From an uncultured Bacteroidales bacterium (GTDB taxonomy: Bacteria; Bacteroidota; Bacteroidia; Bacteroidales; F082), in NCBI GenBank assembly GCA_900318265.1, contig ONKA01000008.1, positions 17,697 to 81,696 on the forward strand: DNA of 64,000 nt. Reading direction: 5' to 3'. This document shows positions 1-64,000 of this stretch, piece after piece; position 1 is the first letter of the stretch; the number at the start of each line of letters is the position of its first letter. A program made the translations under genes and the position numbers. The notes beneath the pieces were generated by a model. It made no database searches, was not told where the DNA came from, and saw only the letters and a program-made list of their open reading frames with translations.

Positions 1-1566
1 GCCTGCAACCAAAAAACGCCCGTCGACCTTATCGTTCACAATGCCAATATCTATACCGTCGACAACAACTTCTCGAAAGCCCATGCCTTTGCCGTGAAAG
101 ACGGTAAGTTTGTCGCCGTTGGCGATGAAGAGAGCATTTTGCGCCAATACACCGCAAAGGAAACCATCGACGCCCAAGGCGACGCGGTGTATCCCGGCTT
201 CATGGACGGGCACAGCCACTTCACGGGCTATGGCGAGAACCTCGTCCGCTGGGCCGACCTGAAAGGCTGCCGCTCCTACGATGAGGTCATCGAACGCCTC
301 AAAACTCACGACAGCCTTTACCCTGCCGAATGGCTCTTGGGTCGCGGCTGGGACCAAAACCTCTGGGAGGTGGCCGAGTTCCCCGATAACGAAAAACTTG
401 CAGAGGTCTTCCCCGACAAGAAAGTCCTGCTAACCCGCGTGGATGGTCATGCAGTATTGGTCTCCAAAGAGGTTCTTGAATTAGCCAACATCGATGCGAA
501 CACGAAGATGGACGGTGGCATGGCCCTCATCAAAGAGGGTCGCTGCACAGGCGTGCTGTTGGACAACCTTGCCGATGCAGCCAAGGCTTTGGTACCCAAA
601 ATGGAGACTGCCCAAAGCATCCAAGCCCTACTCAAGGCGCAAGAGAACTGCATAGGGGTCGGCCTGACCAGCGTCACCGATGCGGGGCAGGACATCGCCA
701 CCATCGAGCTCATCGACAGTCTGCAACAGGCAGGACAGCTCAAAATGCATGTCAACGCCATGGTCAACCCTGATGACGAGACGATGGACCACTTTATGAG
801 CCAAGGTGTCATCGACAAGGAAAGACTCACCGTCCGCAGCGTGAAGATCTATGCCGACGGTGCCTTAGGCTCACGCGGTGCGAAACTACTTGAACCTTAC
901 ACCGACGACCCGACAAACGACGGCTTGATCCTAGAAAGCGACGACTTCTACCGTCACGTCTGCCAAAAGGCCTACGATGCTAATTACCAAGTCTGCTGCC
1001 ATGCCATCGGCGACGGCGGCGTGCAGCATATCCTGGACATTTACTCCGAATACCTGAAAGGCCGAAACGACCTCCGCTGGCGCATCGAGCACTCACAAAC
1101 GGTGTCTGATGCGGACTTCCAACGCTTTGGAGATTTATCCGTCATCCCCTCCATCCAAACCACACACTGCACCTCCGACATGGATTGGGCCGACGAACGC
1201 CTAGGCGACCGCATCAAGAATGCATACGCCTACCAGCAACTGCTGCAGCAAAACGGATGGGTCATCAACGGCACCGACTTCCCCATTGAGGACATCAGCC
1301 CTATCTACACTTTCTATGCTGCCGTGGCCCGCAAACACTTGGACGGCACACCTGCTGAGGGCTTCCAAATGGAGAATGCCTTGACTCGTGAACAAGCCTT
1401 GCGTTCCATCACCATCTGGGTGGCCAAAGGTTGCTTCATCGAAAGCCGAAAAGGGAGTATAGAAGTAGGAAAAGATGCTGATTTCGTGATTCTTGACCGC
1501 GACATTATGACCGTAGCGGAAAACGAAATCCCCATGGCCAAGGTCAAGACCTGCCACATTCACTAA
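1..1566 (+). CDS. Amidohydrolase family 3 (YtcJ-like) lipoprotein, 5' end missing
   Basis: The frame is open from base 1, so the true start lies upstream; 521 residues are visible. The first codons read A-C-N-Q-K, which looks like the end of a lipobox with its lipidated Cys, so the protein is probably a membrane-anchored lipoprotein. Metal-dependent amidohydrolase motifs follow in order: DGHSHF near the start of the barrel, DGALGSRGA in the middle, CHAIGDGG and EHSQTV further on, and NGTDFPIE near the end. These fit the YtcJ branch, which hydrolyses C-N bonds of unknown amide or cyclic substrates. A GTG at 94 is an internal Val, not the start. It ends 28 bp before a convergent gene. The substrate cannot be deduced. 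Confidence 0.85.
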   Translation, partial: ACNQKTPVDLIVHNANIYTVDNNFSKAHAFAVKDGKFVAVGDEESILRQYTAKETIDAQGDAVYPGFMDGHSHFTGYGENLVRWADLKGCRSYDEVIERLKTHDSLYPAEWLLGRGWDQNLWEVAEFPDNEKLAEVFPDKKVLLTRVDGHAVLVSKEVLELANIDANTKMDGGMALIKEGRCTGVLLDNLADAAKALVPKMETAQSIQALLKAQENCIGVGLTSVTDAGQDIATIELIDSLQQAGQLKMHVNAMVNPDDETMDHFMSQGVIDKERLTVRSVKIYADGALGSRGAKLLEPYTDDPTNDGLILESDDFYRHVCQKAYDANYQVCCHAIGDGGVQHILDIYSEYLKGRNDLRWRIEHSQTVSDADFQRFGDLSVIPSIQTTHCTSDMDWADERLGDRIKNAYAYQQLLQQNGWVINGTDFPIEDISPIYTFYAAVARKHLDGTPAEGFQMENALTREQALRSITIWVAKGCFIESRKGSIEVGKDADFVILDRDIMTVAENEIPMAKVKTCHIH

Positions 1567-1594
1567 TTGAAGTAATTACCTTACAAAGGAAAGA

Positions 1595-2881
1595 TCAATA
1601 ATCCATCCGATAGATGTCGACACAGTTGCCTCCGTGGCCCGAGTGGCCTTGAGAGGTAGTGTAGACGTACTTGCCATCCTTGGAGATGTCGAGTCCCACA
1701 GGGAACGAATCGGCGGGGATGGTAGCGATGTTTTTCATCGTCTTGGTGTCAACAATAGAAAGGCAGTTGCTCGAATTGCAGGCAGCCACAACATAACGTC
1801 CGTTGGGCGTGATTTCAATCGTTCGGGTGCCAGAGCCGACCTTGCAATTCTCCCAGCCATTAATGGTGGCTTTCTTGTTTTCCATCTGAGTGGCAACACG
1901 CATAAAGTCTTTCAACGGGATGCGTTGCACATAACCAAACTTATTGATGCTCAGATACAAATAACCACCGCGGATGACCAAATGGCGCAGATTCGTCATC
2001 ATGCCGTATACAGTGCCAAGATATTTGGCATTGGGCACGTCGATCACAGCGATACCGCCATTGCCGCCCATGCAACCCACCAAGAGATAACGGTTGTCCT
2101 TGGTAAACACCGTCCCACGCAAGCATAGTCCGCTGTTCACGTCGCGGTCGACGGAATGGGTGAGGCTGAAATTTAGGGTCAGCTTCTTCCCCACCTCGAT
2201 GCACGAAACATAATGCCATTTCTCAGGTGAATCACCCATAATATTAATGATGCCCACAGTGTTGTTCCCCCAATGCGTGATGGCAATATACCTGTTATCA
2301 GGCGAAACCGCAATCATCTTGGGCAGCGGGCCAGTCTCCATCAAACGGATGATGCTATCCGTCTCCGTGTCGATAATGGCCACCGCCGATGGATCTTGTG
2401 CGTTGATGTCATAGCTACGACGGTAATAAGGTACCCAAAGGTAACGTCCTCCATGCGAGAAAGCACTCTCGACAGGCTTCCCCATAAAATTATTGAGGTT
2501 TTTCTTGTAATGCGTAAACTCAAATAGGCCCGAAGGCTTGCTCCACAAGGCCGAGTCGGCTTCCGATAACTTATGAAGGATGACCTTCAGTTTATTGTTG
2601 CTGCCTGCCTCATAGACAACCGTCTTGCAGGCTTCCAAGGAATTGACGTAATACTTTGTCCCATTGGGATGGATGTTGACCGACTTGGGCGAACGGACGT
2701 CCGTGTCCCAAGTGTCTTTTTCGGCAGCAGAATACTGCTGCTTTTTCCCAACCAGCGTAATGGTAAACGTGCCATCTTCTGACGAGACGCTTTTGCCAAT
2801 GGAAGGATGCACAAACTGGGCAATTGCTCCAAAAGGGAAGGCAAAAGCCAGCAAAACAAACAAGAAGACTTTGGTTTTCAT
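1595..2881 (-). CDS. Secreted YncE-like beta-propeller protein
   Basis: A 428-aa protein with a signal peptide (MKTKVFLFVLLAFAFPFGAIAQ). The start at 2881 was chosen because the 16 residues upstream lack signal-peptide character and would overlap the neighbouring stop codon. The rest is built of repeated blade-like segments (NIHPNGTKYYVN, VSPDNRYIAITHWGNNTVGIINI, EITPNGRYVVAACNSSNCLSIVDT, DISKDGKYVYTTSQG), typical of seven-bladed YncE or cytochrome-D1-like propellers. It is probably periplasmic or surface-exposed. Its start is separated by a single base from the stop of the NlpC/P60 lipoprotein gene upstream on the same strand, so the two are likely cotranscribed. No catalytic residues are recognisable; a binding or structural role is inferred. 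Confidence 0.8.
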   Translation of the reverse strand: MKTKVFLFVLLAFAFPFGAIAQFVHPSIGKSVSSEDGTFTITLVGKKQQYSAAEKDTWDTDVRSPKSVNIHPNGTKYYVNSLEACKTVVYEAGSNNKLKVILHKLSEADSALWSKPSGLFEFTHYKKNLNNFMGKPVESAFSHGGRYLWVPYYRRSYDINAQDPSAVAIIDTETDSIIRLMETGPLPKMIAVSPDNRYIAITHWGNNTVGIINIMGDSPEKWHYVSCIEVGKKLTLNFSLTHSVDRDVNSGLCLRGTVFTKDNRYLLVGCMGGNGGIAVIDVPNAKYLGTVYGMMTNLRHLVIRGGYLYLSINKFGYVQRIPLKDFMRVATQMENKKATINGWENCKVGSGTRTIEITPNGRYVVAACNSSNCLSIVDTKTMKNIATIPADSFPVGLDISKDGKYVYTTSQGHSGHGGNCVDIYRMDY

Positions 2882-2882
2882 A

Positions 2883-3500
2883 TTAATTCTCGGGTAAAAC
2901 TCTACATGCAGTGATGTATCTCTGGGCATAATATGCCTCCGTCGAGGTTGAAACGGTCACGCCCAAATTCACGGTAGCATGAATGAAGGTAAAACTATGG
3001 TTGGCAGGATCGTTGTTTACCACGATGGCCACATGACCTATTTCCTTAGTGTTGCGACGTCCACCATAAAAAACCAAATCGCCTCTTTTCAGCTCTTCAG
3101 GCCTGTGGATCACGCGCCATCCTTGATGCAATTGGTCAGGCGCGTAATAGCTCAAGTTATAGCCAAAGCGGCTGAACACGAAGTGGGTAAAGCCTGAGCA
3201 GTCGAACTTGTCGGGACCATGTCCGGCAGGCACATACGGGACACGCATGAACCTCATGGCATAATCGATGATGCTGTCCGCCACCGTAAGGTTCTTGCAG
3301 TATTTTGAAGGATCGGGCAGGTCATACCTGATGGAGTCCCATTGCGTCACAAACAAACCGTCACAATAGTCAATAGCAGGCAGATCCTGCAACTTAGTGT
3401 CGTCGCAATCGGCCCTATCATCGTTTCCACGAATCATTTGCGAAACCATGGTGCAACCACCAAGGAATACAAGCAAAATAAATACAAAGGGAAACGACAT
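2883..3500 (-). CDS. NlpC/P60 family cell-wall peptidase lipoprotein
   Basis: A 205-aa lipoprotein. The N-terminus MSFPFVFILLVFLGGC ends in a lipobox with the lipidated Cys. The C-terminal half carries the NlpC/P60 Cys-His-His arrangement: DCSGFTHF (nucleophile Cys), KEIGHVAIV (His) and FTFIHATVN (third polar residue). The family cleaves gamma-D-Glu-diaminopimelate bonds or other peptide bonds of peptidoglycan. An in-frame ATG at 3533 would give 11 more residues, but the -7 box at 3541-3548 would then leave almost no leader; 3500 fits both the promoter and the signal peptide. It is the first gene of a two-gene minus-strand operon with the propeller gene. Confidence 0.88.
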   Translation of the reverse strand: MSFPFVFILLVFLGGCTMVSQMIRGNDDRADCDDTKLQDLPAIDYCDGLFVTQWDSIRYDLPDPSKYCKNLTVADSIIDYAMRFMRVPYVPAGHGPDKFDCSGFTHFVFSRFGYNLSYYAPDQLHQGWRVIHRPEELKRGDLVFYGGRRNTKEIGHVAIVVNNDPANHSFTFIHATVNLGVTVSTSTEAYYAQRYITACRVLPEN

Positions 3501-3540
3501 TTTATATACAAATGTCCTCTTTTCGTCTTTCATTGGGCTG

Positions 3541-3548
3541 CAAAAATA
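3541..3548 (-). promoter_or_regulatory. Bacteroidetes -7 box (TATTTTTG) for the NlpC gene
   Basis: Read on the minus strand the sequence is TATTTTTG, an exact match to TAnnTTTG. The expected transcription start falls near 3535, which argues for translation from 3500. It lies only 8 bp from the opposite-strand box at 3557-3564. Confidence 0.6.
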
Positions 3549-3556
3549 ATAATTTT

Positions 3557-3564
3557 TACCTTTG
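3557..3564 (+). promoter_or_regulatory. Bacteroidetes -7 box (TACCTTTG) for the UvrA-like gene
   Basis: TACCTTTG matches TAnnTTTG, with an ATTG at 3532-3535 about 21 bp upstream as a possible -33 element. The first ATG is 14 bp downstream. Confidence 0.6.
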
Positions 3565-3577
3565 CAACACGAAAAAA

Positions 3578-5845
3578 ATGCATTTTATGCCAATTAATTT
3601 TGACCAAATCGTCATCAAAGACGCCTTCGAGAACAACCTGAAGCACGTATCCGTCAACATTCCCAAGCGACAGATCACCGTGGTGACAGGCGTCTCAGGT
3701 TCTGGCAAGTCATCGTTGGTGCTCGATACCATCGCCGCCAAGTCGCGCCGCGAGTTGAACGACACCTTCCCTTCATTCACGCAACAATACCTCCCGAAAT
3801 ACGGACGTCCCCACGTCGGCGACATCGAAAATCTACCCATCGCCATCGTCATCGAACAAAGAAAACCCACTTCCAACTCCAGGTCAACCGTTGGCACCTA
3901 CACAGATATCTATGCCTTGCTACGCCTGTTGTTTTCACGCATTGGGCAGCCTTTCGTGGGCTATTCTGATGCTTTCTCTTTTAACCATCCATCGGGGAGT
4001 TGTCCGCGCTGCGCGGGTTTGGGAGAGATCCGAGAGTTGGACATCCACAAGCTCGTCGACTTCGACAAGTCGCTCAACGACGAGGACACCATCCACTACA
4101 TCGCCTTCGGCAAAGGCGGCTGGCGCTGGATCCGTTATGCCCACAGCGGCCTCTTCGACCTCGACAAGAAAATCAAAGACTACTCGCCCGAAGAACTCGA
4201 TCTCTTCCTCAACTCACCGCAAATCAAGCTGAAAAACCCACCATCGAATTGGCCTAAGAGCGCCAAATATGAAGGTCTCATACCAAGAATGTACCGCAGC
4301 ATCATCAACTCGGAGGAAGGCCTGCTCCACGCCGCTGTGCTTAATCCCATGCTGACCATGGGCACTTGTCCCGACTGCGGCGGCACCCGCCTTAACGAGA
4401 AGATACGCTCGTGCAAAATCAAAGGCATAAACATCGCAGAGGTGACCGCCATGAGCATTGCCGACTGCCGTCAATGGATGGAAACTATCGACAACCCCCT
4501 CGCCGAAGACATCAAGCGTTCCACCATCGAAAGGCTTGCTGCATTAGAGGAAATCGGTCTTGGCTATCTCACCCTCGACCGTGCCATCGGCACGCTCTCG
4601 GGCGGCGAGGCGCAACGCTGCAAGATCGCCAAATACATCAACTCACCGCTTTCCGACGTGATGTACATCCTCGACGAGCCCAGCGTGGGCCTGCACAACC
4701 ACGACATCCTGCTCATGCAGAAGTCGGTACAAAAGTTGAAAAACCACGGCAACACGGTCATCCTCGTCGAGCACCACAAGGATATGATCAAAATAGCCGA
4801 CCACATCATCGACATGGGCCCTGGCGCAGGCATGAAAGGTGGTGAAATCGTCTTCGAAGGCAGCTACGACGAGCTATTGCGAAGCCAGACGCTGACAGGC
4901 ATTTCGCTCAGTGCAACAAGTTCCATAAAGGAACAAGTTCGCCAGCCCAAGTCTTTTTTCCACCTTGAAAACGCCACCTTGCATAACATCAATAACCTAA
5001 CCGTGGATTTGCCCTTAGGCATGATGTGCGGCATCGCAGGCGTGGCCGGCTCGGGCAAAAGCTCATTGATGGAGTGCTTCCGCAAGGCTTATCCGCTGCC
5101 CGAGGAAATCATCTACATCAGCCAGAAAAACATCGGCATCAGTCTGCGCTCCACCCCTGCCACCTATCTCGAAGTGGCCGATGACATCCGCAAGCTCTTC
5201 GCCAAGGTGAACAAGACCAAAGCCGACCTGTTCTCTTTCAACGGCAAAGGCGGTTGCCCCGTCTGCCAAGGCAAGGGCGTCATCGTCAGCGACATGGCTT
5301 TCATGGATGCCATCGAGACCACCTGTGAGGCTTGTGGCGGACTGCGTTACAGCAACGAAGTCTTATCCTATAAGGTCAACGGCATGAACATCGCCGAGGT
5401 GATGGACATGACCGCCAACAAAGCCTCCGAAATGTTTGCAGGCACCGTCATCGCCGAGAAGTTGGAGCCTTTGCGCAAGGTCGGCTTGGGCTATCTCCAT
5501 CTGAACCAGTCGCTTTCCACCCTCTCGGGTGGCGAATTGCAGCGCATCAAGTTAGCCTCCTACCTCCGCGACGCAGGCAAAATCTTCATCATGGACGAGC
5601 CCTCCGATGGCCTTCACCTTAACGACATCAGGCGTATCCTCGACTTGTTTGAAGCCATGGTCGAGGCGGGCAACACCATCTTCCTTATCGAGCACAACCT
5701 AGAGATGTTGAAAGCTTGTGACTACCTCGTGGAACTCGGTCCCGGCGGCGGTGCCATGGGCGGCAAAATCATCTTCAATGGCACTCCGAAAGAGATGCTA
5801 GACTGCAAAGATTCTGTTACTGCACCTTATCTTTCAGCGCATTAG
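3578..5845 (+). CDS. UvrA2-type ABC ATPase (UvrA paralogue without UvrB-binding domain)
   Basis: A 755-aa protein with two ABC ATPase halves. Half one has Walker A GVSGSGKSS (about residues 39-47), a zinc module (CPRCAGLGEI ... CPDCGGTRL), signature TLSGGEAQRCKIA and Walker B YILDEPSVGLH. Half two has GVAGSGKSS, zinc Cys pairs CPVCQGKG ... CEACGG, signature TLSGGELQR and FIMDEPSDGLH. Full UvrA has roughly 940 residues. Here RLLFSRIGQPF runs almost directly into FSFNHPSGSCPRC, so the UvrB-binding insertion is missing, as in class II UvrA proteins linked to DNA-damage tolerance or drug resistance in other bacteria. ATG 3578 follows the -7 box by 14 bp; ATG 3587 is an alternative start. Canonical excision repair with UvrB is unlikely. 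Confidence 0.88.
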   Translation: MHFMPINFDQIVIKDAFENNLKHVSVNIPKRQITVVTGVSGSGKSSLVLDTIAAKSRRELNDTFPSFTQQYLPKYGRPHVGDIENLPIAIVIEQRKPTSNSRSTVGTYTDIYALLRLLFSRIGQPFVGYSDAFSFNHPSGSCPRCAGLGEIRELDIHKLVDFDKSLNDEDTIHYIAFGKGGWRWIRYAHSGLFDLDKKIKDYSPEELDLFLNSPQIKLKNPPSNWPKSAKYEGLIPRMYRSIINSEEGLLHAAVLNPMLTMGTCPDCGGTRLNEKIRSCKIKGINIAEVTAMSIADCRQWMETIDNPLAEDIKRSTIERLAALEEIGLGYLTLDRAIGTLSGGEAQRCKIAKYINSPLSDVMYILDEPSVGLHNHDILLMQKSVQKLKNHGNTVILVEHHKDMIKIADHIIDMGPGAGMKGGEIVFEGSYDELLRSQTLTGISLSATSSIKEQVRQPKSFFHLENATLHNINNLTVDLPLGMMCGIAGVAGSGKSSLMECFRKAYPLPEEIIYISQKNIGISLRSTPATYLEVADDIRKLFAKVNKTKADLFSFNGKGGCPVCQGKGVIVSDMAFMDAIETTCEACGGLRYSNEVLSYKVNGMNIAEVMDMTANKASEMFAGTVIAEKLEPLRKVGLGYLHLNQSLSTLSGGELQRIKLASYLRDAGKIFIMDEPSDGLHLNDIRRILDLFEAMVEAGNTIFLIEHNLEMLKACDYLVELGPGGGAMGGKIIFNGTPKEMLDCKDSVTAPYLSAH

Positions 5846-5895
5846 CCACGCAATTTTTTTCGCCATGGCGAAGACTATAATATTTCAAAAAAGTG

Positions 5896-5903
5896 TATTT
5901 TTG
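5896..5903 (+). promoter_or_regulatory. -7 box (TATTTTTG) for the cargo/beta-helix/HD operon
   Basis: TATTTTTG lies 36 bp before the ATG at 5940. No clear TTTG -33 element is seen at 19 bp. It would drive three overlapping genes up to 9468. Confidence 0.55.
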
Positions 5904-5939
5904 CATTTTTCAACATTTTGCAAACCTAATCCCATACCA

Positions 5940-6425
5940 ATGAAACACATAATAAAACGCGGATTGTTGCTTACTGCCCTAATAATGGGTCTGGCATTCC
6001 ACCTCACGGCACAATCCACACAAATGACCATCTATCTCAACAATGGTAATGAGAAATCCTATCTCATGACACCAAGTGACCGCGTCTATTTTGAAGACAA
6101 TGAAACACTTGTAGTCGAAATCACCGTAAACACTAAATCCGACAGATACAACCTTGCAGATATCCGTAAGATCACATGCGCCGAGACAGAAGGCATAGCT
6201 GAGGCTTCGGGAGGAAGGGTATGTCTCTCCCCCAACCCAGTACATGATGTCGTCATGCTAAGCAACCTCAATGGCAACGAGACCATTCAAATCTTTGCAC
6301 TTGACGGACGATTGATGAAGTCGGTAGAAGCCTCGGAAGGACAATTGATTGACATCTCCGAACTACCCATCGGGCTCTATCTCGTCAAAACTGAGCACCA
6401 AACCCTTAAAATGATCAAGCTATGA
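5940..6425 (+). CDS. Small secreted protein with a T9SS C-terminal sorting domain
   Basis: A 161-aa protein. The start MKHIIKRGLLL was chosen because it opens a signal peptide (LLLTALIMGLAFHLTAQ) and follows the -7 box; the reading frame extends 25 codons further upstream without signal character. The middle contains two copies of a short module ending in an 'I/V-x-F/C' strand (IYLNNGNEKSYLMTPSDRVYF and a second ending DIRKITC). The last 70 residues have the T9SS type-A sorting pattern: SPNPVHDVVM, IQIFALDGRLMKS, LPIGLYLVKT and a terminal LKMIKL. It should be exported, processed and attached or released by the T9SS. The stop overlaps the next start by 4 nt (ATGA). Function unknown. Confidence 0.8.
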   Translation: MKHIIKRGLLLTALIMGLAFHLTAQSTQMTIYLNNGNEKSYLMTPSDRVYFEDNETLVVEITVNTKSDRYNLADIRKITCAETEGIAEASGGRVCLSPNPVHDVVMLSNLNGNETIQIFALDGRLMKSVEASEGQLIDISELPIGLYLVKTEHQTLKMIKL

Positions 6426-8860
6426 GAAAGACCTTATTATTAATGGCCCTTCTGCTGGCTTGCATGGGCCTTAGTGCACAAAACTATCACATCAATCTAC
6501 ACAACAACGGTTCTGTAATCTACAATAACGATGTTAACACCATCGACGAAATACGTTTTCAAGGCCATCAGCCTGCCAACATGCTCATCAATGGGCAGAA
6601 TGGCACCTTGACCTTCCCTCTTTCCACATTCGACAGCATCACCTTCGTAAAAGAGGAGCTCCCTCCTGCGGGCGACACGGTTTTCATTATCTATAACGGC
6701 TCAAACGTGAACGTCGTCAACCCGTTCTCCAACAATGGCGTGACGGTCAGCACCAGCAATGCCAACGTCACGGTGAACTCCACCATGGCCAATGTGCCCT
6801 ACGTGGTGTCAGGCAGCTCAAGTAATGGCTCGTTGACAATGTACAGCACATCTTCTTTCTATTTGGCACTCAGCTCTTTATCGCTGGCAAGCACGAGCAC
6901 TGCAGCCATTAATTTGGCTTCCAACGTCGGTGTAACCCTTGCTTTGAGAGGCACCTCCTCCCTTGCCGATGGAGCCAATAGCAGCCTCAATGCAGCACTC
7001 TACGCCGCAGGCAGCCTCAACGTAGGTGGCTTGGGCACTTTGTGTGTCACGGGCAATGCCAAACACGGCACAGCCGTGGAAGGCTCGATGACGGTCAACT
7101 CTGGCACTATTCGCATCTTTGACACAGACAGCGACGGCATTCACGGTAGCAGCAACTTGACTTGGAACGGCGGTACACTTGAAATTGTTTCAGCCGGTTC
7201 CGATGGCCTTGACATTTCAGGAACCATCACCATCAACAACGGCGACCTGACCATCAACACGACGGCGGAAAGCCAAAGAAGTATCAAAGTGACAAACGCC
7301 TTTACCATGACAGGCGGTTCGCTAAGTTGCAACGTCACAGGCAACGACTGTAAGGGCATCAAAGGCGATGCCGACATCAATATCAGCGGTGGTACCGTAG
7401 ATGTGCAAGTTTCTGGCACAGGCTCGCACGGCATCTCCTCCGACACCGATGTTGTCATCGGCGGCACGGCTGACATCACCGTTGTCTCCTCATCGCAAGA
7501 CGGCAAGTGTATCAAGAGCGACGGCACCGTCCACGTCAACGGCGGCACCCTAGAACTCACCCATTCGGGCGACATCTCCAAGGGCATCACGGCCACAAGT
7601 GACGTGACCATTACAGGCGGTGAAATCACCATCACTGCATCAGGTAGTACCATACTTGAAAATGTCAATAACCAAAACGTGCCAGCTTATTGCACCGCCA
7701 TCAAGAGCGATGCGGACATCACCATATCGGGAGGAACCTTCCATATCACCTTGCCCACCACCAACCATGGCGGCAAGGCCATCAGTGCTGATGGTAACTT
7801 AACCATCAATAACGGCGACTTCACCATCACCACCCAAGGCAACGGCGCTTCTTACACCGTCAGCGGTAGCACAAAAGACGCCTACACTTCATCGTGCCTC
7901 AAGTGCGACGGCAACATGCAAATCCTCGCTGGCAATTACACCCTCAGTAGTTCGGGAACGGGCGGCAAGGGCATCAACGTGGGTGGCACCTTGGTCATTG
8001 GCCAGCAAGGCGCCAACAACGACGACCTCTTCCTCAACGTCACCACTTCTGGCGAACGCATCACTGTCTCCAGCGGAGGTGGAGGATGGCCTGGACCAGG
8101 CGGAGGTGGCGGCGACTATGCCAACCCGAAAGGCGTCAAAGCACAAGGCAACCTGACCATCAACAGTGGCAACATTACCGTGCATTGCACCCAGACGCAA
8201 AACGAAGGCGGCGAGTGCATAGAAAGCAAGGCAACGTTGACCATCAACGGTGGCAACATTGAGGCTTATTCCGTGAAGGATGACGCCGTGAACGCAGCCC
8301 AAAACCTCACCATCAATGGTGGTATCTACTATGCCCACAGCGATGCCAACGACGGCACCGACTCGAACGGCACCATGTTCCTCAACGGTGGTCTCAACAT
8401 CTCCAACGGTGCCCGTTCGCCCGAGGAAGGCTTCGACTGCGACAACAACCAATTCAAGATTACGGGTAGCACCAGCATCGGCACAGGCGGAGGCACCAGT
8501 AATCCCACACAAAATGTCTGCACCCAGCCTTCGCTGAAAATCAACACGCAGCAAGGCTACGCCATCCAAATCCTGAAATCGGACGGCACCGTGATTTGCA
8601 CCTACCAATGTCCCACTTTCACCGGAGGTGGAGGCGGCGGTTGGCCTGGAGGAGGCGGCAACGGTATGGTCATGCTCTTCACCGACCCACAACTGCAAAC
8701 AGGACAGTCGTACACCGTAAAATACAATGGCACCATCAGTGGCGGTACCAATTGGAACGGCTATTATACTGGTAACGTTACCTATTCAGGAGGCAGCCAA
8801 ACCACCGTCAACGTCAATTCGATGGTTACCACGGTGAGTGCAGGAGGCGGAGGATGGTAA
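6422..8860 (+). CDS. Large beta-helix surface protein (Cthe_2159/DUF4353-like carbohydrate-binding family)
   Basis: An 812-aa protein with a signal peptide (MRKTLLLMALLLACMGLSAQ). Residues about 21-75 hold two copies of the short module also found in the preceding gene, ending TIDEIRF and TFDSITF. From about 200 to 680 there are many repeats of the type 'ITISGGTxxI...GKGIKSDxDxTINGG', one per parallel beta-helix turn, characteristic of the polygalacturonate-binding Cthe_2159 family. Two glycine/tryptophan-rich linkers (GGGGWPGPGGGGG, GGGGGWPGGGG) interrupt it, and the protein ends GGGGW. No T9SS tail is evident. It is probably a surface glycan-binding protein. It starts within the stop of the upstream gene, and the HD gene starts inside its last codons, indicating translational coupling. 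Confidence 0.78.
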   Translation: MRKTLLLMALLLACMGLSAQNYHINLHNNGSVIYNNDVNTIDEIRFQGHQPANMLINGQNGTLTFPLSTFDSITFVKEELPPAGDTVFIIYNGSNVNVVNPFSNNGVTVSTSNANVTVNSTMANVPYVVSGSSSNGSLTMYSTSSFYLALSSLSLASTSTAAINLASNVGVTLALRGTSSLADGANSSLNAALYAAGSLNVGGLGTLCVTGNAKHGTAVEGSMTVNSGTIRIFDTDSDGIHGSSNLTWNGGTLEIVSAGSDGLDISGTITINNGDLTINTTAESQRSIKVTNAFTMTGGSLSCNVTGNDCKGIKGDADINISGGTVDVQVSGTGSHGISSDTDVVIGGTADITVVSSSQDGKCIKSDGTVHVNGGTLELTHSGDISKGITATSDVTITGGEITITASGSTILENVNNQNVPAYCTAIKSDADITISGGTFHITLPTTNHGGKAISADGNLTINNGDFTITTQGNGASYTVSGSTKDAYTSSCLKCDGNMQILAGNYTLSSSGTGGKGINVGGTLVIGQQGANNDDLFLNVTTSGERITVSSGGGGWPGPGGGGGDYANPKGVKAQGNLTINSGNITVHCTQTQNEGGECIESKATLTINGGNIEAYSVKDDAVNAAQNLTINGGIYYAHSDANDGTDSNGTMFLNGGLNISNGARSPEEGFDCDNNQFKITGSTSIGTGGGTSNPTQNVCTQPSLKINTQQGYAIQILKSDGTVICTYQCPTFTGGGGGGWPGGGGNGMVMLFTDPQLQTGQSYTVKYNGTISGGTNWNGYYTGNVTYSGGSQTTVNVNSMVTTVSAGGGGW

Positions 8861-9468
8861 ATCCCGACATCATAGCATACATCGAGCAGGAGATCCTCCC
8901 CCGCTACGAGCATTTCGACGCCGCTCACCAACGCAACCATGCCGAAGAGGTCATCGAAAGGAGTTTGGCTTTGGCAGAGCATTATGACGTGAATGAAAAC
9001 ATGGTCTATGCCATCGCCGCCTACCACGACACAGGTCTTTGCGATGGCCGCGACACGCATCATCTCGTCTCGGGACGCATCATCCGAGAGGACATGAAAC
9101 TACGCGAATGGTTCGATGAAACCCAAATCGAGACCATGGCACAAGCTGCCGAAGACCACCGAGCTTCATCGGGTCACGAGCCTCGCAGCATCTACGGCAA
9201 AATCGTGGCTGAAGCCGACCGCCTCATCTCGCCCGAAAAGGTCATCCGTCGTACCATACAGTTCACGCAAGACCATTTCCCCGACTACGACAAAGAGCAA
9301 CAATACCAACGCTTCCGAGAGCACCTATTGGAGAAATACTCCGACATAGGTTATCTCCGCCTCTGGATTCCCGAGTCGGACAACGCGGTGCGATTGGAAG
9401 AATTAAGGAAAATCATTCGCGACGAAAACAAGATGAGAGAAGCTTTTGAGCAACTATTTCCGCAATAA
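8854..9468 (+). CDS. HD-domain phosphohydrolase
   Basis: A 204-aa cytoplasmic protein with HD-superfamily metal ligands: RNHAEEV (first His, about residue 29), AAYHDTGL (His-Asp pair, about residue 57), later EDHRASSG and a conserved Asp in IVAEADRLIS. The family hydrolyses phosphoesters or pyrophosphates of nucleotides and related compounds; the substrate is not evident. It begins with ATG overlapping the last 7 nt of the beta-helix gene (ATGGTAA), so it is probably translated by reinitiation. A link to a surface protein has no obvious biochemical logic; shared transcription is inferred from the overlap only. Confidence 0.78.
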   Translation: MVNPDIIAYIEQEILPRYEHFDAAHQRNHAEEVIERSLALAEHYDVNENMVYAIAAYHDTGLCDGRDTHHLVSGRIIREDMKLREWFDETQIETMAQAAEDHRASSGHEPRSIYGKIVAEADRLISPEKVIRRTIQFTQDHFPDYDKEQQYQRFREHLLEKYSDIGYLRLWIPESDNAVRLEELRKIIRDENKMREAFEQLFPQ

Positions 9469-9493
9469 AACACCTGGGAATACATATATTTTG

Positions 9494-9501
9494 TATTTTT
9501 G
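9494..9501 (+). promoter_or_regulatory. -7 box (TATTTTTG) for the gene at 9525
   Basis: Exact TAnnTTTG match 23 bp before the ATG; no convincing -33 element. Confidence 0.55.
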
Positions 9502-9524
9502 CGTCCAATTTAACTCACGTTGAT

Positions 9525-10415
9525 ATGAAAAAGACACTTATTACCCTTATGATCCTCTGCTTCGCCGGCCTGGCCATGGCCCAAGAAGCCAACGAGACCG
9601 AATTCAAAATGGCCATTGGCGACACCGTCATTTGGAAGCCTTTCGAGCAATGCGACGGCCTTGGCTACAACGTCAAAGGACCAAAAGTCATCAATTACAA
9701 GCCCATTCATTGGGGCGAAAAGATCCAAGTCATTGCCCAAAAAGTCGGAAAAAGCAGCATCATCGCCACTTGCCAGGACAATGATACCGAAGCCGTGGCC
9801 AATTTCATCGTTTACGACCCGAACGAAGTCCCTGTTATCGTCGAGAAGCCAGTGAAGCCCGCCACGCAGACCTTTACGGGCACCTATAAATTCGTCCCGC
9901 CCACCAACAATTACTTCATCACCATTAACGACACGGGTAGCGGATTCAACGAGACTTACATGAAACACGGCGACGATGAAGCCTACAACGACGGACAAGG
10001 CGTGGACCGTTTCTGGAACATCAAGACCGGAAAAAACTGGTACTACCGTCCCGACGCCCAAGGTTGGACCGACGATGTCGACTGGGAATTTGAGGCTTTC
10101 GGCGAAAGCTTCCCCATCATCAACTCTTTCGCCAATGAGGTGAACAAAGACAACCTTTCCAACTACTTTGTCGGTACCGAAAAACTCACGGTCGGTGGTT
10201 CCGAAAAACCCTTTGAAATCGACTGCTGGCATTTCTTCGTCGACTACGAGGACGGCACCGTCATCCAATACTGGGTGGATCCCGCCAACGGCTGCACGCT
10301 GAAGCGCCAAATCAACGCCGACCCCGCCAAGGTGGTCACCGTGTATGACCTCAAGTACAACCGCCTGTATTTCGGCCCCAGCTTCAAGAAAGGCCTACAT
10401 GATATAACGAGATAA
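9525..10415 (+). CDS. Secreted protein of unknown function, Ig-like N-terminus
   Basis: A 296-aa protein with a signal peptide (MKKTLITLMILCFAGLAMAQ). Residues about 25-95 (MAIGDTVIW ... GKSSIIATC ... ANFIVYD) resemble a bacterial Ig-like or BACON-type strand pattern. A proline/valine linker (VPVIVEKPVKPATQ) leads to a domain of about 190 residues rich in aromatic residues and Asp/Asn (RFWNIKTGKNWYYRPDAQGW, FEIDCWHFFVDYEDGT, YDLKYNRLYFGP). No catalytic motif or T9SS tail is recognised. It has its own promoter and is followed 40 bp later by gcvT; that spacer holds short AACAATTAAAC-like tracts. Likely a periplasmic or envelope protein. Confidence 0.7.
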   Translation: MKKTLITLMILCFAGLAMAQEANETEFKMAIGDTVIWKPFEQCDGLGYNVKGPKVINYKPIHWGEKIQVIAQKVGKSSIIATCQDNDTEAVANFIVYDPNEVPVIVEKPVKPATQTFTGTYKFVPPTNNYFITINDTGSGFNETYMKHGDDEAYNDGQGVDRFWNIKTGKNWYYRPDAQGWTDDVDWEFEAFGESFPIINSFANEVNKDNLSNYFVGTEKLTVGGSEKPFEIDCWHFFVDYEDGTVIQYWVDPANGCTLKRQINADPAKVVTVYDLKYNRLYFGPSFKKGLHDITR

Positions 10416-10455
10416 CAACAGTTCAATAATTCAACAATAAACAATTAAACATAAC

Positions 10456-11574
10456 ATGATGGAAAACATTGAATTAAAGAAAACCCCTTACAACCAGATC
10501 CATCACGACCTGGGCGCCAAGATGGCTGAATTTGCCGGTTACGACATGCCGATCCAATACACCGGTCTCGTTGAAGAGCACAACAACGTCCGCAACAATG
10601 TCGGCGTGTTCGACGTGAGTCACATGGGCGAATTCCGCGCCAAAGGCCCCATGGCCAAGCAGTTCATGCAGTACTGCACCGTCAACGACGTGGCCGCTTT
10701 GAGCGACGGTAAGGTGCAATACACCTGCCTGCCTAACGGCAAGGGCGGCATCGTGGACGACATGCTCGTCTATCGTATCGCCGACGACCACTACTTCATG
10801 GTGCCCAACGCTGCCAACATCGACAAGGACTGGGCTTGGATGAGCCAGATTGCCGAGAAGTTCGGCATGACCCTTGGCGAAGACTTCAAGAACGAGAGCG
10901 AAGAATGGGCTCAGTTGGCCGTGCAAGGCCCCAACGCCCTGAAAGCCATGCAAAAGCTCACCAAAGCCAATGTGGTGGATATGGAATACTACACCTTCCA
11001 AATCATCAACTTCGCCGGTGTCGACAACATCATCTTCTCGACCACGGGTTACACTGGTTCGGGTGGTTGCGAGATCTACATCCCCGTTGCCCACGCCAAG
11101 GAAGTTTGGGACGCCGTCTTTGAGGCTGGCAAGGAGTTCGGCATCATGCCCGCAGGTCTGGGTTGCCGCGACACCCTCCGTCTCGAAAAGGGCTTCTGCC
11201 TCTATGGTCATGAGATCGACGACACCATCAGCCCCATTGAGGCTGGTCTCGGCTGGATCACCAAGTTCGTCGACGGCAACGACTTCCTCAACCGCGAGAT
11301 TTTCGCTGCACAAAAAGCCAATGGCGTGAGCCAGAAGATCGTCGGCTTTGAAATGATCGACCGTGGCATTCCGCGCAACGGTTATGAGGTGTGCGACGCC
11401 GAAGGCAATTGCATCGGCATGGTGCGCTCGGGTAGCCCGTCGCCCTCAACTGGCAAGAACATCGGTACCGCTCTGGTGAAGAAGGCCTTCAGCAAGAAGG
11501 ACACTGAAATCTTCATCAAGATCCGTAACAAACTCATCAAAGCCGTCGTGGTGAAGATGCCGTTCCTGCCCTAA
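10456..11574 (+). CDS. gcvT: Aminomethyltransferase (glycine cleavage system T protein)
   Basis: A 372-aa protein, close to the usual length. It starts ELKKTPYNQIHHDLGAKMAEFAGYDMP, the typical T-protein N-terminus, followed by the folate-binding DVSHMGE motif, YTGSGGCEIY, a CRDTLRLEKGFCLYGHE segment and a C-terminal barrel ending VVVKMPFLP. It transfers the methylene group from the H-protein-bound aminomethyl intermediate to tetrahydrofolate and releases ammonia. ATGs at 10456 and 10459 are adjacent and either may be used. gcvH and gcvP are not in the window, so the gene is unlinked. It ends at a strong intrinsic terminator. Cytosolic folate one-carbon metabolism also includes folD further along. 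Confidence 0.95.
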   Translation: MMENIELKKTPYNQIHHDLGAKMAEFAGYDMPIQYTGLVEEHNNVRNNVGVFDVSHMGEFRAKGPMAKQFMQYCTVNDVAALSDGKVQYTCLPNGKGGIVDDMLVYRIADDHYFMVPNAANIDKDWAWMSQIAEKFGMTLGEDFKNESEEWAQLAVQGPNALKAMQKLTKANVVDMEYYTFQIINFAGVDNIIFSTTGYTGSGGCEIYIPVAHAKEVWDAVFEAGKEFGIMPAGLGCRDTLRLEKGFCLYGHEIDDTISPIEAGLGWITKFVDGNDFLNREIFAAQKANGVSQKIVGFEMIDRGIPRNGYEVCDAEGNCIGMVRSGSPSPSTGKNIGTALVKKAFSKKDTEIFIKIRNKLIKAVVVKMPFLP

Positions 11575-11602
11575 TCGTTTGGAAAGTAATGGAAAAGTTT
11601 TC

Positions 11603-11638
11603 AGCCGTCCCCGAAAAAACGGGGGCGGCTTGTTTTTT
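11603..11638 (+). terminator. Intrinsic terminator after gcvT
   Basis: An 11-bp stem (11603-11613 with 11620-11630, one G-T wobble) around an A6 loop, followed by TTGTTTTTT. Confidence 0.85.
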
Positions 11639-11659
11639 GGCAGGATTTTTGTAGTTTTG
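11630..11659 (+). promoter_or_regulatory. Promoter (TTG, 19 bp, TAGTTTTG) for the lipoprotein at 11712
   Basis: TTG at 11630-11632 and TAGTTTTG at 11652-11659 are exactly 19 bp apart, the best -33/-7 pair in the window. It begins inside the gcvT terminator stem. Confidence 0.65.
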
Positions 11660-11711
11660 CACCGTAAAAGGAAAGCAAAACAAAGTCTAATAATTTAAAA
11701 ACATTATCAAA

Positions 11712-12245
11712 ATGAAAAAGTTAAGTTTAATCTGCATGACCATCCTAGCCATCTCATTCTTGGCTTCTTGCCGCGGACCGCAAGGCCCTGCCGGACACGA
11801 CGGCAACGCCAACGTGGCCTCTTCTACCCTGACCATCAAATCTTCCGATTGGCAGTGGCAGGCCAATAATAGTCAATGGATGGTTGAAATCGACTATCCC
11901 GCCATCAATAACAACGTCTTCAACCATGGTGCCGTGCTCGTTTACATGGACGTGGATGGAGCTTGGTCGCAAGTGCCTTTGACCTACTATTATCAGGACT
12001 GGATCACGAACGAGGAAAACCAACAGGTGCTCATCAACTGCGAGGCCTCCATTGAAGTGGCCACTTTAAGTGACGGCGGCGTCCGCCTCTTCTGGACAGA
12101 GAGTGACTTCTATGACGGAATGCGTCCCGAAACCCACGACTTTAAGGTTGTGGCCATCGAGGCAACGGTCTTCGCCACCCGCAGCGACGTCGACTACAGC
12201 AGCTACGAGGCCGTGAAGAAAGCCTTCCAGCTGGCTGAAGATTAA
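11712..12245 (+). CDS. Lipoprotein with a short collagen-like motif, function unknown
   Basis: A 177-aa protein with lipoprotein signal MKKLSLICMTILAISFLASC. The lipidated Cys is followed at once by RGPQGPAGHDGN, three Gly-X-Y triplets of the collagen type often found next to the lipobox in this family of small Bacteroidetes lipoproteins. The remaining 145 residues look beta-rich and aromatic (SSDWQWQANNSQWMVEIDYP, GAWSQVPLTYYYQDW). No enzyme motif is seen. It is a single-gene transcription unit between its own promoter and a palindromic terminator. Confidence 0.7.
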   Translation: MKKLSLICMTILAISFLASCRGPQGPAGHDGNANVASSTLTIKSSDWQWQANNSQWMVEIDYPAINNNVFNHGAVLVYMDVDGAWSQVPLTYYYQDWITNEENQQVLINCEASIEVATLSDGGVRLFWTESDFYDGMRPETHDFKVVAIEATVFATRSDVDYSSYEAVKKAFQLAED

Positions 12246-12271
12246 AAGACAGTAAACGGAAACGGATCAAT

Positions 12272-12309
12272 GTAGAGACGGTGCATGCACCGTCTCTACT
12301 ATTTTTATT
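12272..12309 (+). terminator. Perfect palindrome with T-tract, terminator-like dispersed repeat
   Basis: Arms gtagagacggtgca (12272-12285) and tgcaccgtctctac (12286-12299) form a perfect 28-nt palindrome, followed by TATTTTTATT. It can terminate the lipoprotein transcript. Its GAGACG...CGTCTC ends recur at 25432-25479 and 31393-31416, so it belongs to a dispersed family. Confidence 0.65.
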
Positions 12310-13261
12310 GCATCACCAACGAGAACCACATGAAACCCACATAGCCCAAGGTTAGCAAGGCGCCCTCCCAACGGGAGATCTTGCGGCCTTTGCCCGTGAA
12401 GACAAACAGCAGCATCAGGATGTTGGCGGCAAAGAGAATCAACAACTGTTTGTTCATCATCGGCTCAAATGGCAATGGCGTTATGAGTGCACTGACACCC
12501 AACACCATGAAGATATTCATGATATTTGACCCCAACACGTTTCCTATGGCAATGCCAGAATTCTTCTTCAATGCAGCCACAAAAGAAGTGATGAGTTCGG
12601 GCAAAGAGGTGGCAGTAGCCACAATGGTCAAGCCTATGGTGCTTTCGCTCATGCCCCAGTTACGGGCCAAAATCTGCGCATTGTTGGAGACAAGCTCACC
12701 GCCCAGCCACAATCCAGCGATACCAAAAACAAGCGATAGGATGGTCTTTCCCCAAGGCATGGCTTGTTGCGCATCTTCGCTTTCTCCCTGAGGATCCTTT
12801 TTCATAAAAGTCAGCAACAGATAACCGATGCCCAATGAAAGAAGGATGACACCTTCAATCCAGTTGATGGTGTGGGATTGTTCCGTAAAGAAGTAATTGG
12901 CCATCAAAGTGATGGCAAGTGTGGCAACGAAGCCTACGGGGATGTCACGACGGATGGAAATGCGGCTGACGTCAATGGGCCAAACAAGAGCACTCACACC
13001 CAAAATAAGCAAGATATTCATCGTGTTGCTGCCGATAATGTTACCGATAGCCAAACCTGGACTGCCTTTCGCACACGAGAACACATTGACAATCATCTCA
13101 GGCAACGAGGTACCAAAAGCCACGATGGTCAAGCCGATGATGAGGGGCGACAACTTGGCGCGGACACCAACGCTAGTGGCTCCGTTGACAAGCCAATTCG
13201 CGCCTAAGATAAGGGCGACGAAGCCTGCGGCGAGTAATAAAAGAGGTATTAAAGAAGTCAT
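12305..13261 (-). CDS. CaCA-family Na+/Ca2+ antiporter (YrbG-like)
   Basis: A 318-aa inner-membrane protein of about ten hydrophobic segments. It contains the two inverted alpha-repeats of the cation/Ca2+ exchanger family, GLTIVAFGTSLPEMIVN in the first half and GLTIVATATSLPELITS in the second, each with the conserved Glu and the downstream GNIIGSN or GNVLGSN signature. It exchanges Ca2+ for Na+ or H+. The length fits the bacterial YrbG branch. It lies downstream of the YggS gene on the same strand, with a 108-bp spacer that holds a degenerate repeat. Confidence 0.92.
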   Translation of the reverse strand: MTSLIPLLLLAAGFVALILGANWLVNGATSVGVRAKLSPLIIGLTIVAFGTSLPEMIVNVFSCAKGSPGLAIGNIIGSNTMNILLILGVSALVWPIDVSRISIRRDIPVGFVATLAITLMANYFFTEQSHTINWIEGVILLSLGIGYLLLTFMKKDPQGESEDAQQAMPWGKTILSLVFGIAGLWLGGELVSNNAQILARNWGMSESTIGLTIVATATSLPELITSFVAALKKNSGIAIGNVLGSNIMNIFMVLGVSALITPLPFEPMMNKQLLILFAANILMLLFVFTGKGRKISRWEGALLTLGYVGFMWFSLVMQ

Positions 13262-13294
13262 ATCCTAGTCTTGGCGGCGTTTAATTACATTGAA

Positions 13295-13367
13295 TCTTCG
13301 ATTTCGACGGGCTCAACGACCTTGGCTTTCTCGTATTGTCAAGGTCCTTAAGCCTGTCGAAGGGCCG
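13295..13367. repeat. Degenerate TCGA-rich inverted repeat between yggS-like and antiporter genes
   Basis: One arm reads tttcgacgggctcaacgacc (about 13302-13321) and the other aggtccttaagcctgtcgaa (about 13340-13359). Both resemble the GGTCCCTGAGCC...GTCGAAGGG element seen intact at 41919-41957 and 51814-51852. Confidence 0.5.
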
Positions 13368-13369
13368 AA

Positions 13370-14041
13370 TTAAACATTATAGTTTCTTGCTCCGAAAATC
13401 TTGCTGCCCACCCTAACCAAAGTAGCACCTTCCTCGACGGCAATCGGATAGTCGTCCGACATGCCCATCGAAATCTGCTTGAATTGCGGTTGGTCAGCAA
13501 AATAATCTTTCTTGAGGGTTTCAAATATGTCTTTCAGGTGTTTGAATTCCTTGCGGACCTCATCCTTATCGTCAGTGAAAGTCGCCATGCCCATTACTCC
13601 ACAGATACGCACGTTTTGCATCTGTTTGAATGCTTCCGAATCAAGCAGTTGACGGGCTTCATCCATGTCAAGACCGAACTTCGTCTCTTCCATCGCGATG
13701 TGGAACTGCAGCAAGCAATCGACAACACGGTCGTGCTTTTTGGCTTCCTTGTTGACAGCTTCAAGCAAGTTGGCAGAATCGATGCTATGGATAAGCGTAA
13801 CGAAAGGGATAATATATTTGATTTTGTTGGTCTGCAGGTGGCCGATGAAGTGCCATTGGATGTCGGCAGGCAACACCTCATGCTTGTCGCGCATCTCAAG
13901 GGCGTGGTTTTCGCCGAAAATACGCTGACCCGCATCGTAGGCTTCCTGCAAGTCGCTGACGGGCTTGGTCTTGCTGACGGCCACCAAAGTCACTGACTCG
14001 GGTAGCGTCGCCCTGATTTTTTCTAAGTTTTCCTTGATCAT
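13370..14041 (-). CDS. YggS/PLPBP family pyridoxal-phosphate homeostasis protein
   Basis: A 223-aa protein of the usual family length. The PLP-binding Lys lies in TLVAVSKTKP near residue 24; further signatures are FGENHALEM, WHFIGHLQTNK and the phosphate-binding SMGMSDDYPIAVEEGATLVRVGSKIFG near the C-terminus. The family binds PLP without known enzymatic activity and maintains vitamin B6 and amino-acid balance. Its promoter diverges from that of ffh. It is probably the first gene of a short transcript with the antiporter. Confidence 0.93.
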   Translation of the reverse strand: MIKENLEKIRATLPESVTLVAVSKTKPVSDLQEAYDAGQRIFGENHALEMRDKHEVLPADIQWHFIGHLQTNKIKYIIPFVTLIHSIDSANLLEAVNKEAKKHDRVVDCLLQFHIAMEETKFGLDMDEARQLLDSEAFKQMQNVRICGVMGMATFTDDKDEVRKEFKHLKDIFETLKKDYFADQPQFKQISMGMSDDYPIAVEEGATLVRVGSKIFGARNYNV

Positions 14042-14063
14042 GATTCAACTGTTTTTGATGGTG

Positions 14064-14071
14064 CAAAAATA
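14064..14071 (-). promoter_or_regulatory. -7 box (TATTTTTG) for the YggS gene
   Basis: Minus-strand TATTTTTG 22 bp before the ATG at 14041. Confidence 0.6.
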
Positions 14072-14079
14072 CGCAATCC

Positions 14080-14120
14080 AAACAATTCAACAATTAAACA
14101 TTCAAACAATTCAACAATAA
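14080..14120. repeat. AACAATTCAACAATT-type low-complexity tract
   Basis: The spacer between the divergent yggS and ffh promoters is built of near-repeats of caattcaacaattaaac. Similar tracts lie at 10416-10455 before gcvT and, as a CAACTGA variant, at 51721-51756. Confidence 0.5.
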
Positions 14121-14124
14121 TTCT

Positions 14125-14132
14125 TACCTTTG
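14125..14132 (+). promoter_or_regulatory. -7 box (TACCTTTG) for ffh-folD
   Basis: Exact TAnnTTTG match 20 bp before the ffh ATG. Confidence 0.6.
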
Positions 14133-14152
14133 CGCCCAAATTTAGAAAAACT

Positions 14153-15487
14153 ATGTTTGAAGGTTTAAGTGAAAAACTAGAACGTTCGTTCAAAGTCCTT
14201 AGAGGACAGGCATATATCACCGAGGTGAACATTGCCGATACGATGAAGGAAATTCGTCGCGCCCTGCTGGACGCCGACGTCAGCTATAAGATTGCCAAGG
14301 ATGTCACCAACAACATCAAGGAGAAGGCTCTCGGACAAGAGATTCTCACCTCGGTGAAACCTGGCGACATGATGGTCAAAATCGTCCACGACGAGTTGGC
14401 AGAACTGATGGGCGGCGATGCCGTCGACATCAACCTGAAAGGTCAGCCGAGCATCATTTTGATTGCAGGTCTGCAAGGATCTGGTAAGACCACCTTCTCT
14501 GCCAAGTTGGCCTCTTATCTGAAACGCAAACGCAGCAAGCAAGTGCTGTTAGTGGCTGGCGACGTATACCGTCCCGCCGCTATCGAGCAGTTGAAAGTGT
14601 TGGGCCAGCAGGTGGAAGTTGAGGTCTATAGCGAAGAAGGCAACAAGAACCCCGTGCAGATTGCGCAAAACGCGATCAACCACGCCAAGAGCCAAGGCAA
14701 GAACGTGGTCATCATCGATACCGCCGGTCGTCTTGCTGTTGACGAGGAGATGATGAACGAGATCGCCAACATCAAGGAAGCCGTGAATCCGCACGAGACC
14801 TTGTTTGTGGTGGATGCCATGACGGGTCAGGATGCCGTGAATACGGCCAAAGCCTTCAACGACCGCTTGGACTTCGACGGCGTGGTGCTGACCAAGTTGG
14901 ACGGCGACACCCGCGGCGGTGCAGCCCTCACCATCCGCACAGTAGTGGAGAAGCCCATCAAATTCGTCGGTATCGGTGAAAAAATGGATGCTTTGGATGT
15001 GTTCCATCCCAAGCGCATGGCCGACCGTATCCTCGGCATGGGCGACATCGTCTCCCTCGTGGAACGCGCCCAAGAGCAATTCGACGAGGAAGAAGCACGC
15101 AAGTTGCAGAAGAAACTCGCCAAGAACGAATTCAACTACAACGACTTCCTGAAGCAGATCCAGCAAATCAAGAAGATGGGTAACTTGAAGGACCTCGCCA
15201 GCATGATTCCCGGCATGGACAAGGCCATGAAGGGAGAGGAAATCGACGACGACGCTTTCAAGAGCATCGAGGCCATCATCTATTCCATGACGCCCCAGGA
15301 ACGCGAGAATCCGAAACTCCTCAATGGCACGCGCCGTAAGCGCATCGCCGATGGCAGTGGCACTTCTATCGTGGAAGTCAACCGCCTTGTGAAGCAATTT
15401 GAGGAGACTTCGAAGATGATGCGCATGATGACCACGGGTGGTGGCAAAAAGATGATGCGCATGGCCAACGCAATGAGAAGAAGATAA
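14153..15487 (+). CDS. ffh: Signal recognition particle GTPase
   Basis: A 444-aa protein, full length for Ffh. The N domain (residues 1-85) is followed by the G domain with LQGSGKTT (G1), DTAGR (G3) and TKLDG (G4), and by the methionine-rich M domain ending MMRMMTTGGGKKMMRMANAMRRR that binds 4.5S RNA and signal peptides. With FtsY (not in this window) it targets inner-membrane proteins cotranslationally. folD starts 11 bp after its stop, so the two genes are likely cotranscribed. Confidence 0.97.
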   Translation: MFEGLSEKLERSFKVLRGQAYITEVNIADTMKEIRRALLDADVSYKIAKDVTNNIKEKALGQEILTSVKPGDMMVKIVHDELAELMGGDAVDINLKGQPSIILIAGLQGSGKTTFSAKLASYLKRKRSKQVLLVAGDVYRPAAIEQLKVLGQQVEVEVYSEEGNKNPVQIAQNAINHAKSQGKNVVIIDTAGRLAVDEEMMNEIANIKEAVNPHETLFVVDAMTGQDAVNTAKAFNDRLDFDGVVLTKLDGDTRGGAALTIRTVVEKPIKFVGIGEKMDALDVFHPKRMADRILGMGDIVSLVERAQEQFDEEEARKLQKKLAKNEFNYNDFLKQIQQIKKMGNLKDLASMIPGMDKAMKGEEIDDDAFKSIEAIIYSMTPQERENPKLLNGTRRKRIADGSGTSIVEVNRLVKQFEETSKMMRMMTTGGGKKMMRMANAMRRR

Positions 15488-15498
15488 ACACCAACACT

Positions 15499-16383
15499 AT
15501 GGATAACAAGATTATTGACGGAAAACTGATTTCCGAACAGATTAAGAAAGAGATTGCGGCGGAAGTTGCCGACATGATTGACCGTGGCATTGCCGCCCCG
15601 CATCTGGCCGCCGTCATCGTAGGCGAAGATGGCGCCAGCAAGACATACGTTGCCTCGAAGGAGAAAGCCTGCCACTCGGTGGGCATGACCTCCTCGGTGT
15701 ATCGTCTGCCCGAAACCACCACCGAGAAAGAGATGCTCGACATGGTGGAGTTCCTCAACAACGACCCCGAAATAGACGGTTACATCATCCAACTGCCTTT
15801 GCCGAAGCATATCGACGAGAACAAGGTCATCAACGCCATCAAGCCACAAAAGGACGTTGACGGCTTCACCAGCGTCAACGCAGGTCGCATGCAGCTGGGG
15901 CATCCTTGCTTCGTGCCTGCCACGCCGAATGGCATCATGGAACTCATCAAACGCTCTGGCATTGAGACCGTTGGCAAAAATGTTGTCGTTTTAGGCCGTT
16001 CCAACATCGTGGGTACGCCCATGGCCATCCTCATGTCAAGAAAAGGCATCGACGCCACCGTCACCTTGTGCCACAGCCGTACGAAGAACCTGCCCGACAT
16101 CTGCCGTCAGGCCGACATCCTTGTGGCTGCTATCGGTAAGCAGGGCTTTGTGACCGCCGACATGGTGAAACCCGGCGCCGTGGTCATCGATGTGGGCATC
16201 CATCGCATTGACGACCCGACCAGTCCGAAGGGATACAAAATCATGGGCGATGTGGACTATGACGAAGTCTACAAGGTGGCTTCCAAAATCACGCCCGTTC
16301 CTGGGGGCGTAGGTCCCATGACGATCGTTTCGCTATTGCAAAACACACTGAAAGCCGCCAAAGGCGAAGTGTATCCAAAATAA
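15499..16383 (+). CDS. folD: Methylenetetrahydrofolate dehydrogenase/cyclohydrolase
   Basis: A 294-aa bifunctional enzyme that oxidises 5,10-methylene-THF to methenyl-THF with NADP and hydrolyses it to 10-formyl-THF. Signatures: YVASKEKAC (catalytic Lys, about residues 50-58), IIQLPLPKHID, KDVDGFTSVN, the NADP-binding VLGRSNIVGTPM and PGGVGPMT near residue 270. Full length. It follows ffh closely and is followed by an intrinsic terminator. It supplies one-carbon units together with the glycine cleavage enzyme encoded at 10456-11574. Confidence 0.97.
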   Translation: MDNKIIDGKLISEQIKKEIAAEVADMIDRGIAAPHLAAVIVGEDGASKTYVASKEKACHSVGMTSSVYRLPETTTEKEMLDMVEFLNNDPEIDGYIIQLPLPKHIDENKVINAIKPQKDVDGFTSVNAGRMQLGHPCFVPATPNGIMELIKRSGIETVGKNVVVLGRSNIVGTPMAILMSRKGIDATVTLCHSRTKNLPDICRQADILVAAIGKQGFVTADMVKPGAVVIDVGIHRIDDPTSPKGYKIMGDVDYDEVYKVASKITPVPGGVGPMTIVSLLQNTLKAAKGEVYPK

Positions 16384-16405
16384 AGTTTTTCATGGTTTTT
16401 AATGG

Positions 16406-16441
16406 AAACGGGGACGCCACGAAAAGGCAGCCCCGTTTTTT
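16406..16441 (+). terminator. Intrinsic terminator after folD
   Basis: Stem of AAACGGGG and CCCCGTTT arms, with an inner CGCC/GGC pairing around a short loop (16406-16436), followed by a T6 run. Confidence 0.8.
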
Positions 16442-16467
16442 GTTGCCCATATTCCAACAAAAATGCT

Positions 16468-16475
16468 TAGTTTTG
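16468..16475 (+). promoter_or_regulatory. -7 box (TAGTTTTG) for the operon at 16497
   Basis: TAnnTTTG match 21 bp before the chosen ATG; TTG at 16443-16445 is a loose -33 candidate at 22 bp. Confidence 0.5.
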
Positions 16476-16496
16476 CACCTTAATAAGTCTTGCCTC

Positions 16497-17420
16497 ATGA
16501 AAAAAGGATTGCTTTTCACCCTGATAATACTGGCATTTCTTCCTTGGACAAAAGCCCAGGAAAAAGGCACAACAACCCACTCCCCTATCTATCTCCCGCA
16601 ACTCAAAGCCGAGTTGCCCAAGGAAGTGAGTGAGACTTCAGGGCTTTTCTTCCACAATGGTCGTCTTTGGACCCACAACGACAGTGGTGGCAAACCCATC
16701 TTGTTTGCCCTCGACACCACCGACTTCCAAGTCGTCCAGAAAGTCACACTGTCCAATGTAAAAAACAAAGACTGGGAAGATGTCTGCACCGATGGTGAGA
16801 CGGTCTTTATCGGCGACTTCGGTAACAACAAAGGCAATCGAAAGGATCTAAGGATCTATACTTTCCCTTTGTCATCCATTCCGGCTGAAGGTGACACATT
16901 CCTCCAGGTCGATTCAATCCGTTTCAGTTTTGCCGACCAGACGAACTTTGAGAAAAGAAAACAGGCACACGACTTCGACTGCGAAGCCGTTTTTGCCACC
17001 GAGGATTATCTTTACCTTTTAAGTAAAGGCTGGGAAACGGGCACGACGCGGCTGTATCGCCTCTCAAAAAACGAAAGAGAACAGGTGGCAGAGGTGGTCA
17101 ACGGCTTCGACTCACAAGGTCTGATCACAGGTGCCGACTACGATAGGGAAAAACACATTTTGGCTATCGTGGGCTATGTTAAAGACATCTGGAAACCCTT
17201 CATGTACCTCATCTTTGACTTCGAAGAGGATGGCACGAAACTTTCGAACAGACGTTTCGAAATGCCACAATTAAGTGGAACACAGACTGAAGGCATCTGT
17301 TTTTTCGATGACGGGCGATGCTATGTTTCGGCAGAGACTTCCCCCACTGTCACTACAAGGGTGTTTGTCGCTGATTTCAGGAAATGGATTGAGAAAGAAC
17401 TGAAAAACAAGGAAAAATGA
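16497..17420 (+). CDS. Secreted beta-propeller-like protein, function unknown
   Basis: A 307-aa protein. The start MKKGLLFTLIILAFLPWTKAQ provides a signal peptide and follows promoter and terminator; the 35 codons upstream would cross both. The mature part shows propeller-like strands (ETSGLFFHNGRLWTHNDSGG, NKDWEDVCTDGETVFIGDFGNN, DFDCEAVFATEDYLYLLSKGWE, LSGTQTEGICFFDDGRCYVSAET). The spaced acidic residues (DWEDV, DCEAV, TEGIC) resemble phytase-like or SdiA-regulated propellers. No T9SS tail is seen. Its stop overlaps the start of the PorE-like gene by 4 nt, so the two are translationally coupled. Confidence 0.7.
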   Translation: MKKGLLFTLIILAFLPWTKAQEKGTTTHSPIYLPQLKAELPKEVSETSGLFFHNGRLWTHNDSGGKPILFALDTTDFQVVQKVTLSNVKNKDWEDVCTDGETVFIGDFGNNKGNRKDLRIYTFPLSSIPAEGDTFLQVDSIRFSFADQTNFEKRKQAHDFDCEAVFATEDYLYLLSKGWETGTTRLYRLSKNEREQVAEVVNGFDSQGLITGADYDREKHILAIVGYVKDIWKPFMYLIFDFEEDGTKLSNRRFEMPQLSGTQTEGICFFDDGRCYVSAETSPTVTTRVFVADFRKWIEKELKNKEK

Positions 17421-19069
17421 AACGCTTGGTAACCATACTGTTTCTCATCGCTTTGGCATCTACAGCCTTCGCACAACACCCCAAGAAGGCCGTGAAGGCG
17501 TACGAAGCCGCTGAAGACGCCTTTATGAAACGCGACTACAAAAAGGCATACCAACAAGTCCTCAAAGCTATCGTCGAAGACCCTAACTATGCTGAAGCTT
17601 GGCTCTTGCAAGGCGAGATCGGGATGGAGACCCAAGATTTTGACCTGGCTATGTTAGGTTATGAGAAATCCTTGACATGCGATTCGATGGTCTTCCCTCC
17701 TGCCGCCATCACTCTGGCCAGGTTGTACGACAGACAAGGTTCATACAAACGCGAAATCGCCTTGCTGCGGTGGTATCAGTCGAAGAAATTCCCACAAGCA
17801 GCCAACAATGCCACCGTGACCGAGATGCTTGAATTGGCTACCTTCCGCGACAATGCCATTTCCCATCCTGTAGCATTCACGCCAGAGAACCTAGGAGATG
17901 CTGTCAACACCAATGATGACGAATACGTGAACATGCTTTCGTTTGACGGAACACAGCTTTTGTTTACCCGCAAGATGCCCATGGGCAACGGCTATCAAAA
18001 GGAGTTCCTATACATCTCGCAATGGGATGGCCGGCAATGGACTGAGGCCCAATTGCTTGCCTTTGCCGACTTCCCACAGGACGTCGACCCAGGTGCAGCC
18101 TTCATCTCCGCTGATGGCAAGAAACTCTACCTGACGGGCTGTGGTTGGACACGCGATAGTAGCTGCGACCTCTATGTCTCGGAATGGATAGACGGGCAAT
18201 GGGCTATGCCCAAACGTTTGTCGGAAGGCATCAATACAAGGAGTTGGGAGTCGCAGCCATGCGTGAGCAGCGACGGCAAAGAACTCTATTTCGTCTCACG
18301 CCGAAACGGCAATGCCGACATCTATTGCGCCAAGCGCAACACAGACGGCAGTTGGTGCGAGCCGCAGAATGTGGGCACACCCATCAACACGCAAGGCACC
18401 GAAATGGCACCTTTCCTGCATCCCGATGGTCACACACTATATTTCTCGTCGGACAAGCACATCGGCATGGGCGGCTTCGACCTCTTTATGAGCCGCCGCG
18501 GCGACGACGGGCAATGGCAGAAACCGGTCAATCTCGGCTTCCCTATCAACACAAACGGCGACGAGATCAACTTCTTCGTGGCTGCAGATGGCAAAACGGC
18601 ATTCATCTCCTCGCAACGTGAGGGTGGCCATGGCGGATATGACATCTACACTTTCGAGTTGCCCGAAGAGATTCGTCCCGACTCGGCCGACTACCTCGCC
18701 TCTGTTGACGTGGTAGAGCTTACACCTGGCGATGCCGTAGTGTTGCAAAACATACAGTTTGAATTCAACAGTGCTGCCTTGACTGCCGACTCAGAGTCAG
18801 GCATTCAGATTTTAACTGCCTTCCTCAAGCGCAATCCCGACTTGAAGGTGGAGCTTGCCGGCCATACCGACAATGTAGGCAATGACAACTACAACCTGAA
18901 ACTATCTTCCGACCGTGCCGAATCGGTCAGGAAAGCCCTGATTGCCAATGGCATCGAAGAAACACGGTTGACAGCCAAAGGCTATGGTGCCACAAAGCCC
19001 ATGGTTCCCAACGACACCGAAGAGCACCGCGCCTTGAACCGCAGAACAGAAATGATTATAATCAATTGA
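17417..19069 (+). CDS. OmpA-family protein with TPR and PD40 propeller (PorE-like)
   Basis: A 550-aa protein with a signal peptide (residues 1-20). Residues about 22-110 contain TPR-like helices (KAYEAAEDAFMKRDYKKAYQQVLKAI, AEAWLLQGEIGME). Residues about 170-420 contain WD40-like PD40 repeats (SADGKKLYLTG, SSDGKELYFVSRR, HPDGHTLYFSSDKH, AADGKTAFISSQ). Residues about 435-550 form a peptidoglycan-binding OmpA C-terminal domain (NIQFEFNSAAL, LAGHTDNVG, LSSDRAESVRKAL, LNRRTEMII). This architecture matches PorE, the T9SS subunit that tethers the machine to the cell wall, except that the carboxypeptidase-regulatory-like domain between propeller and OmpA appears absent. Overlaps the upstream gene by 4 nt. 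Confidence 0.78.
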   Translation: MKRLVTILFLIALASTAFAQHPKKAVKAYEAAEDAFMKRDYKKAYQQVLKAIVEDPNYAEAWLLQGEIGMETQDFDLAMLGYEKSLTCDSMVFPPAAITLARLYDRQGSYKREIALLRWYQSKKFPQAANNATVTEMLELATFRDNAISHPVAFTPENLGDAVNTNDDEYVNMLSFDGTQLLFTRKMPMGNGYQKEFLYISQWDGRQWTEAQLLAFADFPQDVDPGAAFISADGKKLYLTGCGWTRDSSCDLYVSEWIDGQWAMPKRLSEGINTRSWESQPCVSSDGKELYFVSRRNGNADIYCAKRNTDGSWCEPQNVGTPINTQGTEMAPFLHPDGHTLYFSSDKHIGMGGFDLFMSRRGDDGQWQKPVNLGFPINTNGDEINFFVAADGKTAFISSQREGGHGGYDIYTFELPEEIRPDSADYLASVDVVELTPGDAVVLQNIQFEFNSAALTADSESGIQILTAFLKRNPDLKVELAGHTDNVGNDNYNLKLSSDRAESVRKALIANGIEETRLTAKGYGATKPMVPNDTEEHRALNRRTEMIIIN

Positions 19070-19071
19070 AT

Positions 19072-19776
19072 ATGAAAAAGATAGTATTACCTTTGTTTGC
19101 ATTGGCCATAATCCTGTCGGCCTGTGTAAAGACACCCGAACCCATCCGTTTCTCGATATTGGGCGACAGTTATTCGGCCTATGAAGGTTTTGTGTATCCC
19201 GATACCAACGACGTGTATCATTTTGATGAAATCGGCGTGACGGGTTCAGAACAGATGTGGTGGGCTCAAGTGGCAGATTCTACCGGCTGGATTCTCGAAC
19301 GGAACAATTCTTTTTCGGGTTCAATGATTAGCAATTTCGACATTATGGATTTTTATCTCCCAGTTTCCTATATTCATCGTATGAACAACTTGGGCCATCC
19401 TGATGTGATTTTTATCCTTGGCGGCGTTAACGATGTGTGGTATGGCGCTTCCTTTGGCGAATATGTATATTCCGACTGGACTGAAGAACAGCTCCGTTCA
19501 TATCGTCCTGCGCTGGCCTACTTGCTTGACAATCTGCAACATCTCTATCCCAAAGCAAAGTTGTATTTTCTTCTAGAAACAAATCCTTGTCCCGGCGGCA
19601 TTGACGAAGAAACCCGAATGGGATACATCACCTCAACCCATCGCATTGCCAATCATTACAATGTGGACTGCATTGACTTACTCGACATTCACAAGAAACT
19701 CTGGCATCCAGATGTACAGGGGCAAAAAGAAATTGCCAACCAAGTATTGGAGTATATTGCAACGGAAAATTTCTAA
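19072..19776 (+). CDS. SGNH/GDSL hydrolase lipoprotein
   Basis: A 234-aa lipoprotein (MKKIVLPLFALAIILSAC, lipobox Cys at residue 18). SGNH blocks: ILGDSYSAYEG (nucleophile Ser), ILGGVNDVWYG (Asn block) and WHPDVQGQKEIA (catalytic Asp/His block). It probably removes or transfers acyl groups from an envelope glycan. The start was set at 19072 because an upstream TTG gives only two more residues. Third gene of the operon from 16497, 2 nt after the previous stop. Its stop overlaps the stop of the convergent rhomboid gene. It looks more AT-rich than its neighbours, with more A/T-ending codons, which may indicate a different history. Confidence 0.8.
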   Translation: MKKIVLPLFALAIILSACVKTPEPIRFSILGDSYSAYEGFVYPDTNDVYHFDEIGVTGSEQMWWAQVADSTGWILERNNSFSGSMISNFDIMDFYLPVSYIHRMNNLGHPDVIFILGGVNDVWYGASFGEYVYSDWTEEQLRSYRPALAYLLDNLQHLYPKAKLYFLLETNPCPGGIDEETRMGYITSTHRIANHYNVDCIDLLDIHKKLWHPDVQGQKEIANQVLEYIATENF

Positions 19777-20486
19777 TTCCTGAATCGGTAACGCACCGTC
19801 AACTCTTCGTCGCTCGGTGTGGGCACATCCCAATAGGGAATTTCACCATTCCCTTCATTGTCTGAAGAATCGTCTTCATCATCCTCATCCCAGTGGTGGA
19901 TTTCCTTCTGCGGGCCTTCCTTCCGAAGAAAAACAGCCAACAACACACCTATGATAGCACCGCTGAGGTGGCCTTCCCAAGAGATGTTTTGTGGTATAGC
20001 CAACGAGGGAATCATACCCCAGATGAAGCTACCATATAGGAAAACCATGATAAGCGATACGACAATGAGCAAACGATTGCCTCGGATGAAGCCGCTCGTG
20101 ATAAGGAAGAGGTTAAGGCCATAGACGAGCGCACTCGCTCCTATATGGGTTGAGTCGGGGTTGCCGATGCACCAGGTAATCAAGCCACTCGCGAGATAGG
20201 AGATGAGCATGACGCGGTTGGCGAGGGTGGGATAACAATAGTACAAGGCCGTCCCCAACACGAGGATAGGGACAGAATTGGAGAGCAAGTGTTCCCAATT
20301 AGCATGCAGAAACGGCAAGGTAAAGATGCCAACCAAGCCATGCAAGGAATGCGGCGTGACACCCCAACGGCTCAAGTTGATGCCACACGACACCTCGACA
20401 ATCTTCACCACCCACATCAATGCCACGATGAGAAGGGGGACGATGAGACTGCCCAGAAACTTCCGTCTTTCCGCTTTGTTATCCAT
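19773..20486 (-). CDS. Rhomboid-family intramembrane serine protease
   Basis: A 237-aa membrane protein with about six hydrophobic segments. Rhomboid signatures: LHANWEHLLSN (about residues 60-70), the catalytic Ser in HIGASALVYGL (about S118) and the catalytic His in WEGHLSGAIIG (about H173). The start is ATG 20486; an upstream TTG at 20504 is possible. The C-terminal 50 residues form an acidic cytoplasmic tail (DEDDEDDSSDNEGNGE). The family cleaves transmembrane segments of membrane proteins; the substrate is unknown. No clean TAnnTTTG box is seen upstream on this strand. Confidence 0.88.
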   Translation of the reverse strand: MDNKAERRKFLGSLIVPLLIVALMWVVKIVEVSCGINLSRWGVTPHSLHGLVGIFTLPFLHANWEHLLSNSVPILVLGTALYYCYPTLANRVMLISYLASGLITWCIGNPDSTHIGASALVYGLNLFLITSGFIRGNRLLIVVSLIMVFLYGSFIWGMIPSLAIPQNISWEGHLSGAIIGVLLAVFLRKEGPQKEIHHWDEDDEDDSSDNEGNGEIPYWDVPTPSDEELTVRYRFRN

Positions 20487-20547
20487 AATGCTGAGGTCGT
20501 TCAAGAATCATTCCGCGGGCAAAGGTCGGAAATTTTGGCAGATTTTG

Positions 20548-20555
20548 TATTTTTG
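20548..20555 (+). promoter_or_regulatory. -7 box (TATTTTTG) 4 bp from the EamA start codon
   Basis: Exact TATTTTTG match, but only 4 bp separate it from the ATG at 20560, so the expected transcription start falls on or next to the start codon and the mRNA may be leaderless. Confidence 0.55.
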
Positions 20556-20559
20556 CGGC

Positions 20560-21456
20560 ATGAAAAACAGAGGTTTCATCGTTCATTTGGCGGGCGTCAT
20601 AGCCATGGTTTTCTGGGGAATGTCGTTTGTTTGGTCGACACAAGTCTACCAAAGCCTCAACCCCACTGCGACTATCTTTTTGCGGCTTGTTATCGCCACC
20701 GTTTTCCTAACGACAATTTTGTTTGTCTTCCGCCTCAACGAGAAGATCCAAAAGAAGCACCTCGGGCTGTTTGCCATAGCAGCCATGTTCGAGCCTTTCC
20801 TTTACTTCATCTTTGAGGGCTATGGACTGAAGAACTCCTCCCCCGTGATTGGTGCCGGCATCATCGCCTTGATTCCTTTAGTCACCCCCATCGCGGCGCG
20901 TATCTTCCTCAAAGAACGGCTCACGCCAATGAACATCGTAGGCTTCATCATCTCCTTCGCCGGCGTCATCGTTATGCTGCTCAACAAGAACCTTGAGCTC
21001 ACGGCCTCGCCCAAGGGCATCCTCTTCCTCTGCGGGTCGGTAATCGTGGCCGTAGGCTATTCCATCGCTTTGATTCGTCTCACCAAACTATATAAGCCAT
21101 TGACCATCACATGGATGCAGAACATCGTCGGGATGATCTACTTCATCCCCATGGTCTTCATCATGGAGCGTTTCGAGCCTTCAAACTTTGCCAACGTGAG
21201 CGCCTACATCGTTCCGTTGGTCTGTTTGGGTATCTTCTGCAGTGCCGGTGCATACGCCCTATGGGCTTTTGCTTTCAGCAAGCTGGGCGCCTCAAAAGCC
21301 AATGTTTACTCCAACCTCATCCCAGTATTCACGGCCATCTTCAGTTATCTTCTCGCCATCGAAGAGATGACGGCATTCAAAATCATTGGCATCTTGGTGG
21401 TGGTCATCGGACTGGTGCTCTCCCAAATGAAAACAAAAAAGGCTGCCACCGAGTGA
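20560..21456 (+). CDS. EamA/DMT-family transporter
   Basis: A 298-aa inner-membrane protein with ten hydrophobic segments in two EamA halves (HLAGVIAMVFWGMSFVWS at the start, GSVIVAVGYSIALIRLTK opening the second half, PVFTAIFSYLLAIEEMT near the end). The family exports metabolites or amino acids; the substrate cannot be told. The start MKNRGFIVHL fits family N-termini. The frame is open 94 codons upstream, but that stretch is antisense to the rhomboid gene. The last codons overlap a terminator that serves the opposite strand. Another EamA gene lies at 22993. Confidence 0.88.
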   Translation: MKNRGFIVHLAGVIAMVFWGMSFVWSTQVYQSLNPTATIFLRLVIATVFLTTILFVFRLNEKIQKKHLGLFAIAAMFEPFLYFIFEGYGLKNSSPVIGAGIIALIPLVTPIAARIFLKERLTPMNIVGFIISFAGVIVMLLNKNLELTASPKGILFLCGSVIVAVGYSIALIRLTKLYKPLTITWMQNIVGMIYFIPMVFIMERFEPSNFANVSAYIVPLVCLGIFCSAGAYALWAFAFSKLGASKANVYSNLIPVFTAIFSYLLAIEEMTAFKIIGILVVVIGLVLSQMKTKKAATE

Positions 21457-21462
21457 CAGCCT
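21436..21462 (-). terminator. Intrinsic terminator for the minus-strand lipoprotein, inside the EamA 3' end
   Basis: On the minus strand GGCTGTCAC (21461-21453), loop TCG, GTGGCAGCC (21449-21441) is followed by T6. The stem has one mismatch. It overlaps the last codons of the convergent EamA gene. Confidence 0.75.
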
Positions 21463-21484
21463 AAACTCTTTTGCTCGACAGGGC

Positions 21485-22036
21485 TTACTTTAGTTTTATG
21501 GAGGACAAAATCTGCTTATAGGCCTCGTTCTTGTATGCATCGCTGCGAACCTCAGCCATCACAAATTCATCTTTTTCGTTGGCTTTCATCATTACTGTGA
21601 AGTCGCCCATTTCGTTTTCGAACCCACGGAATTTGTTTGTTCCGAAACTAACCTCACCCAAATCCTTCGTCTGTTGCAGACCCTGATAGGTCTTGACCAT
21701 TTCTGCCATTTGACGATAAGGCTGTTCTTGGACTAAGATGGATCCTTTGAACTCATCGCCAGTACCTGGGTAGATTTTGGCTTCGTGTCTGTCTTGCTTC
21801 AGCACCTTCCATCCTTCAGGGAGGTCGACACTGAACATTTCAAAATCCAAGGTGCAGGGACCCACAGGGAGCTGCGGCTCCTCTTGAACAGTCTCCGCTT
21901 CGGCTGGTTGAGAAGTCTCTTGTTCTGCCACAGGCTGTTCTTCGGTTTTTTCATTTTGTTTGACATTGTTGTTTCCGCATGCGACCATGGCGAACATGAC
22001 GACAGCGGCCATAGCGAAATGATAAATCCTTTTCAT
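21485..22036 (-). CDS. Lipoprotein of unknown function
   Basis: A 183-aa protein with lipoprotein signal MKRIYHFAMAAVVMFAMVAC (lipidated Cys at residue 20), then a Glu/Gln/Pro-rich linker of about 35 residues (KTEEQPVAEQETSQPAEAE). The C-terminal domain of about 120 residues (FEMFSVDLPEGWKVLKQDRH ... AYKQILSSIKL) resembles PsbP/YtfJ-like lipoprotein domains beginning 'F-x-V-x-L-P-E-G-W', without known activity. It has its own promoter and terminator. Confidence 0.75.
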   Translation of the reverse strand: MKRIYHFAMAAVVMFAMVACGNNNVKQNEKTEEQPVAEQETSQPAEAETVQEEPQLPVGPCTLDFEMFSVDLPEGWKVLKQDRHEAKIYPGTGDEFKGSILVQEQPYRQMAEMVKTYQGLQQTKDLGEVSFGTNKFRGFENEMGDFTVMMKANEKDEFVMAEVRSDAYKNEAYKQILSSIKLK

Positions 22037-22093
22037 TTGTCTAGTATTTGATTAATAAAACGATGAAATCGGTTCTGAACACTTATTGAATTG

Positions 22094-22101
22094 CAAAATT
22101 A
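22094..22101 (-). promoter_or_regulatory. -7 box (TAATTTTG) for the lipoprotein at 22036
   Basis: Minus-strand TAATTTTG about 57 bp before the ATG. Confidence 0.5.
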
Positions 22102-22197
22102 GGAATACGAAACGACTGAAAACGGGGAGAAAACTCCTATTTTTCGAAAAAGAAGACAAAAAAAGCCTGTATTAAGGCAAAAAACATTTGTTTTCCA

Positions 22198-22205
22198 TAA
22201 TTTTG
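22198..22205 (+). promoter_or_regulatory. -7 box (TAATTTTG) for the SpoU methyltransferase operon
   Basis: TAnnTTTG match 20 bp before the ATG at 22226. A small GCCT-AGGC hairpin (22164-22178) lies just upstream. Confidence 0.55.
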
Positions 22206-22225
22206 CAGCACATAACCGGAGCATT

Positions 22226-22996
22226 ATGATCACCAGCAAAACCAACCCAAAAATCAAGAACCTCGTCAGGCTACAGAAGGCCTCCGAACGTCGTGAACAA
22301 GGCCGTATCCTCATTGAAGGACAGCGTGAGATCGAGCGTGCACAGGCCTGCGGCTTCGAGATGGAAGAATTGTATGTCTGTGAACCCTTGCTGCGTGAAC
22401 CCGTCAACATTCAAGCAAAATACACCGAGACCGTTTCCGAAGAGGTGTTCGAAAAGATCGCCTATCGCGAAGGCAGCGACGGACTGTTGGCTGTAGCCAA
22501 GCCCAAATACAAGAACTTGAGTGAGTTCAAGCCTAGAAAGGATGCCTTGATCATCGTGTTGGAAACCGTCGAAAAGCCCGGCAACCTCGGTGCCGTAATG
22601 CGTACTGCTGATGCCGCTGGCGTGGATGCGGTTATCGTGGCCGACCCTGCAACGGATCTCTTCAATCCCAATGCCATTCGGGCCAGCATCGGTTGTATCT
22701 TCAGCGTTCCTGTCTATGCCTGCTCTACCGAAGAATGCATCAGCTGGCTGAAAAAGAACGGCATCACCATCTACTGCACCTACCTCAAGGCCTCCATCGA
22801 CTACCTAGACGCCGACTTCACCAAAGCCACTGCCCTTGTCATGGGCACTGAGGCCACAGGCATTTCCGATGCCTGGGTCGAGGCCGCTGATCAAAACATC
22901 ATCATCCCCATGAACGGTATCGCCGACTCACTCAACGTGTCGGTGACCACCGCCATTGTCACCTTCGAGGCCGTACGCCAAAGGAGAAAACCATGA
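22226..22996 (+). CDS. TrmH/SpoU-family RNA 2'-O-methyltransferase
   Basis: A 256-aa protein. Residues 1-100 form the substrate-binding domain (ITSKTNPKIKNLVRLQKASERRE...ILIEGQREI). The SPOUT domain follows with the three SpoU motifs: EKPGNLGAVMRTADAAG, VMGTEATGISD and IPMNGIADSLNVSV, which form the trefoil knot that binds AdoMet. It methylates a ribose 2'-OH in rRNA or tRNA; the exact position cannot be told from sequence. Its stop overlaps the next start by 4 nt (ATGA). Confidence 0.93.
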   Translation: MITSKTNPKIKNLVRLQKASERREQGRILIEGQREIERAQACGFEMEELYVCEPLLREPVNIQAKYTETVSEEVFEKIAYREGSDGLLAVAKPKYKNLSEFKPRKDALIIVLETVEKPGNLGAVMRTADAAGVDAVIVADPATDLFNPNAIRASIGCIFSVPVYACSTEECISWLKKNGITIYCTYLKASIDYLDADFTKATALVMGTEATGISDAWVEAADQNIIIPMNGIADSLNVSVTTAIVTFEAVRQRRKP

Positions 22997-23871
22997 AAAA
23001 GGACTATTTGCTGCTGCATCTCTCCGTCTTCATCGCCGGTTTCACGGGTGTGTTGGGACGACTCATCACCTTGGATTCCGCCATCTTGGTTTGGTGGCGC
23101 ATGGCTGCAGCAGCATTGTTGATGTGGGCATTCCTTGCCCTCAGAAAAGGGTTGAACCGATATCAATTCAAGGACATTGTGCAGATGGGTGGTGTAGGCA
23201 TGTTATTGTGCCTACATTGGGTGTTTTTCTACGCTTCCATCAAGGCCTCCAACGTCAGCATAGGCGTGGTGTGCTTCTCCTTGGTTGGTTTCTTCACCGC
23301 TTTGCTTGAACCCATCATCAACAAGCACAAATTCTCGGGACGCGAGTTCCTCTTCAGCCTGCTCACCATCCTTGGCATCTATCTCATCTTCCAGTTCGAT
23401 GCTCGCTACCGTCTGGGCATCGCCCTAGGGGTGGTCTCTTCGGCCTTGTATGCCTTGTTTGCCATCACCAATCAGCGCGTAGGCAAACACTACGAAGCCA
23501 AGAACATGTTGCTTTGGGAAATGGTTGGCGGTCTCATCGGCCTGACCTGCCTCATACCTATATATAATGCGTTTATCCCCGTCGGGAGGCTCTATCCTGT
23601 CGGCATGGACTATCCTTATTTGGCTTTCATGGTCGTGGTGTGCACTATTGGCCTTTGCCTATTGCAAATCATCGTGCTGCAGAAGATTCCCGCCTTCACT
23701 GTCAATCTCACCTACAACTTGGAGCCTGTTTACAGCATCATCCTCTCCATGTTCATCTTTAGCGAGTACAAGGAGTTGAATTTCTCGTTCTGCATCGGCA
23801 TCGCGCTGATTATCATCTCCGTTGTTTTGCAGACTTGGAGCGAAATCAGGAGGCGAAAAATCAAAGCTTAA
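22993..23871 (+). CDS. EamA/DMT-family transporter
   Basis: A 292-aa membrane protein with about ten hydrophobic helices and two EamA halves (LLLHLSVFIAGFTGVLGRLI at the start, LGIALGVVSSALYALFAITNQ opening the second half, LEPVYSIILSMFIFSEYKELN near the end). It is translationally coupled to the RNA methyltransferase by a 4-nt overlap, a pairing without obvious functional logic. It converges with and overlaps the EEP hydrolase gene by 11 nt. Substrate unknown. Confidence 0.88.
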   Translation: MKKDYLLLHLSVFIAGFTGVLGRLITLDSAILVWWRMAAAALLMWAFLALRKGLNRYQFKDIVQMGGVGMLLCLHWVFFYASIKASNVSIGVVCFSLVGFFTALLEPIINKHKFSGREFLFSLLTILGIYLIFQFDARYRLGIALGVVSSALYALFAITNQRVGKHYEAKNMLLWEMVGGLIGLTCLIPIYNAFIPVGRLYPVGMDYPYLAFMVVVCTIGLCLLQIIVLQKIPAFTVNLTYNLEPVYSIILSMFIFSEYKELNFSFCIGIALIIISVVLQTWSEIRRRKIKA

Positions 23872-24805
23872 CCTTCACAAACACCGGATAATGGTCGGAA
23901 GGATTGTGCCGAATGTAGGTGTCGAATGAAATCTGCTGCGGTGCATCGGAGGCCTTGATGGTATCGTCCGGATCTTCGTCGGGCGTCCAATAACTGTTGG
24001 TGAAGACACCGTATGCCTCCACCGTCGTACTTGGGGAGACAAACACGTGGTCGATACGACTGGTAGTAAAATAATTGGTCTTGAATGCATTGAACGTTCC
24101 GTTTTCCGCGAAGCGGATGCGGGTGGCATCGTAGGAGTCCTTAAGTAGTCCCGATTTCGTAAAGATGGTATAGATTTCATCGTTTTGATCCACGTTGAAG
24201 TCGCCTGTGATGAATACGGGCGCACCTTGGGCTATCTCATGAACCTTGGCGACCACCAGTTTGGCCGCCTCACGACGCGCCACAACGCCCACATGGTCCA
24301 TGTGGAGATTGAAGAAATAAAACACTTTTGTACCTTTTCTCCGATTGAACAAGCCGTGGCGCCGTTCCTGATCCTTCACTGCAAATTTGCCCCAAGTGCA
24401 GATGCGGATGCAAACCGCATCCCATCCCAAGCCAGGTTTGTCGGGCGTCTCGCTGAGCCAGAAGTCACCATGGTCAAGGAGTTGGAGTTTATCCTTTTTA
24501 TAAAATATGGCCTCATGTTCGCCACCGCGCTGACCATCGTCACGCCCGATGCCGATATAATCATAGCCATCCAAAGCCTTCTTCATATCTTGGAGTTGGA
24601 CATACAGCACTTCCTGTGTTCCGAATATCTCAGGCGCCATGAAATTCACCTGATCGCAGATGACCTGGCAACGCTTGGTCCACACCTCGCCTTGGATACT
24701 GTCGTTGGCATTTTTGTAACGGATATTATAGGATCCGACGAGCATTTGCTGGGCGGAAAGCTGTAGAGATGCCACAATGAGGGCAAAGAGAAGGAGTTTT
24801 TTCAT
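23861..24805 (-). CDS. Secreted endonuclease/exonuclease/phosphatase-family hydrolase
   Basis: A 314-aa protein with a signal peptide (MKKLLLFALIVASLQLSAQQ). EEP superfamily motifs in order: GSYNIRY (Asn), FGTQEVL (metal-binding Glu), FNLHMDHVGVVAR (His), ITGDFNVD (Asp/Asn), SRIDHVFVS and NPSDHYPVFVKV (catalytic His at the end). Such secreted EEP proteins hydrolyse phosphodiesters of nucleic acids, sphingolipids or inositol phosphates; the substrate is not decided. It has its own promoter and is the last gene of a minus-strand group. Confidence 0.9.
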   Translation of the reverse strand: MKKLLLFALIVASLQLSAQQMLVGSYNIRYKNANDSIQGEVWTKRCQVICDQVNFMAPEIFGTQEVLYVQLQDMKKALDGYDYIGIGRDDGQRGGEHEAIFYKKDKLQLLDHGDFWLSETPDKPGLGWDAVCIRICTWGKFAVKDQERRHGLFNRRKGTKVFYFFNLHMDHVGVVARREAAKLVVAKVHEIAQGAPVFITGDFNVDQNDEIYTIFTKSGLLKDSYDATRIRFAENGTFNAFKTNYFTTSRIDHVFVSPSTTVEAYGVFTNSYWTPDEDPDDTIKASDAPQQISFDTYIRHNPSDHYPVFVKVKL

Positions 24806-24825
24806 AGAAACTAGATTTGTTGGGA

Positions 24826-24833
24826 CAAAAGTA
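24826..24833 (-). promoter_or_regulatory. -7 box (TACTTTTG) for the EEP hydrolase
   Basis: Minus-strand TACTTTTG 20 bp before the ATG at 24805. Confidence 0.55.
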
Positions 24834-24843
24834 GAAAAAATCC

Positions 24844-25422
24844 TTATTCCTCATTATTTTTCCCCAACTTATTATACCAACTCCCAAACACAAACATCTC
24901 CTCGACGAAAACAAACCCCAAACTCTGATAATAATGTTGCAAACGCGGTTTGTCTTTGTCAACAAGCAGTGTAACCTTTTGAAAACCGTTGCGCAAGGCA
25001 TAATCCATGCGGTCTCGCATCAGCATTTTGCCAATGCCAAAGCCTCTATAGTCTGACAGAACGGTCATGCTATCCAAATAGAATTCACCTGGACCGGTTT
25101 CCATCGCGTTGCGGCTCAAGTCCATGCCTGAAGTTTGTTGGACGATGCCGAAGGTCTTGGCGCGCAATGCAGCATAACGAGCTCCGTCGTATGCCACCAA
25201 GGCGCCCACCCTATTTCCATCAATCTCAGCGATGCGTGTGTTGAGGTAACTATATAAGGTGTCATCCATGCGGCAAATATCCATCAAGTGTTCATAGATG
25301 GCACGCTGCTCATCAGGAAGCTTTGCATCGATGTCAAGCATATCGATGCCCGCCAACACAACACGCGCAATGAAAGGCGCGTCATCCAATTTGGCATCAC
25401 GAATGTTTATCTTTCTTTCCAT
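24844..25422 (-). CDS. GNAT-family N-acetyltransferase
   Basis: A 192-aa protein starting MERKINIRDAKLDDAPFIARVV, a typical GNAT N-terminus. The acetyl-CoA pyrophosphate loop is seen in LDSMTVLSDYRGFGIGKMLM, followed by DKPRLQHYYQSLGFVFVEE. Start 25422 was preferred over an upstream ATG at 25440, because the latter lies in a palindromic repeat. The acceptor is unknown. It lies 62 bp downstream of the MFS gene on the same strand, with the repeat in the spacer. Confidence 0.88.
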   Translation of the reverse strand: MERKINIRDAKLDDAPFIARVVLAGIDMLDIDAKLPDEQRAIYEHLMDICRMDDTLYSYLNTRIAEIDGNRVGALVAYDGARYAALRAKTFGIVQQTSGMDLSRNAMETGPGEFYLDSMTVLSDYRGFGIGKMLMRDRMDYALRNGFQKVTLLVDKDKPRLQHYYQSLGFVFVEEMFVFGSWYNKLGKNNEE

Positions 25423-25431
25423 AAAAAATCG

Positions 25432-25479
25432 GAGACGCATTGACTCCGTCGAATACTGTGTATTTCAATGCGTCTCTAC
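25432..25479. repeat. Dispersed GAGACG...CGTCTC inverted repeat
   Basis: GAGACGCATTGA (25432-25443) is exactly complementary to TCAATGCGTCTC (25465-25476) across a 21-nt loop, and the second arm ends CTCTAC like the elements at 12272 and 31393. It sits between the MFS and GNAT genes. Confidence 0.65.
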
Positions 25480-25484
25480 AACGG

Positions 25485-26678
25485 TTAACGTAATTTATTT
25501 CTCTGATAATGAGGTGTAACAACGATGACAAAAAAGACGAGCGACACTAGCACCGAGGCGGAAGCCACCAGATATGCTGCCGAGAATGAGAAATGCTCCG
25601 CCAACATACCGCCCGAGAAGATGCCGATGCCAAGTCCCAGGTCCCAAGTCGTTAGATAGGTAGATGTTGCAGTGCCTCTTTGGGCATTGGTGCCGAGATT
25701 GATGAACAAGGCATTGAACGACGGGAAAGCCGCCCCGAAGCCCAAGCCACAACACAAGGCAATCAACAGGAAAGCCGCTGCAGTGTAGTCCGTGCCCAAG
25801 GCGTTACAATGATGGCACATGCCCAATCCGAACATGGCCAAAACGACGATGCCCAAACCCAAGGCGATGGTCTGCGTCACCTTGCCCTTATCAACCATCT
25901 TGCCGGCAAACAAGCGCGAGGCAATCAGGCCGACGGCATATACCGAGAAAAACAAACCGCTGCTAATCGTTAGGCCCATCTCCTTGGCATAGAGGGCGAT
26001 GTAATTGGAGATCTGTCCGTAGGCGAAAGCCAACAAGGTGAACGATATGCCCGCCAACAGGCCTTTCAACAAGATGAAACGGTCAAGGGAAATGGGAGGA
26101 CGCTTGACGGGCGGCCTTACCTTTGTCTGAATCCTTGAGGCAAACAAAGCGGCCAACAGGCTGCAACCCATACATCCCATAAAGATAGCGTTGAAGCTGA
26201 AATGCTCGTAGACGAACAGTCCCGTCATCGGGCCGACCGCCATGGCGATGTTGTTGGCCACACCGTAATAGCCGATGCCCTCTCCCCTATGCTCCGACGG
26301 CACCACATCTATGACCAAGGTGTTACCGCCCACCGAGGTTAGCCCAAACGCCAAGCCGTGAACAATGCGGATTATTATTAATATGGTGATGGTAGCCGCA
26401 AAAAGATAGCCGACAAACACAGCCGTAAAGATGGACAATGCCAACAAATACAATGGCTTGCGCTTGAAGGTATCCATCATATAGCCCGAGAAAGGACGGA
26501 CCACCAAAGTAGCTAACGTGTAACAAGAGATGACCGTGCCAATAATCGCATTGCCTGCCTGGTATTTCTCCATGATAAAGAAAGGCAAGACGGGGAGCAG
26601 CAGATAGAACGAGAAGAAAAACAGGAAATTAGCTGCACAAAGGCAGAGGTAATTCTTATTAAACAGTTTTTCTTCCAT
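25485..26678 (-). CDS. Major facilitator superfamily transporter
   Basis: A 397-aa inner-membrane protein with twelve predicted helices. The MFS motif between helices 2 and 3 appears as RPFSGYMMDTFKRKPLY, and helix 4 has IIIRIVHGLAFGLTSVGGNTLVIDVVP. It looks like a drug/metabolite:H+ antiporter of the 12-helix group; the substrate is unknown. It is preceded by its own -7 box and followed by a palindromic repeat and the GNAT gene. Confidence 0.9.
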   Translation of the reverse strand: MEEKLFNKNYLCLCAANFLFFFSFYLLLPVLPFFIMEKYQAGNAIIGTVISCYTLATLVVRPFSGYMMDTFKRKPLYLLALSIFTAVFVGYLFAATITILIIIRIVHGLAFGLTSVGGNTLVIDVVPSEHRGEGIGYYGVANNIAMAVGPMTGLFVYEHFSFNAIFMGCMGCSLLAALFASRIQTKVRPPVKRPPISLDRFILLKGLLAGISFTLLAFAYGQISNYIALYAKEMGLTISSGLFFSVYAVGLIASRLFAGKMVDKGKVTQTIALGLGIVVLAMFGLGMCHHCNALGTDYTAAAFLLIALCCGLGFGAAFPSFNALFINLGTNAQRGTATSTYLTTWDLGLGIGIFSGGMLAEHFSFSAAYLVASASVLVSLVFFVIVVTPHYQRNKLR

Positions 26679-26701
26679 GATTTCGGCTCGTTATCGGGCG
26701 G

Positions 26702-26709
26702 CAAAAATA
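26702..26709 (-). promoter_or_regulatory. -7 box (TATTTTTG) for the MFS gene
   Basis: Exact minus-strand match 23 bp before the ATG at 26678. Confidence 0.6.
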
Positions 26710-26761
26710 CGGAATTAAGCCAGACAACGAGCCAAAACAACAAGGAAAAACAATCGACTGC

Positions 26762-27973
26762 CTAGAATGCGAAATACATGTCCCAACGAAGGCGGCTAGT
26801 AGCTGCGAATTGACTATTCGTTACAACACCTGTCCTATTAAAGATGTACCACGAATACGAGAGATCCATACCAAATATTCCGAAATACATACCTACACCT
26901 TCGGTCAAGCAATTCACACCACCTTTCAGACTAGGCACATGGTAATACCCCGTCCTGACAAAGAAGTGGTCTGCCAAATTATACTCCAATCCTATGCCCG
27001 TGTTGATTTCACACATTTCTTCGTAAAATGAACCGACGCGTTCATATTCTCCCATTTTATTAAGAGCATATCCAGGAGCATCATAGAAAGATTGGAACAT
27101 GCCGCGAAGCACCGACACATTATTGTCGTATCCATACTTAATCTTATAGGTACCATCTTCATTATAGCAAGGATAACCATTCCCATTCAATTCGATGATG
27201 GGTGGCGTGGGAACCAGCAACTTATTGAACTCAACATTGAGAGTAAGCGTATTCTTGGGATGGAAATTAAATTTGAAGGCCGTGCCAAGTCTCAGGGTCG
27301 TCGGAATAAACCCTTTTTGATCTTCCGAGGTTACATAAGTCATTTTTGTACCGATATTGGTAATGGCGGCACCTGCAGACAAGTCAACCAGACTGCCTAA
27401 CGGACGTTGGTAGTAGGCTGAGACATCACATGCGACTGAATATGACTTGGCGCTGTATCCCAGTGATTCGACCGTCAAACCAGAATAGATAAAACGACCA
27501 GCCAAACCAGCCGATAAGTAATCGCCAAAACGACGGGAATAGGCCAAGTCAATGGCAAACTCCTGTGGATTGTAATATCCCATGATTTGGCCGAATGCAT
27601 CAATAAGCGTCACATCGTTACTCTGCTGATATCGTGCCGTTGCAGCAATAGCCGAGCGACCAATCTTCTGCGCAAAAGCATCAAACAATGCGTATTGGTC
27701 AGGAACCACAAAGTTAATTGCATTGAATCCAGAAGCAATCATGGTATGGTCGTTTTTCATGAAAGCATACTTGGCTGGATTGTAGAACATACTGAAAGCA
27801 TCAGGGCTAGTAGCCACACCACCAAAACCCAAGGCTGTCCCACGGGCATCAAAAGCATTTGTCAAAAAAGGCACAGTCGTCGTGATGACATTTGGGGAGT
27901 AAGTCTGTGCAACAGAAACAGGCAAAGTCCCTAAAAGAAGCAGGGCTACAATAAGAATTCTTCGTGTTTTCAT
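26762..27973 (-). CDS. porV: PorV-family outer-membrane protein, second copy
   Basis: A 403-aa protein with a signal peptide (MKTRRILIVALLLLGTLPVSVAQ). The mature N-terminus YSPNVITTTVPFLTNAFDARG and the following SPDAFSMFYNPAKYAF are hallmarks of PorV/LptO, the 14-stranded OM barrel that shuttles T9SS cargo to the sortase. It shares conserved blocks with the copy at 31475 (GRFIYS, IPTTLRLG, VPTPP, KYGYDNNVSV, QSFYDAPGY) but diverges elsewhere and looks more AT-rich. It is not next to a sortase gene. It could be a second cargo shuttle or a PorQ/PorP-like relative; the PorV motifs make the first more likely. Confidence 0.8.
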   Translation of the reverse strand: MKTRRILIVALLLLGTLPVSVAQTYSPNVITTTVPFLTNAFDARGTALGFGGVATSPDAFSMFYNPAKYAFMKNDHTMIASGFNAINFVVPDQYALFDAFAQKIGRSAIAATARYQQSNDVTLIDAFGQIMGYYNPQEFAIDLAYSRRFGDYLSAGLAGRFIYSGLTVESLGYSAKSYSVACDVSAYYQRPLGSLVDLSAGAAITNIGTKMTYVTSEDQKGFIPTTLRLGTAFKFNFHPKNTLTLNVEFNKLLVPTPPIIELNGNGYPCYNEDGTYKIKYGYDNNVSVLRGMFQSFYDAPGYALNKMGEYERVGSFYEEMCEINTGIGLEYNLADHFFVRTGYYHVPSLKGGVNCLTEGVGMYFGIFGMDLSYSWYIFNRTGVVTNSQFAATSRLRWDMYFAF

Positions 27974-28030
27974 AATAAACTGTATTTGAGGATTGTTGAT
28001 AATTACTATTTCATGCTACTTCCATACACA

Positions 28031-28150
28031 AAAGAAGCGTGGAACTGAAGGCCACGAAGACTGGAGGTTGTAGGATACCTAAAGCAACTTGTGGAACAGC
28101 AGCCCACGCATAATGCGCGAAAGCCGCTATGCAAGTTCGTTGCTTTTTTG
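28031..28150 (+). ncRNA. Candidate structured RNA with twin hairpins and intrinsic terminator
   Basis: Two similar 17-nt hairpins, GTGG-AACTGAAGG-CCAC (28039-28055) and GTGG-AACAGCAGC-CCAC (28091-28107), both keep a 4-bp stem, a 9-nt loop beginning AAC and a following G. Between them GTTGTAGG-AT-ACCTAAAGCAAC (28067-28088) can fold. A GCATA/TATGC stem closed by a GAAA-like loop lies at 28108-28132. AAGCAAC (28082-28088) pairs with GTTGCTT (28139-28145), followed by T6, making an outer terminator stem that competes with the 28067-28088 hairpin. Start and promoter are unclear. It may be a 6S-type or other regulatory RNA, but no family was recognised with certainty; strand is inferred from the terminator. 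Confidence 0.5.
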
Positions 28151-28302
28151 AAAACTCCTACATTTCCAATCTTAACGAGCATAACGCTTCAATAATGATG
28201 TCGACTCGGCGAACCAAATCTTTCGCAAAGATAAACAATAACATTAAATGCAAACCATATAATTGGTTTTTTCACCAAAAAAGACAACAAATAACAGTTA
28301 TT

Positions 28303-28379
28303 TCGGAAATTTTGTCATAAATATTTACACAAAACTACCTAAAATCGGAAATTTTGTCAGTGAATTTACCGATTTTAGG
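28303..28379. promoter_or_regulatory. Direct and inverted repeats upstream of hsp20
   Basis: TCGGAAATTTTGTCA occurs at 28303-28317 and exactly again at 28345-28359, 42 bp apart (four helical turns). The second copy lies between the arms of an 11-bp perfect inverted repeat, CCTAAAATCGG (28338-28348) and CCGATTTTAGG (28369-28379). This looks like a regulatory region for the heat-shock gene. Confidence 0.5.
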
Positions 28380-28515
28380 CCTCTTTTGGCCTTGGCAAAG
28401 AATTTGACTAGATGGAGTCGTCCAAGCAAAGTCCCGTAGGGACGGCAGGACATTAAGCAGGCGATGTGAGTCCCTGCTGAGTGAAACGAACACAAATAAC
28501 AAACAACTAAAAAAT

Positions 28516-28520
28516 AGGAG
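28516..28520 (+). promoter_or_regulatory. Strong Shine-Dalgarno (AGGAG) of hsp20
   Basis: AGGAG ends 9 nt before the ATG at 28530. Such a good match is unusual here, where most genes lack a recognisable SD, and it fits a highly expressed gene. Confidence 0.6.
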
Positions 28521-28529
28521 ATCAAAACC

Positions 28530-28955
28530 ATGTTAGTAACCAGAAGAAACCAAGACTTCATGCCTACTCTGTTCAACGAACTGATGAACTGGAACGACAC
28601 GACTTATTCAACGCCCCGCATGAACATCATGGAGACGAAAGACAACTACAAACTCGAACTCTGCATCCCTGGTCTCACCAAGGAAGATGTCAAGTTGAAC
28701 ATCGACGCTGAGGGCAACCTCGTCGTTGAGATGGTCAAGGAGAACAAGAGCGAAAAGAAAGAGAATAATGAAGAGATGCGCTACCTGCGTCACGAGTTCT
28801 CGGTCGAGCACTTCCGCCAGACGGTGATGCTGCCTGAGGACATCCACAAGGAGCAGATCAGCGCCAAGGTCGAAAACGGTATCCTCGACATCGTCATCCC
28901 GAAGGTGACTGTTGAAGAGAAGAAGCAGGCCATGCAGACCATCGAAGTCTGCTAA
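28530..28955 (+). CDS. Small heat-shock protein (Hsp20/alpha-crystallin family)
   Basis: A 141-aa cytosolic chaperone that holds unfolding proteins in soluble complexes. The alpha-crystallin domain spans about residues 28-135: PRMNIMETKDNYKLELCIPGLTKEDVKL, then FSVEHFRQTVMLPEDI and the signature AKVENGILDIVIPK (G-x-L motif). The C-terminal I-x-I/V tail is weak (TIEVC). The length is usual. It is monocistronic, with a strong SD, an elaborate upstream region with repeats, and a downstream intrinsic terminator. Heat or stress control is expected from the family and fits the upstream architecture. Confidence 0.95.
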   Translation: MLVTRRNQDFMPTLFNELMNWNDTTYSTPRMNIMETKDNYKLELCIPGLTKEDVKLNIDAEGNLVVEMVKENKSEKKENNEEMRYLRHEFSVEHFRQTVMLPEDIHKEQISAKVENGILDIVIPKVTVEEKKQAMQTIEVC

Positions 28956-29021
28956 TACATTGAAGGCACAGATACACTCTGCTAAAGCCTCGGTATGACA
29001 GGCCTTCAATACCACCCAACA

Positions 29022-29052
29022 ACGGGACGGAGCCATCCGCCCCGTTTTTTTT
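29022..29052 (+). terminator. Intrinsic terminator after hsp20
   Basis: ACGGGACGGA (29022-29031) pairs with TCCGCCCCGT (29036-29045) with one mismatch, followed by T8. Confidence 0.8.
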
Positions 29053-29088
29053 GTTGCCACAAACGCAATTCCCGACACTTTTATTCCT

Positions 29089-29096
29089 TACCTTTG
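29089..29096 (+). promoter_or_regulatory. -7 box (TACCTTTG) for the porin operon
   Basis: Exact TAnnTTTG match 18 bp before the ATG at 29115. Confidence 0.6.
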
Positions 29097-29114
29097 CAGC
29101 AAATTTATTTGCGT

Positions 29115-30152
29115 ATGAGAAAAGCGTTACTCCTCACCTTCTTGTCCATCTTCGCCTTCCTTCAGGCCTTTTCACAAGACGGCAAACCTTTTGTCACTTT
29201 AGACAACCTGCACCTGAACACGCGTGCCGACTTCACCCTCGACTACCATCCTGGGTATGATACGGTTGCGCCCAGCACCGACCACGGCTTTGCGGGCAAA
29301 TATCTTGTCGTGGCCTTGGACGGCACCCTTGGCAGCAAGTTCAGCTACCACTTGCGTCAGCGCATCAACGCACCCAACATCGGCTTCGCCAACACCTTCT
29401 TCCAAGGCACCGACTGGGCCTATCTCAATTGGAACTTCACCGACAACTTCTTCCTTTCTGCAGGTAAGCAAGTCGTGGCCATTGGCGGTTGGGAATACGA
29501 TTCCAACCCCATCGATATTTATTATGGCACCGAGTTCTGGAACACCGTATGCTGCTACGAGGTGGGCGCATCTTTGAATTACAAGGACAACTCTGGCAAG
29601 AATCATTTCCTCGTCCAGATGTGCAACTCGCCTTTCATCAACCAGGCCATGCAGAGCATCTACGCTTACAACGCAATGTGGTATGGCGACTTCGGCATCT
29701 TCAAGACGGCTTACTCCGTCAATATGATCGAATACCAACCCGGCAAGTTCATCAACTACATCGCATTGGGCAACAAGCTGCAGTTTAAGGGCGTGGAGAT
29801 GTACCTCGACGTCATCAACCGCGCCTCCTTCGAGCAGGAGCATTTCTTCGGTCAAGACCTTACCGCCATCTATGGCGTCGGCGTTGACATCGGCAAGAAA
29901 TGGATCGTTTTCGCCAAGGCTGGCTATGACTTCAACAAAGCCCAACTACCTAACACTGAAGCCTATGACCAATATGTCATCCCTGGCAAGAAGGTGGATT
30001 TCGAGAGCCTCGGCTTCGAATATTATCCCATGGGCGACCGTAGCTTACGTCTTCACCTGTGTGGCTCACACACGAGTGTAGACGGCGTAAGCAAGTACCA
30101 AGCCAACCTCGGCCTCACCTGGAAAGTCGACTTGCTTAACCTGAAAAAATAA
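29115..30152 (+). CDS. Outer-membrane porin (OprO/OprP-like)
   Basis: A 345-aa protein with a signal peptide (MRKALLLTFLSIFAFLQAFSQ). The start was chosen at 29115 because it follows the promoter and opens the signal; the longer frame would cross the hsp20 terminator. The mature part consists of alternating amphipathic strands (HLNTRADFTLDYHPGYD, FSYHLRQRINAPN, AYLNWNFTDNFFLSAGKQVVAIGGWEYD, KWIVFAKAGYDFNKAQ) and ends in a strand (YQANLGLTWKVDLL), consistent with the phosphate-selective porin O/P family in Bacteroidetes. The transported solute is unknown. The Gate-domain gene starts 6 bp downstream, so the pair may act together in uptake. Confidence 0.75.
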   Translation: MRKALLLTFLSIFAFLQAFSQDGKPFVTLDNLHLNTRADFTLDYHPGYDTVAPSTDHGFAGKYLVVALDGTLGSKFSYHLRQRINAPNIGFANTFFQGTDWAYLNWNFTDNFFLSAGKQVVAIGGWEYDSNPIDIYYGTEFWNTVCCYEVGASLNYKDNSGKNHFLVQMCNSPFINQAMQSIYAYNAMWYGDFGIFKTAYSVNMIEYQPGKFINYIALGNKLQFKGVEMYLDVINRASFEQEHFFGQDLTAIYGVGVDIGKKWIVFAKAGYDFNKAQLPNTEAYDQYVIPGKKVDFESLGFEYYPMGDRSLRLHLCGSHTSVDGVSKYQANLGLTWKVDLLNLKK

Positions 30153-30158
30153 ACCGTT

Positions 30159-31394
30159 ATGGCAAAGACAAAATACAACACCATCAAACGAACCACTACG
30201 TTCTATCACGATCGGGTGGAAAGATTCTTCAAAAAGTTCGAGAGAAAGAACCCAATGAAGTTCACAACCAAACGAAGCGTTGAAGCCATCATCTTTCTAG
30301 TCATCTTCTTCGCCTTCTTTGGGTTGTTGGCTTATAAAATGAGCCTGCCCAAGATGCTGAACACCTTCATGCAGACAGCCTATCACCTGCTGCTCGAGAC
30401 CGTGTTCTACATCATGGCCATCTGCGTGCTCATGGGTGCCATCAGCAAGCTGCTCACCGAGTTTGGCGTGGTGCGTTTGTTAGAGAACCTGCTGCGTCCT
30501 TTGATGAAGCCTCTTTACAACCTGCCTGGTGTAGCTGCCTTGGGTGCTGTGATGACCTTCCTCAGCGACAACCCAGCCATCATCACCCTGGCACACGACA
30601 AGAACTTCAACCGCTATTTCAAGAAGTACCAGCTTGTCTCGCTGACCAATTTCGGTACTGCCTTCGGTATGGGTCTGGTGGTGGTGGCTTTCATGACCGG
30701 TCTGGGCTTCGGTAAAGGTGCTTTGGTTGGCGTGGCGGGTGCCGTCATCGGCAGCATCGTATCAACAAGATTGATGCAACGATCCTCGCTGAAATCTTAC
30801 CCTGAGTTGGACGCCCCCGTTGACGCAGAATTTGGTGGCGACGAGCAGCAAATCACCTTCAAAAGCGAAGGCGGCATTTTCATGCGTTTCCTCAACTCAT
30901 TGCTCGACGGTGGTAAGGACGGTGTGAGTATCGGCTTTGCCATCATCCCAGGTGTGCTCTGCATCTCCACCATTGTGATGATGCTTACCTTTGGTGCGGC
31001 AGGCGACAACGGCGAATATCTCGGTGTGGCTTACGAAGGTGTGCCCGTCATCAGTTGGGCTGCCAACAAGATCAACTTCATCTTCGAATGGCTCTTTGGC
31101 TTCAAGGACGGTGCTTTGATTTCCTTCCCCATGACCGCTCTTGGTGCCGTAGGTGCCGCCATAGGTCTTGTGCCACGTTTCATCACCCAAGGCATCATCG
31201 ACAACAACGCCATCGCTGTGTTCACTGCCATCGGAATGTGCTGGAGTGGTTTCCTCAGCACACACGCAGCCATGCTCGACAGTCTCGGTTACCGCAAGCT
31301 CATCGGCAAGGCCATCGGTGCTCATACTGTCGGAGGTCTATGCGCAGGCATTGCTGCGCACTGGCTGTATGTTCTGCTGGCGTTGATATTCTAG
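30159..31394 (+). CDS. Nucleoside-recognition (Gate) domain membrane protein
   Basis: A 411-aa inner-membrane protein with about nine hydrophobic segments. A basic N-terminal stretch of 45 residues precedes the first helix. Two Gate-like halves can be seen: LLETVFYIMAICVLMGAISKLLTEFG...LPGVAALGAVMTFLSDNPAIITLA and the later GLVPRFITQGIIDNNAIAVFTAIGMCWSGFLSTHAAMLDSLG. The family includes nucleoside transporters, spore-maturation proteins and CD0519/CD1768-type membrane proteins; the function here is unknown. It forms an operon with the porin. Its TAG stop (31392-31394) lies inside a dispersed palindromic repeat. Confidence 0.75.
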   Translation: MAKTKYNTIKRTTTFYHDRVERFFKKFERKNPMKFTTKRSVEAIIFLVIFFAFFGLLAYKMSLPKMLNTFMQTAYHLLLETVFYIMAICVLMGAISKLLTEFGVVRLLENLLRPLMKPLYNLPGVAALGAVMTFLSDNPAIITLAHDKNFNRYFKKYQLVSLTNFGTAFGMGLVVVAFMTGLGFGKGALVGVAGAVIGSIVSTRLMQRSSLKSYPELDAPVDAEFGGDEQQITFKSEGGIFMRFLNSLLDGGKDGVSIGFAIIPGVLCISTIVMMLTFGAAGDNGEYLGVAYEGVPVISWAANKINFIFEWLFGFKDGALISFPMTALGAVGAAIGLVPRFITQGIIDNNAIAVFTAIGMCWSGFLSTHAAMLDSLGYRKLIGKAIGAHTVGGLCAGIAAHWLYVLLALIF

Positions 31395-31416
31395 ACGTTG
31401 CACGCAACGTCTCTAC
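31391..31416. repeat. Dispersed palindrome that provides the stop codon of the Gate-domain gene
   Basis: AGACGTTGC (31393-31401) and GCAACGTCT (31404-31412) form a 9-bp inverted repeat; the right flank CTCTAC matches the elements at 12272 and 25432. The left flank, expected to be GTAG, reads CT, as if the element were fused to the gene end. Confidence 0.65.
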
Positions 31417-31423
31417 AAGACAC

Positions 31424-31455
31424 AAAAAAAAGAGGCTCGCGAGCCTCTTTTTTTG
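31424..31455. terminator. Bidirectional intrinsic terminator
   Basis: AGAGGCTCGCGAGCCTCT (31431-31448) is a perfect 18-nt palindrome flanked by A7 on the left and T7 on the right. It can terminate both the Gate-domain gene and the convergent porV. Confidence 0.88.
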
Positions 31456-31474
31456 TTTTTAGAATAGAAGATTA

Positions 31475-32716
31475 TTAGCTCTTCTTCCCACCCATGCTGT
31501 AGGTCAGGTTGAAGCGCAGGGTATTTTCCAGCGGGTTGCTGCCTGCCACCGTGTTGACGGGGATCAGATAGGAAACGTCAAGACCAAACACATTGTACTT
31601 CAGAGCGGCGCCCAAGGTGACGAACTTACGGTTACCCTTCAGTGCGGTCTCATTGAAGTAACCAGCGCGAACGGCAAAGGTGTTGTTGTACCAATACTCG
31701 ATGCCACCGCCGATGTTGATCTCGCAAAGCTCTTCATAGAACTTGCCATAGTTGACCAGCTCGTGCTTCGAGTTGTAGCCATAACCAGGGGCATCATAGA
31801 AAGACTGGATCATACCTTGAACGACGGAAACGTTGTTGTCGTAGCCGTACAGGATCTTATAAGTTCCATCGTCATTATACATCGGGTTGCCCTGATCGTC
31901 ACGTTCAATGACGGGCGGCGTGGGCACCATCAACTTGGAGAAATCCACGTTGAAGGCCAAAGAGTTGTATTCATCGAGGTCAAGTTTCAGACCAGCGCCC
32001 AAACGCAGTGTGGTCGGGATGAAGTCGCGACGTTCAGATTGACCATTGTAACTGATCTTACTACCAATGTTGGTGATGGCGGCACCCCAGGCAAAGTCGG
32101 CATCCATACTGCTGAACCATTCGACAGGACGTTTGTAATACACAGCCACGTCGGCAGCCACAGAGATACCCGGACGGCCATAGTCGGACTGGTTCTGGGT
32201 CAGGTCGGAATAGATGAAACGACCTGCGACAGCACCAGAGAGATAGTCACCGAGCATACGTGAATAGGTGGCATCAATAGCCCATTCGTTGGGGCTGTAT
32301 TTACCTTGTGATATGTTGTTATGGTCACGGAATTCGATTTCACCGCAGCTAAAATAGCGCAAGGTTCCCGCCACCGACGAACGTTCGTTGATCTTGTATG
32401 CCAGAGCCAAATAGGCAAGATTCATGTCGGGCACCAAATTACGCAGCCAAGGGCTATAGCCCAAACCGCCGGCGAACTTGTCCTCAAGATAAACATACTT
32501 GGCGGGATTGTAATGCATGGAATAGACATCAGGTGTTGTTGCCACACCACAATCACCCATAGAGCCTCCGCGGGCATCAGGTGAAATGGAAACAAAAGGA
32601 ACAGCAGTAGTGATCACATTGGGTGACACGCTGTAATCCTGGCCAATGATGTTCTGTCCATACGAGGAAGCCGCAACCATCAAAAGGGCGGCAACAAGGA
32701 GTTTCTTTACTTTCAT
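31475..32716 (-). CDS. porV: PorV, T9SS outer-membrane shuttle protein
   Basis: A 413-aa protein. The start MKVKKLLVAALLMVAASSYGQ gives a signal peptide; nine further upstream codons lack it and overlap the promoter. The PorV signature VSPNVITTAVPFVSISPDARGG and DVYSMHYNPAKYVYL follow, then a FadL-like barrel ending in RFNLTYSMGG. PorV delivers cargo CTDs from the SprA/Sov translocon to the PorU sortase. It lies directly downstream of two porU genes on the same strand, the usual porU-porV order, but has its own -7 box. It shares conserved blocks with the copy at 26762. Confidence 0.92.
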   Translation of the reverse strand: MKVKKLLVAALLMVAASSYGQNIIGQDYSVSPNVITTAVPFVSISPDARGGSMGDCGVATTPDVYSMHYNPAKYVYLEDKFAGGLGYSPWLRNLVPDMNLAYLALAYKINERSSVAGTLRYFSCGEIEFRDHNNISQGKYSPNEWAIDATYSRMLGDYLSGAVAGRFIYSDLTQNQSDYGRPGISVAADVAVYYKRPVEWFSSMDADFAWGAAITNIGSKISYNGQSERRDFIPTTLRLGAGLKLDLDEYNSLAFNVDFSKLMVPTPPVIERDDQGNPMYNDDGTYKILYGYDNNVSVVQGMIQSFYDAPGYGYNSKHELVNYGKFYEELCEINIGGGIEYWYNNTFAVRAGYFNETALKGNRKFVTLGAALKYNVFGLDVSYLIPVNTVAGSNPLENTLRFNLTYSMGGKKS

Positions 32717-32740
32717 ATCCGGTTTTAGTATTTGAAATTG

Positions 32741-32748
32741 CAAAAATA
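32741..32748 (-). promoter_or_regulatory. -7 box (TATTTTTG) for porV
   Basis: Exact minus-strand match 24 bp before the ATG at 32716, in the 81-bp gap after porU. porV can therefore be expressed independently. Confidence 0.58.
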
Positions 32749-32797
32749 ACGTTTATTCAATTGTCATATTGTATGGATGTCAAAATAATTTTTCGCC

Positions 32798-35700
32798 TTA
32801 ACGCTGGATGACCATGCGTTGGCTGACGGTACGGAAGAACCCGTTTTCATCCGTTAGCGTGAGGCGATAGAGATAAACACCTGAGCGCAAAGGACTTCCC
32901 GAATAACCACAGCCGTTCCAAAGGATAGGCTCGATGACACCGTCGGTGGCGGACACCTTTTTATATAAATGTTGCACGGGACGACCCATGATATCGAAAA
33001 TCTCAATGTTGACATCGAAATTGCCGTCCTCGCCAACATGGGTCAGGGTGATGCGAGTCTCCTCATTGAAAGGATTGGGGTAGTTGCGCACCTGCGAGAG
33101 GAAGAGATTGTCGTCAACGACAAACCAAAGGGCTGCTTCGGAGGCGTTGTCCTGAGTGTCCCACACCTTAAGGGTAAACTCGTACGTACCCGGTTCAAGT
33201 TCGCTGACCGGCAAGGCGATGCGTCCACGTCTGAAGTCATTCAAGGCAGGTTCATAGCGGTCGTTCAACACCAAGTGGTTGTATGTTGCAAGATTGCTGT
33301 TCATTACAATGTCACGACCCAAACTGAAGCCATAGTGATAGATGCCTTGAGCATCGTAGAGGTCGGCATAAAGCACGCCTTGACGCTCCACCGATTGTCC
33401 ATTTTCGAATTCGGGGGTATTCCAATAGAAGGTAATCTTCGGGCCTTCGTCGTCGGGCACCATGGCAGGATCGATTCCACCCAACATCAGCCCGTCGAAC
33501 TTACCCATGGCATCGACAACACGAAGTGAGTCGTAGGCATAGAAACTAAAGCGTGGCATGTCCATTCCCGGCATAATGTCTTTCGGCACCTGGAAGGAGA
33601 TATTGAACCTACCCGCAGTCACACTGACCTGTCCCTGATAGAGCACATCCTTATGATAATACACATTCCTAGTCGTGTCGCCATTAAACTTCACCTTGAT
33701 CTTCGCCTTCTGGTCGTAGAACCTCACCCACAGTGTGCCGTTGAAGCCGGCATCCAGATGTCCGTTGGCGTTTCTCACCTCACCCTCCAACGTCACCATG
33801 CTCATGGCATGAAGTACAATGTCGTCGGAAGCCCCAATTGACATTCCATTGATTTTCGTCACAGCGATATTCCCCTGAGGCAAGGGGAAACGCATCACCG
33901 GGTCGCCCAAAAACAGGAAGCGGATATTCTGATTAAGGAACGGACTGGTTGGGCTTTGATAATTGAGCGAGTTGCTCTTGGCCTCCCTGACAATATCGCC
34001 ATAACGCATAGGTTTGCCAGAAGCGTCGCGTTGAAAGAGGACTGGGATAAGCGACCGTGTCAGACGGTCGTTATGCATACCGTAAGTAGGACGACTTGTT
34101 GTAAGCATCGCCACACTGCCTCCATGGGGGTTCAGGAACAGTTGTTCACCAGCAGAAACCAAGAGGGGGTTGTCGTATTTTGTAAACTCACAAGTGGCGG
34201 TATAGACAAAGGGCAATTTCTCGTAGTTGTTGAGGGCGTTGATGTCGGCATTGGCAAGCACATTCTCACCTGTCAGGCCCTTGACGCCACCATGGCCGTT
34301 ATAGAAGAAGGCCAAAGTGCCTTGCTCGAGAGCACGCATCAAGTCGGCATTGGCGCCTTGGTTGACGGTACCACTCGAAGTGCTTGTCAGAGGATAGGCG
34401 CCACAATACACCTTTTTTGCGGTCAATGCAGGACAAATGGTATCCATCATCATATAATGTTTCTCGCTGTAATCCACATAATCCACCTTCTCGTCGTCGG
34501 CCAAGAGCAGCAAATCCGTTTTCCATTCGCCATGCGATTCAGCCAGATTGTCGCATTGTTTGATCTTGCGCAACATATTCTCAGCTTCCTCCACAGTCGA
34601 AACAGAGATACGACCTACACCGATATCGACACGACCTTCACAGTTCACACCTTCGTTGTTGTCCATCAATGCGAAGAAGTCGTCGGCTGCGAAACTCAAC
34701 TCATACTGTGGGTCTTCAAACGTTTCGTAGGTAGGCACATAATTCTGCCCATTGCCTTTGATATTGCGGAAATCGAACGATGCACGTCCAAACAAGGTCA
34801 GATACTTCAGTTGGCCAGCGCTGCGCCGATACACCATGCGAACGAAGTCGCGTATGCCTGTCGGGTCGGGCGTGCCTGACGAAAATTCGTTATAGATTTG
34901 ATTCACATCGACCACCACGCTAGTCAAGCCGTCCTTTTCGGAATGATAATCGGCCAAGGCCTGTGCCTGCTCGAGAAAGATGGGCGAAGTGAGGATCAAG
35001 TTATCGGCTTCGGCGATGGCGTGAAGGTTTTGATTGGGCAAGGCCGTCCAGCTCACAATCCGATGCGCCGCCTCAGGCTTGAACAGAACATAGCGTTTTT
35101 CCGTCCTCTCATCGGTGGCAAATACCAAGTTGCCTCCACTCAACACGACATCCTGAACAATAGGCTGCAAAGGTGAGGTCACTTCCCAAAGCCGATAATC
35201 GGCATTGACATTCTGTACCCAGACAGCACTTCGGCCGTTGCCAAACTGACTTGGCATCAAGCGGAATAGGAAATTGCTTTCCGTCCTTTTCAGCTGTCTC
35301 CAACCATAAATCTCAACATAATCAAGATATAGGGAAGCTGATGGAGAATTTACAAGACTCATTTTGAACGTAGCAGTGTCGTTATCAAGAAGCATCTGTT
35401 TGTCGATGGTCGATAACCTGCCATACAAATGATCTTGATCACTAATATACTTGATGGCAACATTATCAGCCACATGGTTGTCGTTGACCCAAGCATCGTA
35501 ATGTAAATACGTCTTTTTGACGCGTCCCAATATTTGCGAATTTATTCTTAAAGCTTTGGTTTTTACCAGGTTAGGAAAAACAAAAGAAATAGCAAAAGTC
35601 GAATCCTCTGCAGTAACCTGTTCGCCAAACCAGTTTTGTCCTATAGAATAAGGCGAAAACAGTTCTTCCTCATGCCAAACGAAATCGGGAAACTCAGAGA

Positions 35701-36232
35701 TGACGGTCGTCGTATTCTCAACGGACAGCGTGGGCTTCTCTCCCACCCTCAAACCGTCGACACCGCTATCAATACACAGATAATAATAAGTGGTGTCGGA
35801 ATAATAGTTGCGTTCACGCTCGTAGGTCTTGGTGCCATTGTCGACCAGCACCCAGCGCGTAGGTTCCTGTCCATAAAACAACACCACGTCGCCCTCATCG
35901 AAGCTGCCGTCGTCGGCACCCGTCACGCAGATGGCCATCTCCGTCAAATCGTCGGGACGACTATCCGAGTTCTTCTCAGGCAGAGCGCCCGAAGGATTAC
36001 CAAACAACCTGATCTGATTGGGGTTCAAGGCACTCACATCGATGCCCATCCCCTGCAAGGTGGCATAGTCCAATTGGTAGGCGCCCTCTTGCGTCACCGA
36101 AAGGCGATACCAGGTGTGATCGCTCAGCACCGACTGGTAGGTGTTATCCTGCGACCAGCCCACCGTACCGCCAAACAGCAGTAAGAGAACCGTAATAATG
36201 GTTATTCTTCTGTATTTCATACTCATTCTCAT
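32798..36232 (-). CDS. porU: PorU-like C25 peptidase/sortase, short form
   Basis: A 1144-aa protein with a signal peptide (residues 1-28). A beta-rich domain (HTWYRLSVTQEGAYQLDYATLQGMG) precedes the gingipain-like C25 domain. Catalytic His lies in FYNGHGGV (about residue 645) and Cys in TATCEF 34 residues later. The C-terminus has a CTD-like Ig fold with PNPFNEETRI, IFDIMGRPV and RSGVYLYRLT. PorU cleaves the CTD of T9SS cargo and attaches it to the anchor. Compared with the gene immediately upstream it lacks about 150 N-terminal residues that resemble a prodomain. It starts by a 4-nt ATGA overlap with that gene, so both are made from one message. Confidence 0.88.
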   Translation of the reverse strand: MRMSMKYRRITIITVLLLLFGGTVGWSQDNTYQSVLSDHTWYRLSVTQEGAYQLDYATLQGMGIDVSALNPNQIRLFGNPSGALPEKNSDSRPDDLTEMAICVTGADDGSFDEGDVVLFYGQEPTRWVLVDNGTKTYERERNYYSDTTYYYLCIDSGVDGLRVGEKPTLSVENTTTVISEFPDFVWHEEELFSPYSIGQNWFGEQVTAEDSTFAISFVFPNLVKTKALRINSQILGRVKKTYLHYDAWVNDNHVADNVAIKYISDQDHLYGRLSTIDKQMLLDNDTATFKMSLVNSPSASLYLDYVEIYGWRQLKRTESNFLFRLMPSQFGNGRSAVWVQNVNADYRLWEVTSPLQPIVQDVVLSGGNLVFATDERTEKRYVLFKPEAAHRIVSWTALPNQNLHAIAEADNLILTSPIFLEQAQALADYHSEKDGLTSVVVDVNQIYNEFSSGTPDPTGIRDFVRMVYRRSAGQLKYLTLFGRASFDFRNIKGNGQNYVPTYETFEDPQYELSFAADDFFALMDNNEGVNCEGRVDIGVGRISVSTVEEAENMLRKIKQCDNLAESHGEWKTDLLLLADDEKVDYVDYSEKHYMMMDTICPALTAKKVYCGAYPLTSTSSGTVNQGANADLMRALEQGTLAFFYNGHGGVKGLTGENVLANADINALNNYEKLPFVYTATCEFTKYDNPLLVSAGEQLFLNPHGGSVAMLTTSRPTYGMHNDRLTRSLIPVLFQRDASGKPMRYGDIVREAKSNSLNYQSPTSPFLNQNIRFLFLGDPVMRFPLPQGNIAVTKINGMSIGASDDIVLHAMSMVTLEGEVRNANGHLDAGFNGTLWVRFYDQKAKIKVKFNGDTTRNVYYHKDVLYQGQVSVTAGRFNISFQVPKDIMPGMDMPRFSFYAYDSLRVVDAMGKFDGLMLGGIDPAMVPDDEGPKITFYWNTPEFENGQSVERQGVLYADLYDAQGIYHYGFSLGRDIVMNSNLATYNHLVLNDRYEPALNDFRRGRIALPVSELEPGTYEFTLKVWDTQDNASEAALWFVVDDNLFLSQVRNYPNPFNEETRITLTHVGEDGNFDVNIEIFDIMGRPVQHLYKKVSATDGVIEPILWNGCGYSGSPLRSGVYLYRLTLTDENGFFRTVSQRMVIQR

Positions 36233-39200
36233 TTACTTAACACTAGTTTTGATACCAAGGTGGCCGTTTCTCCATTATCGTTGGTGGCCACGATGCGGTA
36301 GACATAAATGCCATTACGCAAATCTGCACCGTTAGCGCCACGGCCATTCCAACGAATGGGCGTGATGCGTGCCGAAGTGCCCGACACCGTCTCGGAGAGT
36401 GTAGTCACCCAACGGCCCATGATGTCGTAAATATAGATGTCGACCTTCACATTGTTGCCCACTTGGTTGTGGTCGAACACGAAATGCGTCTCGTCCGTCA
36501 CTGGATTGGGCGCATTGAAGGCATTCTCAATGACCATGCCACTGTTGTTCACCACAGTGAACGAAACCGTAGCTGTTCCAGAGTTGTTGTAGATGTCCCA
36601 GACCTTGAGCGTCAGGGTATAGTCGCCATCGGCGAGGTTTTGCAGTTTGTATGTGATGGTACCCTTGCCCGGATGGTCAAGTTCGGCAACGAAGTAATCA
36701 TTAAGGCAATAGGCATTCTTTGAAGGGCCTGTCAGCGTGGCCATGATGTCGTGACCAATGCCCGCGCCCGTCGTATTGATGCCACTCTCGTCTTCGACGA
36801 AAGCCAACAGCAATGGGTTTTGACCCGTCAAGCCACCATCTACGAAGAGCGTGTCGTCGATGAAGAGCTTGACCTCAGGTCCTTCGACGTCCTCAGTGGC
36901 CTCGTCATAAAAACCGCCGATGATGAACGCATCACAGCTGCCGTTGGCATCGATGTCGTAATCAGTAGCATAATAATTGATCAAACCTTGACCGAACCGA
37001 TAGGAGATGTCGCGCGGGACGATAAAGTTGATTTTGAACCTTCCGTTGACTGCCTCAGCCTTCCCGTTGAAAATCATGCTATTACGTAACTTAAAATCAA
37101 TAACCCCACAAGCCGTGCCATAAGTGGAAAGCTCGGCTTCCTTATCATAGACGATAACGCTGACCACACCATTGAAACCTGTGGCCACATTGCCATCCAA
37201 GTCCTTCACGACGCCTTCAATCTCAACGGGTTGCAAAGCGCTAATGGTATCGTGATAGACAGGATACGTCATCCATGTGCTGTCGTTGATGGCGAGGGAG
37301 TCCAAGTCGTAGCCTGGATATTTCCCATTGATGCTTAGCGTTTCCACTTTCCATTTCGGATAGGCCAATCGCAATGCGGGGTCGCCAAAAAACACATAGC
37401 GTTTCTCCACCAAGCCTCCACTACTCTTTGCCATGCGGTAGACATCCCCCAAACGATAGTGCTCGCCCCCGTAATAACGGAACAAGTTATCGTAGACACC
37501 CTCACCAAAAGCGAGGTTATGATGTCCATGAGTCACTCTTGAAGTGGTGAACATGGCGATCATGCCACCATATTGGTTCAAGAACGAATACTCGCCCAAG
37601 GAAGTGCGCAGGTGATCGTCGAAGCGGCTGAACTCACACGTACCAGTAATCATCAGCGGATACATCGGACCGTTTCGCCATGAGTCGACGTCCTTTCGTT
37701 GAAGAATCTTCTCTTCAGAAAGTTGAACCTCGCCTCCATGACCGACATAATGGAGCACCAACGTGCCTTTTTCCATGCGGCTATTGATGGCAGCGTTCAC
37801 GTCAGGTGCAATCTCACCTCCCGGGGCGCTGATTTGCTGATAGGCGTCGAGATAGATCTTGTCAACCACAGCAGCCTCGCCTCCTACATTCTTCAGCTTG
37901 GCCACCAAGGTCTCCGCACTATTCACAAAGCCACTTTCATCATCCGTAAAGAAAGTGATTGTGTTGCGCCACGGTTGCATGGTGGTCTCGTCTTTCACAA
38001 TATAACGTTCGATCTTGTCGACCATCTGGGCAGCCTGTTCCACCGTCTGCACCGGGAAACGTCCCACACCTATGTCGGCCAAGGAACCGTCGATATTGCC
38101 CTCAAGTTCATCCATAAAACCGAAATAGTCATCCGTTACATAGGTATACGACATCGCCAACGAAGCCACCGATTCGTAGGAAGGCACAAAGTCAACAACG
38201 CCATCGCGGTTCTTGTAATCGTAGGAGCAATCACCCAAAAGCAGCAGATACTTGATAGTTCGGCCCGGAGTGCTGTCAAGATAAAGCATACGGCAGAAGT
38301 CGCGAATGGCCGAAACGTCTTTCGCGCCACAAGAGAACTCATTGTAGATCTTTTCCGGTGTGGTGACATAAACATTCAAGTCAGGGTCGATGCGGTTGTG
38401 GATGGCTTTCAGACGTTCGGCTTGTTCCATAAAATCGGGATACGTCAAGATAACAAAGTCCACATCGCGCACCCCATGAAGGTTCTGGTTGTCAACCTTA
38501 CCGAAGGCCGTGGCAGAATGATACGAGTTGCCATTGCAGGCCACAAACTCGTTATCGCGGTTGCCGACCATCTTGAAACTCAAGGTAGAGCCACTGAGTT
38601 GACCTTTCACGATGGAGGGTTGCATGGGTTTGCTCACATCCCACACCTGGGTTTGTTGCGTGGCACCCGTCAGTCTGTACTCGTACGTTTTATTGAGTAC
38701 GTATGCTTCGGGATTACGGAAGCGCATTTGGTCACCCGTCATTTTCAGGCTGCGCCAGGCATTGACGAGGATATAATCCACAAAGCCTTCTGAGGTGACA
38801 GAGGAGCCATTGGAATTGTGTTTTAGGGTAACACGCACCGTCTCGCCATTGGGATGGCAGTTCACCCATCCACCCACATCGTATCCGTATGGCATCTCGG
38901 TCGAAGAGGAAGTAGTTTGAATAGGGTAAACAGCTTGCTGCACATTGTTGACCAACACCGCGAAACTGGCCGCTTGGAAATTGCGTCCCGCCAAAGCTGT
39001 CTTCACCGTGCAGGGAAGTGAGGTAATCACATTGGGGAAAGTGAAATCGAAGCTTTGTGTAGATGTGTATTCCATCTTGTCGCCATAATAGGTTCGTCCT
39101 ACTCGGAATACATTGTACAAGTCTTTTTCATGTACCTGATAATCCAGGAATTGGTTGACGATCTCATTGGCGCTTCCAGTAGGTTGGTCGGCATAACTGA

Positions 39201-40083
39201 TGCGTTTGCCCTGGCCCAACCCCACGACAACGAAGGCGTAGGCATAGTCATCGTATGCGTTTTGAATATGCGTATAGGCCATACGTTCCGTTTCAAGCTT
39301 CCAGCAAACGGGGCCACGACCGTAGAAAAGGATATAGTCGTTGTTGTCGAAACGGCCATCGGATTCGCCTGCCACATAAATGGGCACCTCAACCAAATCG
39401 TCTGGACGGGCGGTTGCGTTCAACTCAGGCAGCACGCCGCCCCCATTGTGGTAGATGCGTATCTGACGCGGGTCAAGTTGTGACACGTTGATGCCCAATT
39501 CAGTGAGGTCGGAAGCCGTCAGCTTATAGATGCCAGTTTCTGCAAGACCGATCTTGTACCACTCTCCAGATGCCATCGCCGAGCGCGTGGCATAAGTGGG
39601 TTTAGACTTCATAATACTGACATCAGGAGTGAGCGTCATCGACAATGTGGCTGAAATCAGCTTCTCGTATTGATCGCCTTTTTGTCGGAAAGGCACGATA
39701 CGCACTGAGAGCAAAGCCTTATCGCGCGAGCGCAACGGCTTGGCGGTCACTTCAAAATCGCTGCTGAAGGCATAATTACGCGCCACCTTCATCTCAGCCT
39801 CAGTAAGGGCTTCGGCTTTGACATCATCACACACCACTTCCACTTTCACAGCATCGTCGTAAATGGGCAAAGACTGATAAAACACAGGCATGACATCTTC
39901 ATAGGCACCCGACTCCAAATCAATATATAATAAGGTATCAGATCCAAAATGTTGTTCAGCCACTCCCTGCCATTGCAGACGGATAGTTTGTTCCATCTTC
40001 ATTTGACCCCACAAAGAATCGGCGTTGCCAGCGGCAAAAAACAACATGACCAGCAACAAACAAAATCGTATCTTATGACGCAT
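36229..40083 (-). CDS. porU: PorU-like C25 peptidase/sortase, long form
   Basis: A 1284-aa protein with a signal peptide (MRHKIRFCLLLVMLFFAAGNADSLWGQ), near the length of flavobacterial PorU. Residues about 30-150 form an extra prodomain-like region; from about 165 (GEWYKIGLAETGIYKLTASDL) it aligns with the short form. Catalytic residues are conserved: His in YVGHGGEV (about 780) and Cys in TGTCEF, again 34 residues apart. The C-terminal CTD-like domain (APNPVTDETHF, IYDIMGRWVTT, RNGIYVYRIV) ends LVLSK. It is first in a porU-porU unit. Which paralogue is the housekeeping sortase is not certain; length and N-terminus favour this one. Confidence 0.9.
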   Translation of the reverse strand: MRHKIRFCLLLVMLFFAAGNADSLWGQMKMEQTIRLQWQGVAEQHFGSDTLLYIDLESGAYEDVMPVFYQSLPIYDDAVKVEVVCDDVKAEALTEAEMKVARNYAFSSDFEVTAKPLRSRDKALLSVRIVPFRQKGDQYEKLISATLSMTLTPDVSIMKSKPTYATRSAMASGEWYKIGLAETGIYKLTASDLTELGINVSQLDPRQIRIYHNGGGVLPELNATARPDDLVEVPIYVAGESDGRFDNNDYILFYGRGPVCWKLETERMAYTHIQNAYDDYAYAFVVVGLGQGKRISYADQPTGSANEIVNQFLDYQVHEKDLYNVFRVGRTYYGDKMEYTSTQSFDFTFPNVITSLPCTVKTALAGRNFQAASFAVLVNNVQQAVYPIQTTSSSTEMPYGYDVGGWVNCHPNGETVRVTLKHNSNGSSVTSEGFVDYILVNAWRSLKMTGDQMRFRNPEAYVLNKTYEYRLTGATQQTQVWDVSKPMQPSIVKGQLSGSTLSFKMVGNRDNEFVACNGNSYHSATAFGKVDNQNLHGVRDVDFVILTYPDFMEQAERLKAIHNRIDPDLNVYVTTPEKIYNEFSCGAKDVSAIRDFCRMLYLDSTPGRTIKYLLLLGDCSYDYKNRDGVVDFVPSYESVASLAMSYTYVTDDYFGFMDELEGNIDGSLADIGVGRFPVQTVEQAAQMVDKIERYIVKDETTMQPWRNTITFFTDDESGFVNSAETLVAKLKNVGGEAAVVDKIYLDAYQQISAPGGEIAPDVNAAINSRMEKGTLVLHYVGHGGEVQLSEEKILQRKDVDSWRNGPMYPLMITGTCEFSRFDDHLRTSLGEYSFLNQYGGMIAMFTTSRVTHGHHNLAFGEGVYDNLFRYYGGEHYRLGDVYRMAKSSGGLVEKRYVFFGDPALRLAYPKWKVETLSINGKYPGYDLDSLAINDSTWMTYPVYHDTISALQPVEIEGVVKDLDGNVATGFNGVVSVIVYDKEAELSTYGTACGVIDFKLRNSMIFNGKAEAVNGRFKINFIVPRDISYRFGQGLINYYATDYDIDANGSCDAFIIGGFYDEATEDVEGPEVKLFIDDTLFVDGGLTGQNPLLLAFVEDESGINTTGAGIGHDIMATLTGPSKNAYCLNDYFVAELDHPGKGTITYKLQNLADGDYTLTLKVWDIYNNSGTATVSFTVVNNSGMVIENAFNAPNPVTDETHFVFDHNQVGNNVKVDIYIYDIMGRWVTTLSETVSGTSARITPIRWNGRGANGADLRNGIYVYRIVATNDNGETATLVSKLVLSK

Positions 40084-40345
40084 ATTTATCGTTATTACTT
40101 AATATTCAATTTATTAAATACAAAGTACACCTTCTAAGCATACCTTTATTTATAAGGGAACGAAAATACAACTTTTTTATTGCAAGATGGCATTTTTGGG
40201 CAACAAAAAAGTTTTTTTTCCAAAAATGACAACCGATTCAAAAAAAGTCCATAAATTTGCGTGTTTTTTTAGAAAAAAGTTTGAAAATAATCTGAGAGGC
40301 ATACAATAAATGCCTTTCAATTGAGTTTATAGATAACAAATTTGA
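40084..40345. other. Divergent control region between porU and gldJ
   Basis: 262 bp, strongly AT-rich. On the minus side TACTTTG (about 40121-40127) is a weak -7 candidate for porU. On the plus side TAAATTTG at 40252-40259 serves gldJ, with an AGGCAT/ATGCCT hairpin (about 40297-40315) in its leader. No ORF or other element is seen. Confidence 0.5.
40252..40259 (+). promoter_or_regulatory. -7 box (TAAATTTG) for gldJ
   Basis: TAnnTTTG match that would give an approximately 80-nt leader with a small hairpin before the ATG at 40346. Confidence 0.5.
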
Positions 40346-41842
40346 ATGACAATGTATAGAAAACAAGGATTCAAGACACTAGCCATCATTGTTTTGGCAG
40401 GATTGCTTACCGTTTCATGCTCCAATAAGTCTTCGCGCACGACGGGTTGGGCCTACAACGATGCCAACAACGGAGGCTTCGAAGTTACTGAAGTGAACGA
40501 CCAGGAAATCGGTCCCGGCTTGATTGCCATCGAAGGCGGAACCTTCGTGATGGGCGCCACAACCGACAACCTGACCTATTCGTGGGACAACTCGCCCCGC
40601 AAGGTCACCGTGCCTTCTTTCCTGCTGGACCGCACCGAGGTCAGCAATGTGGACTACCGTGAGTACATCTACTGGCTGAACCGCGTTTACGGACAAAACT
40701 ATCCTCAGGTGGTACGCAATGCCGCGCCCGACACCTTGGTTTGGCGTGACCGCTTGTCATACAATGAGCCCATGGTTGAGATCTATTTCCGCCATCCTTC
40801 CTACAATGACTATCCGGTGGTGGGTGTGACCTGGGTTCAAGCCAATGACTACTGCTCTTGGCGTACCGACCGTGTCAATGAGTTGATGCTTGTTGAGGCT
40901 GGCGTCCTTGATTGGGACCCGACCCAACAAGACGAAGAGAACTTCAACACCGACGCTTATCTGGCCGGCCAATACACTGGCAAGGTGAAGAACGGTAAGA
41001 AAGACCTCTCCAAAGGCGGCGACGGCGTGCGTAACGTCAGAATGGACGACGGCATCCTTTTGCCCTCGTACCGTCTGCCTACGGAAGCCGAATGGGAATA
41101 TGCCGCTGTCGGCTTGGTGGGCAACACCTCCAACGAAATCGTCAGCGAACGCAAGGTGTATCCTTGGAACGGCGACGGTCTGCGCACCGACAACAAGAGA
41201 TATATGGGTAGCTTCATGGCCAACTTCAAGAGAGGCCCTGGTGACTATATGGGTGTTGCTGGTCACTTGAACGACGGTGCCGCCCTGCCCGCCCCTGTGG
41301 GTTCCTACTGGCCCAACGACTACGGCCTGTACAACATGGCTGGCAACGTGGCTGAATGGTGCCAAGATGTCTATCGTCCGCTGTCTCACGAAGACGTTGC
41401 CGACTACAGCCCCTTCCGTGGTAACGTGTTCACCCGCAAGGCTGTCGACGACGAAGGCTTCCTGCTGCAAAAAGACTCCCTGGGTCGTATCCGCAGAGAG
41501 CCCATCCCTCAGGAAGAAGCTGCCAAGCGCCAGAACTACCGTACGAGCTTCAACTCCAACTATGACGACGGTGACTATATGTCGGCCATCCGCAACCGTT
41601 GGAGCGATCCTCAAGACGACCAAAGCGTGTTCACCAAGGAGATGTATGAAGCCGCCACGAATGAAACTCCCGGTACGACCCTCATCAGCGACGAATCGAG
41701 AGTGTACAAAGGCGGTTCATGGGCCGACGGTCCTTACTACCTGAGCCCTGGCACGCGCCGTTACCTCAACCAGAACCAGTCCGCTTCGACCATCGGCTTC
41801 CGTTGCGCGATGAACAAGGTGGGCAGCTCTTTTGCCAAGTAA
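40346..41842 (+). CDS. gldJ: GldJ-like T9SS lipoprotein with FGE-sulfatase fold
   Basis: A 498-aa lipoprotein (lipobox LLTVSC at about residues 21-26). The mature part starts SSRTTGWAYNDANNGGFEV, close to GldJ of gliding flavobacteria as remembered, then GPGLIAIEGGTFVMGATTDNLTYSWDNSPRKVTVPSFLLDRTEVSN, the formylglycine-generating-enzyme fold used non-catalytically by GldJ and PorK/GldK. The C-terminal FGE block is VYKGGSWADGPYYLSPGTRRYL...STIGFRCAM. GldJ is an OM lipoprotein that stabilises T9SS components. Synteny supports the call: it is divergent to porU and followed by murF. ATG 40352 is an alternative start. Confidence 0.85.
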   Translation: MTMYRKQGFKTLAIIVLAGLLTVSCSNKSSRTTGWAYNDANNGGFEVTEVNDQEIGPGLIAIEGGTFVMGATTDNLTYSWDNSPRKVTVPSFLLDRTEVSNVDYREYIYWLNRVYGQNYPQVVRNAAPDTLVWRDRLSYNEPMVEIYFRHPSYNDYPVVGVTWVQANDYCSWRTDRVNELMLVEAGVLDWDPTQQDEENFNTDAYLAGQYTGKVKNGKKDLSKGGDGVRNVRMDDGILLPSYRLPTEAEWEYAAVGLVGNTSNEIVSERKVYPWNGDGLRTDNKRYMGSFMANFKRGPGDYMGVAGHLNDGAALPAPVGSYWPNDYGLYNMAGNVAEWCQDVYRPLSHEDVADYSPFRGNVFTRKAVDDEGFLLQKDSLGRIRREPIPQEEAAKRQNYRTSFNSNYDDGDYMSAIRNRWSDPQDDQSVFTKEMYEAATNETPGTTLISDESRVYKGGSWADGPYYLSPGTRRYLNQNQSASTIGFRCAMNKVGSSFAK

Positions 41843-41873
41843 ATAGTAATAGATTCTTTTTCATGATAGCTTT

Positions 41874-41905
41874 GAAGCCGTTTGATCCGTCAGGCGGCTT
41901 CTTTC
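41874..41905 (+). terminator. Possible terminator after gldJ
   Basis: GAAGCCG (41874-41880) pairs with CGGCTTC (41895-41901) around a 14-nt loop, followed only by a short TTTC. Weak T-tract. Confidence 0.45.
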
Positions 41906-41918
41906 ATTAAAACACAAG

Positions 41919-41957
41919 GGTCCCTGAGCCCTGAGCTCGTCGAAGGGTCGAAGGGCC
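41919..41957. repeat. Dispersed 39-nt repeat, exact inverse copy at 51814-51852
   Basis: The sequence beginning GGTCCCTGAGCCCTGAGCTC and ending GTCGAAGGGTCGAAGGGCC is the exact reverse complement of 51814-51852. It lies in the spacer between gldJ and murF. Confidence 0.85.
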
Positions 41958-41971
41958 CAAACCCATAACAG

Positions 41972-43249
41972 ATGATAGAAACAATATATCAACATTACCT
42001 CAAGGCTCACAAAGTCTCCACCGACAGCCGCAAGATTGAGAAAGACGCTGTTTTCTTCGCCTTGAAAGGCGAGAACTTCGACGCCAATGACTTCGCCCTG
42101 CAAGTGGCGGAGCAAGGCGAGGCCTGTCTCGTCGTCGCCGACCGCAAAGACCTGCCCAAACACGAACGCATCTTGATAGTGGACGACTCATTGAAAGCCT
42201 TGCAAGACCTCGCAGCCTACCATCGCCAACAGAGCAAAGCCATCGTGCTATCCATCACCGGCACCAACGGCAAGACAACCACCAAAGAGCTCGTCTCGGC
42301 AGTGCTGGCCAAGAAATACAACATCATCCACACGATGGGCAACCTCAACAACCACATCGGTGTACCGCTCACCCTGCTGAACATTAAACCCGAGACCGAG
42401 ATCGCCGTCGTGGAAATGGGCGCCAACCATCCAGGTGAAATCGACTTCCTCTGCAAGATCGCCGACCCTGACTACGGCCTCATCACTAACATCGGAAAAG
42501 CACATCTGGAAGGCTTCGGTAGCTTTGAGGGCGTCATCAAGACCAAGACCGAACTGTATCGACATATCAAGGCTCATGGCAAGGCCGTATTTGTCAATCA
42601 AGGCAACCCGCTGCTTTGGGAGCAATCAGAGGGACAGGAACGCATCAGCTATGGCAGGCATTGCGCTGCCTTCTGCCCTGTCGCCCCTGCTGCCTGCAAC
42701 CCGTATTTGAGCGTCGGCTGGAAGGAGCACCTTATCCAGACCCATCTCGTTGGCAGCTACAACTTCGAGAATGTGGCAGCCGCCATTGGCGTGGGTCAGT
42801 ATTTCGAGGTGGACGAGAATGCCATCATCGAAGCCTTGGAGGCTTACACACCCACCAACAGCCGTTCGCAGGTGATTGAAACCGGCAAGAACCGCATCAT
42901 CATGGATGCCTACAACGCCAACCCCACCTCCATGCGCGCCGCCTTGATCAACTTCGCCAGCATCTGCGGCGATAACAGCCTTTTGGTATTAGGCGACATG
43001 CGTGAGTTGGGCACGGCTTCCGAAGAAGAACATCGCAACATCCTGGGCTTGATGAAGGAGTTGAAATTCAAGGAGGCTTTGTTGGTCGGTTCGAACTTCA
43101 GCGCTTACAATGAGGACCCTGATTGGAAGACCTTCGATAATGTCCAGAGTCTGTGTCAATATCTTGAAAGCAGTCCAGTTAGCGGAAAGACGATACTCGT
43201 CAAAGGCTCTAATAGCATACAATTGGGGAAAGTGTTACCGCTATTGTAA
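41972..43249 (+). CDS. murF: UDP-MurNAc-tripeptide:D-Ala-D-Ala ligase
   Basis: A 425-aa Mur ligase. The N-terminal UDP-binding domain has STDSRKIEKDAVFFALKGENFDANDFA; the ATP-binding P-loop is SITGTNGKTTTKELV (about residues 92-106); MGNLNNHIGVPLTLL, VVEMGANHPGEI and ITNIGKAHLEGF are MurF signatures; the C-terminal domain has IIMDAYNANPTSMRAAL and LGDMRELG. It adds D-Ala-D-Ala to the peptidoglycan precursor in the cytosol. The gldJ-murF adjacency is also remembered from flavobacteria. The 43250-43420 spacer to anmK contains repeats. Confidence 0.96.
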   Translation: MIETIYQHYLKAHKVSTDSRKIEKDAVFFALKGENFDANDFALQVAEQGEACLVVADRKDLPKHERILIVDDSLKALQDLAAYHRQQSKAIVLSITGTNGKTTTKELVSAVLAKKYNIIHTMGNLNNHIGVPLTLLNIKPETEIAVVEMGANHPGEIDFLCKIADPDYGLITNIGKAHLEGFGSFEGVIKTKTELYRHIKAHGKAVFVNQGNPLLWEQSEGQERISYGRHCAAFCPVAPAACNPYLSVGWKEHLIQTHLVGSYNFENVAAAIGVGQYFEVDENAIIEALEAYTPTNSRSQVIETGKNRIIMDAYNANPTSMRAALINFASICGDNSLLVLGDMRELGTASEEEHRNILGLMKELKFKEALLVGSNFSAYNEDPDWKTFDNVQSLCQYLESSPVSGKTILVKGSNSIQLGKVLPLL

Positions 43250-43400
43250 CACGAGATCGGGGGCGCACCCTTTACTCCTTTAATCGTCATGGCGGAGGAA
43301 CATCCGCCATCTCCCAAGCGCGAAGACGAAGCCCTTGCGCATAGGAGATCGCGGATCAAGTCCGCGATGACGATTCAGAGAGAGAGACTCGTTCTAGTTG
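43250..43400. repeat. Intergenic repeat cluster between murF and anmK
   Basis: Contains hairpin-forming blocks GGCGGAggaacaTCCGCC (about 43291-43308) and ATCGCGGAtcaagTCCGCGAT (about 43349-43369), each followed or preceded by a GTCAT/ATGAC pair, the layout of REP/BIME-like elements. The anmK frame is open through it but without family character. Confidence 0.6.
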
Positions 43401-43420
43401 AAAGAGAAGAAAATAAACCA

Positions 43421-44476
43421 ATGAAAGAAACCACCGCCATAGGACTCATGTCGGGCAGCTCGTTAGACGGGCTGGATATCGCCCTTGTGCGCTTCCAAGA
43501 AGAGGAGGACAAATATCACTTCCAAATCTTGCAGGCCGAGACCCTACCCTATCCCGAATACTGGACCGAACAACTCTCCGAAGCCTTCCACAAACAGCCC
43601 GAAGACTTAGTGCAGTTGGACAAGGACTACGGCAAATATTTAGGCGAGCAAGTGTTGGCTTTTGCCAAGAAACACAATGCTACACCTGACTTTGTTGCTT
43701 CGCACGGCCACACCATCTTCCACCGTCCCGAGGAGCATTACACGCTTCAAATCGGTGACGGACAAGAGCTGGCCAAGGCTTGTGGCTTCACCGTCGTCAA
43801 CGATTTCCGCAGCGAGGACGTCAGCAAGAGCGGACAGGGTGCACCGCTTGTTCCTATTGGCGACAAGTTGCTTTTCGGCGACTATGAGATCTGCCTCAAC
43901 ATCGGCGGCATCGCCAACGTCTCATACGACGAAAACGGCAAGCGCATTGCCTTCGATCTCTGCATCGCCAACCAAGCCCTCAATTATCTCGCTCAGATGA
44001 AAGGTCTCCCCTACGACCGCGATGGCGAACTGGCCCGTAGCGGCGAGGTCGACATCACATTGTTGAAACAACTCAACAGGCATCCTTTCTACGGGCTGTA
44101 CCCGCCCAAGTCGTTGGGTCGTGAGTTCTTTGAAGTCAACCAAAAGGAACTCTTGCAAGGCCTCTCCGTGCCAGATTTGTTGGCCACCTTTGTGGAGCAC
44201 ATTGCCTTGCAAATCGCATTGGGAGTGAGCCATCTACCCAAGGGAAAGATCCTCGTCACCGGTGGCGGTGCGAGGAACAAATTCCTTATGGAACGCCTGC
44301 AAGCCCGCAGCTCACATGAAGTCATCATCCCCGATAAGATGATTATCGACTACAAGGAAGCCTTGGTATTTGCTTTCCTTGGACTGCTCCGCGTGGAAGG
44401 CAAGACCAATGTGCTAGCCTCAGTAACTGGGGCTGAAAGTGACAGTTGCAGTGGGAGGATTTGGAAACCCTGCTAA
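43421..44476 (+). CDS. anmK: Anhydro-N-acetylmuramic acid kinase
   Basis: A 351-aa protein, start MKETTAIGLMSGSSLDGLDIALV; the N-terminal block GLMSGSSLDG is the phosphate-binding signature of the family. Other blocks are ASHGHTIFH, LQIGDGQELA, VNDFRSEDVSKSGQGAPLVP, LNIGGIANVS, LVTGGGARNKFLMERL and a final VTGAES. It hydrolyses the anhydro ring and phosphorylates recycled anhMurNAc, feeding cell-wall sugar recycling; its place beside murF fits. A 44-codon in-frame extension upstream is repeat sequence and was excluded. Confidence 0.95.
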   Translation: MKETTAIGLMSGSSLDGLDIALVRFQEEEDKYHFQILQAETLPYPEYWTEQLSEAFHKQPEDLVQLDKDYGKYLGEQVLAFAKKHNATPDFVASHGHTIFHRPEEHYTLQIGDGQELAKACGFTVVNDFRSEDVSKSGQGAPLVPIGDKLLFGDYEICLNIGGIANVSYDENGKRIAFDLCIANQALNYLAQMKGLPYDRDGELARSGEVDITLLKQLNRHPFYGLYPPKSLGREFFEVNQKELLQGLSVPDLLATFVEHIALQIALGVSHLPKGKILVTGGGARNKFLMERLQARSSHEVIIPDKMIIDYKEALVFAFLGLLRVEGKTNVLASVTGAESDSCSGRIWKPC

Positions 44477-44616
44477 AGCATTCTGCTTCTTATTCATTTA
44501 CAGCAATATATCCGACAGCAAACGACAACAAACGACTGCTGTCGATTACAAACGTTTGTTCAACGGCTTTTTCTTAACAAAGGTTGTTTCTTTGCGGTAT
44601 TAAAACTAATAAGAAT
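44477..44616. promoter_or_regulatory. Operator-like palindromes upstream of the ORF6N gene
   Basis: CGACAGCA (44513-44520) is complementary to TGCTGTCG (44537-44544), and ACAAACGTTTGT (44548-44559) is a perfect 12-bp palindrome. A TTTCTTTG stretch near 44587-44594 may act as a degenerate -7 box. The palindromes could bind the encoded ORF6N protein; this is inference. Confidence 0.45.
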
Positions 44617-45609
44617 ATGGCAAAGAAAGAAACCAACTCAAAACTTGAAATCACAATTTGTGATATCAAAGGCATTGACAGTATCAATATAGAATCTTTG
44701 ATACGCGTAATAAGAGGCCAACAGGTGATGCTTGATTCTGATTTGGCGATGCTGTATGGTGTTGAAACCAAGAGATTGAACGAACAGGTGAAACGAAATC
44801 TCAATCGTTTTCCGGAGGATTTCATGTTTCAACTCACTCATGATGAGGCAGTTAGTCTAAGATCACAAATTGTTACCTTAAACGAAGAGAAAAATTCTTT
44901 AAGGTCGCAAATTGCGACCATAAACGAGGAAGAAGTAATCTTGAAGTCGCAAATTGCGACATCAAGTTGGGGAGGCACTCGAAAACTTCCCTATGCCTTC
45001 ACCCGCAATGGCATCGCCATGCTCAGCAGCGTTTTAAGGTCTGATACTGCTGTGGAAGTCAACATCCGCATCATGCGCGCATTTACCATGATTCCGCAAC
45101 TCGTCAATCACAACACGCAGATTATTGAGCGCATCTTCAACATTGAGCAGCATCAACAAGAAACAGACAAAACGATTAAGGTTATTCTTGATAGAATCGA
45201 GGACGTTAGTCCAAAACTCCTCCCCGAGCAAGTCTTCCCAACCGGTTGCGTCTGGGATGCATGGACTTACATCTCCGACCTCATTCGAAGTGCCCGACAA
45301 AGGATTGTCTTGATTGACAACTATGTTGACGACCGAGTACTCTCCATGTTCACAAAGCGGAAAGACGGCGTTTCAGCGACCATCTTCACTCGGCATAATG
45401 AACAATTCCTCACCGACCTTAAGAAGCACAACGCCCAATATCCCGAAATCGAGTTCATTCAACTGCCACACCGAAACCACGACCGCTTCCTGATCATCGA
45501 CGATAAAGTCTTTTTGTTGGGAGCAAGCTTGAAGGACATGGGAACGGGGCTTTGCGCGGTTACTGAGATGAAAATTGCGCCGGAGGTAATTCTAGGGTTG
45601 CTAAAGTGA
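44617..45609 (+). CDS. ORF6N-domain DNA-binding protein with C-terminal PLD-like domain
   Basis: A 330-aa protein. Residues about 24-145 form the ORF6N domain (IRGQQVMLDSDLAMLYGVETKRLNEQVKRNLNRFPEDFMFQLT ... LPYAFTRNGIAMLSSVL), a phage-derived KilA-N-like DNA-binding module. Residues about 225-330 look like one phospholipase D-type half (RIVLIDNYVDDRVLSMF, HDRFLIIDDKVFLLGASLKDMG), close to an HxK/D motif with Asp-Arg at the Lys position. The LRSQI(A/V)T segment inside ORF6N occurs three times (about residues 82-123). Start MAKKETNSK; a more distal ATG adds 11 residues. Visibly AT-richer than its neighbours and unrelated to them, so probably acquired. Exact role unknown. Confidence 0.82.
   Translation: MAKKETNSKLEITICDIKGIDSINIESLIRVIRGQQVMLDSDLAMLYGVETKRLNEQVKRNLNRFPEDFMFQLTHDEAVSLRSQIVTLNEEKNSLRSQIATINEEEVILKSQIATSSWGGTRKLPYAFTRNGIAMLSSVLRSDTAVEVNIRIMRAFTMIPQLVNHNTQIIERIFNIEQHQQETDKTIKVILDRIEDVSPKLLPEQVFPTGCVWDAWTYISDLIRSARQRIVLIDNYVDDRVLSMFTKRKDGVSATIFTRHNEQFLTDLKKHNAQYPEIEFIQLPHRNHDRFLIIDDKVFLLGASLKDMGTGLCAVTEMKIAPEVILGLLK
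44860..44985 (+). repeat. Three tandem 42-nt units inside the ORF6N gene
   Basis: Units begin at 44860, 44902 and 44944, each 14 codons long (LRSQIVTLNEEKNS, LRSQIATINEEEVI, LKSQIATSSWGG...). Units two and three carry the palindromic TCGCAAATTGCGA. The frame is preserved. Confidence 0.8.
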
Positions 45610-45709
45610 AAACAAACTACACGAATCACCAAACTACAGGATTAAGCACATTTGAGTAAACCAGGAAACGCTTTTTCTAGTGTTTTTTCTTTCCTAAAAA
45701 CTATTTCCG

Positions 45710-45717
45710 TACTTTTG
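45710..45717 (+). promoter_or_regulatory. -7 box (TACTTTTG) for the glycan operon
   Basis: TAnnTTTG match 26 bp before the GTG at 45744. An 8-bp inverted repeat CGTTTGAT...ATCAAACG (45719-45740) follows at once and would form a hairpin in the leader next to the start codon. Confidence 0.55.
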
Positions 45718-45743
45718 TCGTTTGATTCATATATCAAACGGTT

Positions 45744-47036
45744 GTGTTCAAGAAAATCCTAAATACCTTTGGCACCAAGATACTGGCGGCAGCCCTCAAC
45801 TTCGCTATTGCCATTATCATCTCCCAAACTTTGGGCGATACGGGCAAAGGTACACAGGCTCTGCTCCTGACCACCATATCCTTCATCCTTATCTTCTCCG
45901 ACATTATTTGCGGCGCAAGCATCATCTACCTCGCCCCACGCCATTCGTTCAAGAAGATTCTGGTAGCCTCCACGGTATGGGCGGCCCTCATTGGTGTGAT
46001 CATGGGCTTCGCTATCTGGCTGTTCTATCCAAAGCTGGCACCCGACTTGGTTGCACATGTAGCCATCCTGTCTTTCATCTCCTCGCTCAGCAACATCAAC
46101 TTCCGTTTCTTGGTCGGCAAGGAGGAAATCAAAAAGGCCAACTACAACACACTGCTCCAACCCGTGCTTTTGGCCTTGACTTTGGTCATCTATTATATCT
46201 TGCTGAAGCGAACCGACATCTACGGCTACGTCATCGGGCTGTATGCCGCCTACGGAGGCACTTTCCTGCTGGGTGTGTGGATGTTGAGGAAGGAATACGC
46301 CAACCTGCGTCACGACACGGACAAGGACTACAAACCCGTACTGAAAGACCTCTTCAAATACGGTTTCCTCAACCAGACAGGCCACTTCGTGCAGTTCTTC
46401 AACCTGCGCTTGAGTTACTATCTGTTGGACAAATACATCAGCGTGGGACGCGTGGGGGTGTTCTCCAATGCCCTTTCATTAGCCGAGGCCATCTGGATCA
46501 TCAGCAATAGCATCGCCCTCGTGCAATATGCCCGCATCGCCAATGCCGACGACCGCGCCTACGCGCAAAAGCTCACCCTCGACTTGGGCAAGATCTGTCT
46601 TCTTATCTCTGCCTTAGCGGTCGTGGTGTTGTGCCTGCTACCGCCTGCAGTCTACACCTTCGTCTTCGGTCCCGAGTTTGGCGAGATGGCAGGACTCATT
46701 CGCATCCTGGCACCAGGCATCTTGCTCTACTGCATTTTCCTCATCCTCGGACACTATTACTCAGGCACCGGACGTTATCAGATGAACACCTTTGCGGCAC
46801 TTTGCGGACTGGTCATCACATTCGTATGCGGCTTCACGCTGATACCACGCTATGATGTCACAGGTGCAGCCATCACCTCAGCGGTGTCGTATACGGTCAA
46901 TGCAGTGTTCCTGTTTGTGTTCTTCGTCAAGGAGTCACACTTCAAAGGCCGCGACTTCCTTTTGACCAAGAGCGAGATACAGAACTACATCGCTGGTTTG
47001 AAACAACAATTCTTGAAACAACCTACCGAAAAATGA
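45744..47036 (+). CDS. Polysaccharide flippase (Wzx/MATE-like, MviN superfamily)
   Basis: A 430-aa membrane protein with 12-14 hydrophobic helices. It starts FKKILNTFGTKILAAALNFAIAIIISQTLGDTGKGTQALL, the typical helix-1/2 region of lipid-linked oligosaccharide flippases, and ends with a conserved IAGLKQQ tail. The start is GTG 45744, the first possible codon after the promoter; no ATG is available nearby. It should move an undecaprenyl-linked glycan across the inner membrane. First gene of a three-gene operon; the methyltransferase overlaps its stop by 4 nt. Confidence 0.85.
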   Translation: MFKKILNTFGTKILAAALNFAIAIIISQTLGDTGKGTQALLLTTISFILIFSDIICGASIIYLAPRHSFKKILVASTVWAALIGVIMGFAIWLFYPKLAPDLVAHVAILSFISSLSNINFRFLVGKEEIKKANYNTLLQPVLLALTLVIYYILLKRTDIYGYVIGLYAAYGGTFLLGVWMLRKEYANLRHDTDKDYKPVLKDLFKYGFLNQTGHFVQFFNLRLSYYLLDKYISVGRVGVFSNALSLAEAIWIISNSIALVQYARIANADDRAYAQKLTLDLGKICLLISALAVVVLCLLPPAVYTFVFGPEFGEMAGLIRILAPGILLYCIFLILGHYYSGTGRYQMNTFAALCGLVITFVCGFTLIPRYDVTGAAITSAVSYTVNAVFLFVFFVKESHFKGRDFLLTKSEIQNYIAGLKQQFLKQPTEK

Positions 47037-47839
47037 ATAAACTCCATAAACTCACAAAAGCCCTTGGGCGCATCATCAGGCATCCTTATCTGCTCAACCT
47101 CGTCCTTCAAGATGAGGACAGCAACAAGGAAGACGTCATCCGGAAATATGGCCTCACCGACGGTCTGCCCGTCATCGAAATCAACGAATTGCTTCCTGAC
47201 TTCCACGAAATCGCGAAGCCTTACGCTTATCTCTCGGGTGCCACCATGCCCATCGACATTGCCTTGCTGCGTGCCTTGGCAAAACGCTATGCGGTGAAAG
47301 ACTACTTCGAAATCGGCACCTGGCGTGGCGAGAGCGTAGCCAATCTGGCCGATGTGGCAGAGCATTGCGTCACCTTCAACCTGCCGAAGGAAGACATCGT
47401 CAATCTGACCAATAACCAGCTTTATGCGGATTTGCACAGCTTCTTCAGCAAGGGTCTGACCAACGTAGAACAACTATACGGCGACTCCCAGGCTTTTGAC
47501 TTCGGGCCGCATCTCGGCAAGTATGACATGGTCTTCGTCGATGGCGACCACCATTACGAGAGCGTGAAGAAAGACACTGAGACTGCTTTCAAGTTACTGA
47601 AAGGCGAGCGCAGTATCATCGTGTGGCACGACTACGGCCTCGACCCTGAGACCATCCGCTGGGATGTGATGGGCGCCATCTTGGACGGTGCACCTGCCGA
47701 GAAGCGCAAGCATATCTATCATATCTCCAACACCTTGTGTGCCGTTTATCTGCCTGATGACTTCGCCACGCATAAGCTTGTGCCATACGAGACACCCAAG
47801 AAATACTTTGAAATTGATATCAAAACGCATATTTGCTAA
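47033..47839 (+). CDS. Class I SAM-dependent methyltransferase (Methyltransf_24-like)
   Basis: A 268-aa protein. Residues about 90-115 hold the AdoMet-binding strand YFEIGTWRGESVANLADVAEH. Further signatures are YDMVFVDGDHHYESVKKDTETAFKLLKG and SIIVWHDYGLDPE, in which the DGDHxY motif is typical of glycan or cephalosporin-hydroxylase-like methyltransferases. Sandwiched between flippase and glycosyltransferase, it probably methylates the surface glycan or a precursor. It overlaps the flippase by 4 nt and the glycosyltransferase starts 3 nt after its stop. Confidence 0.82.
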   Translation: MNKLHKLTKALGRIIRHPYLLNLVLQDEDSNKEDVIRKYGLTDGLPVIEINELLPDFHEIAKPYAYLSGATMPIDIALLRALAKRYAVKDYFEIGTWRGESVANLADVAEHCVTFNLPKEDIVNLTNNQLYADLHSFFSKGLTNVEQLYGDSQAFDFGPHLGKYDMVFVDGDHHYESVKKDTETAFKLLKGERSIIVWHDYGLDPETIRWDVMGAILDGAPAEKRKHIYHISNTLCAVYLPDDFATHKLVPYETPKKYFEIDIKTHIC

Positions 47840-47842
47840 GCG

Positions 47843-49048
47843 ATGAACGTTCTGCACCTATTGAGTTGGTTCCCCACCCCCGACGACCCCACCCTGGGCA
47901 ACTTCTGCGTCCGCATGATTGACGCATTGCCCGAGGATTGCCATTCCGTCATCCTCTCCGTTTGCGACGGCAAGGACATGACGAAATCGTTCGAGGTCAA
48001 GGAGATTCCCGGAGCGCACCATACCCATGTGCAGATTTATATCCGTCCACCGAAAATTAACGTCATTCGCAAACTCAAGATGCTGCGAATGTACCAATAT
48101 GGCTTGAAATACATCAAAAAACGTTTCTTTGACCCCGACTTGATTCATTTGCATGTCACATACCCTCTTGGCCAGGTAGCCTTGCTATGGAAGAAGCTCT
48201 TTGGCTACAAATATGTCCTTACCGAGCATTGGACCATTTACCAACCGCAGAACAAGGACGTTTTGGTCGGTAAGCTGAAGCGGAAAATCGTCAAGATTGC
48301 CAATAATGCCGAGCTCATCATGCCAGTAAGCCTTGACTTGCAGCGGTGCATGGAAGGTCACGGGGTGAATAACCGTTTTCGGGTGGTTTACAATTTGGTG
48401 AATACGGATCTTTTCAAGCTGCGCCAGCCGCCTTGCATAGATTCCAGCATACGCACAGGCCTCTGCAGGAATGACATGCAAGGCTCGATAAAGGATGACA
48501 TGCACGTCTGGAAAAAACACATCCTACATATTTCCACCTTGCGTGACGAGGCCAAGAACTTCAGCGGCATTTTACGTGTCGTTGAGCGTTTGCGCCAACA
48601 GCGCGACGACTTCGAGCTGCACGTCATCCATGACTACGAGGCGCCAGAATTCAAAGCTTTTGTAAAAGAACACCACTTGGAGGACTGCGTCATCTTCCAT
48701 GGGAAAAAGACCTCTGCCGAGGTAGCCGAAGCCTACCAACAGGCCGACTTCTTCGTATTGTTCTCCAACTTCGAGAACCTTCCTTGCGTCATTGTGGAAG
48801 CCTTTGCTAGCGGTGTGCCTGTGTTGAGCACTTCCGTCGGAGGCATCGCCGAAATCCTCTCTCCTGAAAGAGGCATCCTTATCCCACAGGGAGACGAGGA
48901 CGCTTTGTTACAAGGAATGAACCAACTGCTCGACCACAGTTCAGAATACGACCGCCAAGCCATTCGGGACTACGCCATAAAAACATTTGCTGCCCAAAAC
49001 ATTGGACAGCAAATATTTGAATCCTACAAGAAAGTCGTTATTCCTTGA
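47843..49048 (+). CDS. Glycosyltransferase family 4 (GT-B)
   Basis: A 401-aa retaining glycosyltransferase. The N-terminal acceptor domain begins VLHLLSWFPTPDDPTLGNFCVRM; the C-terminal donor domain has HILHISTLRDEAKNFSGILRVV and the E-x7-E motif in FENLPCVIVEAFASGVPVLSTSVGGIAE. About residues 194-222 (PPCIDSSIRTGLCRNDMQGS...DDMHVW) look foreign to the fold and coincide with a repeat-like DNA segment (48424-48512) in frame. It should add a sugar to the lipid-linked glycan handled by the flippase. Its end overlaps the convergent C10 peptidase by 11 nt. Confidence 0.88.
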   Translation: MNVLHLLSWFPTPDDPTLGNFCVRMIDALPEDCHSVILSVCDGKDMTKSFEVKEIPGAHHTHVQIYIRPPKINVIRKLKMLRMYQYGLKYIKKRFFDPDLIHLHVTYPLGQVALLWKKLFGYKYVLTEHWTIYQPQNKDVLVGKLKRKIVKIANNAELIMPVSLDLQRCMEGHGVNNRFRVVYNLVNTDLFKLRQPPCIDSSIRTGLCRNDMQGSIKDDMHVWKKHILHISTLRDEAKNFSGILRVVERLRQQRDDFELHVIHDYEAPEFKAFVKEHHLEDCVIFHGKKTSAEVAEAYQQADFFVLFSNFENLPCVIVEAFASGVPVLSTSVGGIAEILSPERGILIPQGDEDALLQGMNQLLDHSSEYDRQAIRDYAIKTFAAQNIGQQIFESYKKVVIP

Positions 49049-51329
49049 CGAACTTCACCGTCGAGACGACATCGTTTTCATCCACGATACGGACAAAATA
49101 CACGCCTTGTGGCCATGCCGCCACTTCGACAGTATTGTCCTTTCCTTGATACACCATTTGTCCCAAAGCATCAAATGCCTTGATTTCCTTTACTTTGCCT
49201 TCAATCATGAAGCGGTCGGAGGCAGGATTAGGATAAAGCATCGAATGAGAGGTGTTTTCCGGAACCGACGTCACTTCGACCGTCACCGATGAAGGATCCG
49301 ATTCACAATACTCATTAGGACGCTCATAAGTCACGAGCACGGTATATTCCGTAGCGCCAATTTCATTAGAGGCATCAAAATACGACCTCTGTGATGGATC
49401 TTCAATTTCAGCAATCACGAAAGGAGCATCATTCTCCTTTTTCAGTATTAAATAACTCTGGAACTCATCGGTTCGGCCTTCCCAATCCCAAGTCAACAGA
49501 GCACCAAATTCATCACTGCCATTCCACTGGTAAGTACCATTCAAATTAGAAACAGGCGGACAACCCATCGTACAATTAATCTCGTATTCGGTAATAACAC
49601 CCACTTCAGGATAGCCATTTGAGGCCGCAATCAAGTTGTCGTCCCAGTCATAAATCTCGTATGACACTTCAGAAAGGCTACCGTGTGAATAGCATGTGTT
49701 GTCATATGTCCAAAAGAATGTAGCGGTTTGGTATTTCGGCACGGGCACAACCAGCGAGGCAGAACCTCCATCCCACAAACCAACTCGCTGCGAGACCTTG
49801 CCATCCTCGTCAAGCACAGCGATGAATGACATGTCCCAGCCGTTACCACCCGTATCGGCCAACTCAAAGCGCAAGTCACAATTGGTGCCCACCAACACGG
49901 TGTCACGGGCCACTTTACTCATTCCTGCTGCATTCACTGCATACACCGTATAATAATATGTGCCATACTCAAGACCATATTGATCATAATCATCAAAATA
50001 AACCAGGTCGTCTGTCACATCTGTCATTTTCTCAACCACTTCACCATCACGCATAATGACAATTGTATCAATCTTTGAAAGAGCAGTCCCATTACGGGTT
50101 TCATAGACAGGATTGAAGGTCAGTTCCACCTCTCCATGATCGAAAACGGCACGAGCATTTATGTTTTCCACCGCCTTAGGTGCATCATAATACTCATCAA
50201 CGGGATGCAAATTAAAGACGGCATTATGCTGCCATGGGAAAGAATAGAACGTCAGATAGAAGCCGTCAATAGCATACCATCCGTTGTCGAAACCTGCCCA
50301 GCCCCAATTGAGATGGAACATGCCGTTAGTATCATAGCCGTCAAGCACATAGGCATGGCCACCTGCATCTCCTTGTGAAGCATAATAAAGAGGCATGCCG
50401 GCATCAAGATTGGCACGCAAGTCATTCATCCATGCGCCTGAGCCATTCGGCTTATACCGATGTTCCCATTCGGGACTATATCTGAAATAATCACTCATGC
50501 CTGGACCCACATTCTCCGAATAGGCACCGCTAGCATTGGCACCATAGCCCATGTCAACACTTACACCGGCGTGGTATTCCAATAAGGCTGTGGCATCCAC
50601 CTCGGCTTGCGGACTGGCAAAATCGAGGAAGTCAGGCATCAACTCAAAACGGTAAGTGGCGTCTTCGAAATTGGCTTCCTGCCAGCCATAATCGCCATAA
50701 TAGCTGCTGGCATCATAGCCGTGGCCTCCTTGCCCGTGACGGGGCCATTCCCAATAACGCATGATCTGGCTCATGGCGTTGGCCACGCAGCCCGACTTGC
50801 AATGGCCGCTATAGACTGAGCTGGGGTCAAGAGGAGCCATGTTGTTGTAAAGGTCGGTCTGGTTCCAGATGGAAGCCATCAGCGGTCCTACACTGCGATC
50901 GGTCTTCGAAGCTGAAAGCAGGCCTGTCTTCTCAAGACTCGTCCAATCGGCAACAGCCTCTGCCGTACGCTCGTCGTTATTGGCATACATCTGACTGAAA
51001 CCAGCCTTGTAGTTCTCGAAAAAGGTCATCAGACCATCGGGAAGCTGAGGCGTGAAGTTGCTCTCGGTGGAATAGCCCAAGATAGGTTTAGCACGGTCGT
51101 CGGCAGAGACAATGACAAAACCCTTAGGCTGTACGGCAAAGACATAGAATGCCGTTTGACCATTGTCGGCGAAGGCAGTATAAGCCAAATCGACCGATGC
51201 CGACTTCATCTCCGTATTGGCTTTCATAAATTTGGTCCCCAGCAACTTGGCCTTTTGGACATCGACAGGGTTGGCTTGCAAGCCAAAGCACAAAATGGCA
51301 AGCAATAAGGTAAAGAGCGTCTTTTTCAT
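49038..51329 (-). CDS. Secreted C10-family cysteine peptidase (streptopain-like) with T9SS tail
   Basis: A 763-aa protein with a signal peptide (1-19). The prodomain (ADNGQTAFYVFAVQPKGFVIVSADDRAKPILGYS) is typical of SpeB-like C10 peptidases. Catalytic Cys is C181 in KSGCVANAMSQIMRYW; catalytic His about H325 in GGHAYVLDGYD, followed by FHLNWGWAGFDNGWY. Fibronectin/Ig-like domains occupy about 390-680. The end is a T9SS CTD (MLYPNPASDRFMIEG, IKAFDALGQMVYQG, WPQGVYFVRIVD, STVKFVKE). It is likely exported by the T9SS encoded at 26762-41842 and acts as a surface or secreted protease. A TTGTA x3 tract lies just before its start. Confidence 0.9.
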   Translation of the reverse strand: MKKTLFTLLLAILCFGLQANPVDVQKAKLLGTKFMKANTEMKSASVDLAYTAFADNGQTAFYVFAVQPKGFVIVSADDRAKPILGYSTESNFTPQLPDGLMTFFENYKAGFSQMYANNDERTAEAVADWTSLEKTGLLSASKTDRSVGPLMASIWNQTDLYNNMAPLDPSSVYSGHCKSGCVANAMSQIMRYWEWPRHGQGGHGYDASSYYGDYGWQEANFEDATYRFELMPDFLDFASPQAEVDATALLEYHAGVSVDMGYGANASGAYSENVGPGMSDYFRYSPEWEHRYKPNGSGAWMNDLRANLDAGMPLYYASQGDAGGHAYVLDGYDTNGMFHLNWGWAGFDNGWYAIDGFYLTFYSFPWQHNAVFNLHPVDEYYDAPKAVENINARAVFDHGEVELTFNPVYETRNGTALSKIDTIVIMRDGEVVEKMTDVTDDLVYFDDYDQYGLEYGTYYYTVYAVNAAGMSKVARDTVLVGTNCDLRFELADTGGNGWDMSFIAVLDEDGKVSQRVGLWDGGSASLVVPVPKYQTATFFWTYDNTCYSHGSLSEVSYEIYDWDDNLIAASNGYPEVGVITEYEINCTMGCPPVSNLNGTYQWNGSDEFGALLTWDWEGRTDEFQSYLILKKENDAPFVIAEIEDPSQRSYFDASNEIGATEYTVLVTYERPNEYCESDPSSVTVEVTSVPENTSHSMLYPNPASDRFMIEGKVKEIKAFDALGQMVYQGKDNTVEVAAWPQGVYFVRIVDENDVVSTVKFVKE

Positions 51330-51335
51330 AGTTTT

Positions 51336-51353
51336 TGTATTGTATTGTATTGT
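51336..51353. repeat. Pentanucleotide tract (TTGTA)3 before the C10 peptidase
   Basis: The 31-bp gap before the peptidase gene contains three tandem TTGTA units followed by TTGTTTTG. Confidence 0.55.
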
Positions 51354-51360
51354 TTTGTTT

Positions 51361-51720
51361 TTAATCGTTGTTTTTCACCAAGACGAAGGCATCCTTGTCG
51401 GTCTCCTTTGGCACGTAGCCTTGGTCGTAGACGAAATGGTAGACGGCACCCGCCTTGGTTGTGTAGGTACTCGTGAAATACTTGAAATCGAAACCTTTCT
51501 CCGTCAGCTGTTGGCGGCTGGCAAAGCCTTTACCGTTGGGATTCATCTCCTCCAGAATATTGTGGTTGCGTGCAAGGATTCCGTTAATCTTTCTCACCAC
51601 GTTGACTTGCTTGTGGGTCTTTTCGTAGTTGTAGCTGTTGCGGCACGAGTCACAGCAGAATTTCTTGTCGACACGCCCGATGATGGGTTCACCGCAGTAG
51701 AGGCATTTTCTTTCTTCCAT
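51361..51720 (-). CDS. Small zinc-ribbon protein, function unknown
   Basis: A 119-aa protein starting MEERKCLYCGEPIIGRVDKKFCCDSCRNSYNYEK: CxxC and CCxxC form a zinc ribbon of the DUF2116 type. The middle is basic and helical (THKQVNVVRKINGILARNH) and the C-terminus beta-rich (YFTSTYTTKAGAVYHFVYDQGYVP). A nucleic-acid-binding role is possible but not shown. Located between repeats and the C10 peptidase gene. Confidence 0.75.
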   Translation of the reverse strand: MEERKCLYCGEPIIGRVDKKFCCDSCRNSYNYEKTHKQVNVVRKINGILARNHNILEEMNPNGKGFASRQQLTEKGFDFKYFTSTYTTKAGAVYHFVYDQGYVPKETDKDAFVLVKNND

Positions 51721-51852
51721 AGTTATCAGTTGTTCAGTTGTTAGTTATTCAGTTGAAACAGGTTGCTGAGTACTGAGCCCGTCGAAGTATCGAAGCACCG
51801 TCATTTATCGGTCGGCCCTTCGACCCTTCGACGAGCTCAGGGCTCAGGGACC
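51721..51852. repeat. CAACTGA-type tract and TCGA-rich inverted repeat
   Basis: 51721-51756 is a low-complexity tract of TCAGTTGTT units. The remainder is an imperfect long hairpin: left arm ctgagcccgtcgaagtatcg (from about 51774), right arm 51814-51852, which is the exact inverse of 41919-41957. Confidence 0.75.
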
Positions 51853-51856
51853 TTAG

Positions 51857-52504
51857 CTATTTCGTAAATACATACCGTAATATATTCGCACCCATTTTCA
51901 GGGCTTTTTCTCTAGTTTCTTGCGAGTCGTGGTGCACACGTTGGTCCTCCCAACCGTCGCCAAGGTCGCATTCGTAAGTGAAGATGCAAACAATCCTACC
52001 TTCATAAATCAAGGCAAAGAGTTGTGGCGGTTTGTTGTCGTGCTCGTGGATCTTCGGCAAACCGTTCGGGAAGGCATACGGCTTCTTGAAGATCTCATGC
52101 GTATAGGGCAATTCCACAAAATCCAATTCGGGAAATACCTTTTTCATCTGAGGCTCGATGTATTGCCGGATGCCGTAGTTGTCGTCAATGTGAAGGAAGC
52201 CGCCCGCCAACATGTAATTGCGCAGGTTTTGTGCCTCAGCGGCATCGAAGACCACATTACCGTGACCCGTCATGTAAACGTATGGATAGTTGAACAAGTC
52301 GGGACTCGATGGCTCCACAGTGGGCACATTCGGGTTGATGTCTGTCCCAATTTCTTGGTTGCAGAAACGCACGAGGTTGGGCAAAGAAGTCGGGTTGCCA
52401 TACCAGTCTCCTCCCCCGCGGTATTTCAGCAAGGCGATGTTGAGTTGCTGAGCCGAGGCAGCGAAAGAGAATGACAGCAATATGGCAATCAATAGCTTCT
52501 TCAT
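51857..52504 (-). CDS. DUF4159-domain secreted protein
   Basis: A 215-aa protein with a signal peptide (MKKLLIAILLSFSFAASAQ). The start was placed at 52504, because ATGA there overlaps the rsmE stop by 4 nt and the 11 residues upstream lack signal features. DUF4159 hallmarks: LKYRGGGDWYGNPTSLPNLVRF, YVYMTGHGNVVF, LRNYMLAGGFLHIDDNYG and VCIFTYECDLGDGWED. The fold resembles glutamine-amidotransferase-like or ThuA-like proteins; activity unknown. Translationally coupled to rsmE. Confidence 0.85.
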   Translation of the reverse strand: MKKLLIAILLSFSFAASAQQLNIALLKYRGGGDWYGNPTSLPNLVRFCNQEIGTDINPNVPTVEPSSPDLFNYPYVYMTGHGNVVFDAAEAQNLRNYMLAGGFLHIDDNYGIRQYIEPQMKKVFPELDFVELPYTHEIFKKPYAFPNGLPKIHEHDNKPPQLFALIYEGRIVCIFTYECDLGDGWEDQRVHHDSQETREKALKMGANILRYVFTK

Positions 52505-53208
52505 TTCATTTGGTTGATAAGTTGAATCGTGTGGCAAGCCACGATGGCCGCCGTTTCAGTACGCAATCTCGCCTCGCCCAAGCTGCACGGCACGAAGCCA
52601 TTCTCTTTAGCCAGTGCCACTTCCTCAGGACTGAAATCACCCTCGGGACCGATGAGCACCATAACATTCTGACCTTTTGTGTACAAGTCGCAGAGACAGT
52701 CTTTCACCTCTTCGTCGATCCAAGCGATGAACTTCTGTCCCTCGAAGGGTTGCTTCACCAACTTGTCAAATGTCACCAAGTCTTCTACCTTCGGCAGCCG
52801 CGACTTGATGCTCTGCTTCATGGCCGCTACCATCACCTTCTGAAAGCGCTCCACATTGGCAGCGCGGCGCTCAGAATGGTAAGAAGTAAACAATCTCACT
52901 TTATCAATGCCGATTTCAGTAGCCTTTTCCAAAAACCACTCCGTGCGCTCGTTGAGTTTTGTCGGTGCAATGGCAATTTCGAGGTTAAATCCCCAGTGGT
53001 CATACCCTTTGCGCTGGTTCGTCAGGTTGACGGTGGCCCGCTTGGGCAAAGCCTCCACCAATTCGGCGTCGAAGAGATAGCCTTCGCCATTGGTGACACA
53101 AAAACGCTCGCCCTCGGTCATACGCAGCACCTTGACGCAGTGCTTCGACTCGTCCTCGGGCAAGGTCGTCAGGCCTTCAGTGGCGTTGGGTATGTAAAAG
53201 ACGTTCAT
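52501..53208 (-). CDS. rsmE: 16S rRNA (uracil(1498)-N(3))-methyltransferase
   Basis: A 235-aa SPOUT methyltransferase of usual length. An N-terminal PUA-like domain (HCVKVLRMTEGERFCVTNGEG) precedes the knotted SPOUT domain with IAIAPTKLNERTEWFLEKATEIG, LIGPEGDFSPEEV and LGEARLRTETAAI, the AdoMet-binding loops. It methylates U1498 of 16S rRNA. It is followed by the overlapping DUF4159 gene; argS lies 39 bp upstream on the same strand. Confidence 0.96.
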   Translation of the reverse strand: MNVFYIPNATEGLTTLPEDESKHCVKVLRMTEGERFCVTNGEGYLFDAELVEALPKRATVNLTNQRKGYDHWGFNLEIAIAPTKLNERTEWFLEKATEIGIDKVRLFTSYHSERRAANVERFQKVMVAAMKQSIKSRLPKVEDLVTFDKLVKQPFEGQKFIAWIDEEVKDCLCDLYTKGQNVMVLIGPEGDFSPEEVALAKENGFVPCSLGEARLRTETAAIVACHTIQLINQMK

Positions 53209-53222
53209 TGGCTATCGTTTGC

Positions 53223-53241
53223 GGACGCACGCTGTGCGTCC
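53223..53241. repeat. Short palindrome GGACGCAC-GCT-GTGCGTCC
   Basis: Perfect 8-bp arms with a 3-nt loop in the spacer between argS and rsmE. No T-tract follows on the coding strand, so it is more like a dispersed repeat than a terminator. Confidence 0.6.
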
Positions 53242-53247
53242 TTACAA

Positions 53248-55059
53248 TTACATTCTATTCGGCATCCCGATTCCCAGCAATTCAGAGGCATTGCGCAACA
53301 AGGCGGCCACCATGTCGCACACCTGCAGACGGAACATGCGGCGGTCGGCATCGGGTTCCTTCAGGATGCTGCACTCTTGGTAGAACTGGTTGAATTCCTT
53401 GGCGAGGTCAAAGATGAAGTTGGCAATCATTGCAGGGCTGCGGTTCTCGGCAGCTTGGTTCAAGACCATCGGCCAGCCGTACATCATCACGATGATTTCC
53501 TTCTCCTTGGGTTGCAAGTCGCTGACCTTCACCTCGCTTTCGAGCTTGATGCCTTGCTCCTCAGCCTTGCGTAACACCGAGCAGATACGGGCATGCGTGT
53601 ATTGCACGAACGGGCCAGTATTGCCGTTGAAGTCAATGGATTCCTCAGGGTTGAAGAGCATGGTCTTCTTTGGGTCGACCTTGAGGATGAAATACTTCAA
53701 GGCACCCAATCCGATGGTGTGATAGAGTTTGTCAGCTTCTTCCGGCGAGAGGTCTTTGGCCTTGCCGAGCTCATCGGAGACAGCCTTGGCTGTGGCCACC
53801 ATCTCGTCCATGAGGTCGTCGGCATCGACAACGGTGCCCTCACGCGACTTCATCTTACCGTTGGGTAGCTCCACCATGCCATAGGAAAGGTGTTCGATAT
53901 CATTACCCCACTCACGACCGAGGCGCACCAATACACGTTTCAGCACGTCAAAGTGGTAAATCTGTTCATTACCCACAACATAAATCAACTTCTCTGGGTC
54001 ATATTCCTTGACACGCAGCTGAGCGGTGCCGAGGTCTTGGGTCATATAGACCGAGGTGCCATCGCGACGGAGCAGGAGCTTCTCATCCAAGCCCTCGTCG
54101 CGGAGGTCACACCACACGGAGTTGTCGTCACGACGATAGAGGACGCCTTTTTCGAGGCCTTCCTGAACCAAAGCCTTACCCAGCAGATAAGTCTGCGATT
54201 CATAGTAAATCTTCTCGAAGGACACACCCATGCGCTTGTAGGTCACGTCGAAGCCGTCGTACACCCATTGGTTCATCGTTTCCCACAAGTGACGCACCTC
54301 GGGGTCATTGGCTTCCCATTTCACCAGCATCTCGCGGGCTTCCTGCATCAGCGTGGACTCGGCTTCGGCCTTTGCCTTGGCTTCTTCCTTGGCTTTCTCG
54401 TCCAAGGTGTCGAAGTCGGCCGGCAGCAAAGATTTCACCTCTTCCTTAAACTTCTTGTCGAACAACACATAGAAGTCGCCGATGAGATGGTCACCCTTCT
54501 TGCCCGTCGACTCGGGTGTGCAGCCATTGCCCCACTTCAGCCAAGCCAACATGCTCTTGCAGATGTGGATGCCACGGTCGTTCACGAGGTTGACGCGTAC
54601 CACTCTCTTGCCATTGGCCTTCATGATCTCCGACACGCTCCAGCCGAGGAGGTTGTTGCGGATATGACCCAAATGCAAGGGTTTGTTCGTGTTGGGTGAA
54701 GAATACTCAATGACCACGTTCTTTCCTGAAACGGGTTTGCGGCCGAACTCACGATTCTCATGGTTCGCCTTGAAGAAATCCATCCAGAACTTGTCGGAAA
54801 TCAAGAGGTTAAGAAAACCTTTCACCACATTGAACTTAGCAATCATGTCCGATTCCTTGATCATCTCGGCACCCATCTCGTTGGCCAGCTGCTCTGGATT
54901 GCGACCTGCCAGCTTCACGAAGGGGAACACCACGATGGTCATGTCGCCCTCAAACTCAGGGCGCGTCTTCTGGAAATTCACCTGCTGCACAGGCGGTTCC
55001 TGTCCGTATAAAGTTGTGAATGACTTTATGAATAATTGTCTTAATACTTCTTCTAACAT
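53248..55059 (-). CDS. argS: Arginyl-tRNA synthetase
   Basis: A 603-aa class I synthetase. The start MLEEVLRQLFIKSFTTLYG follows the promoter; 29 codons upstream would cross it. The N-terminal additional domain is followed by SPNTNKPLHLGHIRNNLLG with the HIGH motif (HLGH), KMKSREGTVV as KMSKS-like loop (about residue 404) and the C-terminal DALR anticodon-binding domain (FVQYTHARICSVLRKAEEQ ... LLRNASELLGIGMPNRM). Charges tRNA-Arg. First gene of a minus-strand group with rsmE and the DUF4159 gene. Confidence 0.97.
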   Translation of the reverse strand: MLEEVLRQLFIKSFTTLYGQEPPVQQVNFQKTRPEFEGDMTIVVFPFVKLAGRNPEQLANEMGAEMIKESDMIAKFNVVKGFLNLLISDKFWMDFFKANHENREFGRKPVSGKNVVIEYSSPNTNKPLHLGHIRNNLLGWSVSEIMKANGKRVVRVNLVNDRGIHICKSMLAWLKWGNGCTPESTGKKGDHLIGDFYVLFDKKFKEEVKSLLPADFDTLDEKAKEEAKAKAEAESTLMQEAREMLVKWEANDPEVRHLWETMNQWVYDGFDVTYKRMGVSFEKIYYESQTYLLGKALVQEGLEKGVLYRRDDNSVWCDLRDEGLDEKLLLRRDGTSVYMTQDLGTAQLRVKEYDPEKLIYVVGNEQIYHFDVLKRVLVRLGREWGNDIEHLSYGMVELPNGKMKSREGTVVDADDLMDEMVATAKAVSDELGKAKDLSPEEADKLYHTIGLGALKYFILKVDPKKTMLFNPEESIDFNGNTGPFVQYTHARICSVLRKAEEQGIKLESEVKVSDLQPKEKEIIVMMYGWPMVLNQAAENRSPAMIANFIFDLAKEFNQFYQECSILKEPDADRRMFRLQVCDMVAALLRNASELLGIGMPNRM

Positions 55060-55078
55060 AGGGTTGAAATTTATTGCA

Positions 55079-55086
55079 CAAAAATA
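55079..55086 (-). promoter_or_regulatory. -7 box (TATTTTTG) for argS
   Basis: Exact minus-strand match 19 bp before the ATG at 55059. The divergent pyr promoter lies 33 bp away. Confidence 0.6.
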
Positions 55087-55119
55087 GTAAAAAAGCTGGT
55101 CATGGAATAAAAAAAACCT

Positions 55120-55127
55120 TATTTTTG
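55120..55127 (+). promoter_or_regulatory. -7 box (TATTTTTG) for the pyrBI leader
   Basis: Exact TAnnTTTG match 155 bp before pyrB and 7 bp before the leader ATG at 55135. Confidence 0.62.
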
Positions 55128-55134
55128 CAATCCG

Positions 55135-55278
55135 ATGAGATACCAAAACAAGCCATCGGAAAAGATTATCTGCACGGAATCAAATGGTTCCATCAAATTG
55201 AATTCCCTTTTACCCCATACTGACGGTCACATTGTTGGCCGTCTTTTTTTTGCCAACAACAACAAATCAAACAAATAA
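55135..55278 (+). CDS. Putative pyrBI leader peptide, 47 aa
   Basis: An ORF of 47 codons begins with ATG 55135 just after the promoter, reads [15 protein letters not shown]..., continues through the terminator hairpin and its T8 run (encoding ...GRLFFANNN...) and ends with TAA 55276-55278, 4 nt before pyrB. The same layout, a leader of similar length crossing a UTP-sensitive attenuator and ending close before pyrB, is known for enterobacterial pyrL-pyrBI. A pyrimidine-rich run (ATTCCCTTTTACCCC, 55202-55216) precedes the hairpin, as a pause site would. Its frame differs from pyrB. No SD is seen; a transcript starting near 55131 would be almost leaderless. Open length alone could be chance, so the call is moderate. 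Confidence 0.55.
55222..55251 (+). terminator. Intrinsic terminator/attenuator in the pyrBI leader
   Basis: GACGG (55222-55226) pairs with CCGTC (55239-55243), followed directly by T8 (55244-55251). It lies between promoter and pyrB and inside the leader ORF, so it can only regulate pyrBI expression. Confidence 0.72.
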
Positions 55279-55282
55279 GCCT

Positions 55283-56203
55283 ATGTCAATATCACTGAAA
55301 AACCGCAGCTTGATTTCCATCAGCGACTACACGCCTGAGGAAATCTGCCATGTCCTCGACATCGCCGAGGACTTCGAGAAAAACCCGCACCAGAACCTGC
55401 TGAACGGGCGCATCATCGCCTCGCTGTTCTTCGAGCCTTCCACCCGTACGCGCCTGAGCTTTGAGACGGCCATCCAACTGCTGGGCGGCAACGTCATCGG
55501 CTTCAGCAGCACCGCTGGCACGAGCATCCAGAAGGGCGAATCACTCGCCGACACCATCACCATGGTGGCCAGCTATGCCGACCTCATCGTCATGCGCAAC
55601 CCCATCGAAGGCTCGGCCCGCTTCGCCTCCGAGGTATCGAAGGTGCCAGTCATCAACGCTGGCGACGGCGCCAACCAGCACCCCACCCAGTGCATGCTCG
55701 ACCTCTACAGCATACGCAAGACGCAGGGCACGCTTGAAAACCTTGAGATCACCCTCGTCGGCGACCTGAAATACGGCCGCACCGTCCATAGCCTCGTGGA
55801 GGCCATGTGCAACTTCAACGCGAAGTTCAACCTCGTCTCGCCCGTCGAGTTGAAACTGCCGAGCGTCGTTAAGCAGCACATCAAGGACCGCAACCTCGAA
55901 TACCACCAGTACACCGAGTTGGAGGATGCCATCCCCCACTCTGACATCATCTACATGACCCGCATCCAGCGCGAACGCTTCCCCGACCCCGAGGAATACG
56001 AGAAGGTGAAGAACTCCTACGTGCTGCGCAACGCCATGCTGGAGAACTCCAAGCCCAACTGCCGTGTGTTGCACCCGCTGCCGCGCGTCAACGAGATCCA
56101 CGTGGACGTCGATGCCAACCCGAAGGCCTATTACTTCCAACAGGCACAAAATGGCGTCTATGCCCGTCAAGCTTTAATTGCATCAATCTTAGGACTTAAA
56201 TAA
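55283..56203 (+). CDS. pyrB: Aspartate carbamoyltransferase, catalytic subunit
   Basis: A 306-aa protein, start [21 protein letters not shown]. Carbamoyl-phosphate binding STRTR in [15 protein letters not shown] (about residue 50), the [12 protein letters not shown] segment (about 133) and [10 protein letters not shown] near the end are all present. It makes N-carbamoyl-aspartate, the first committed step of pyrimidine synthesis. pyrI follows 8 bp later, so a class B ATCase (PyrB6-PyrI6) with allosteric control is expected. Transcription is probably controlled by the leader attenuator. Confidence 0.97.
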
Positions 56204-56211
56204 TCTGAACC

Positions 56212-56679
56212 ATGGAAAAGAAAAAAGAATTGACAGTTTCCGCCATTGAGAATGGCACCGTCATCGACCATATCCCCGCCGACAAAGTATTCCAAGTCGT
56301 CAAGATTTTGGGCTTGGACAAAGTCAGCACCCCGGTGTATTTCGGCATCAACGTAGAAAGCAAGAAATACGGCACCAAGGGCTTCATTAAAGCCTCCAAT
56401 AAGTACTTCGAGTCGGAGGACGTGAACAAGATTGCCCTCGTCGCCCCTACTGCCTCCATCATCGAAATCAAGGACTTCGAGGTCATCAACAAGCAGACGG
56501 TGACAATCCCTGACAGCATTGAGCACATCGTGAAGTGCTTCAACCCCAACTGCGTCACCAACAAGGAGCACGATGTGCCGACCAAGTTCACTGTCATCAA
56601 GGACACTCAGGGCAACATCAAACTGCACTGCCACTATTGCGAGAAGAACACCACACAAGATAAACTTGAATTCATCTAA
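56212..56679 (+). CDS. pyrI: Aspartate carbamoyltransferase, regulatory subunit
   Basis: A 155-aa protein. The N-terminal nucleotide-binding domain starts LTVSAIENGTVIDHIPADKVFQVVKIL, and the C-terminal zinc domain has the four Cys as CFNPNC (C-x4-C) and CHYC (C-x2-C). It binds CTP, UTP and ATP and contacts PyrB. Length and motifs are normal. It lies 8 bp after pyrB and 2 bp before lemA. Confidence 0.97.
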   Translation: MEKKKELTVSAIENGTVIDHIPADKVFQVVKILGLDKVSTPVYFGINVESKKYGTKGFIKASNKYFESEDVNKIALVAPTASIIEIKDFEVINKQTVTIPDSIEHIVKCFNPNCVTNKEHDVPTKFTVIKDTQGNIKLHCHYCEKNTTQDKLEFI

Positions 56680-56681
56680 TC

Positions 56682-57260
56682 ATGAAGAAATTCCTCATCA
56701 TTTTAGCCATCATAGTGGGCGTCATTCTCCTTTGGGGATGGTCGGCTTACAACGGCCTTGTAAGCAAGCAGGAAGCCATGACCAAGGCCTGGGGACAGGT
56801 GGAAAACGTCTACCAACGTCGCGCTGATCTGGTGCCGAATCTCGTCGCCGTGGTGAAGAACTACGCCGAATACGAACAAGGCACCATCCTTGCCGTCACC
56901 GAAGCCCGTGCCAAAGCCGCTGCAACCACGGTTAACACGGAGAATTTCGACGAGAACGAGATGAAGGCCTTTGATGCAGCACAAGAGGAGTTGGGCAAAT
57001 CGATGAACCGACTTCTTGTCTCCATTGAAAACTACCCTGACCTGAAGGCAAGTGAGAACTATCTCACTCTGCAAGCACAGCTGGAAGGTTGCGAAAACCG
57101 CATCCAGACCGAGCGTGAGCGCTTCAACGAAGCCGCCAAGGTTTACAACCAAAGCCTCCGCCGCTTCCCGACCAATTTGCTCGCCAAGATGTTCGGTTTC
57201 GAGAAACGGGCCTATTTTGAGGCAGATGCCGGTGCCGAAAAGGTCCCTGAGACTTTCTAA
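56682..57260 (+). CDS. LemA-family membrane protein
   Basis: A 192-aa protein with a single N-terminal membrane segment (FLIILAIIVGVILLWGWSAYNGLV) and the LemA core: QEAMTKAWGQVENVYQRRADLVPNLVAVVKNYAEYEQ, then a helical bundle ending YNQSLRRFPTNLLAKMFGFEKRAYFEAD. The family is widespread and of uncertain function, possibly envelope-associated. It follows pyrI by 2 nt and so shares its transcript, though no link to pyrimidines is obvious. Confidence 0.92.
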   Translation: MKKFLIILAIIVGVILLWGWSAYNGLVSKQEAMTKAWGQVENVYQRRADLVPNLVAVVKNYAEYEQGTILAVTEARAKAAATTVNTENFDENEMKAFDAAQEELGKSMNRLLVSIENYPDLKASENYLTLQAQLEGCENRIQTERERFNEAAKVYNQSLRRFPTNLLAKMFGFEKRAYFEADAGAEKVPETF

Positions 57261-57280
57261 TCACCAATCAACAAAAACAG

Positions 57281-57313
57281 AATCGGGCGAAACCCATTGG
57301 GTTCCGCCCGATT
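57281..57313. terminator. Bidirectional terminator between lemA and the MBOAT gene
   Basis: A 15-bp stem with a single mismatch (57281-57295 with 57299-57313, 3-nt loop). On the minus strand TCTGTTTTTG follows; on the plus strand TCATTTC. Confidence 0.75.
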
Positions 57314-57320
57314 TCATTTC

Positions 57321-58784
57321 TTAGAACTGGAAATAGATAAAGGGCTGGACGTCGCTGCTCTTGATTTGCAGGATGCATTGGATGAGGATAATAAAGGCCA
57401 CCACCTTGACCAAAAAAGGCGTGCGGATGTAAGCCCGCTCCACTTTGCCAAACTTCGACGAAGGAATAGCGTGAATGGCGACAGCCAACAAAAGCAACAG
57501 CACAAAGAGCTTGCGGGTCTCGAAGAAGACGGGCAGATAAGCAAGGTCGAACGAATTGAACACTTGGCCTATGATCTCCCAAGCCGTAGCAAAACTGTCG
57601 GCGCGGAAGAAAATCCACAGGAAGACGACAAAATGCAAGGTGATAAACCAACCAACTATCCGAGCTATACGATACTCTTTAAGCTTTCCCTTGGTGATTA
57701 TTTGCCACAGCTTGTCGACGATAAGGCCCACACCATGCATGCCACCCCAGAAGATGAACTTCCAGTTGGCTCCGTGCCATAAACCACCGAGCAACATGGT
57801 GATAAGGAGGTTCAAATAGGTACGGAATTTCCCTTTGCGGTTACCTCCCAAAGGAATATAGAGATAATCGCGCAACCACGACGAAAGGCTGATGTGCCAC
57901 CGCCTCCAAAAGTCGGTCAGCGAGGTGCTTTGGTAGGGCTTGTTGAAATTGATGCCCAAGTCGAAGCCCATCATCTTGCCCATACCGATAGCCATGTCGG
58001 TATAGCCTGAGAAGTCGCAATAGATTTGTATCGCGTAGCCATAAATGGCCATCAAAGTCTCCACGCCTGAATATGCTCCAGGATTGGCAAACACGAGGTC
58101 GTTGTATTGAGAAAGATAATCGGCCAAAATGGACTTCTTGAACAAGCCCATCATAATCAGGAAAAAGCCCTTCTCTATCTCGTTACGGTTTAATACGATG
58201 TCTTTCTTCAGTTGGGGCAAGAAACTCTTTGCACGAACAATAGGTCCAGCCACCAATTGTGGGAAAAAGGTGATATAGAAAGCATAGTCGAGAAAGTCCT
58301 TCTCCTCCTCCAACTCACGACGATAAACGTCGATGGCATAGCTCAACAGCTGGAAAGAATAGAAGGAGATGCCCACAGGCAGCAGGATGTCCCAATGATG
58401 GAACTCCTTCCCAATGATCAAGAAGAAATTCTCGCCCAAGAAATTGGCATATTTGAAATAGCCCAAAACGCCCAAAACCACGGCAACGACACCCGCCAGC
58501 CACCACTTGCGTCCACCGCCTTCGCATCGACTCATGCGGCGCGTCATCAAATAGACCGCCACCAACGTACCAATGAGTAGCAGCACAAAGATGCCACTGG
58601 TCTTATAGTAGAAAAACAGGCTAAAAGCCAGTAAAAAGAGTGTGCGTGGCCTCTTGTGACGATAAACAGCCGCATAAATCGCCAGCACCAAGATGCCCAA
58701 CACCAGAAACTCAAAACTGTTGAACAACAACGGAGCCTCTGGACGGTAGACAAAAACATCGTATAGCAATTCCTTGAAGTTCAT
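57321..58784 (-). CDS. MBOAT-family O-acyltransferase (AlgI-like)
   Basis: A 487-aa polytopic membrane protein. MBOAT signatures: LLPVGISFYSFQLLSYAIDVYR, FFPQLVAGPIVRA, CDFSGYTDMAIGMGKMMG, STSLTDFWRRWHISLSSWLRDYLYIPLGGNRKG and the catalytic His in LGGLWHGANWKFIFWGG (about residue 336). Such proteins move acetyl or other acyl groups across the membrane for transfer to exported polysaccharides. Last of a minus-strand operon esterase-SGNH-MBOAT in which each start overlaps the previous stop by 4 nt. The acceptor glycan is not known; it could be the product of the flippase operon. Confidence 0.93.
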   Translation of the reverse strand: MNFKELLYDVFVYRPEAPLLFNSFEFLVLGILVLAIYAAVYRHKRPRTLFLLAFSLFFYYKTSGIFVLLLIGTLVAVYLMTRRMSRCEGGGRKWWLAGVVAVVLGVLGYFKYANFLGENFFLIIGKEFHHWDILLPVGISFYSFQLLSYAIDVYRRELEEEKDFLDYAFYITFFPQLVAGPIVRAKSFLPQLKKDIVLNRNEIEKGFFLIMMGLFKKSILADYLSQYNDLVFANPGAYSGVETLMAIYGYAIQIYCDFSGYTDMAIGMGKMMGFDLGINFNKPYQSTSLTDFWRRWHISLSSWLRDYLYIPLGGNRKGKFRTYLNLLITMLLGGLWHGANWKFIFWGGMHGVGLIVDKLWQIITKGKLKEYRIARIVGWFITLHFVVFLWIFFRADSFATAWEIIGQVFNSFDLAYLPVFFETRKLFVLLLLLAVAIHAIPSSKFGKVERAYIRTPFLVKVVAFIILIQCILQIKSSDVQPFIYFQF

Positions 58785-59611
58785 TCTCTGACCATTTGCA
58801 GTATCGTCGTATGAGGGACTTTATTATACTTTTGTTCCGGCGGCGTCATCTCAATGGGCGAATGGGCATCGCGACTGAGATAAACAGCAATGGAGTCCAT
58901 CCACATGGAGGCCGATTCCCTAGTAGGATGCGCACCGTCCTTATAGCGATCATATTTCAGCTTCTTCGACTCGAAATAGCGCGATTCACCCACATTGGTG
59001 ACAATCATCTCATTGATGCCTGTATCGTCTTTCCAGTTGGGCGGGCCGACCCATACGAAAGGCGTCCTGCCAAGCTGTTTGACTATGTGTTTGACATAAT
59101 CCGTACGCTTCTCAATGATGTCGCGCACGAAAAGCTCGTTGGAACCTATGGTCAGCAAGACGTAGGTAGGCTCATGCTTTTTGATGAAATAGGCTATGGT
59201 GTCGCTAGTGCCATATTGTTTGGTAGTGGCGCCATACCAGATCACACAATACATGTCGTATCCATTGGCTATGCAATAGTCGTTCAGGCGGATACGCAGA
59301 TACTCGTTCATCGAATCGCCAATCAACAAGAAATGCACCTTTCCAGTGGAGTCGGTTGGCGACAAGGTGCTATCTTTCACCGGTTCTTCAGCCACCAGTG
59401 TATCAATGGTTTTCAAAGTATCCTGCTTGAGCGTATCACTAACGGCATACTTGGCAATGCTCATTTTCTTTAGGTCAAAAGAGACCAAGGTGTCCTTGCA
59501 TAGGAAGGCATAGCATGAAAACAGCATCAAACTCACTACCATCAAGGCCAGATAGCCCCAATAGGAACGAGGGATGCGGCTGCGTCGCTTTGCATTGTTG
59601 TCGGTCATCAC
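58781..59611 (-). CDS. Membrane-anchored SGNH hydrolase, acyltransferase partner
   Basis: A 276-aa protein with an N-terminal transmembrane anchor (SYWGYLALMVVSLMLFSCYAFL) after a basic cytoplasmic start, a Ser/Thr/Asp linker of about 50 residues, and an SGNH domain: LLIGDSMNEYLRIRL (nucleophile Ser), VLLTIGSNELFVR (Asn) and YKDGAHPTRESASMWMD (Asp/His). This matches DUF459-type or AlgJ-like partners that finish O-acetylation on the periplasmic side of MBOAT proteins. Overlaps both neighbours by 4 nt. Initiation could also be at the second Met. Confidence 0.86.
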   Translation of the reverse strand: MMTDNNAKRRSRIPRSYWGYLALMVVSLMLFSCYAFLCKDTLVSFDLKKMSIAKYAVSDTLKQDTLKTIDTLVAEEPVKDSTLSPTDSTGKVHFLLIGDSMNEYLRIRLNDYCIANGYDMYCVIWYGATTKQYGTSDTIAYFIKKHEPTYVLLTIGSNELFVRDIIEKRTDYVKHIVKQLGRTPFVWVGPPNWKDDTGINEMIVTNVGESRYFESKKLKYDRYKDGAHPTRESASMWMDSIAVYLSRDAHSPIEMTPPEQKYNKVPHTTILQMVRE

Positions 59612-60432
59612 TGATTCTTTTTCTGGCTAAAGAGCCAATGGAAGATTCCAGGAGTGGAAAATGCCTGGTCCCAACACAAATGGCCCAATTGGGAATAGGT
59701 GACATACTTTAGCTTGGTGTTGCCAGCAGCCCGCAAGGCATTCACCATTTGTGCACTACGTATGGGTTTCACCAGTTTGTCCTTTTGCCCGTGAAACACG
59801 TATATGGGCATGTCTTTCATCCTTTTGGCATAAGCGGGGTCGCCACCGCCGCAGATGGCTATGCCAGCAGCAAAAGTCTCAGGACGACGTTGCAGCGCAT
59901 CCCAAACGCCAAAACCACCCATCGAGATGCCACAGACATATACACGGTTAGGATCCGTAACACCACATCCATTGAGGCAATCTATCAAAGCAAACACGGC
60001 TTTCATTTGGGCAGTCGGTTCCGCTTCCATCTGGTGTTCAGGAAGTGTCCAATCCGTATTCACCCAACGCTGTTCATTCGGGCATTGGGGAACCAAAAGG
60101 ACAAACGGATATTGATTCGTCACCGAATCTTCGAGGAAAAAACGTATGCAATGAAAGAGCTGATTACTATTGTCATTACCCCGCTCCCCTGCCCCATGCA
60201 AGAAAACCACGAGAGGCACAGCCTCGGTCGTGGACTCGGCTTTCACGGAACGATAAAGGCGGTAAGGAAGCGTGTCGTTGCCTTCCACATACCGTCCCGA
60301 CTCAAACAGCGTCGTATCGGGGAATGGAGGAGCGACATTCTTATTCCCCTGCGCCCATAGGGTGTTCCCAGCCATCAATGCCAAGAACACAAAGAAGCCT
60401 ATCAGCCTCGATGTGATGCGAAACAGTCCCAT
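59608..60432 (-). CDS. Secreted alpha/beta-hydrolase esterase
   Basis: A 274-aa protein with a signal peptide (ITSRLIGFFVFLALMAGNTLWAQ). LHGAGERG forms the oxyanion region; the nucleophile Ser is in VCGISMGGFGVW (GxSxG), the Asp in HGQKDKLV and the His in QLGHLCWDQAF, an arrangement of PHB-depolymerase/feruloyl-esterase-like and prolyl-oligopeptidase-type hydrolases. First gene of the O-acylation operon, so it could deacylate the same glycan or release acyl groups from substrates. No -7 box with good match is seen upstream; it lies 12 bp from the DUF3467 stop and may be read from there. Confidence 0.86.
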   Translation of the reverse strand: MGLFRITSRLIGFFVFLALMAGNTLWAQGNKNVAPPFPDTTLFESGRYVEGNDTLPYRLYRSVKAESTTEAVPLVVFLHGAGERGNDNSNQLFHCIRFFLEDSVTNQYPFVLLVPQCPNEQRWVNTDWTLPEHQMEAEPTAQMKAVFALIDCLNGCGVTDPNRVYVCGISMGGFGVWDALQRRPETFAAGIAICGGGDPAYAKRMKDMPIYVFHGQKDKLVKPIRSAQMVNALRAAGNTKLKYVTYSQLGHLCWDQAFSTPGIFHWLFSQKKNQ

Positions 60433-60444
60433 ATACTATTGAAA

Positions 60445-60762
60445 TCAAGCCTGAGCCGTAGGAGCACCCATGCTGAACGGGGCAATGCCACCGCCGTCGG
60501 TGATGGTGCCAAACTGCTGCTCATATTTGGCGATATTGTCGGCCAAAGCCTTGTACAGACGCTTGGCATTCAAGGGGTTCATGATCACTCTTGAACGGAC
60601 CTTGGCCTTGGGTGTGCCCGGCATCATTTGGGCGAAGTCAATAATAAACTCATTGGGCGAGTGGGTGATGATAGCCAGATTGGAGTACTTGCCCTCAGCG
60701 ATCTCGTCGCTAATTTCTATATTCAGTTGGTTTTTCTGATTGTTTTCCATCTTGTTTTTCAT
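60445..60762 (-). CDS. DUF3467-domain protein
   Basis: A 105-aa protein (or 101 aa from the second Met at 60750). DUF3467 core: NIEISDEIAEGKYSNLAIITHSPNEFIIDFAQMMPG...AKVRSRVIMNPLNAKRLYKALADNIAKYEQQFG. The family is small, cytoplasmic and of unknown function. It starts only 4 bp after the rpoC terminator T-tract, so expression would come from read-through or an unrecognised promoter. Confidence 0.9.
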   Translation of the reverse strand: MKNKMENNQKNQLNIEISDEIAEGKYSNLAIITHSPNEFIIDFAQMMPGTPKAKVRSRVIMNPLNAKRLYKALADNIAKYEQQFGTITDGGGIAPFSMGAPTAQA

Positions 60763-60765
60763 ATT

Positions 60766-60800
60766 AAAAAGCGGGGACAGCCTTTCGGTCGTCCCCGCTT
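60766..60800 (-). terminator. Intrinsic terminator after rpoC
   Basis: Minus-strand AAGCGGGGAC (60800-60791) pairs with GTCCCCGCTT (60778-60769), loop about 12 nt, followed by a T-run. It lies between rpoC and the DUF3467 gene. Confidence 0.82.
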
Positions 60801-60813
60801 AGTTCAACACTTG

Positions 60814-63800
60814 TTAGAGAGCGGCCTTTTCTTGCAGCTCCTCGAACTCTTCACGAGAACCCACAATCAAGTCCTCATACTCACGCAGACCCGTACCGGC
60901 AGGAATCTTGTGACCGACGATCACATTCTCCTTCATGCCGAGCAGGAAGTCGCTCTTTGCTGCGATGGCAGCGTTGGTCAGCACCTTGGTGGTCTCCTGG
61001 AAGGAGGCAGCCGAGATGAAGCTGTCGGTAGCCAATGCAGCACGGGTGATACCTTGCAGCACCTGCTTGGCAGTTGCAGGACGGGCAGGACGCACCTGAG
61101 GCAGTGTCAGGTCCTTACGTTTCAGTGCCGACTCTTCCTCACGAAGCTTCATGGCCGAAACGATTTCGCCCTTCATCAGCTTCTCGGAAGCGCCGTTGTC
61201 TTCCACGAAGAACTTACCGTAGATGTCATCGTTCTCTTCTTGGAAAGTCAGCTTGTTGACCAACTCGCCTTGCAGGAAACGGGTGTCGCCCGGGTCGACA
61301 ATCTCGACCTTACGCATCATCTGACGCACGATGACCTCAAAGTGCTTGTCGTTGATGACCACACCTTGCTGACGATACACGCTTTGGGCCTCATTGACGA
61401 TGTATTCTTGCACCTTCATGGGTCCCATGATCTCCAGGATACTGTTAGGCGTGATGACACCTTCGGAAAGCGGTTGACCTGCCTTCACGAAGTCATTCTC
61501 CTGAGCCAGGATCTGCTTCGAAGTCGGGATGAGGTAACGTTTCTCCTCGCCCGTCTTAGCCGTCACGACGACCTCACGGTTGCCGCGCTTCAGTTTCTTC
61601 TCAAGGTGGACGATACCGTCAATCTCGGAAACCACGGCCGGGTCGATGGAGTTACGGGCCTCAAACAGCTCCTGCACACGAGGCAGACCACCAGTGATAT
61701 CGCCGCCGCCAGAGACGTTACGCGGGATACGCACCAGTTGATCACCAGCGGTGATGGCGTCACCTTCGCCAACAATGACGTGGGCGTCGACAGGCAAGTC
61801 GTAGGAAACCAAGGTCTCGCCGTTCTCATCAACGATGTCGATGAGCGGGTTCTTGGCACCTCTCTTACCTTCGATGATGACACGCTCGATGAAGCCGGTC
61901 TCAGCGATGGTCTCGTTACGATAGGTAACACCTTCAATCACATTCTGGAAGCGAACTTTACCGCTGTGCTCAGAAATGATAGTGGCATTATAGGGATCCC
62001 ATTCGCAAATCTTGTCGCCCTTCTTCACCTGATCGCCAGACTTGAAGAACAACTTGGCACCGTAAGGAACGTTGGTCGTCATCAAAACGACGTCGGTATG
62101 GTTGTCGTGCAGCTTCAATTCAGCCGAACGACCGATGACGATTTGATACTTGTCGCCATCCTTGTCGACCTCGACGGAACGGAGTTCGTCGATTTCGAGA
62201 TAGCCGTCATACTTGGCTTCGGTGCTGTTAGCCACCAGACCCTTCGATGCCTTACCACCAGAGTGGAAGGTACGCAAGGTCAGCTGGGTACCAGGCTCAC
62301 CGATGGACTGTGCGGCGATGACGCCCACAGCCTCACCTTTCTGCACCAGCTTGCTCGACGACAAGTTGCGGCCGTAGCAGTTGGCACACACACCGCGCTT
62401 CGACTCGCAAGTCAGCACAGAACGGATTTCGACGCTCTCCAACGGCGATTCGTCGATAGCCTCAGCCAGGGCTTCGTTGAGCTCCTGACCACTGGCAGCG
62501 ATAAGTTCACCCGTCTGAGGATGGAACACATCGTGCAAGGCCACACGACCGAGGATACGGTCGTACAACAAAGAGTGTTTGCCCGGCTCCTTGATCTCTT
62601 CACCACGCGAGATGGTCATACCACGGAGCGTGCCGCAGTCCTTCTCGGTGATGATGACATCGTGAGCCACGTCGACCAGACGACGGGTCAGGTAACCAGC
62701 GTCAGCGGTCTTCAGAGCGGTATCGGCCAAACCCTTACGAGCACCGTGGGTGGAGATGAAGTACTCCAACACCGACAGACCCTCTTGGAAGTTCGACAGA
62801 ATTGGGTTCTCGATGATTTCGGAGCCGCCCGAGCCAGCCTTCATAGGCTTGGCCATCAGACCTCTCATGCCGCAGAGCTGCGACACCTGAGCCTCGGAAC
62901 CACGAGCACCAGAGTGCAACATCATGTACACAGGATTGAAGCCTTGGTCGTCGCTCGACAACACCTTCATCACCTCTTGGGTCAACTTGGCGTTGACGTC
63001 AGTCCAAAGGTCGACAATCTGGTTGTAACGTTCGTTGGGACCCATGAAGCCCATCTTTTCGAACTCACGGATCTCAGCGGCCTTGGCGTTAGCATCAGAG
63101 ATGAGGTTGCTCTTCATCTGAGGAACGAGGACGTTACCCAAGTTGAACGACAGACCTCCTTTATAGGCCTGATAATAACCCATGTTCTTGATGTCGTCAA
63201 GGAACTTGGTGGTGACGGCAGTGCCTTCCATACGCACCATGTCACCGACGATGCTACGAAGCGACTTCTTGGTCAACAGCTCGTTGATGAAGCCGTAGTC
63301 ATCAGGAACCACTTGGTTGAAGATGACGCGACCCACAGTGGTCTCGACAAGCTTCGTAACAAGTTTGTCCTCTTCGCGCACTTTAACGCGCACCTTGATG
63401 ATGGCGTGCATGTCGGCACGACCTTCATTGTGAGCGATAATCACCTCTTCCGGAGAATAGAACGACATGCCCTCACCTTTCACAGGATGCTCAGGCGTGC
63501 TCTTACGCGGCTTGGTGATGTAGTACAGACCCAAAACCATGTCCTGCGAAGGCAGCGTGATAGGAGCGCCATTCGAGGGGTTCAGGATGTTGTGTGAAGC
63601 CAGCATCAGGATCTGGGCTTCAAGCACTGCGGCGTTGCCCAACGGTACGTGGACAGCCATCTGGTCACCGTCGAAGTCGGCGTTGAATGCCGTACATACC
63701 AAGGGGTGCAGACGGATTGCTTTACCTTCGATGAGCTTCGGCTGGAAGGCCTGGATACCCAGACGGTGCAGCGTAGGAGCACGGTTCAGCAGGATCGGGT

Positions 63801-64000
63801 GACCCTTCAGGATATTTTCGAGGATGTCCCACACGACGGGATCCTTGCGGTCGACAATCTTCTTGGCCGATTTCACGGTCTTTACGATGCCGCGCTCGAT
63901 GAGCTTGCGGATCACGAACGGCTTGAACAGCTCGGCGGCCATATCCTTAGGCAGACCGCATTCGTTCATGTTCAGGTCGGGACCGACCACGATAACGGAA
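60814..64000 (-). CDS. rpoC: RNA polymerase beta' subunit, 5' part missing
   Basis: The frame is open at the window edge; the visible 1062 codons are the C-terminal part of Rpo[27 protein letters not shown] and [14 protein letters not shown] lead to the catalytic [15 protein letters not shown] with the three Mg-binding Asp. Later blocks include [22 protein letters not shown] (bridge-helix region), [16 protein letters not shown] (second zinc site), [15 protein letters not shown] and a C-terminal [20 protein letters not shown]. The first Met-like codon at 63990 (GTG) is internal. rpoB is expected just upstream, outside the window. Confidence 0.98.

What the first reader, a model, noticed from the sequence alone, without database searches (positions are those of the whole stretch)
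55120..55283. pyrBI leader with a terminator-spanning leader ORF in a Bacteroidetes genome
Between a TATTTTTG promoter and pyrB lies an intrinsic terminator (GACGG/CCGTC plus T8). A 47-codon ORF beginning 7 bp after the promoter reads through this hairpin and stops 4 nt before pyrB. A pyrimidine-rich run precedes the hairpin. This is the design of enterobacterial pyrL-pyrBI, where UTP-sensitive pausing couples translation to read-through. In Bacteroidetes, with a different sigma factor and weak use of Shine-Dalgarno sites, such a system would be notable and possibly convergent. The ORF start is nearly leaderless.
Basis: partly seen in the sequence, partly recalled or inferred. Interest (0 to 1): 0.78.

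Follow-up and report, generated by a model that had tools for sequence, protein, structure and literature searches.

The report
pyrL-like attenuator before pyrBI in Bacteroidales
In front of the genes that start pyrimidine synthesis, many of these gut and rumen Bacteroidales carry a tiny reading frame that runs into or through a transcription stop signal, the same layout that E. coli uses to sense low UTP, but built from unrelated sequence and, in this genus, with a start codon almost at the RNA's 5' end inside a hairpin.

Summary
A 47-codon ORF (55135-55278) starts 7 nt after a TAnnTTTG box, reads through a strong terminator (55222-55251) and stops 4 nt before pyrB; pyrI follows. In the genus, 63 of 63 distinct long leaders stay open from this ATG to the terminator and 60 of 63 through it (other frames 11/31 and 7/6; shuffles expect 17 and 15), although the terminator's frame relative to the ATG varies. 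A covariance model finds the element in 79 of 98 genomes, at 80 places, all just upstream of pyrB. A hairpin and a U-rich tract precede the attenuator, as in E. coli pyrL. No antiterminator, PyrR over cut-off or Rfam match was found. Outside the genus a first-ATG test gives 13 of 18 open to the hairpin (expected 2.9), 12 of 15 tested families reaching it. Best explanation: a translation-coupled, pyrimidine-sensitive attenuator that works like pyrL-pyrBI but is not homologous to it, with a near-leaderless start codon in a covarying 5' hairpin. UTP sensing and coupling are inferred. My open-access searches found no earlier report in Bacteroidetes.

The parts
55120..55127 (+). Bacteroidota -7 box TATTTTTG of the pyrBI promoter
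   Evidence: Sequence; TAnnTTTG with exactly 7 nt to the leader ATG in 73 of 73 distinct genus leaders. A TTG near the -33 position was found in only 25 of 73. Box position -12 to -5 in Flavobacterium psychrophilum (PMC9723704, passages) predicts a start near 55132; not measured.
55131..55160 (+). 5'-terminal hairpin, arms 55131-55137 and 55154-55160; its 5' arm contains the leader ATG
   Evidence: Inverted repeat I8; 86.3% of cells paired in 42 sequences, C-G to U-A at two pairs with U-G intermediates; fold z mean -2.64, 42 of 63 below -1.5.
55135..55278 (+). leader ORF (pyrL-like), 47 codons plus TAA, reads through the attenuator
   Evidence: in the genus open to hairpin 63/63, through hairpin 60/63; GATG columns invariant in 42/42.
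55176..55191 (+). middle hairpin GGAATC-AAAT-GGTTCC, candidate RNA polymerase pause hairpin
   Evidence: Fold; this part of the leader folds better than shuffles, MFE z mean -1.88, 50 of 63 below -1, but not at homologous bases. Role as pause hairpin inferred from E. coli pyrL.
55203..55216 (+). pyrimidine-rich tract before the attenuator, candidate UTP-sensitive pause region
   Evidence: In 63 leaders U is 0.51-0.65 and pyrimidine 0.71-0.87 in the last 18 nt before the hairpin, U 0.16-0.33 upstream of -25. In the window itself U is only 0.38, pyrimidine 0.69 over 26 nt.
55222..55251 (+). intrinsic terminator (attenuator): stem 55222-55243, T-run 55244-55251
   Evidence: stem 99.3% of cells paired in 42 sequences.
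55283..56203 (+). pyrB, aspartate carbamoyltransferase catalytic subunit
   Evidence: TIGR00670, 369.6 bits.
56212..56679 (+). pyrI, aspartate carbamoyltransferase regulatory subunit
   Evidence: TIGR00240, 150.9 bits, cut-off 148.55; found downstream of pyrB in 78 of 80 named loci, the two others (L038, L082) ending within 45 nt of pyrB.

Best explanation
This is a translation-coupled transcription attenuator of the pyrBI operon that works like enterobacterial pyrL-pyrBI. Transcription starts a few bases before the leader AUG. When UTP is plentiful, RNA polymerase crosses the U-rich tract quickly and terminates at 55244-55251 before a ribosome catches up. When pyrimidine nucleotides are scarce, it slows at the middle hairpin and U-rich tract; the leading ribosome, translating the 47-codon ORF into the stem, prevents the terminator hairpin from folding, and pyrBI is transcribed. 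The 5' hairpin that holds the start codon probably sets how fast the first ribosome loads. Shown here: conserved anatomy, an open frame kept up to and through the terminator, no detectable RNA-only antiterminator, exclusive link to pyrB within the genus. Inferred: premature termination in vivo, UTP dependence, pausing, coupling, and the role of the 5' hairpin.
For: Open frame: 63/63 to hairpin (other frames 11, 31; expected 17.1) and 60/63 through it (7, 6; expected 14.5); after clustering at 90% identity 27 of 30, at 80% 13 of 16. The invariant terminator base falls in different frames relative to the ATG (28, 11, 3 of 42), yet 42 of 42 are open to the terminator. GATG invariant in 42/42 while its pairing partners vary. 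U-rich tract just before the attenuator and a structured segment before it. E. coli pyrL has the same layout, with a described hairpin pause and UTP response (PMC10135430, passages). Antiterminator pairing absent: mean z +0.59, 0 of 63 below -1.5. PyrR model NF003549 not over cut-off, 21 vs 138 bits; no Rfam match up to E 1. Element in 79 of 98 genus genomes, 80 places, all 80 upstream of PyrB on the same strand, 25-95 nt away. Outside the genus 13/18 leaders open to the hairpin (expected 2.9; other frames 1, 4), 15/18 within 15 nt (expected 4.0; other frames 1, 6), 12 of 15 tested families. No TAnnTTTG after the terminator in 73 of 73.
Against: No expression, 3'-end, ribosome-profiling or pausing data exist here. 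Nothing I read establishes transcription-translation coupling in Bacteroidota. Coding constraint on the peptide is weak and differences are not concentrated at third codon positions. In the short-leader group 6 of 10 are open through the hairpin, fewer than frame 2 with 8 of 10, and 8 genus genomes with an assessable pyrB upstream lack the element. In 15 leaders of other families the U enrichment is small (0.36 vs 0.28, higher in 11 of 15); in the window itself U is 0.38. Most order-level upstream regions lack the arrangement (137 of 155 not testable). pyrE of this genome shows no attenuator by eye, so it is not clearly a pathway-wide system.
Confidence: 0.74

Rival explanations
1. A translation-coupled attenuator, but the signal is not UTP. 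Read-through reports ribosome supply, growth rate or another nucleotide, and the U-rich tract is only compositional.
For: In other families the U enrichment before the hairpin is small, and L352, L358 and L342 have U 0.25 there, while the frame still reaches the terminator. The window's own tract has U 0.38.
Against: Strong U/pyrimidine enrichment at the expected place in the genus; element linked only to pyrB in the genus.
Confidence: 0.15
2. An RNA- or protein-switch attenuator (PyrR-like or riboswitch) in which the 5' hairpin is the sensor and the ORF is incidental.
For: The 5' hairpin covaries; related elements score in L092, L093, L095.
Against: No antiterminator complement to the terminator 5' arm, 0 of 63; no PyrR over cut-off; no Rfam match; an incidental ORF would not be open in 63/63.
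Confidence: 0.06
3. A small protein gene with its own function that happens to overlap a terminator; the terminator ends a short mRNA.
For: pN/pS below that of the other frames; similar N-terminal residues within subclades.
Against: The frame at the terminator differs between clades (28, 11, 3 of 42) while staying open; of 63 long leaders 28 end inside pyrB and 3 inside the hairpin; peptides of other families look unrelated to the window's (by eye).
Confidence: 0.03
4. Ordinary upstream terminator that shields pyrB; pyrB is transcribed from a promoter downstream of it.
For: In many other Bacteroidales loci a terminator that appears to belong to an upstream gene precedes pyrB (by eye, listing partly cut).
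Against: No TAnnTTTG in the 26-96 nt between T-run and pyrB in 73 of 73; the promoter motif lies upstream of the terminator with fixed 7-nt spacing to the ATG; the neighbouring gene, argS (TIGR00456), is divergent.
Confidence: 0.02

Closest known systems
pyrL-pyrBI attenuator of Escherichia coli (NCBIfam NF007587, Pfam PF08052; NC_000913 4472399-4472533)
   Same: Leader ORF of similar size (44 vs 47 codons) that reads through an intrinsic terminator and stops 3 vs 4 nt before pyrB; hairpin plus U/pyrimidine-rich tract before the attenuator; T8 run; pyrB then pyrI.
   Different: No peptide similarity; Bacteroidota -7 box; start codon a few nt from the predicted 5' end inside a 5' hairpin, where E. 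coli pyrL has GGGAGGA just before its start.
PyrR-dependent attenuators of Bacillus pyr genes
   Same: Attenuation of pyrimidine genes at an intrinsic terminator (recalled).
   Different: No PyrR over cut-off with NF003549, no Rfam match, no antiterminator.
Amino-acid leader-peptide attenuators (trp/his type); clues for such systems reported in Flavobacterium psychrophilum (PMC9723704, passages)
   Same: A short ORF whose translation would govern an intrinsic terminator.
   Different: No obvious regulatory codon run (most common residues Ser, Leu, Lys, Ile); ORF runs into the terminator; no antiterminator.
Leader-like sORFs in long 5' UTRs of Bacteroides thetaiotaomicron (PMC7366714, passages)
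   Same: Same phylum; [quoted passage not shown]
   Different: The main text has 0 occurrences of 'pyrimidine'; no comparative test in the passages I saw.

Membership tests
Enterobacterial pyrL-pyrBI attenuator | Leader ORF upstream of pyrBI that reads through the attenuator hairpin | tested here: met
Enterobacterial pyrL-pyrBI attenuator | Intrinsic terminator between promoter and pyrB | tested here: met
   (by sequence; termination itself not measured)
Enterobacterial pyrL-pyrBI attenuator | Hairpin and U-rich tract upstream of the attenuator | tested here: met
   in the genus (z mean -1.88; U 0.51-0.65 in the last 18 nt); the window's own tract has U 0.38, pyrimidine 0.69
Enterobacterial pyrL-pyrBI attenuator | Homologous leader peptide (PF08052, NF007587) | tested here: not met
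   No hit for the window ORF while E. coli pyrL hits both; direct comparison E 4.4 over 3 residues
Enterobacterial pyrL-pyrBI attenuator | UTP-sensitive pausing and derepression on pyrimidine starvation | not testable with these tools
   Needs in vitro transcription and expression data
PyrR-dependent attenuator | PyrR protein in the genome | tested here: not met
   One PyrR model (NF003549): best match 21 bits against a cut-off of 138; genome 89% complete
PyrR-dependent attenuator | PyrR-binding RNA and antiterminator | tested here: not met
   No Rfam match up to E 1 in 54900-55500; antiterminator 0 of 63
Amino-acid leader-peptide attenuator | Run of regulatory codons and an antiterminator | tested here: not met
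   Composition only for codons; antiterminator 0 of 63

The most novel reading that the evidence does not exclude
Nucleotide-sensing attenuation of pyrBI is an old, widespread device of Bacteroidales, evolved independently of the enterobacterial one. In this genus it adds a timer: the leader start codon is nearly leaderless and locked in the 5'-terminal hairpin, so delayed ribosome loading decides the race with RNA polymerase. This would show functional transcription-translation coupling in a phylum that makes little use of Shine-Dalgarno sequences.
Probability: 0.4. Interest if true: 0.8.

Novelty: new variant of a known kind. Interest (0 to 1): 0.63.

Why it matters
It would extend 'repression without a repressor' of pyrimidine genes to a major phylum of gut bacteria, give an apparently independent origin of pyrL-type control, and provide a simple genetic reporter for whether ribosomes follow RNA polymerase closely in Bacteroidota. 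The natural variants (79 genomes with the element, versions with a shifted yet open frame, a short-leader group and several losses) form a ready series for experiments.

Tried and rejected
Antiterminator search: duplexes of the upstream leader with the terminator 5' arm are no stronger than shuffles (mean z +0.59, 0 of 63 below -1.5), so an RNA-only switch was set aside. PyrR: set aside. Rfam: nothing. DNA operator reading of the 5' dyad: U-G intermediates and C-G to U-A changes favour RNA; of the five covariation measures two did not exceed shuffles (pairs with a change on both sides 84/500, further pair types 483/500). Other copies of the 5' element in the genome: TTTGCANNCCGATGA occurs exactly twice, the second inside a coding sequence. 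Attenuator at pyrE: none seen by eye. Codon runs: none. Strong amino-acid conservation of the leader: not found. I first read frame shifts from hairpin-start distances (mod 3: 37, 7, 19 of 63), which depend on how the stem was delimited; one search repeats this with an invariant terminator base (28, 11, 3 of 42). Order-level test, three versions: first ATG with a strict stem search, 14 of 23 vs 3.4 expected; any ATG, 14 of 20 vs 1.5, and 19 of 20 within 15 nt vs 2.7; first ATG with a folding-based terminator, 13 of 18 vs 2.9 and 15 of 18 vs 4.0, which I rely on. They overlap in sequences; searches also include named loci L092-L112 (L094, a genus member, left out). In one search some minus-strand loci were read on the wrong strand and its output was cut; one search replaced it with tblastn placement, where 11 of 187 loci had no hit and were dropped (L311 was later placed by coordinates and inspected only). 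Direct 5' folds of 23 leaders outside the genus show no general 5' hairpin; only L092 and L109 are below z -1.5.

Full report
Observation. The downstream genes are pyrB and pyrI; the upstream gene, argS (TIGR00456), is divergent. The ORF has 47 codons, starts 7 nt after TATTTTTG, passes through the 8-bp stem and T8 run and stops 4 nt before pyrB.

Genus comparison. PyrB was searched in 99 genomes of the genus (98 with any match, some of them only weak matches to a second, related carbamoyltransferase). Upstream DNA was taken for 86 loci; four genomes with a PyrB match were not fetched (G020, G032, G058, G061). A script parsed 84; L016 and L148 failed its protein pattern and were read, both with an open leader, and are not in the counts below. 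Of the 84, 75 had promoter box, ATG and terminator (73 distinct). Of the 9 others, L028 is cut by a contig end and 8 lack the arrangement (L030, L115, L121, L123, L125, L130, L132, L139). Of the 73, 63 are long leaders and 10 belong to a short-leader group of about 80 nt.

Frame test. In the 63 long leaders the frame of the promoter-proximal ATG is open to the hairpin in 63 (other frames 11 and 31; dinucleotide shuffles 17.1) and through the hairpin in 60 (7 and 6; 14.5). The three exceptions stop inside the hairpin; 32 stop between hairpin and pyrB, 28 inside pyrB. To reduce double counting, clusters at 90% identity give 27 of 30 open (other frames 2.3, 4.1), at 80% 13 of 16 (0.8, 1.7), at 75% 8.9 of 9. 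In the 42-sequence alignment an invariant terminator base lies in three different frames relative to the ATG (28, 11, 3), yet 42 of 42 are open to the terminator: indels changed the frame while an open frame from the same ATG was kept. Amino-acid constraint is weak: pN/pS 0.51 in frame 0 against 0.92 and 0.65 in 16 pairs, 0.52 against 1.06 and 1.06 in 3 pairs; differences at codon positions 1, 2, 3 are 30, 45, 45 and 17, 15, 19. The short leaders look relaxed: 6 of 10 open through the hairpin, fewer than frame 2 with 8.

RNA anatomy. In the alignment of 42 sequences the columns GATG, containing the start codon, are invariant. The 5' hairpin around them pairs in 86.3% of cells, with C-G to U-A changes at two pairs (3 and 8 sequences) and U-G intermediates; the terminator pairs in 99.3%. 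Covariation score and cells changed on both sides exceed all 500 shuffles; pairs changed on both sides and pair types do not. The invariance of AUG while its partners vary fits a start codon. Between them the leader folds better than shuffles, not at homologous bases (z mean -1.88; 50 of 63 below -1), and U content rises to 0.51-0.65 in the last 18 nt before the attenuator against 0.16-0.33 upstream of -25; 49 of 63 have U of at least 0.4 in 26 nt. The window is just below (0.38). No antiterminator was detected (0 of 63).

Uniqueness. A covariance model of the element matches 79 of 98 genus genomes at 80 places (stricter filters, which can lose weak matches). A script found all 80 upstream of the PyrB match on the same contig and strand, 25-95 nt away. 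Of the 19 genomes without a match, 8 are the lacking loci above, 2 have a truncated pyrB or upstream (G020, G058), and 9 have no clear PyrB (G007, G016, G031, G054, G056, G084, G090, G091, G095). Among 25 loci outside the genus, including E. coli, related elements scored in Lentimicrobiaceae Hm464 (L092, E 4.7e-5), UBA5536 (L093, 6.2e-4) and UBA6207 (L095, 0.0079); six further places had E 0.28-0.86, and E. coli none.

Beyond the genus. PyrB was searched in 295 genomes of the order; 60 of these were searched again to obtain their loci, and 80 stretches were fetched. Of 155 upstream regions examined, 68 had no terminator by its definition, 68 no suitable promoter box, 1 no ATG, and 18 were tested. 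With the first ATG after the box, 13 of 18 are open to the hairpin (expected 2.9; other frames 1 and 4) and 15 of 18 reach within 15 nt (expected 4.0; other frames 1 and 6); these come from 12 of 15 tested families. Many loci lack the arrangement, and by eye a terminator of another gene often precedes pyrB. Within family f96 leaders begin alike: MKSAYLHI in L302, MKSEYLHI in L347, and MKSEHLYI in L311, read by me from the DNA.

Start geometry. TAnnTTTGC-N6-ATG occurs 22 times in this genome against 5 for the reversed pattern; 8 of 22 begin ORFs of at least 100 aa, one of them lepA (TIGR01393). So near-leaderless starts with this spacing are used. F. psychrophilum data put the box at -12 to -5 and leaderless mRNAs at 5.5% (PMC9723704, passages).

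Comparison with what is known. E. coli pyrL has 44 codons, a hairpin, a U-rich run, the attenuator, T8, and a stop 3 nt before pyrB. Its hairpin pause and UTP response are described in PMC10135430 (passages) and its use of coupling in PMC5021804 (passages). The window peptide matches neither PF08052 nor NF007587 nor E. coli pyrL directly. Hence it works like pyrL but is not a member by sequence.

Literature. Searches joining pyrBI or pyrB attenuation terms with Bacteroidetes or Bacteroides gave 0, 0 and 2 papers, the two unrelated by title; broader searches (20 of 27 listed, 15 of 55 listed) showed no title on this. A genome-wide attenuator survey (PMC2965389, passages) has 0 occurrences of 'Bacteroid' and says that, before its own Firmicutes example, no leader-peptide system was known to its authors outside Proteobacteria and Actinobacteria, apart from an atypical one. 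The main reviews were not held. The library is open-access only, so absence is not proof.

Verdict. Observation confirmed, interpretation supported on comparative evidence, mechanism inferred.

Noticed in passing
L200, L203, L204, L205 (own genome), near base 1500: Four genes whose products start MLLSLNMxAQI share an almost identical near-leaderless promoter start (TACCTTTGCGGCATGATGTTGCTG, one base different in L200).
   Followed up: no
L030, L115, L121, L123, L125, L130, L132, L139: Eight genus genomes lack the leader; L130 and L132 keep only the 5' hairpin region directly before pyrB, apparently natural deletions of the attenuator.
   Followed up: partly
L131, L134-L138, L140-L143: A group has an attenuator with a short leader of about 80 nt, and several of its frames stop before or in the hairpin, as if control had relaxed.
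   Followed up: partly
L337, L352: Leader ORFs of two other families (f55, f81) begin MKQSILKYYPLHFTHL and MRQKILKYNNLYFTYI, similar to each other.
   Followed up: no
G000:C8:60680-61183 (L378): The CarA model TIGR01368 gives only 30 bits against a cut-off of 307 in the own genome (89% complete), so the carbamoyl-phosphate synthase small subunit may be missing from the assembly.
   Followed up: no
window 55232-55239 and 55252-55259: The terminator's loop and 3' arm (TTGTTGGC) can pair with GCCAACAA just after the T-run; E. coli pyrL has a comparable GGGC / GCCC around its T-run.
   Followed up: no
e.g. L215, L221, L239 (by eye): In many other Bacteroidales loci pyrB follows a conserved gene whose end reads like ..YDLQEIG..D..K(H/Y)NL, with a strong terminator in between.
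   Followed up: no
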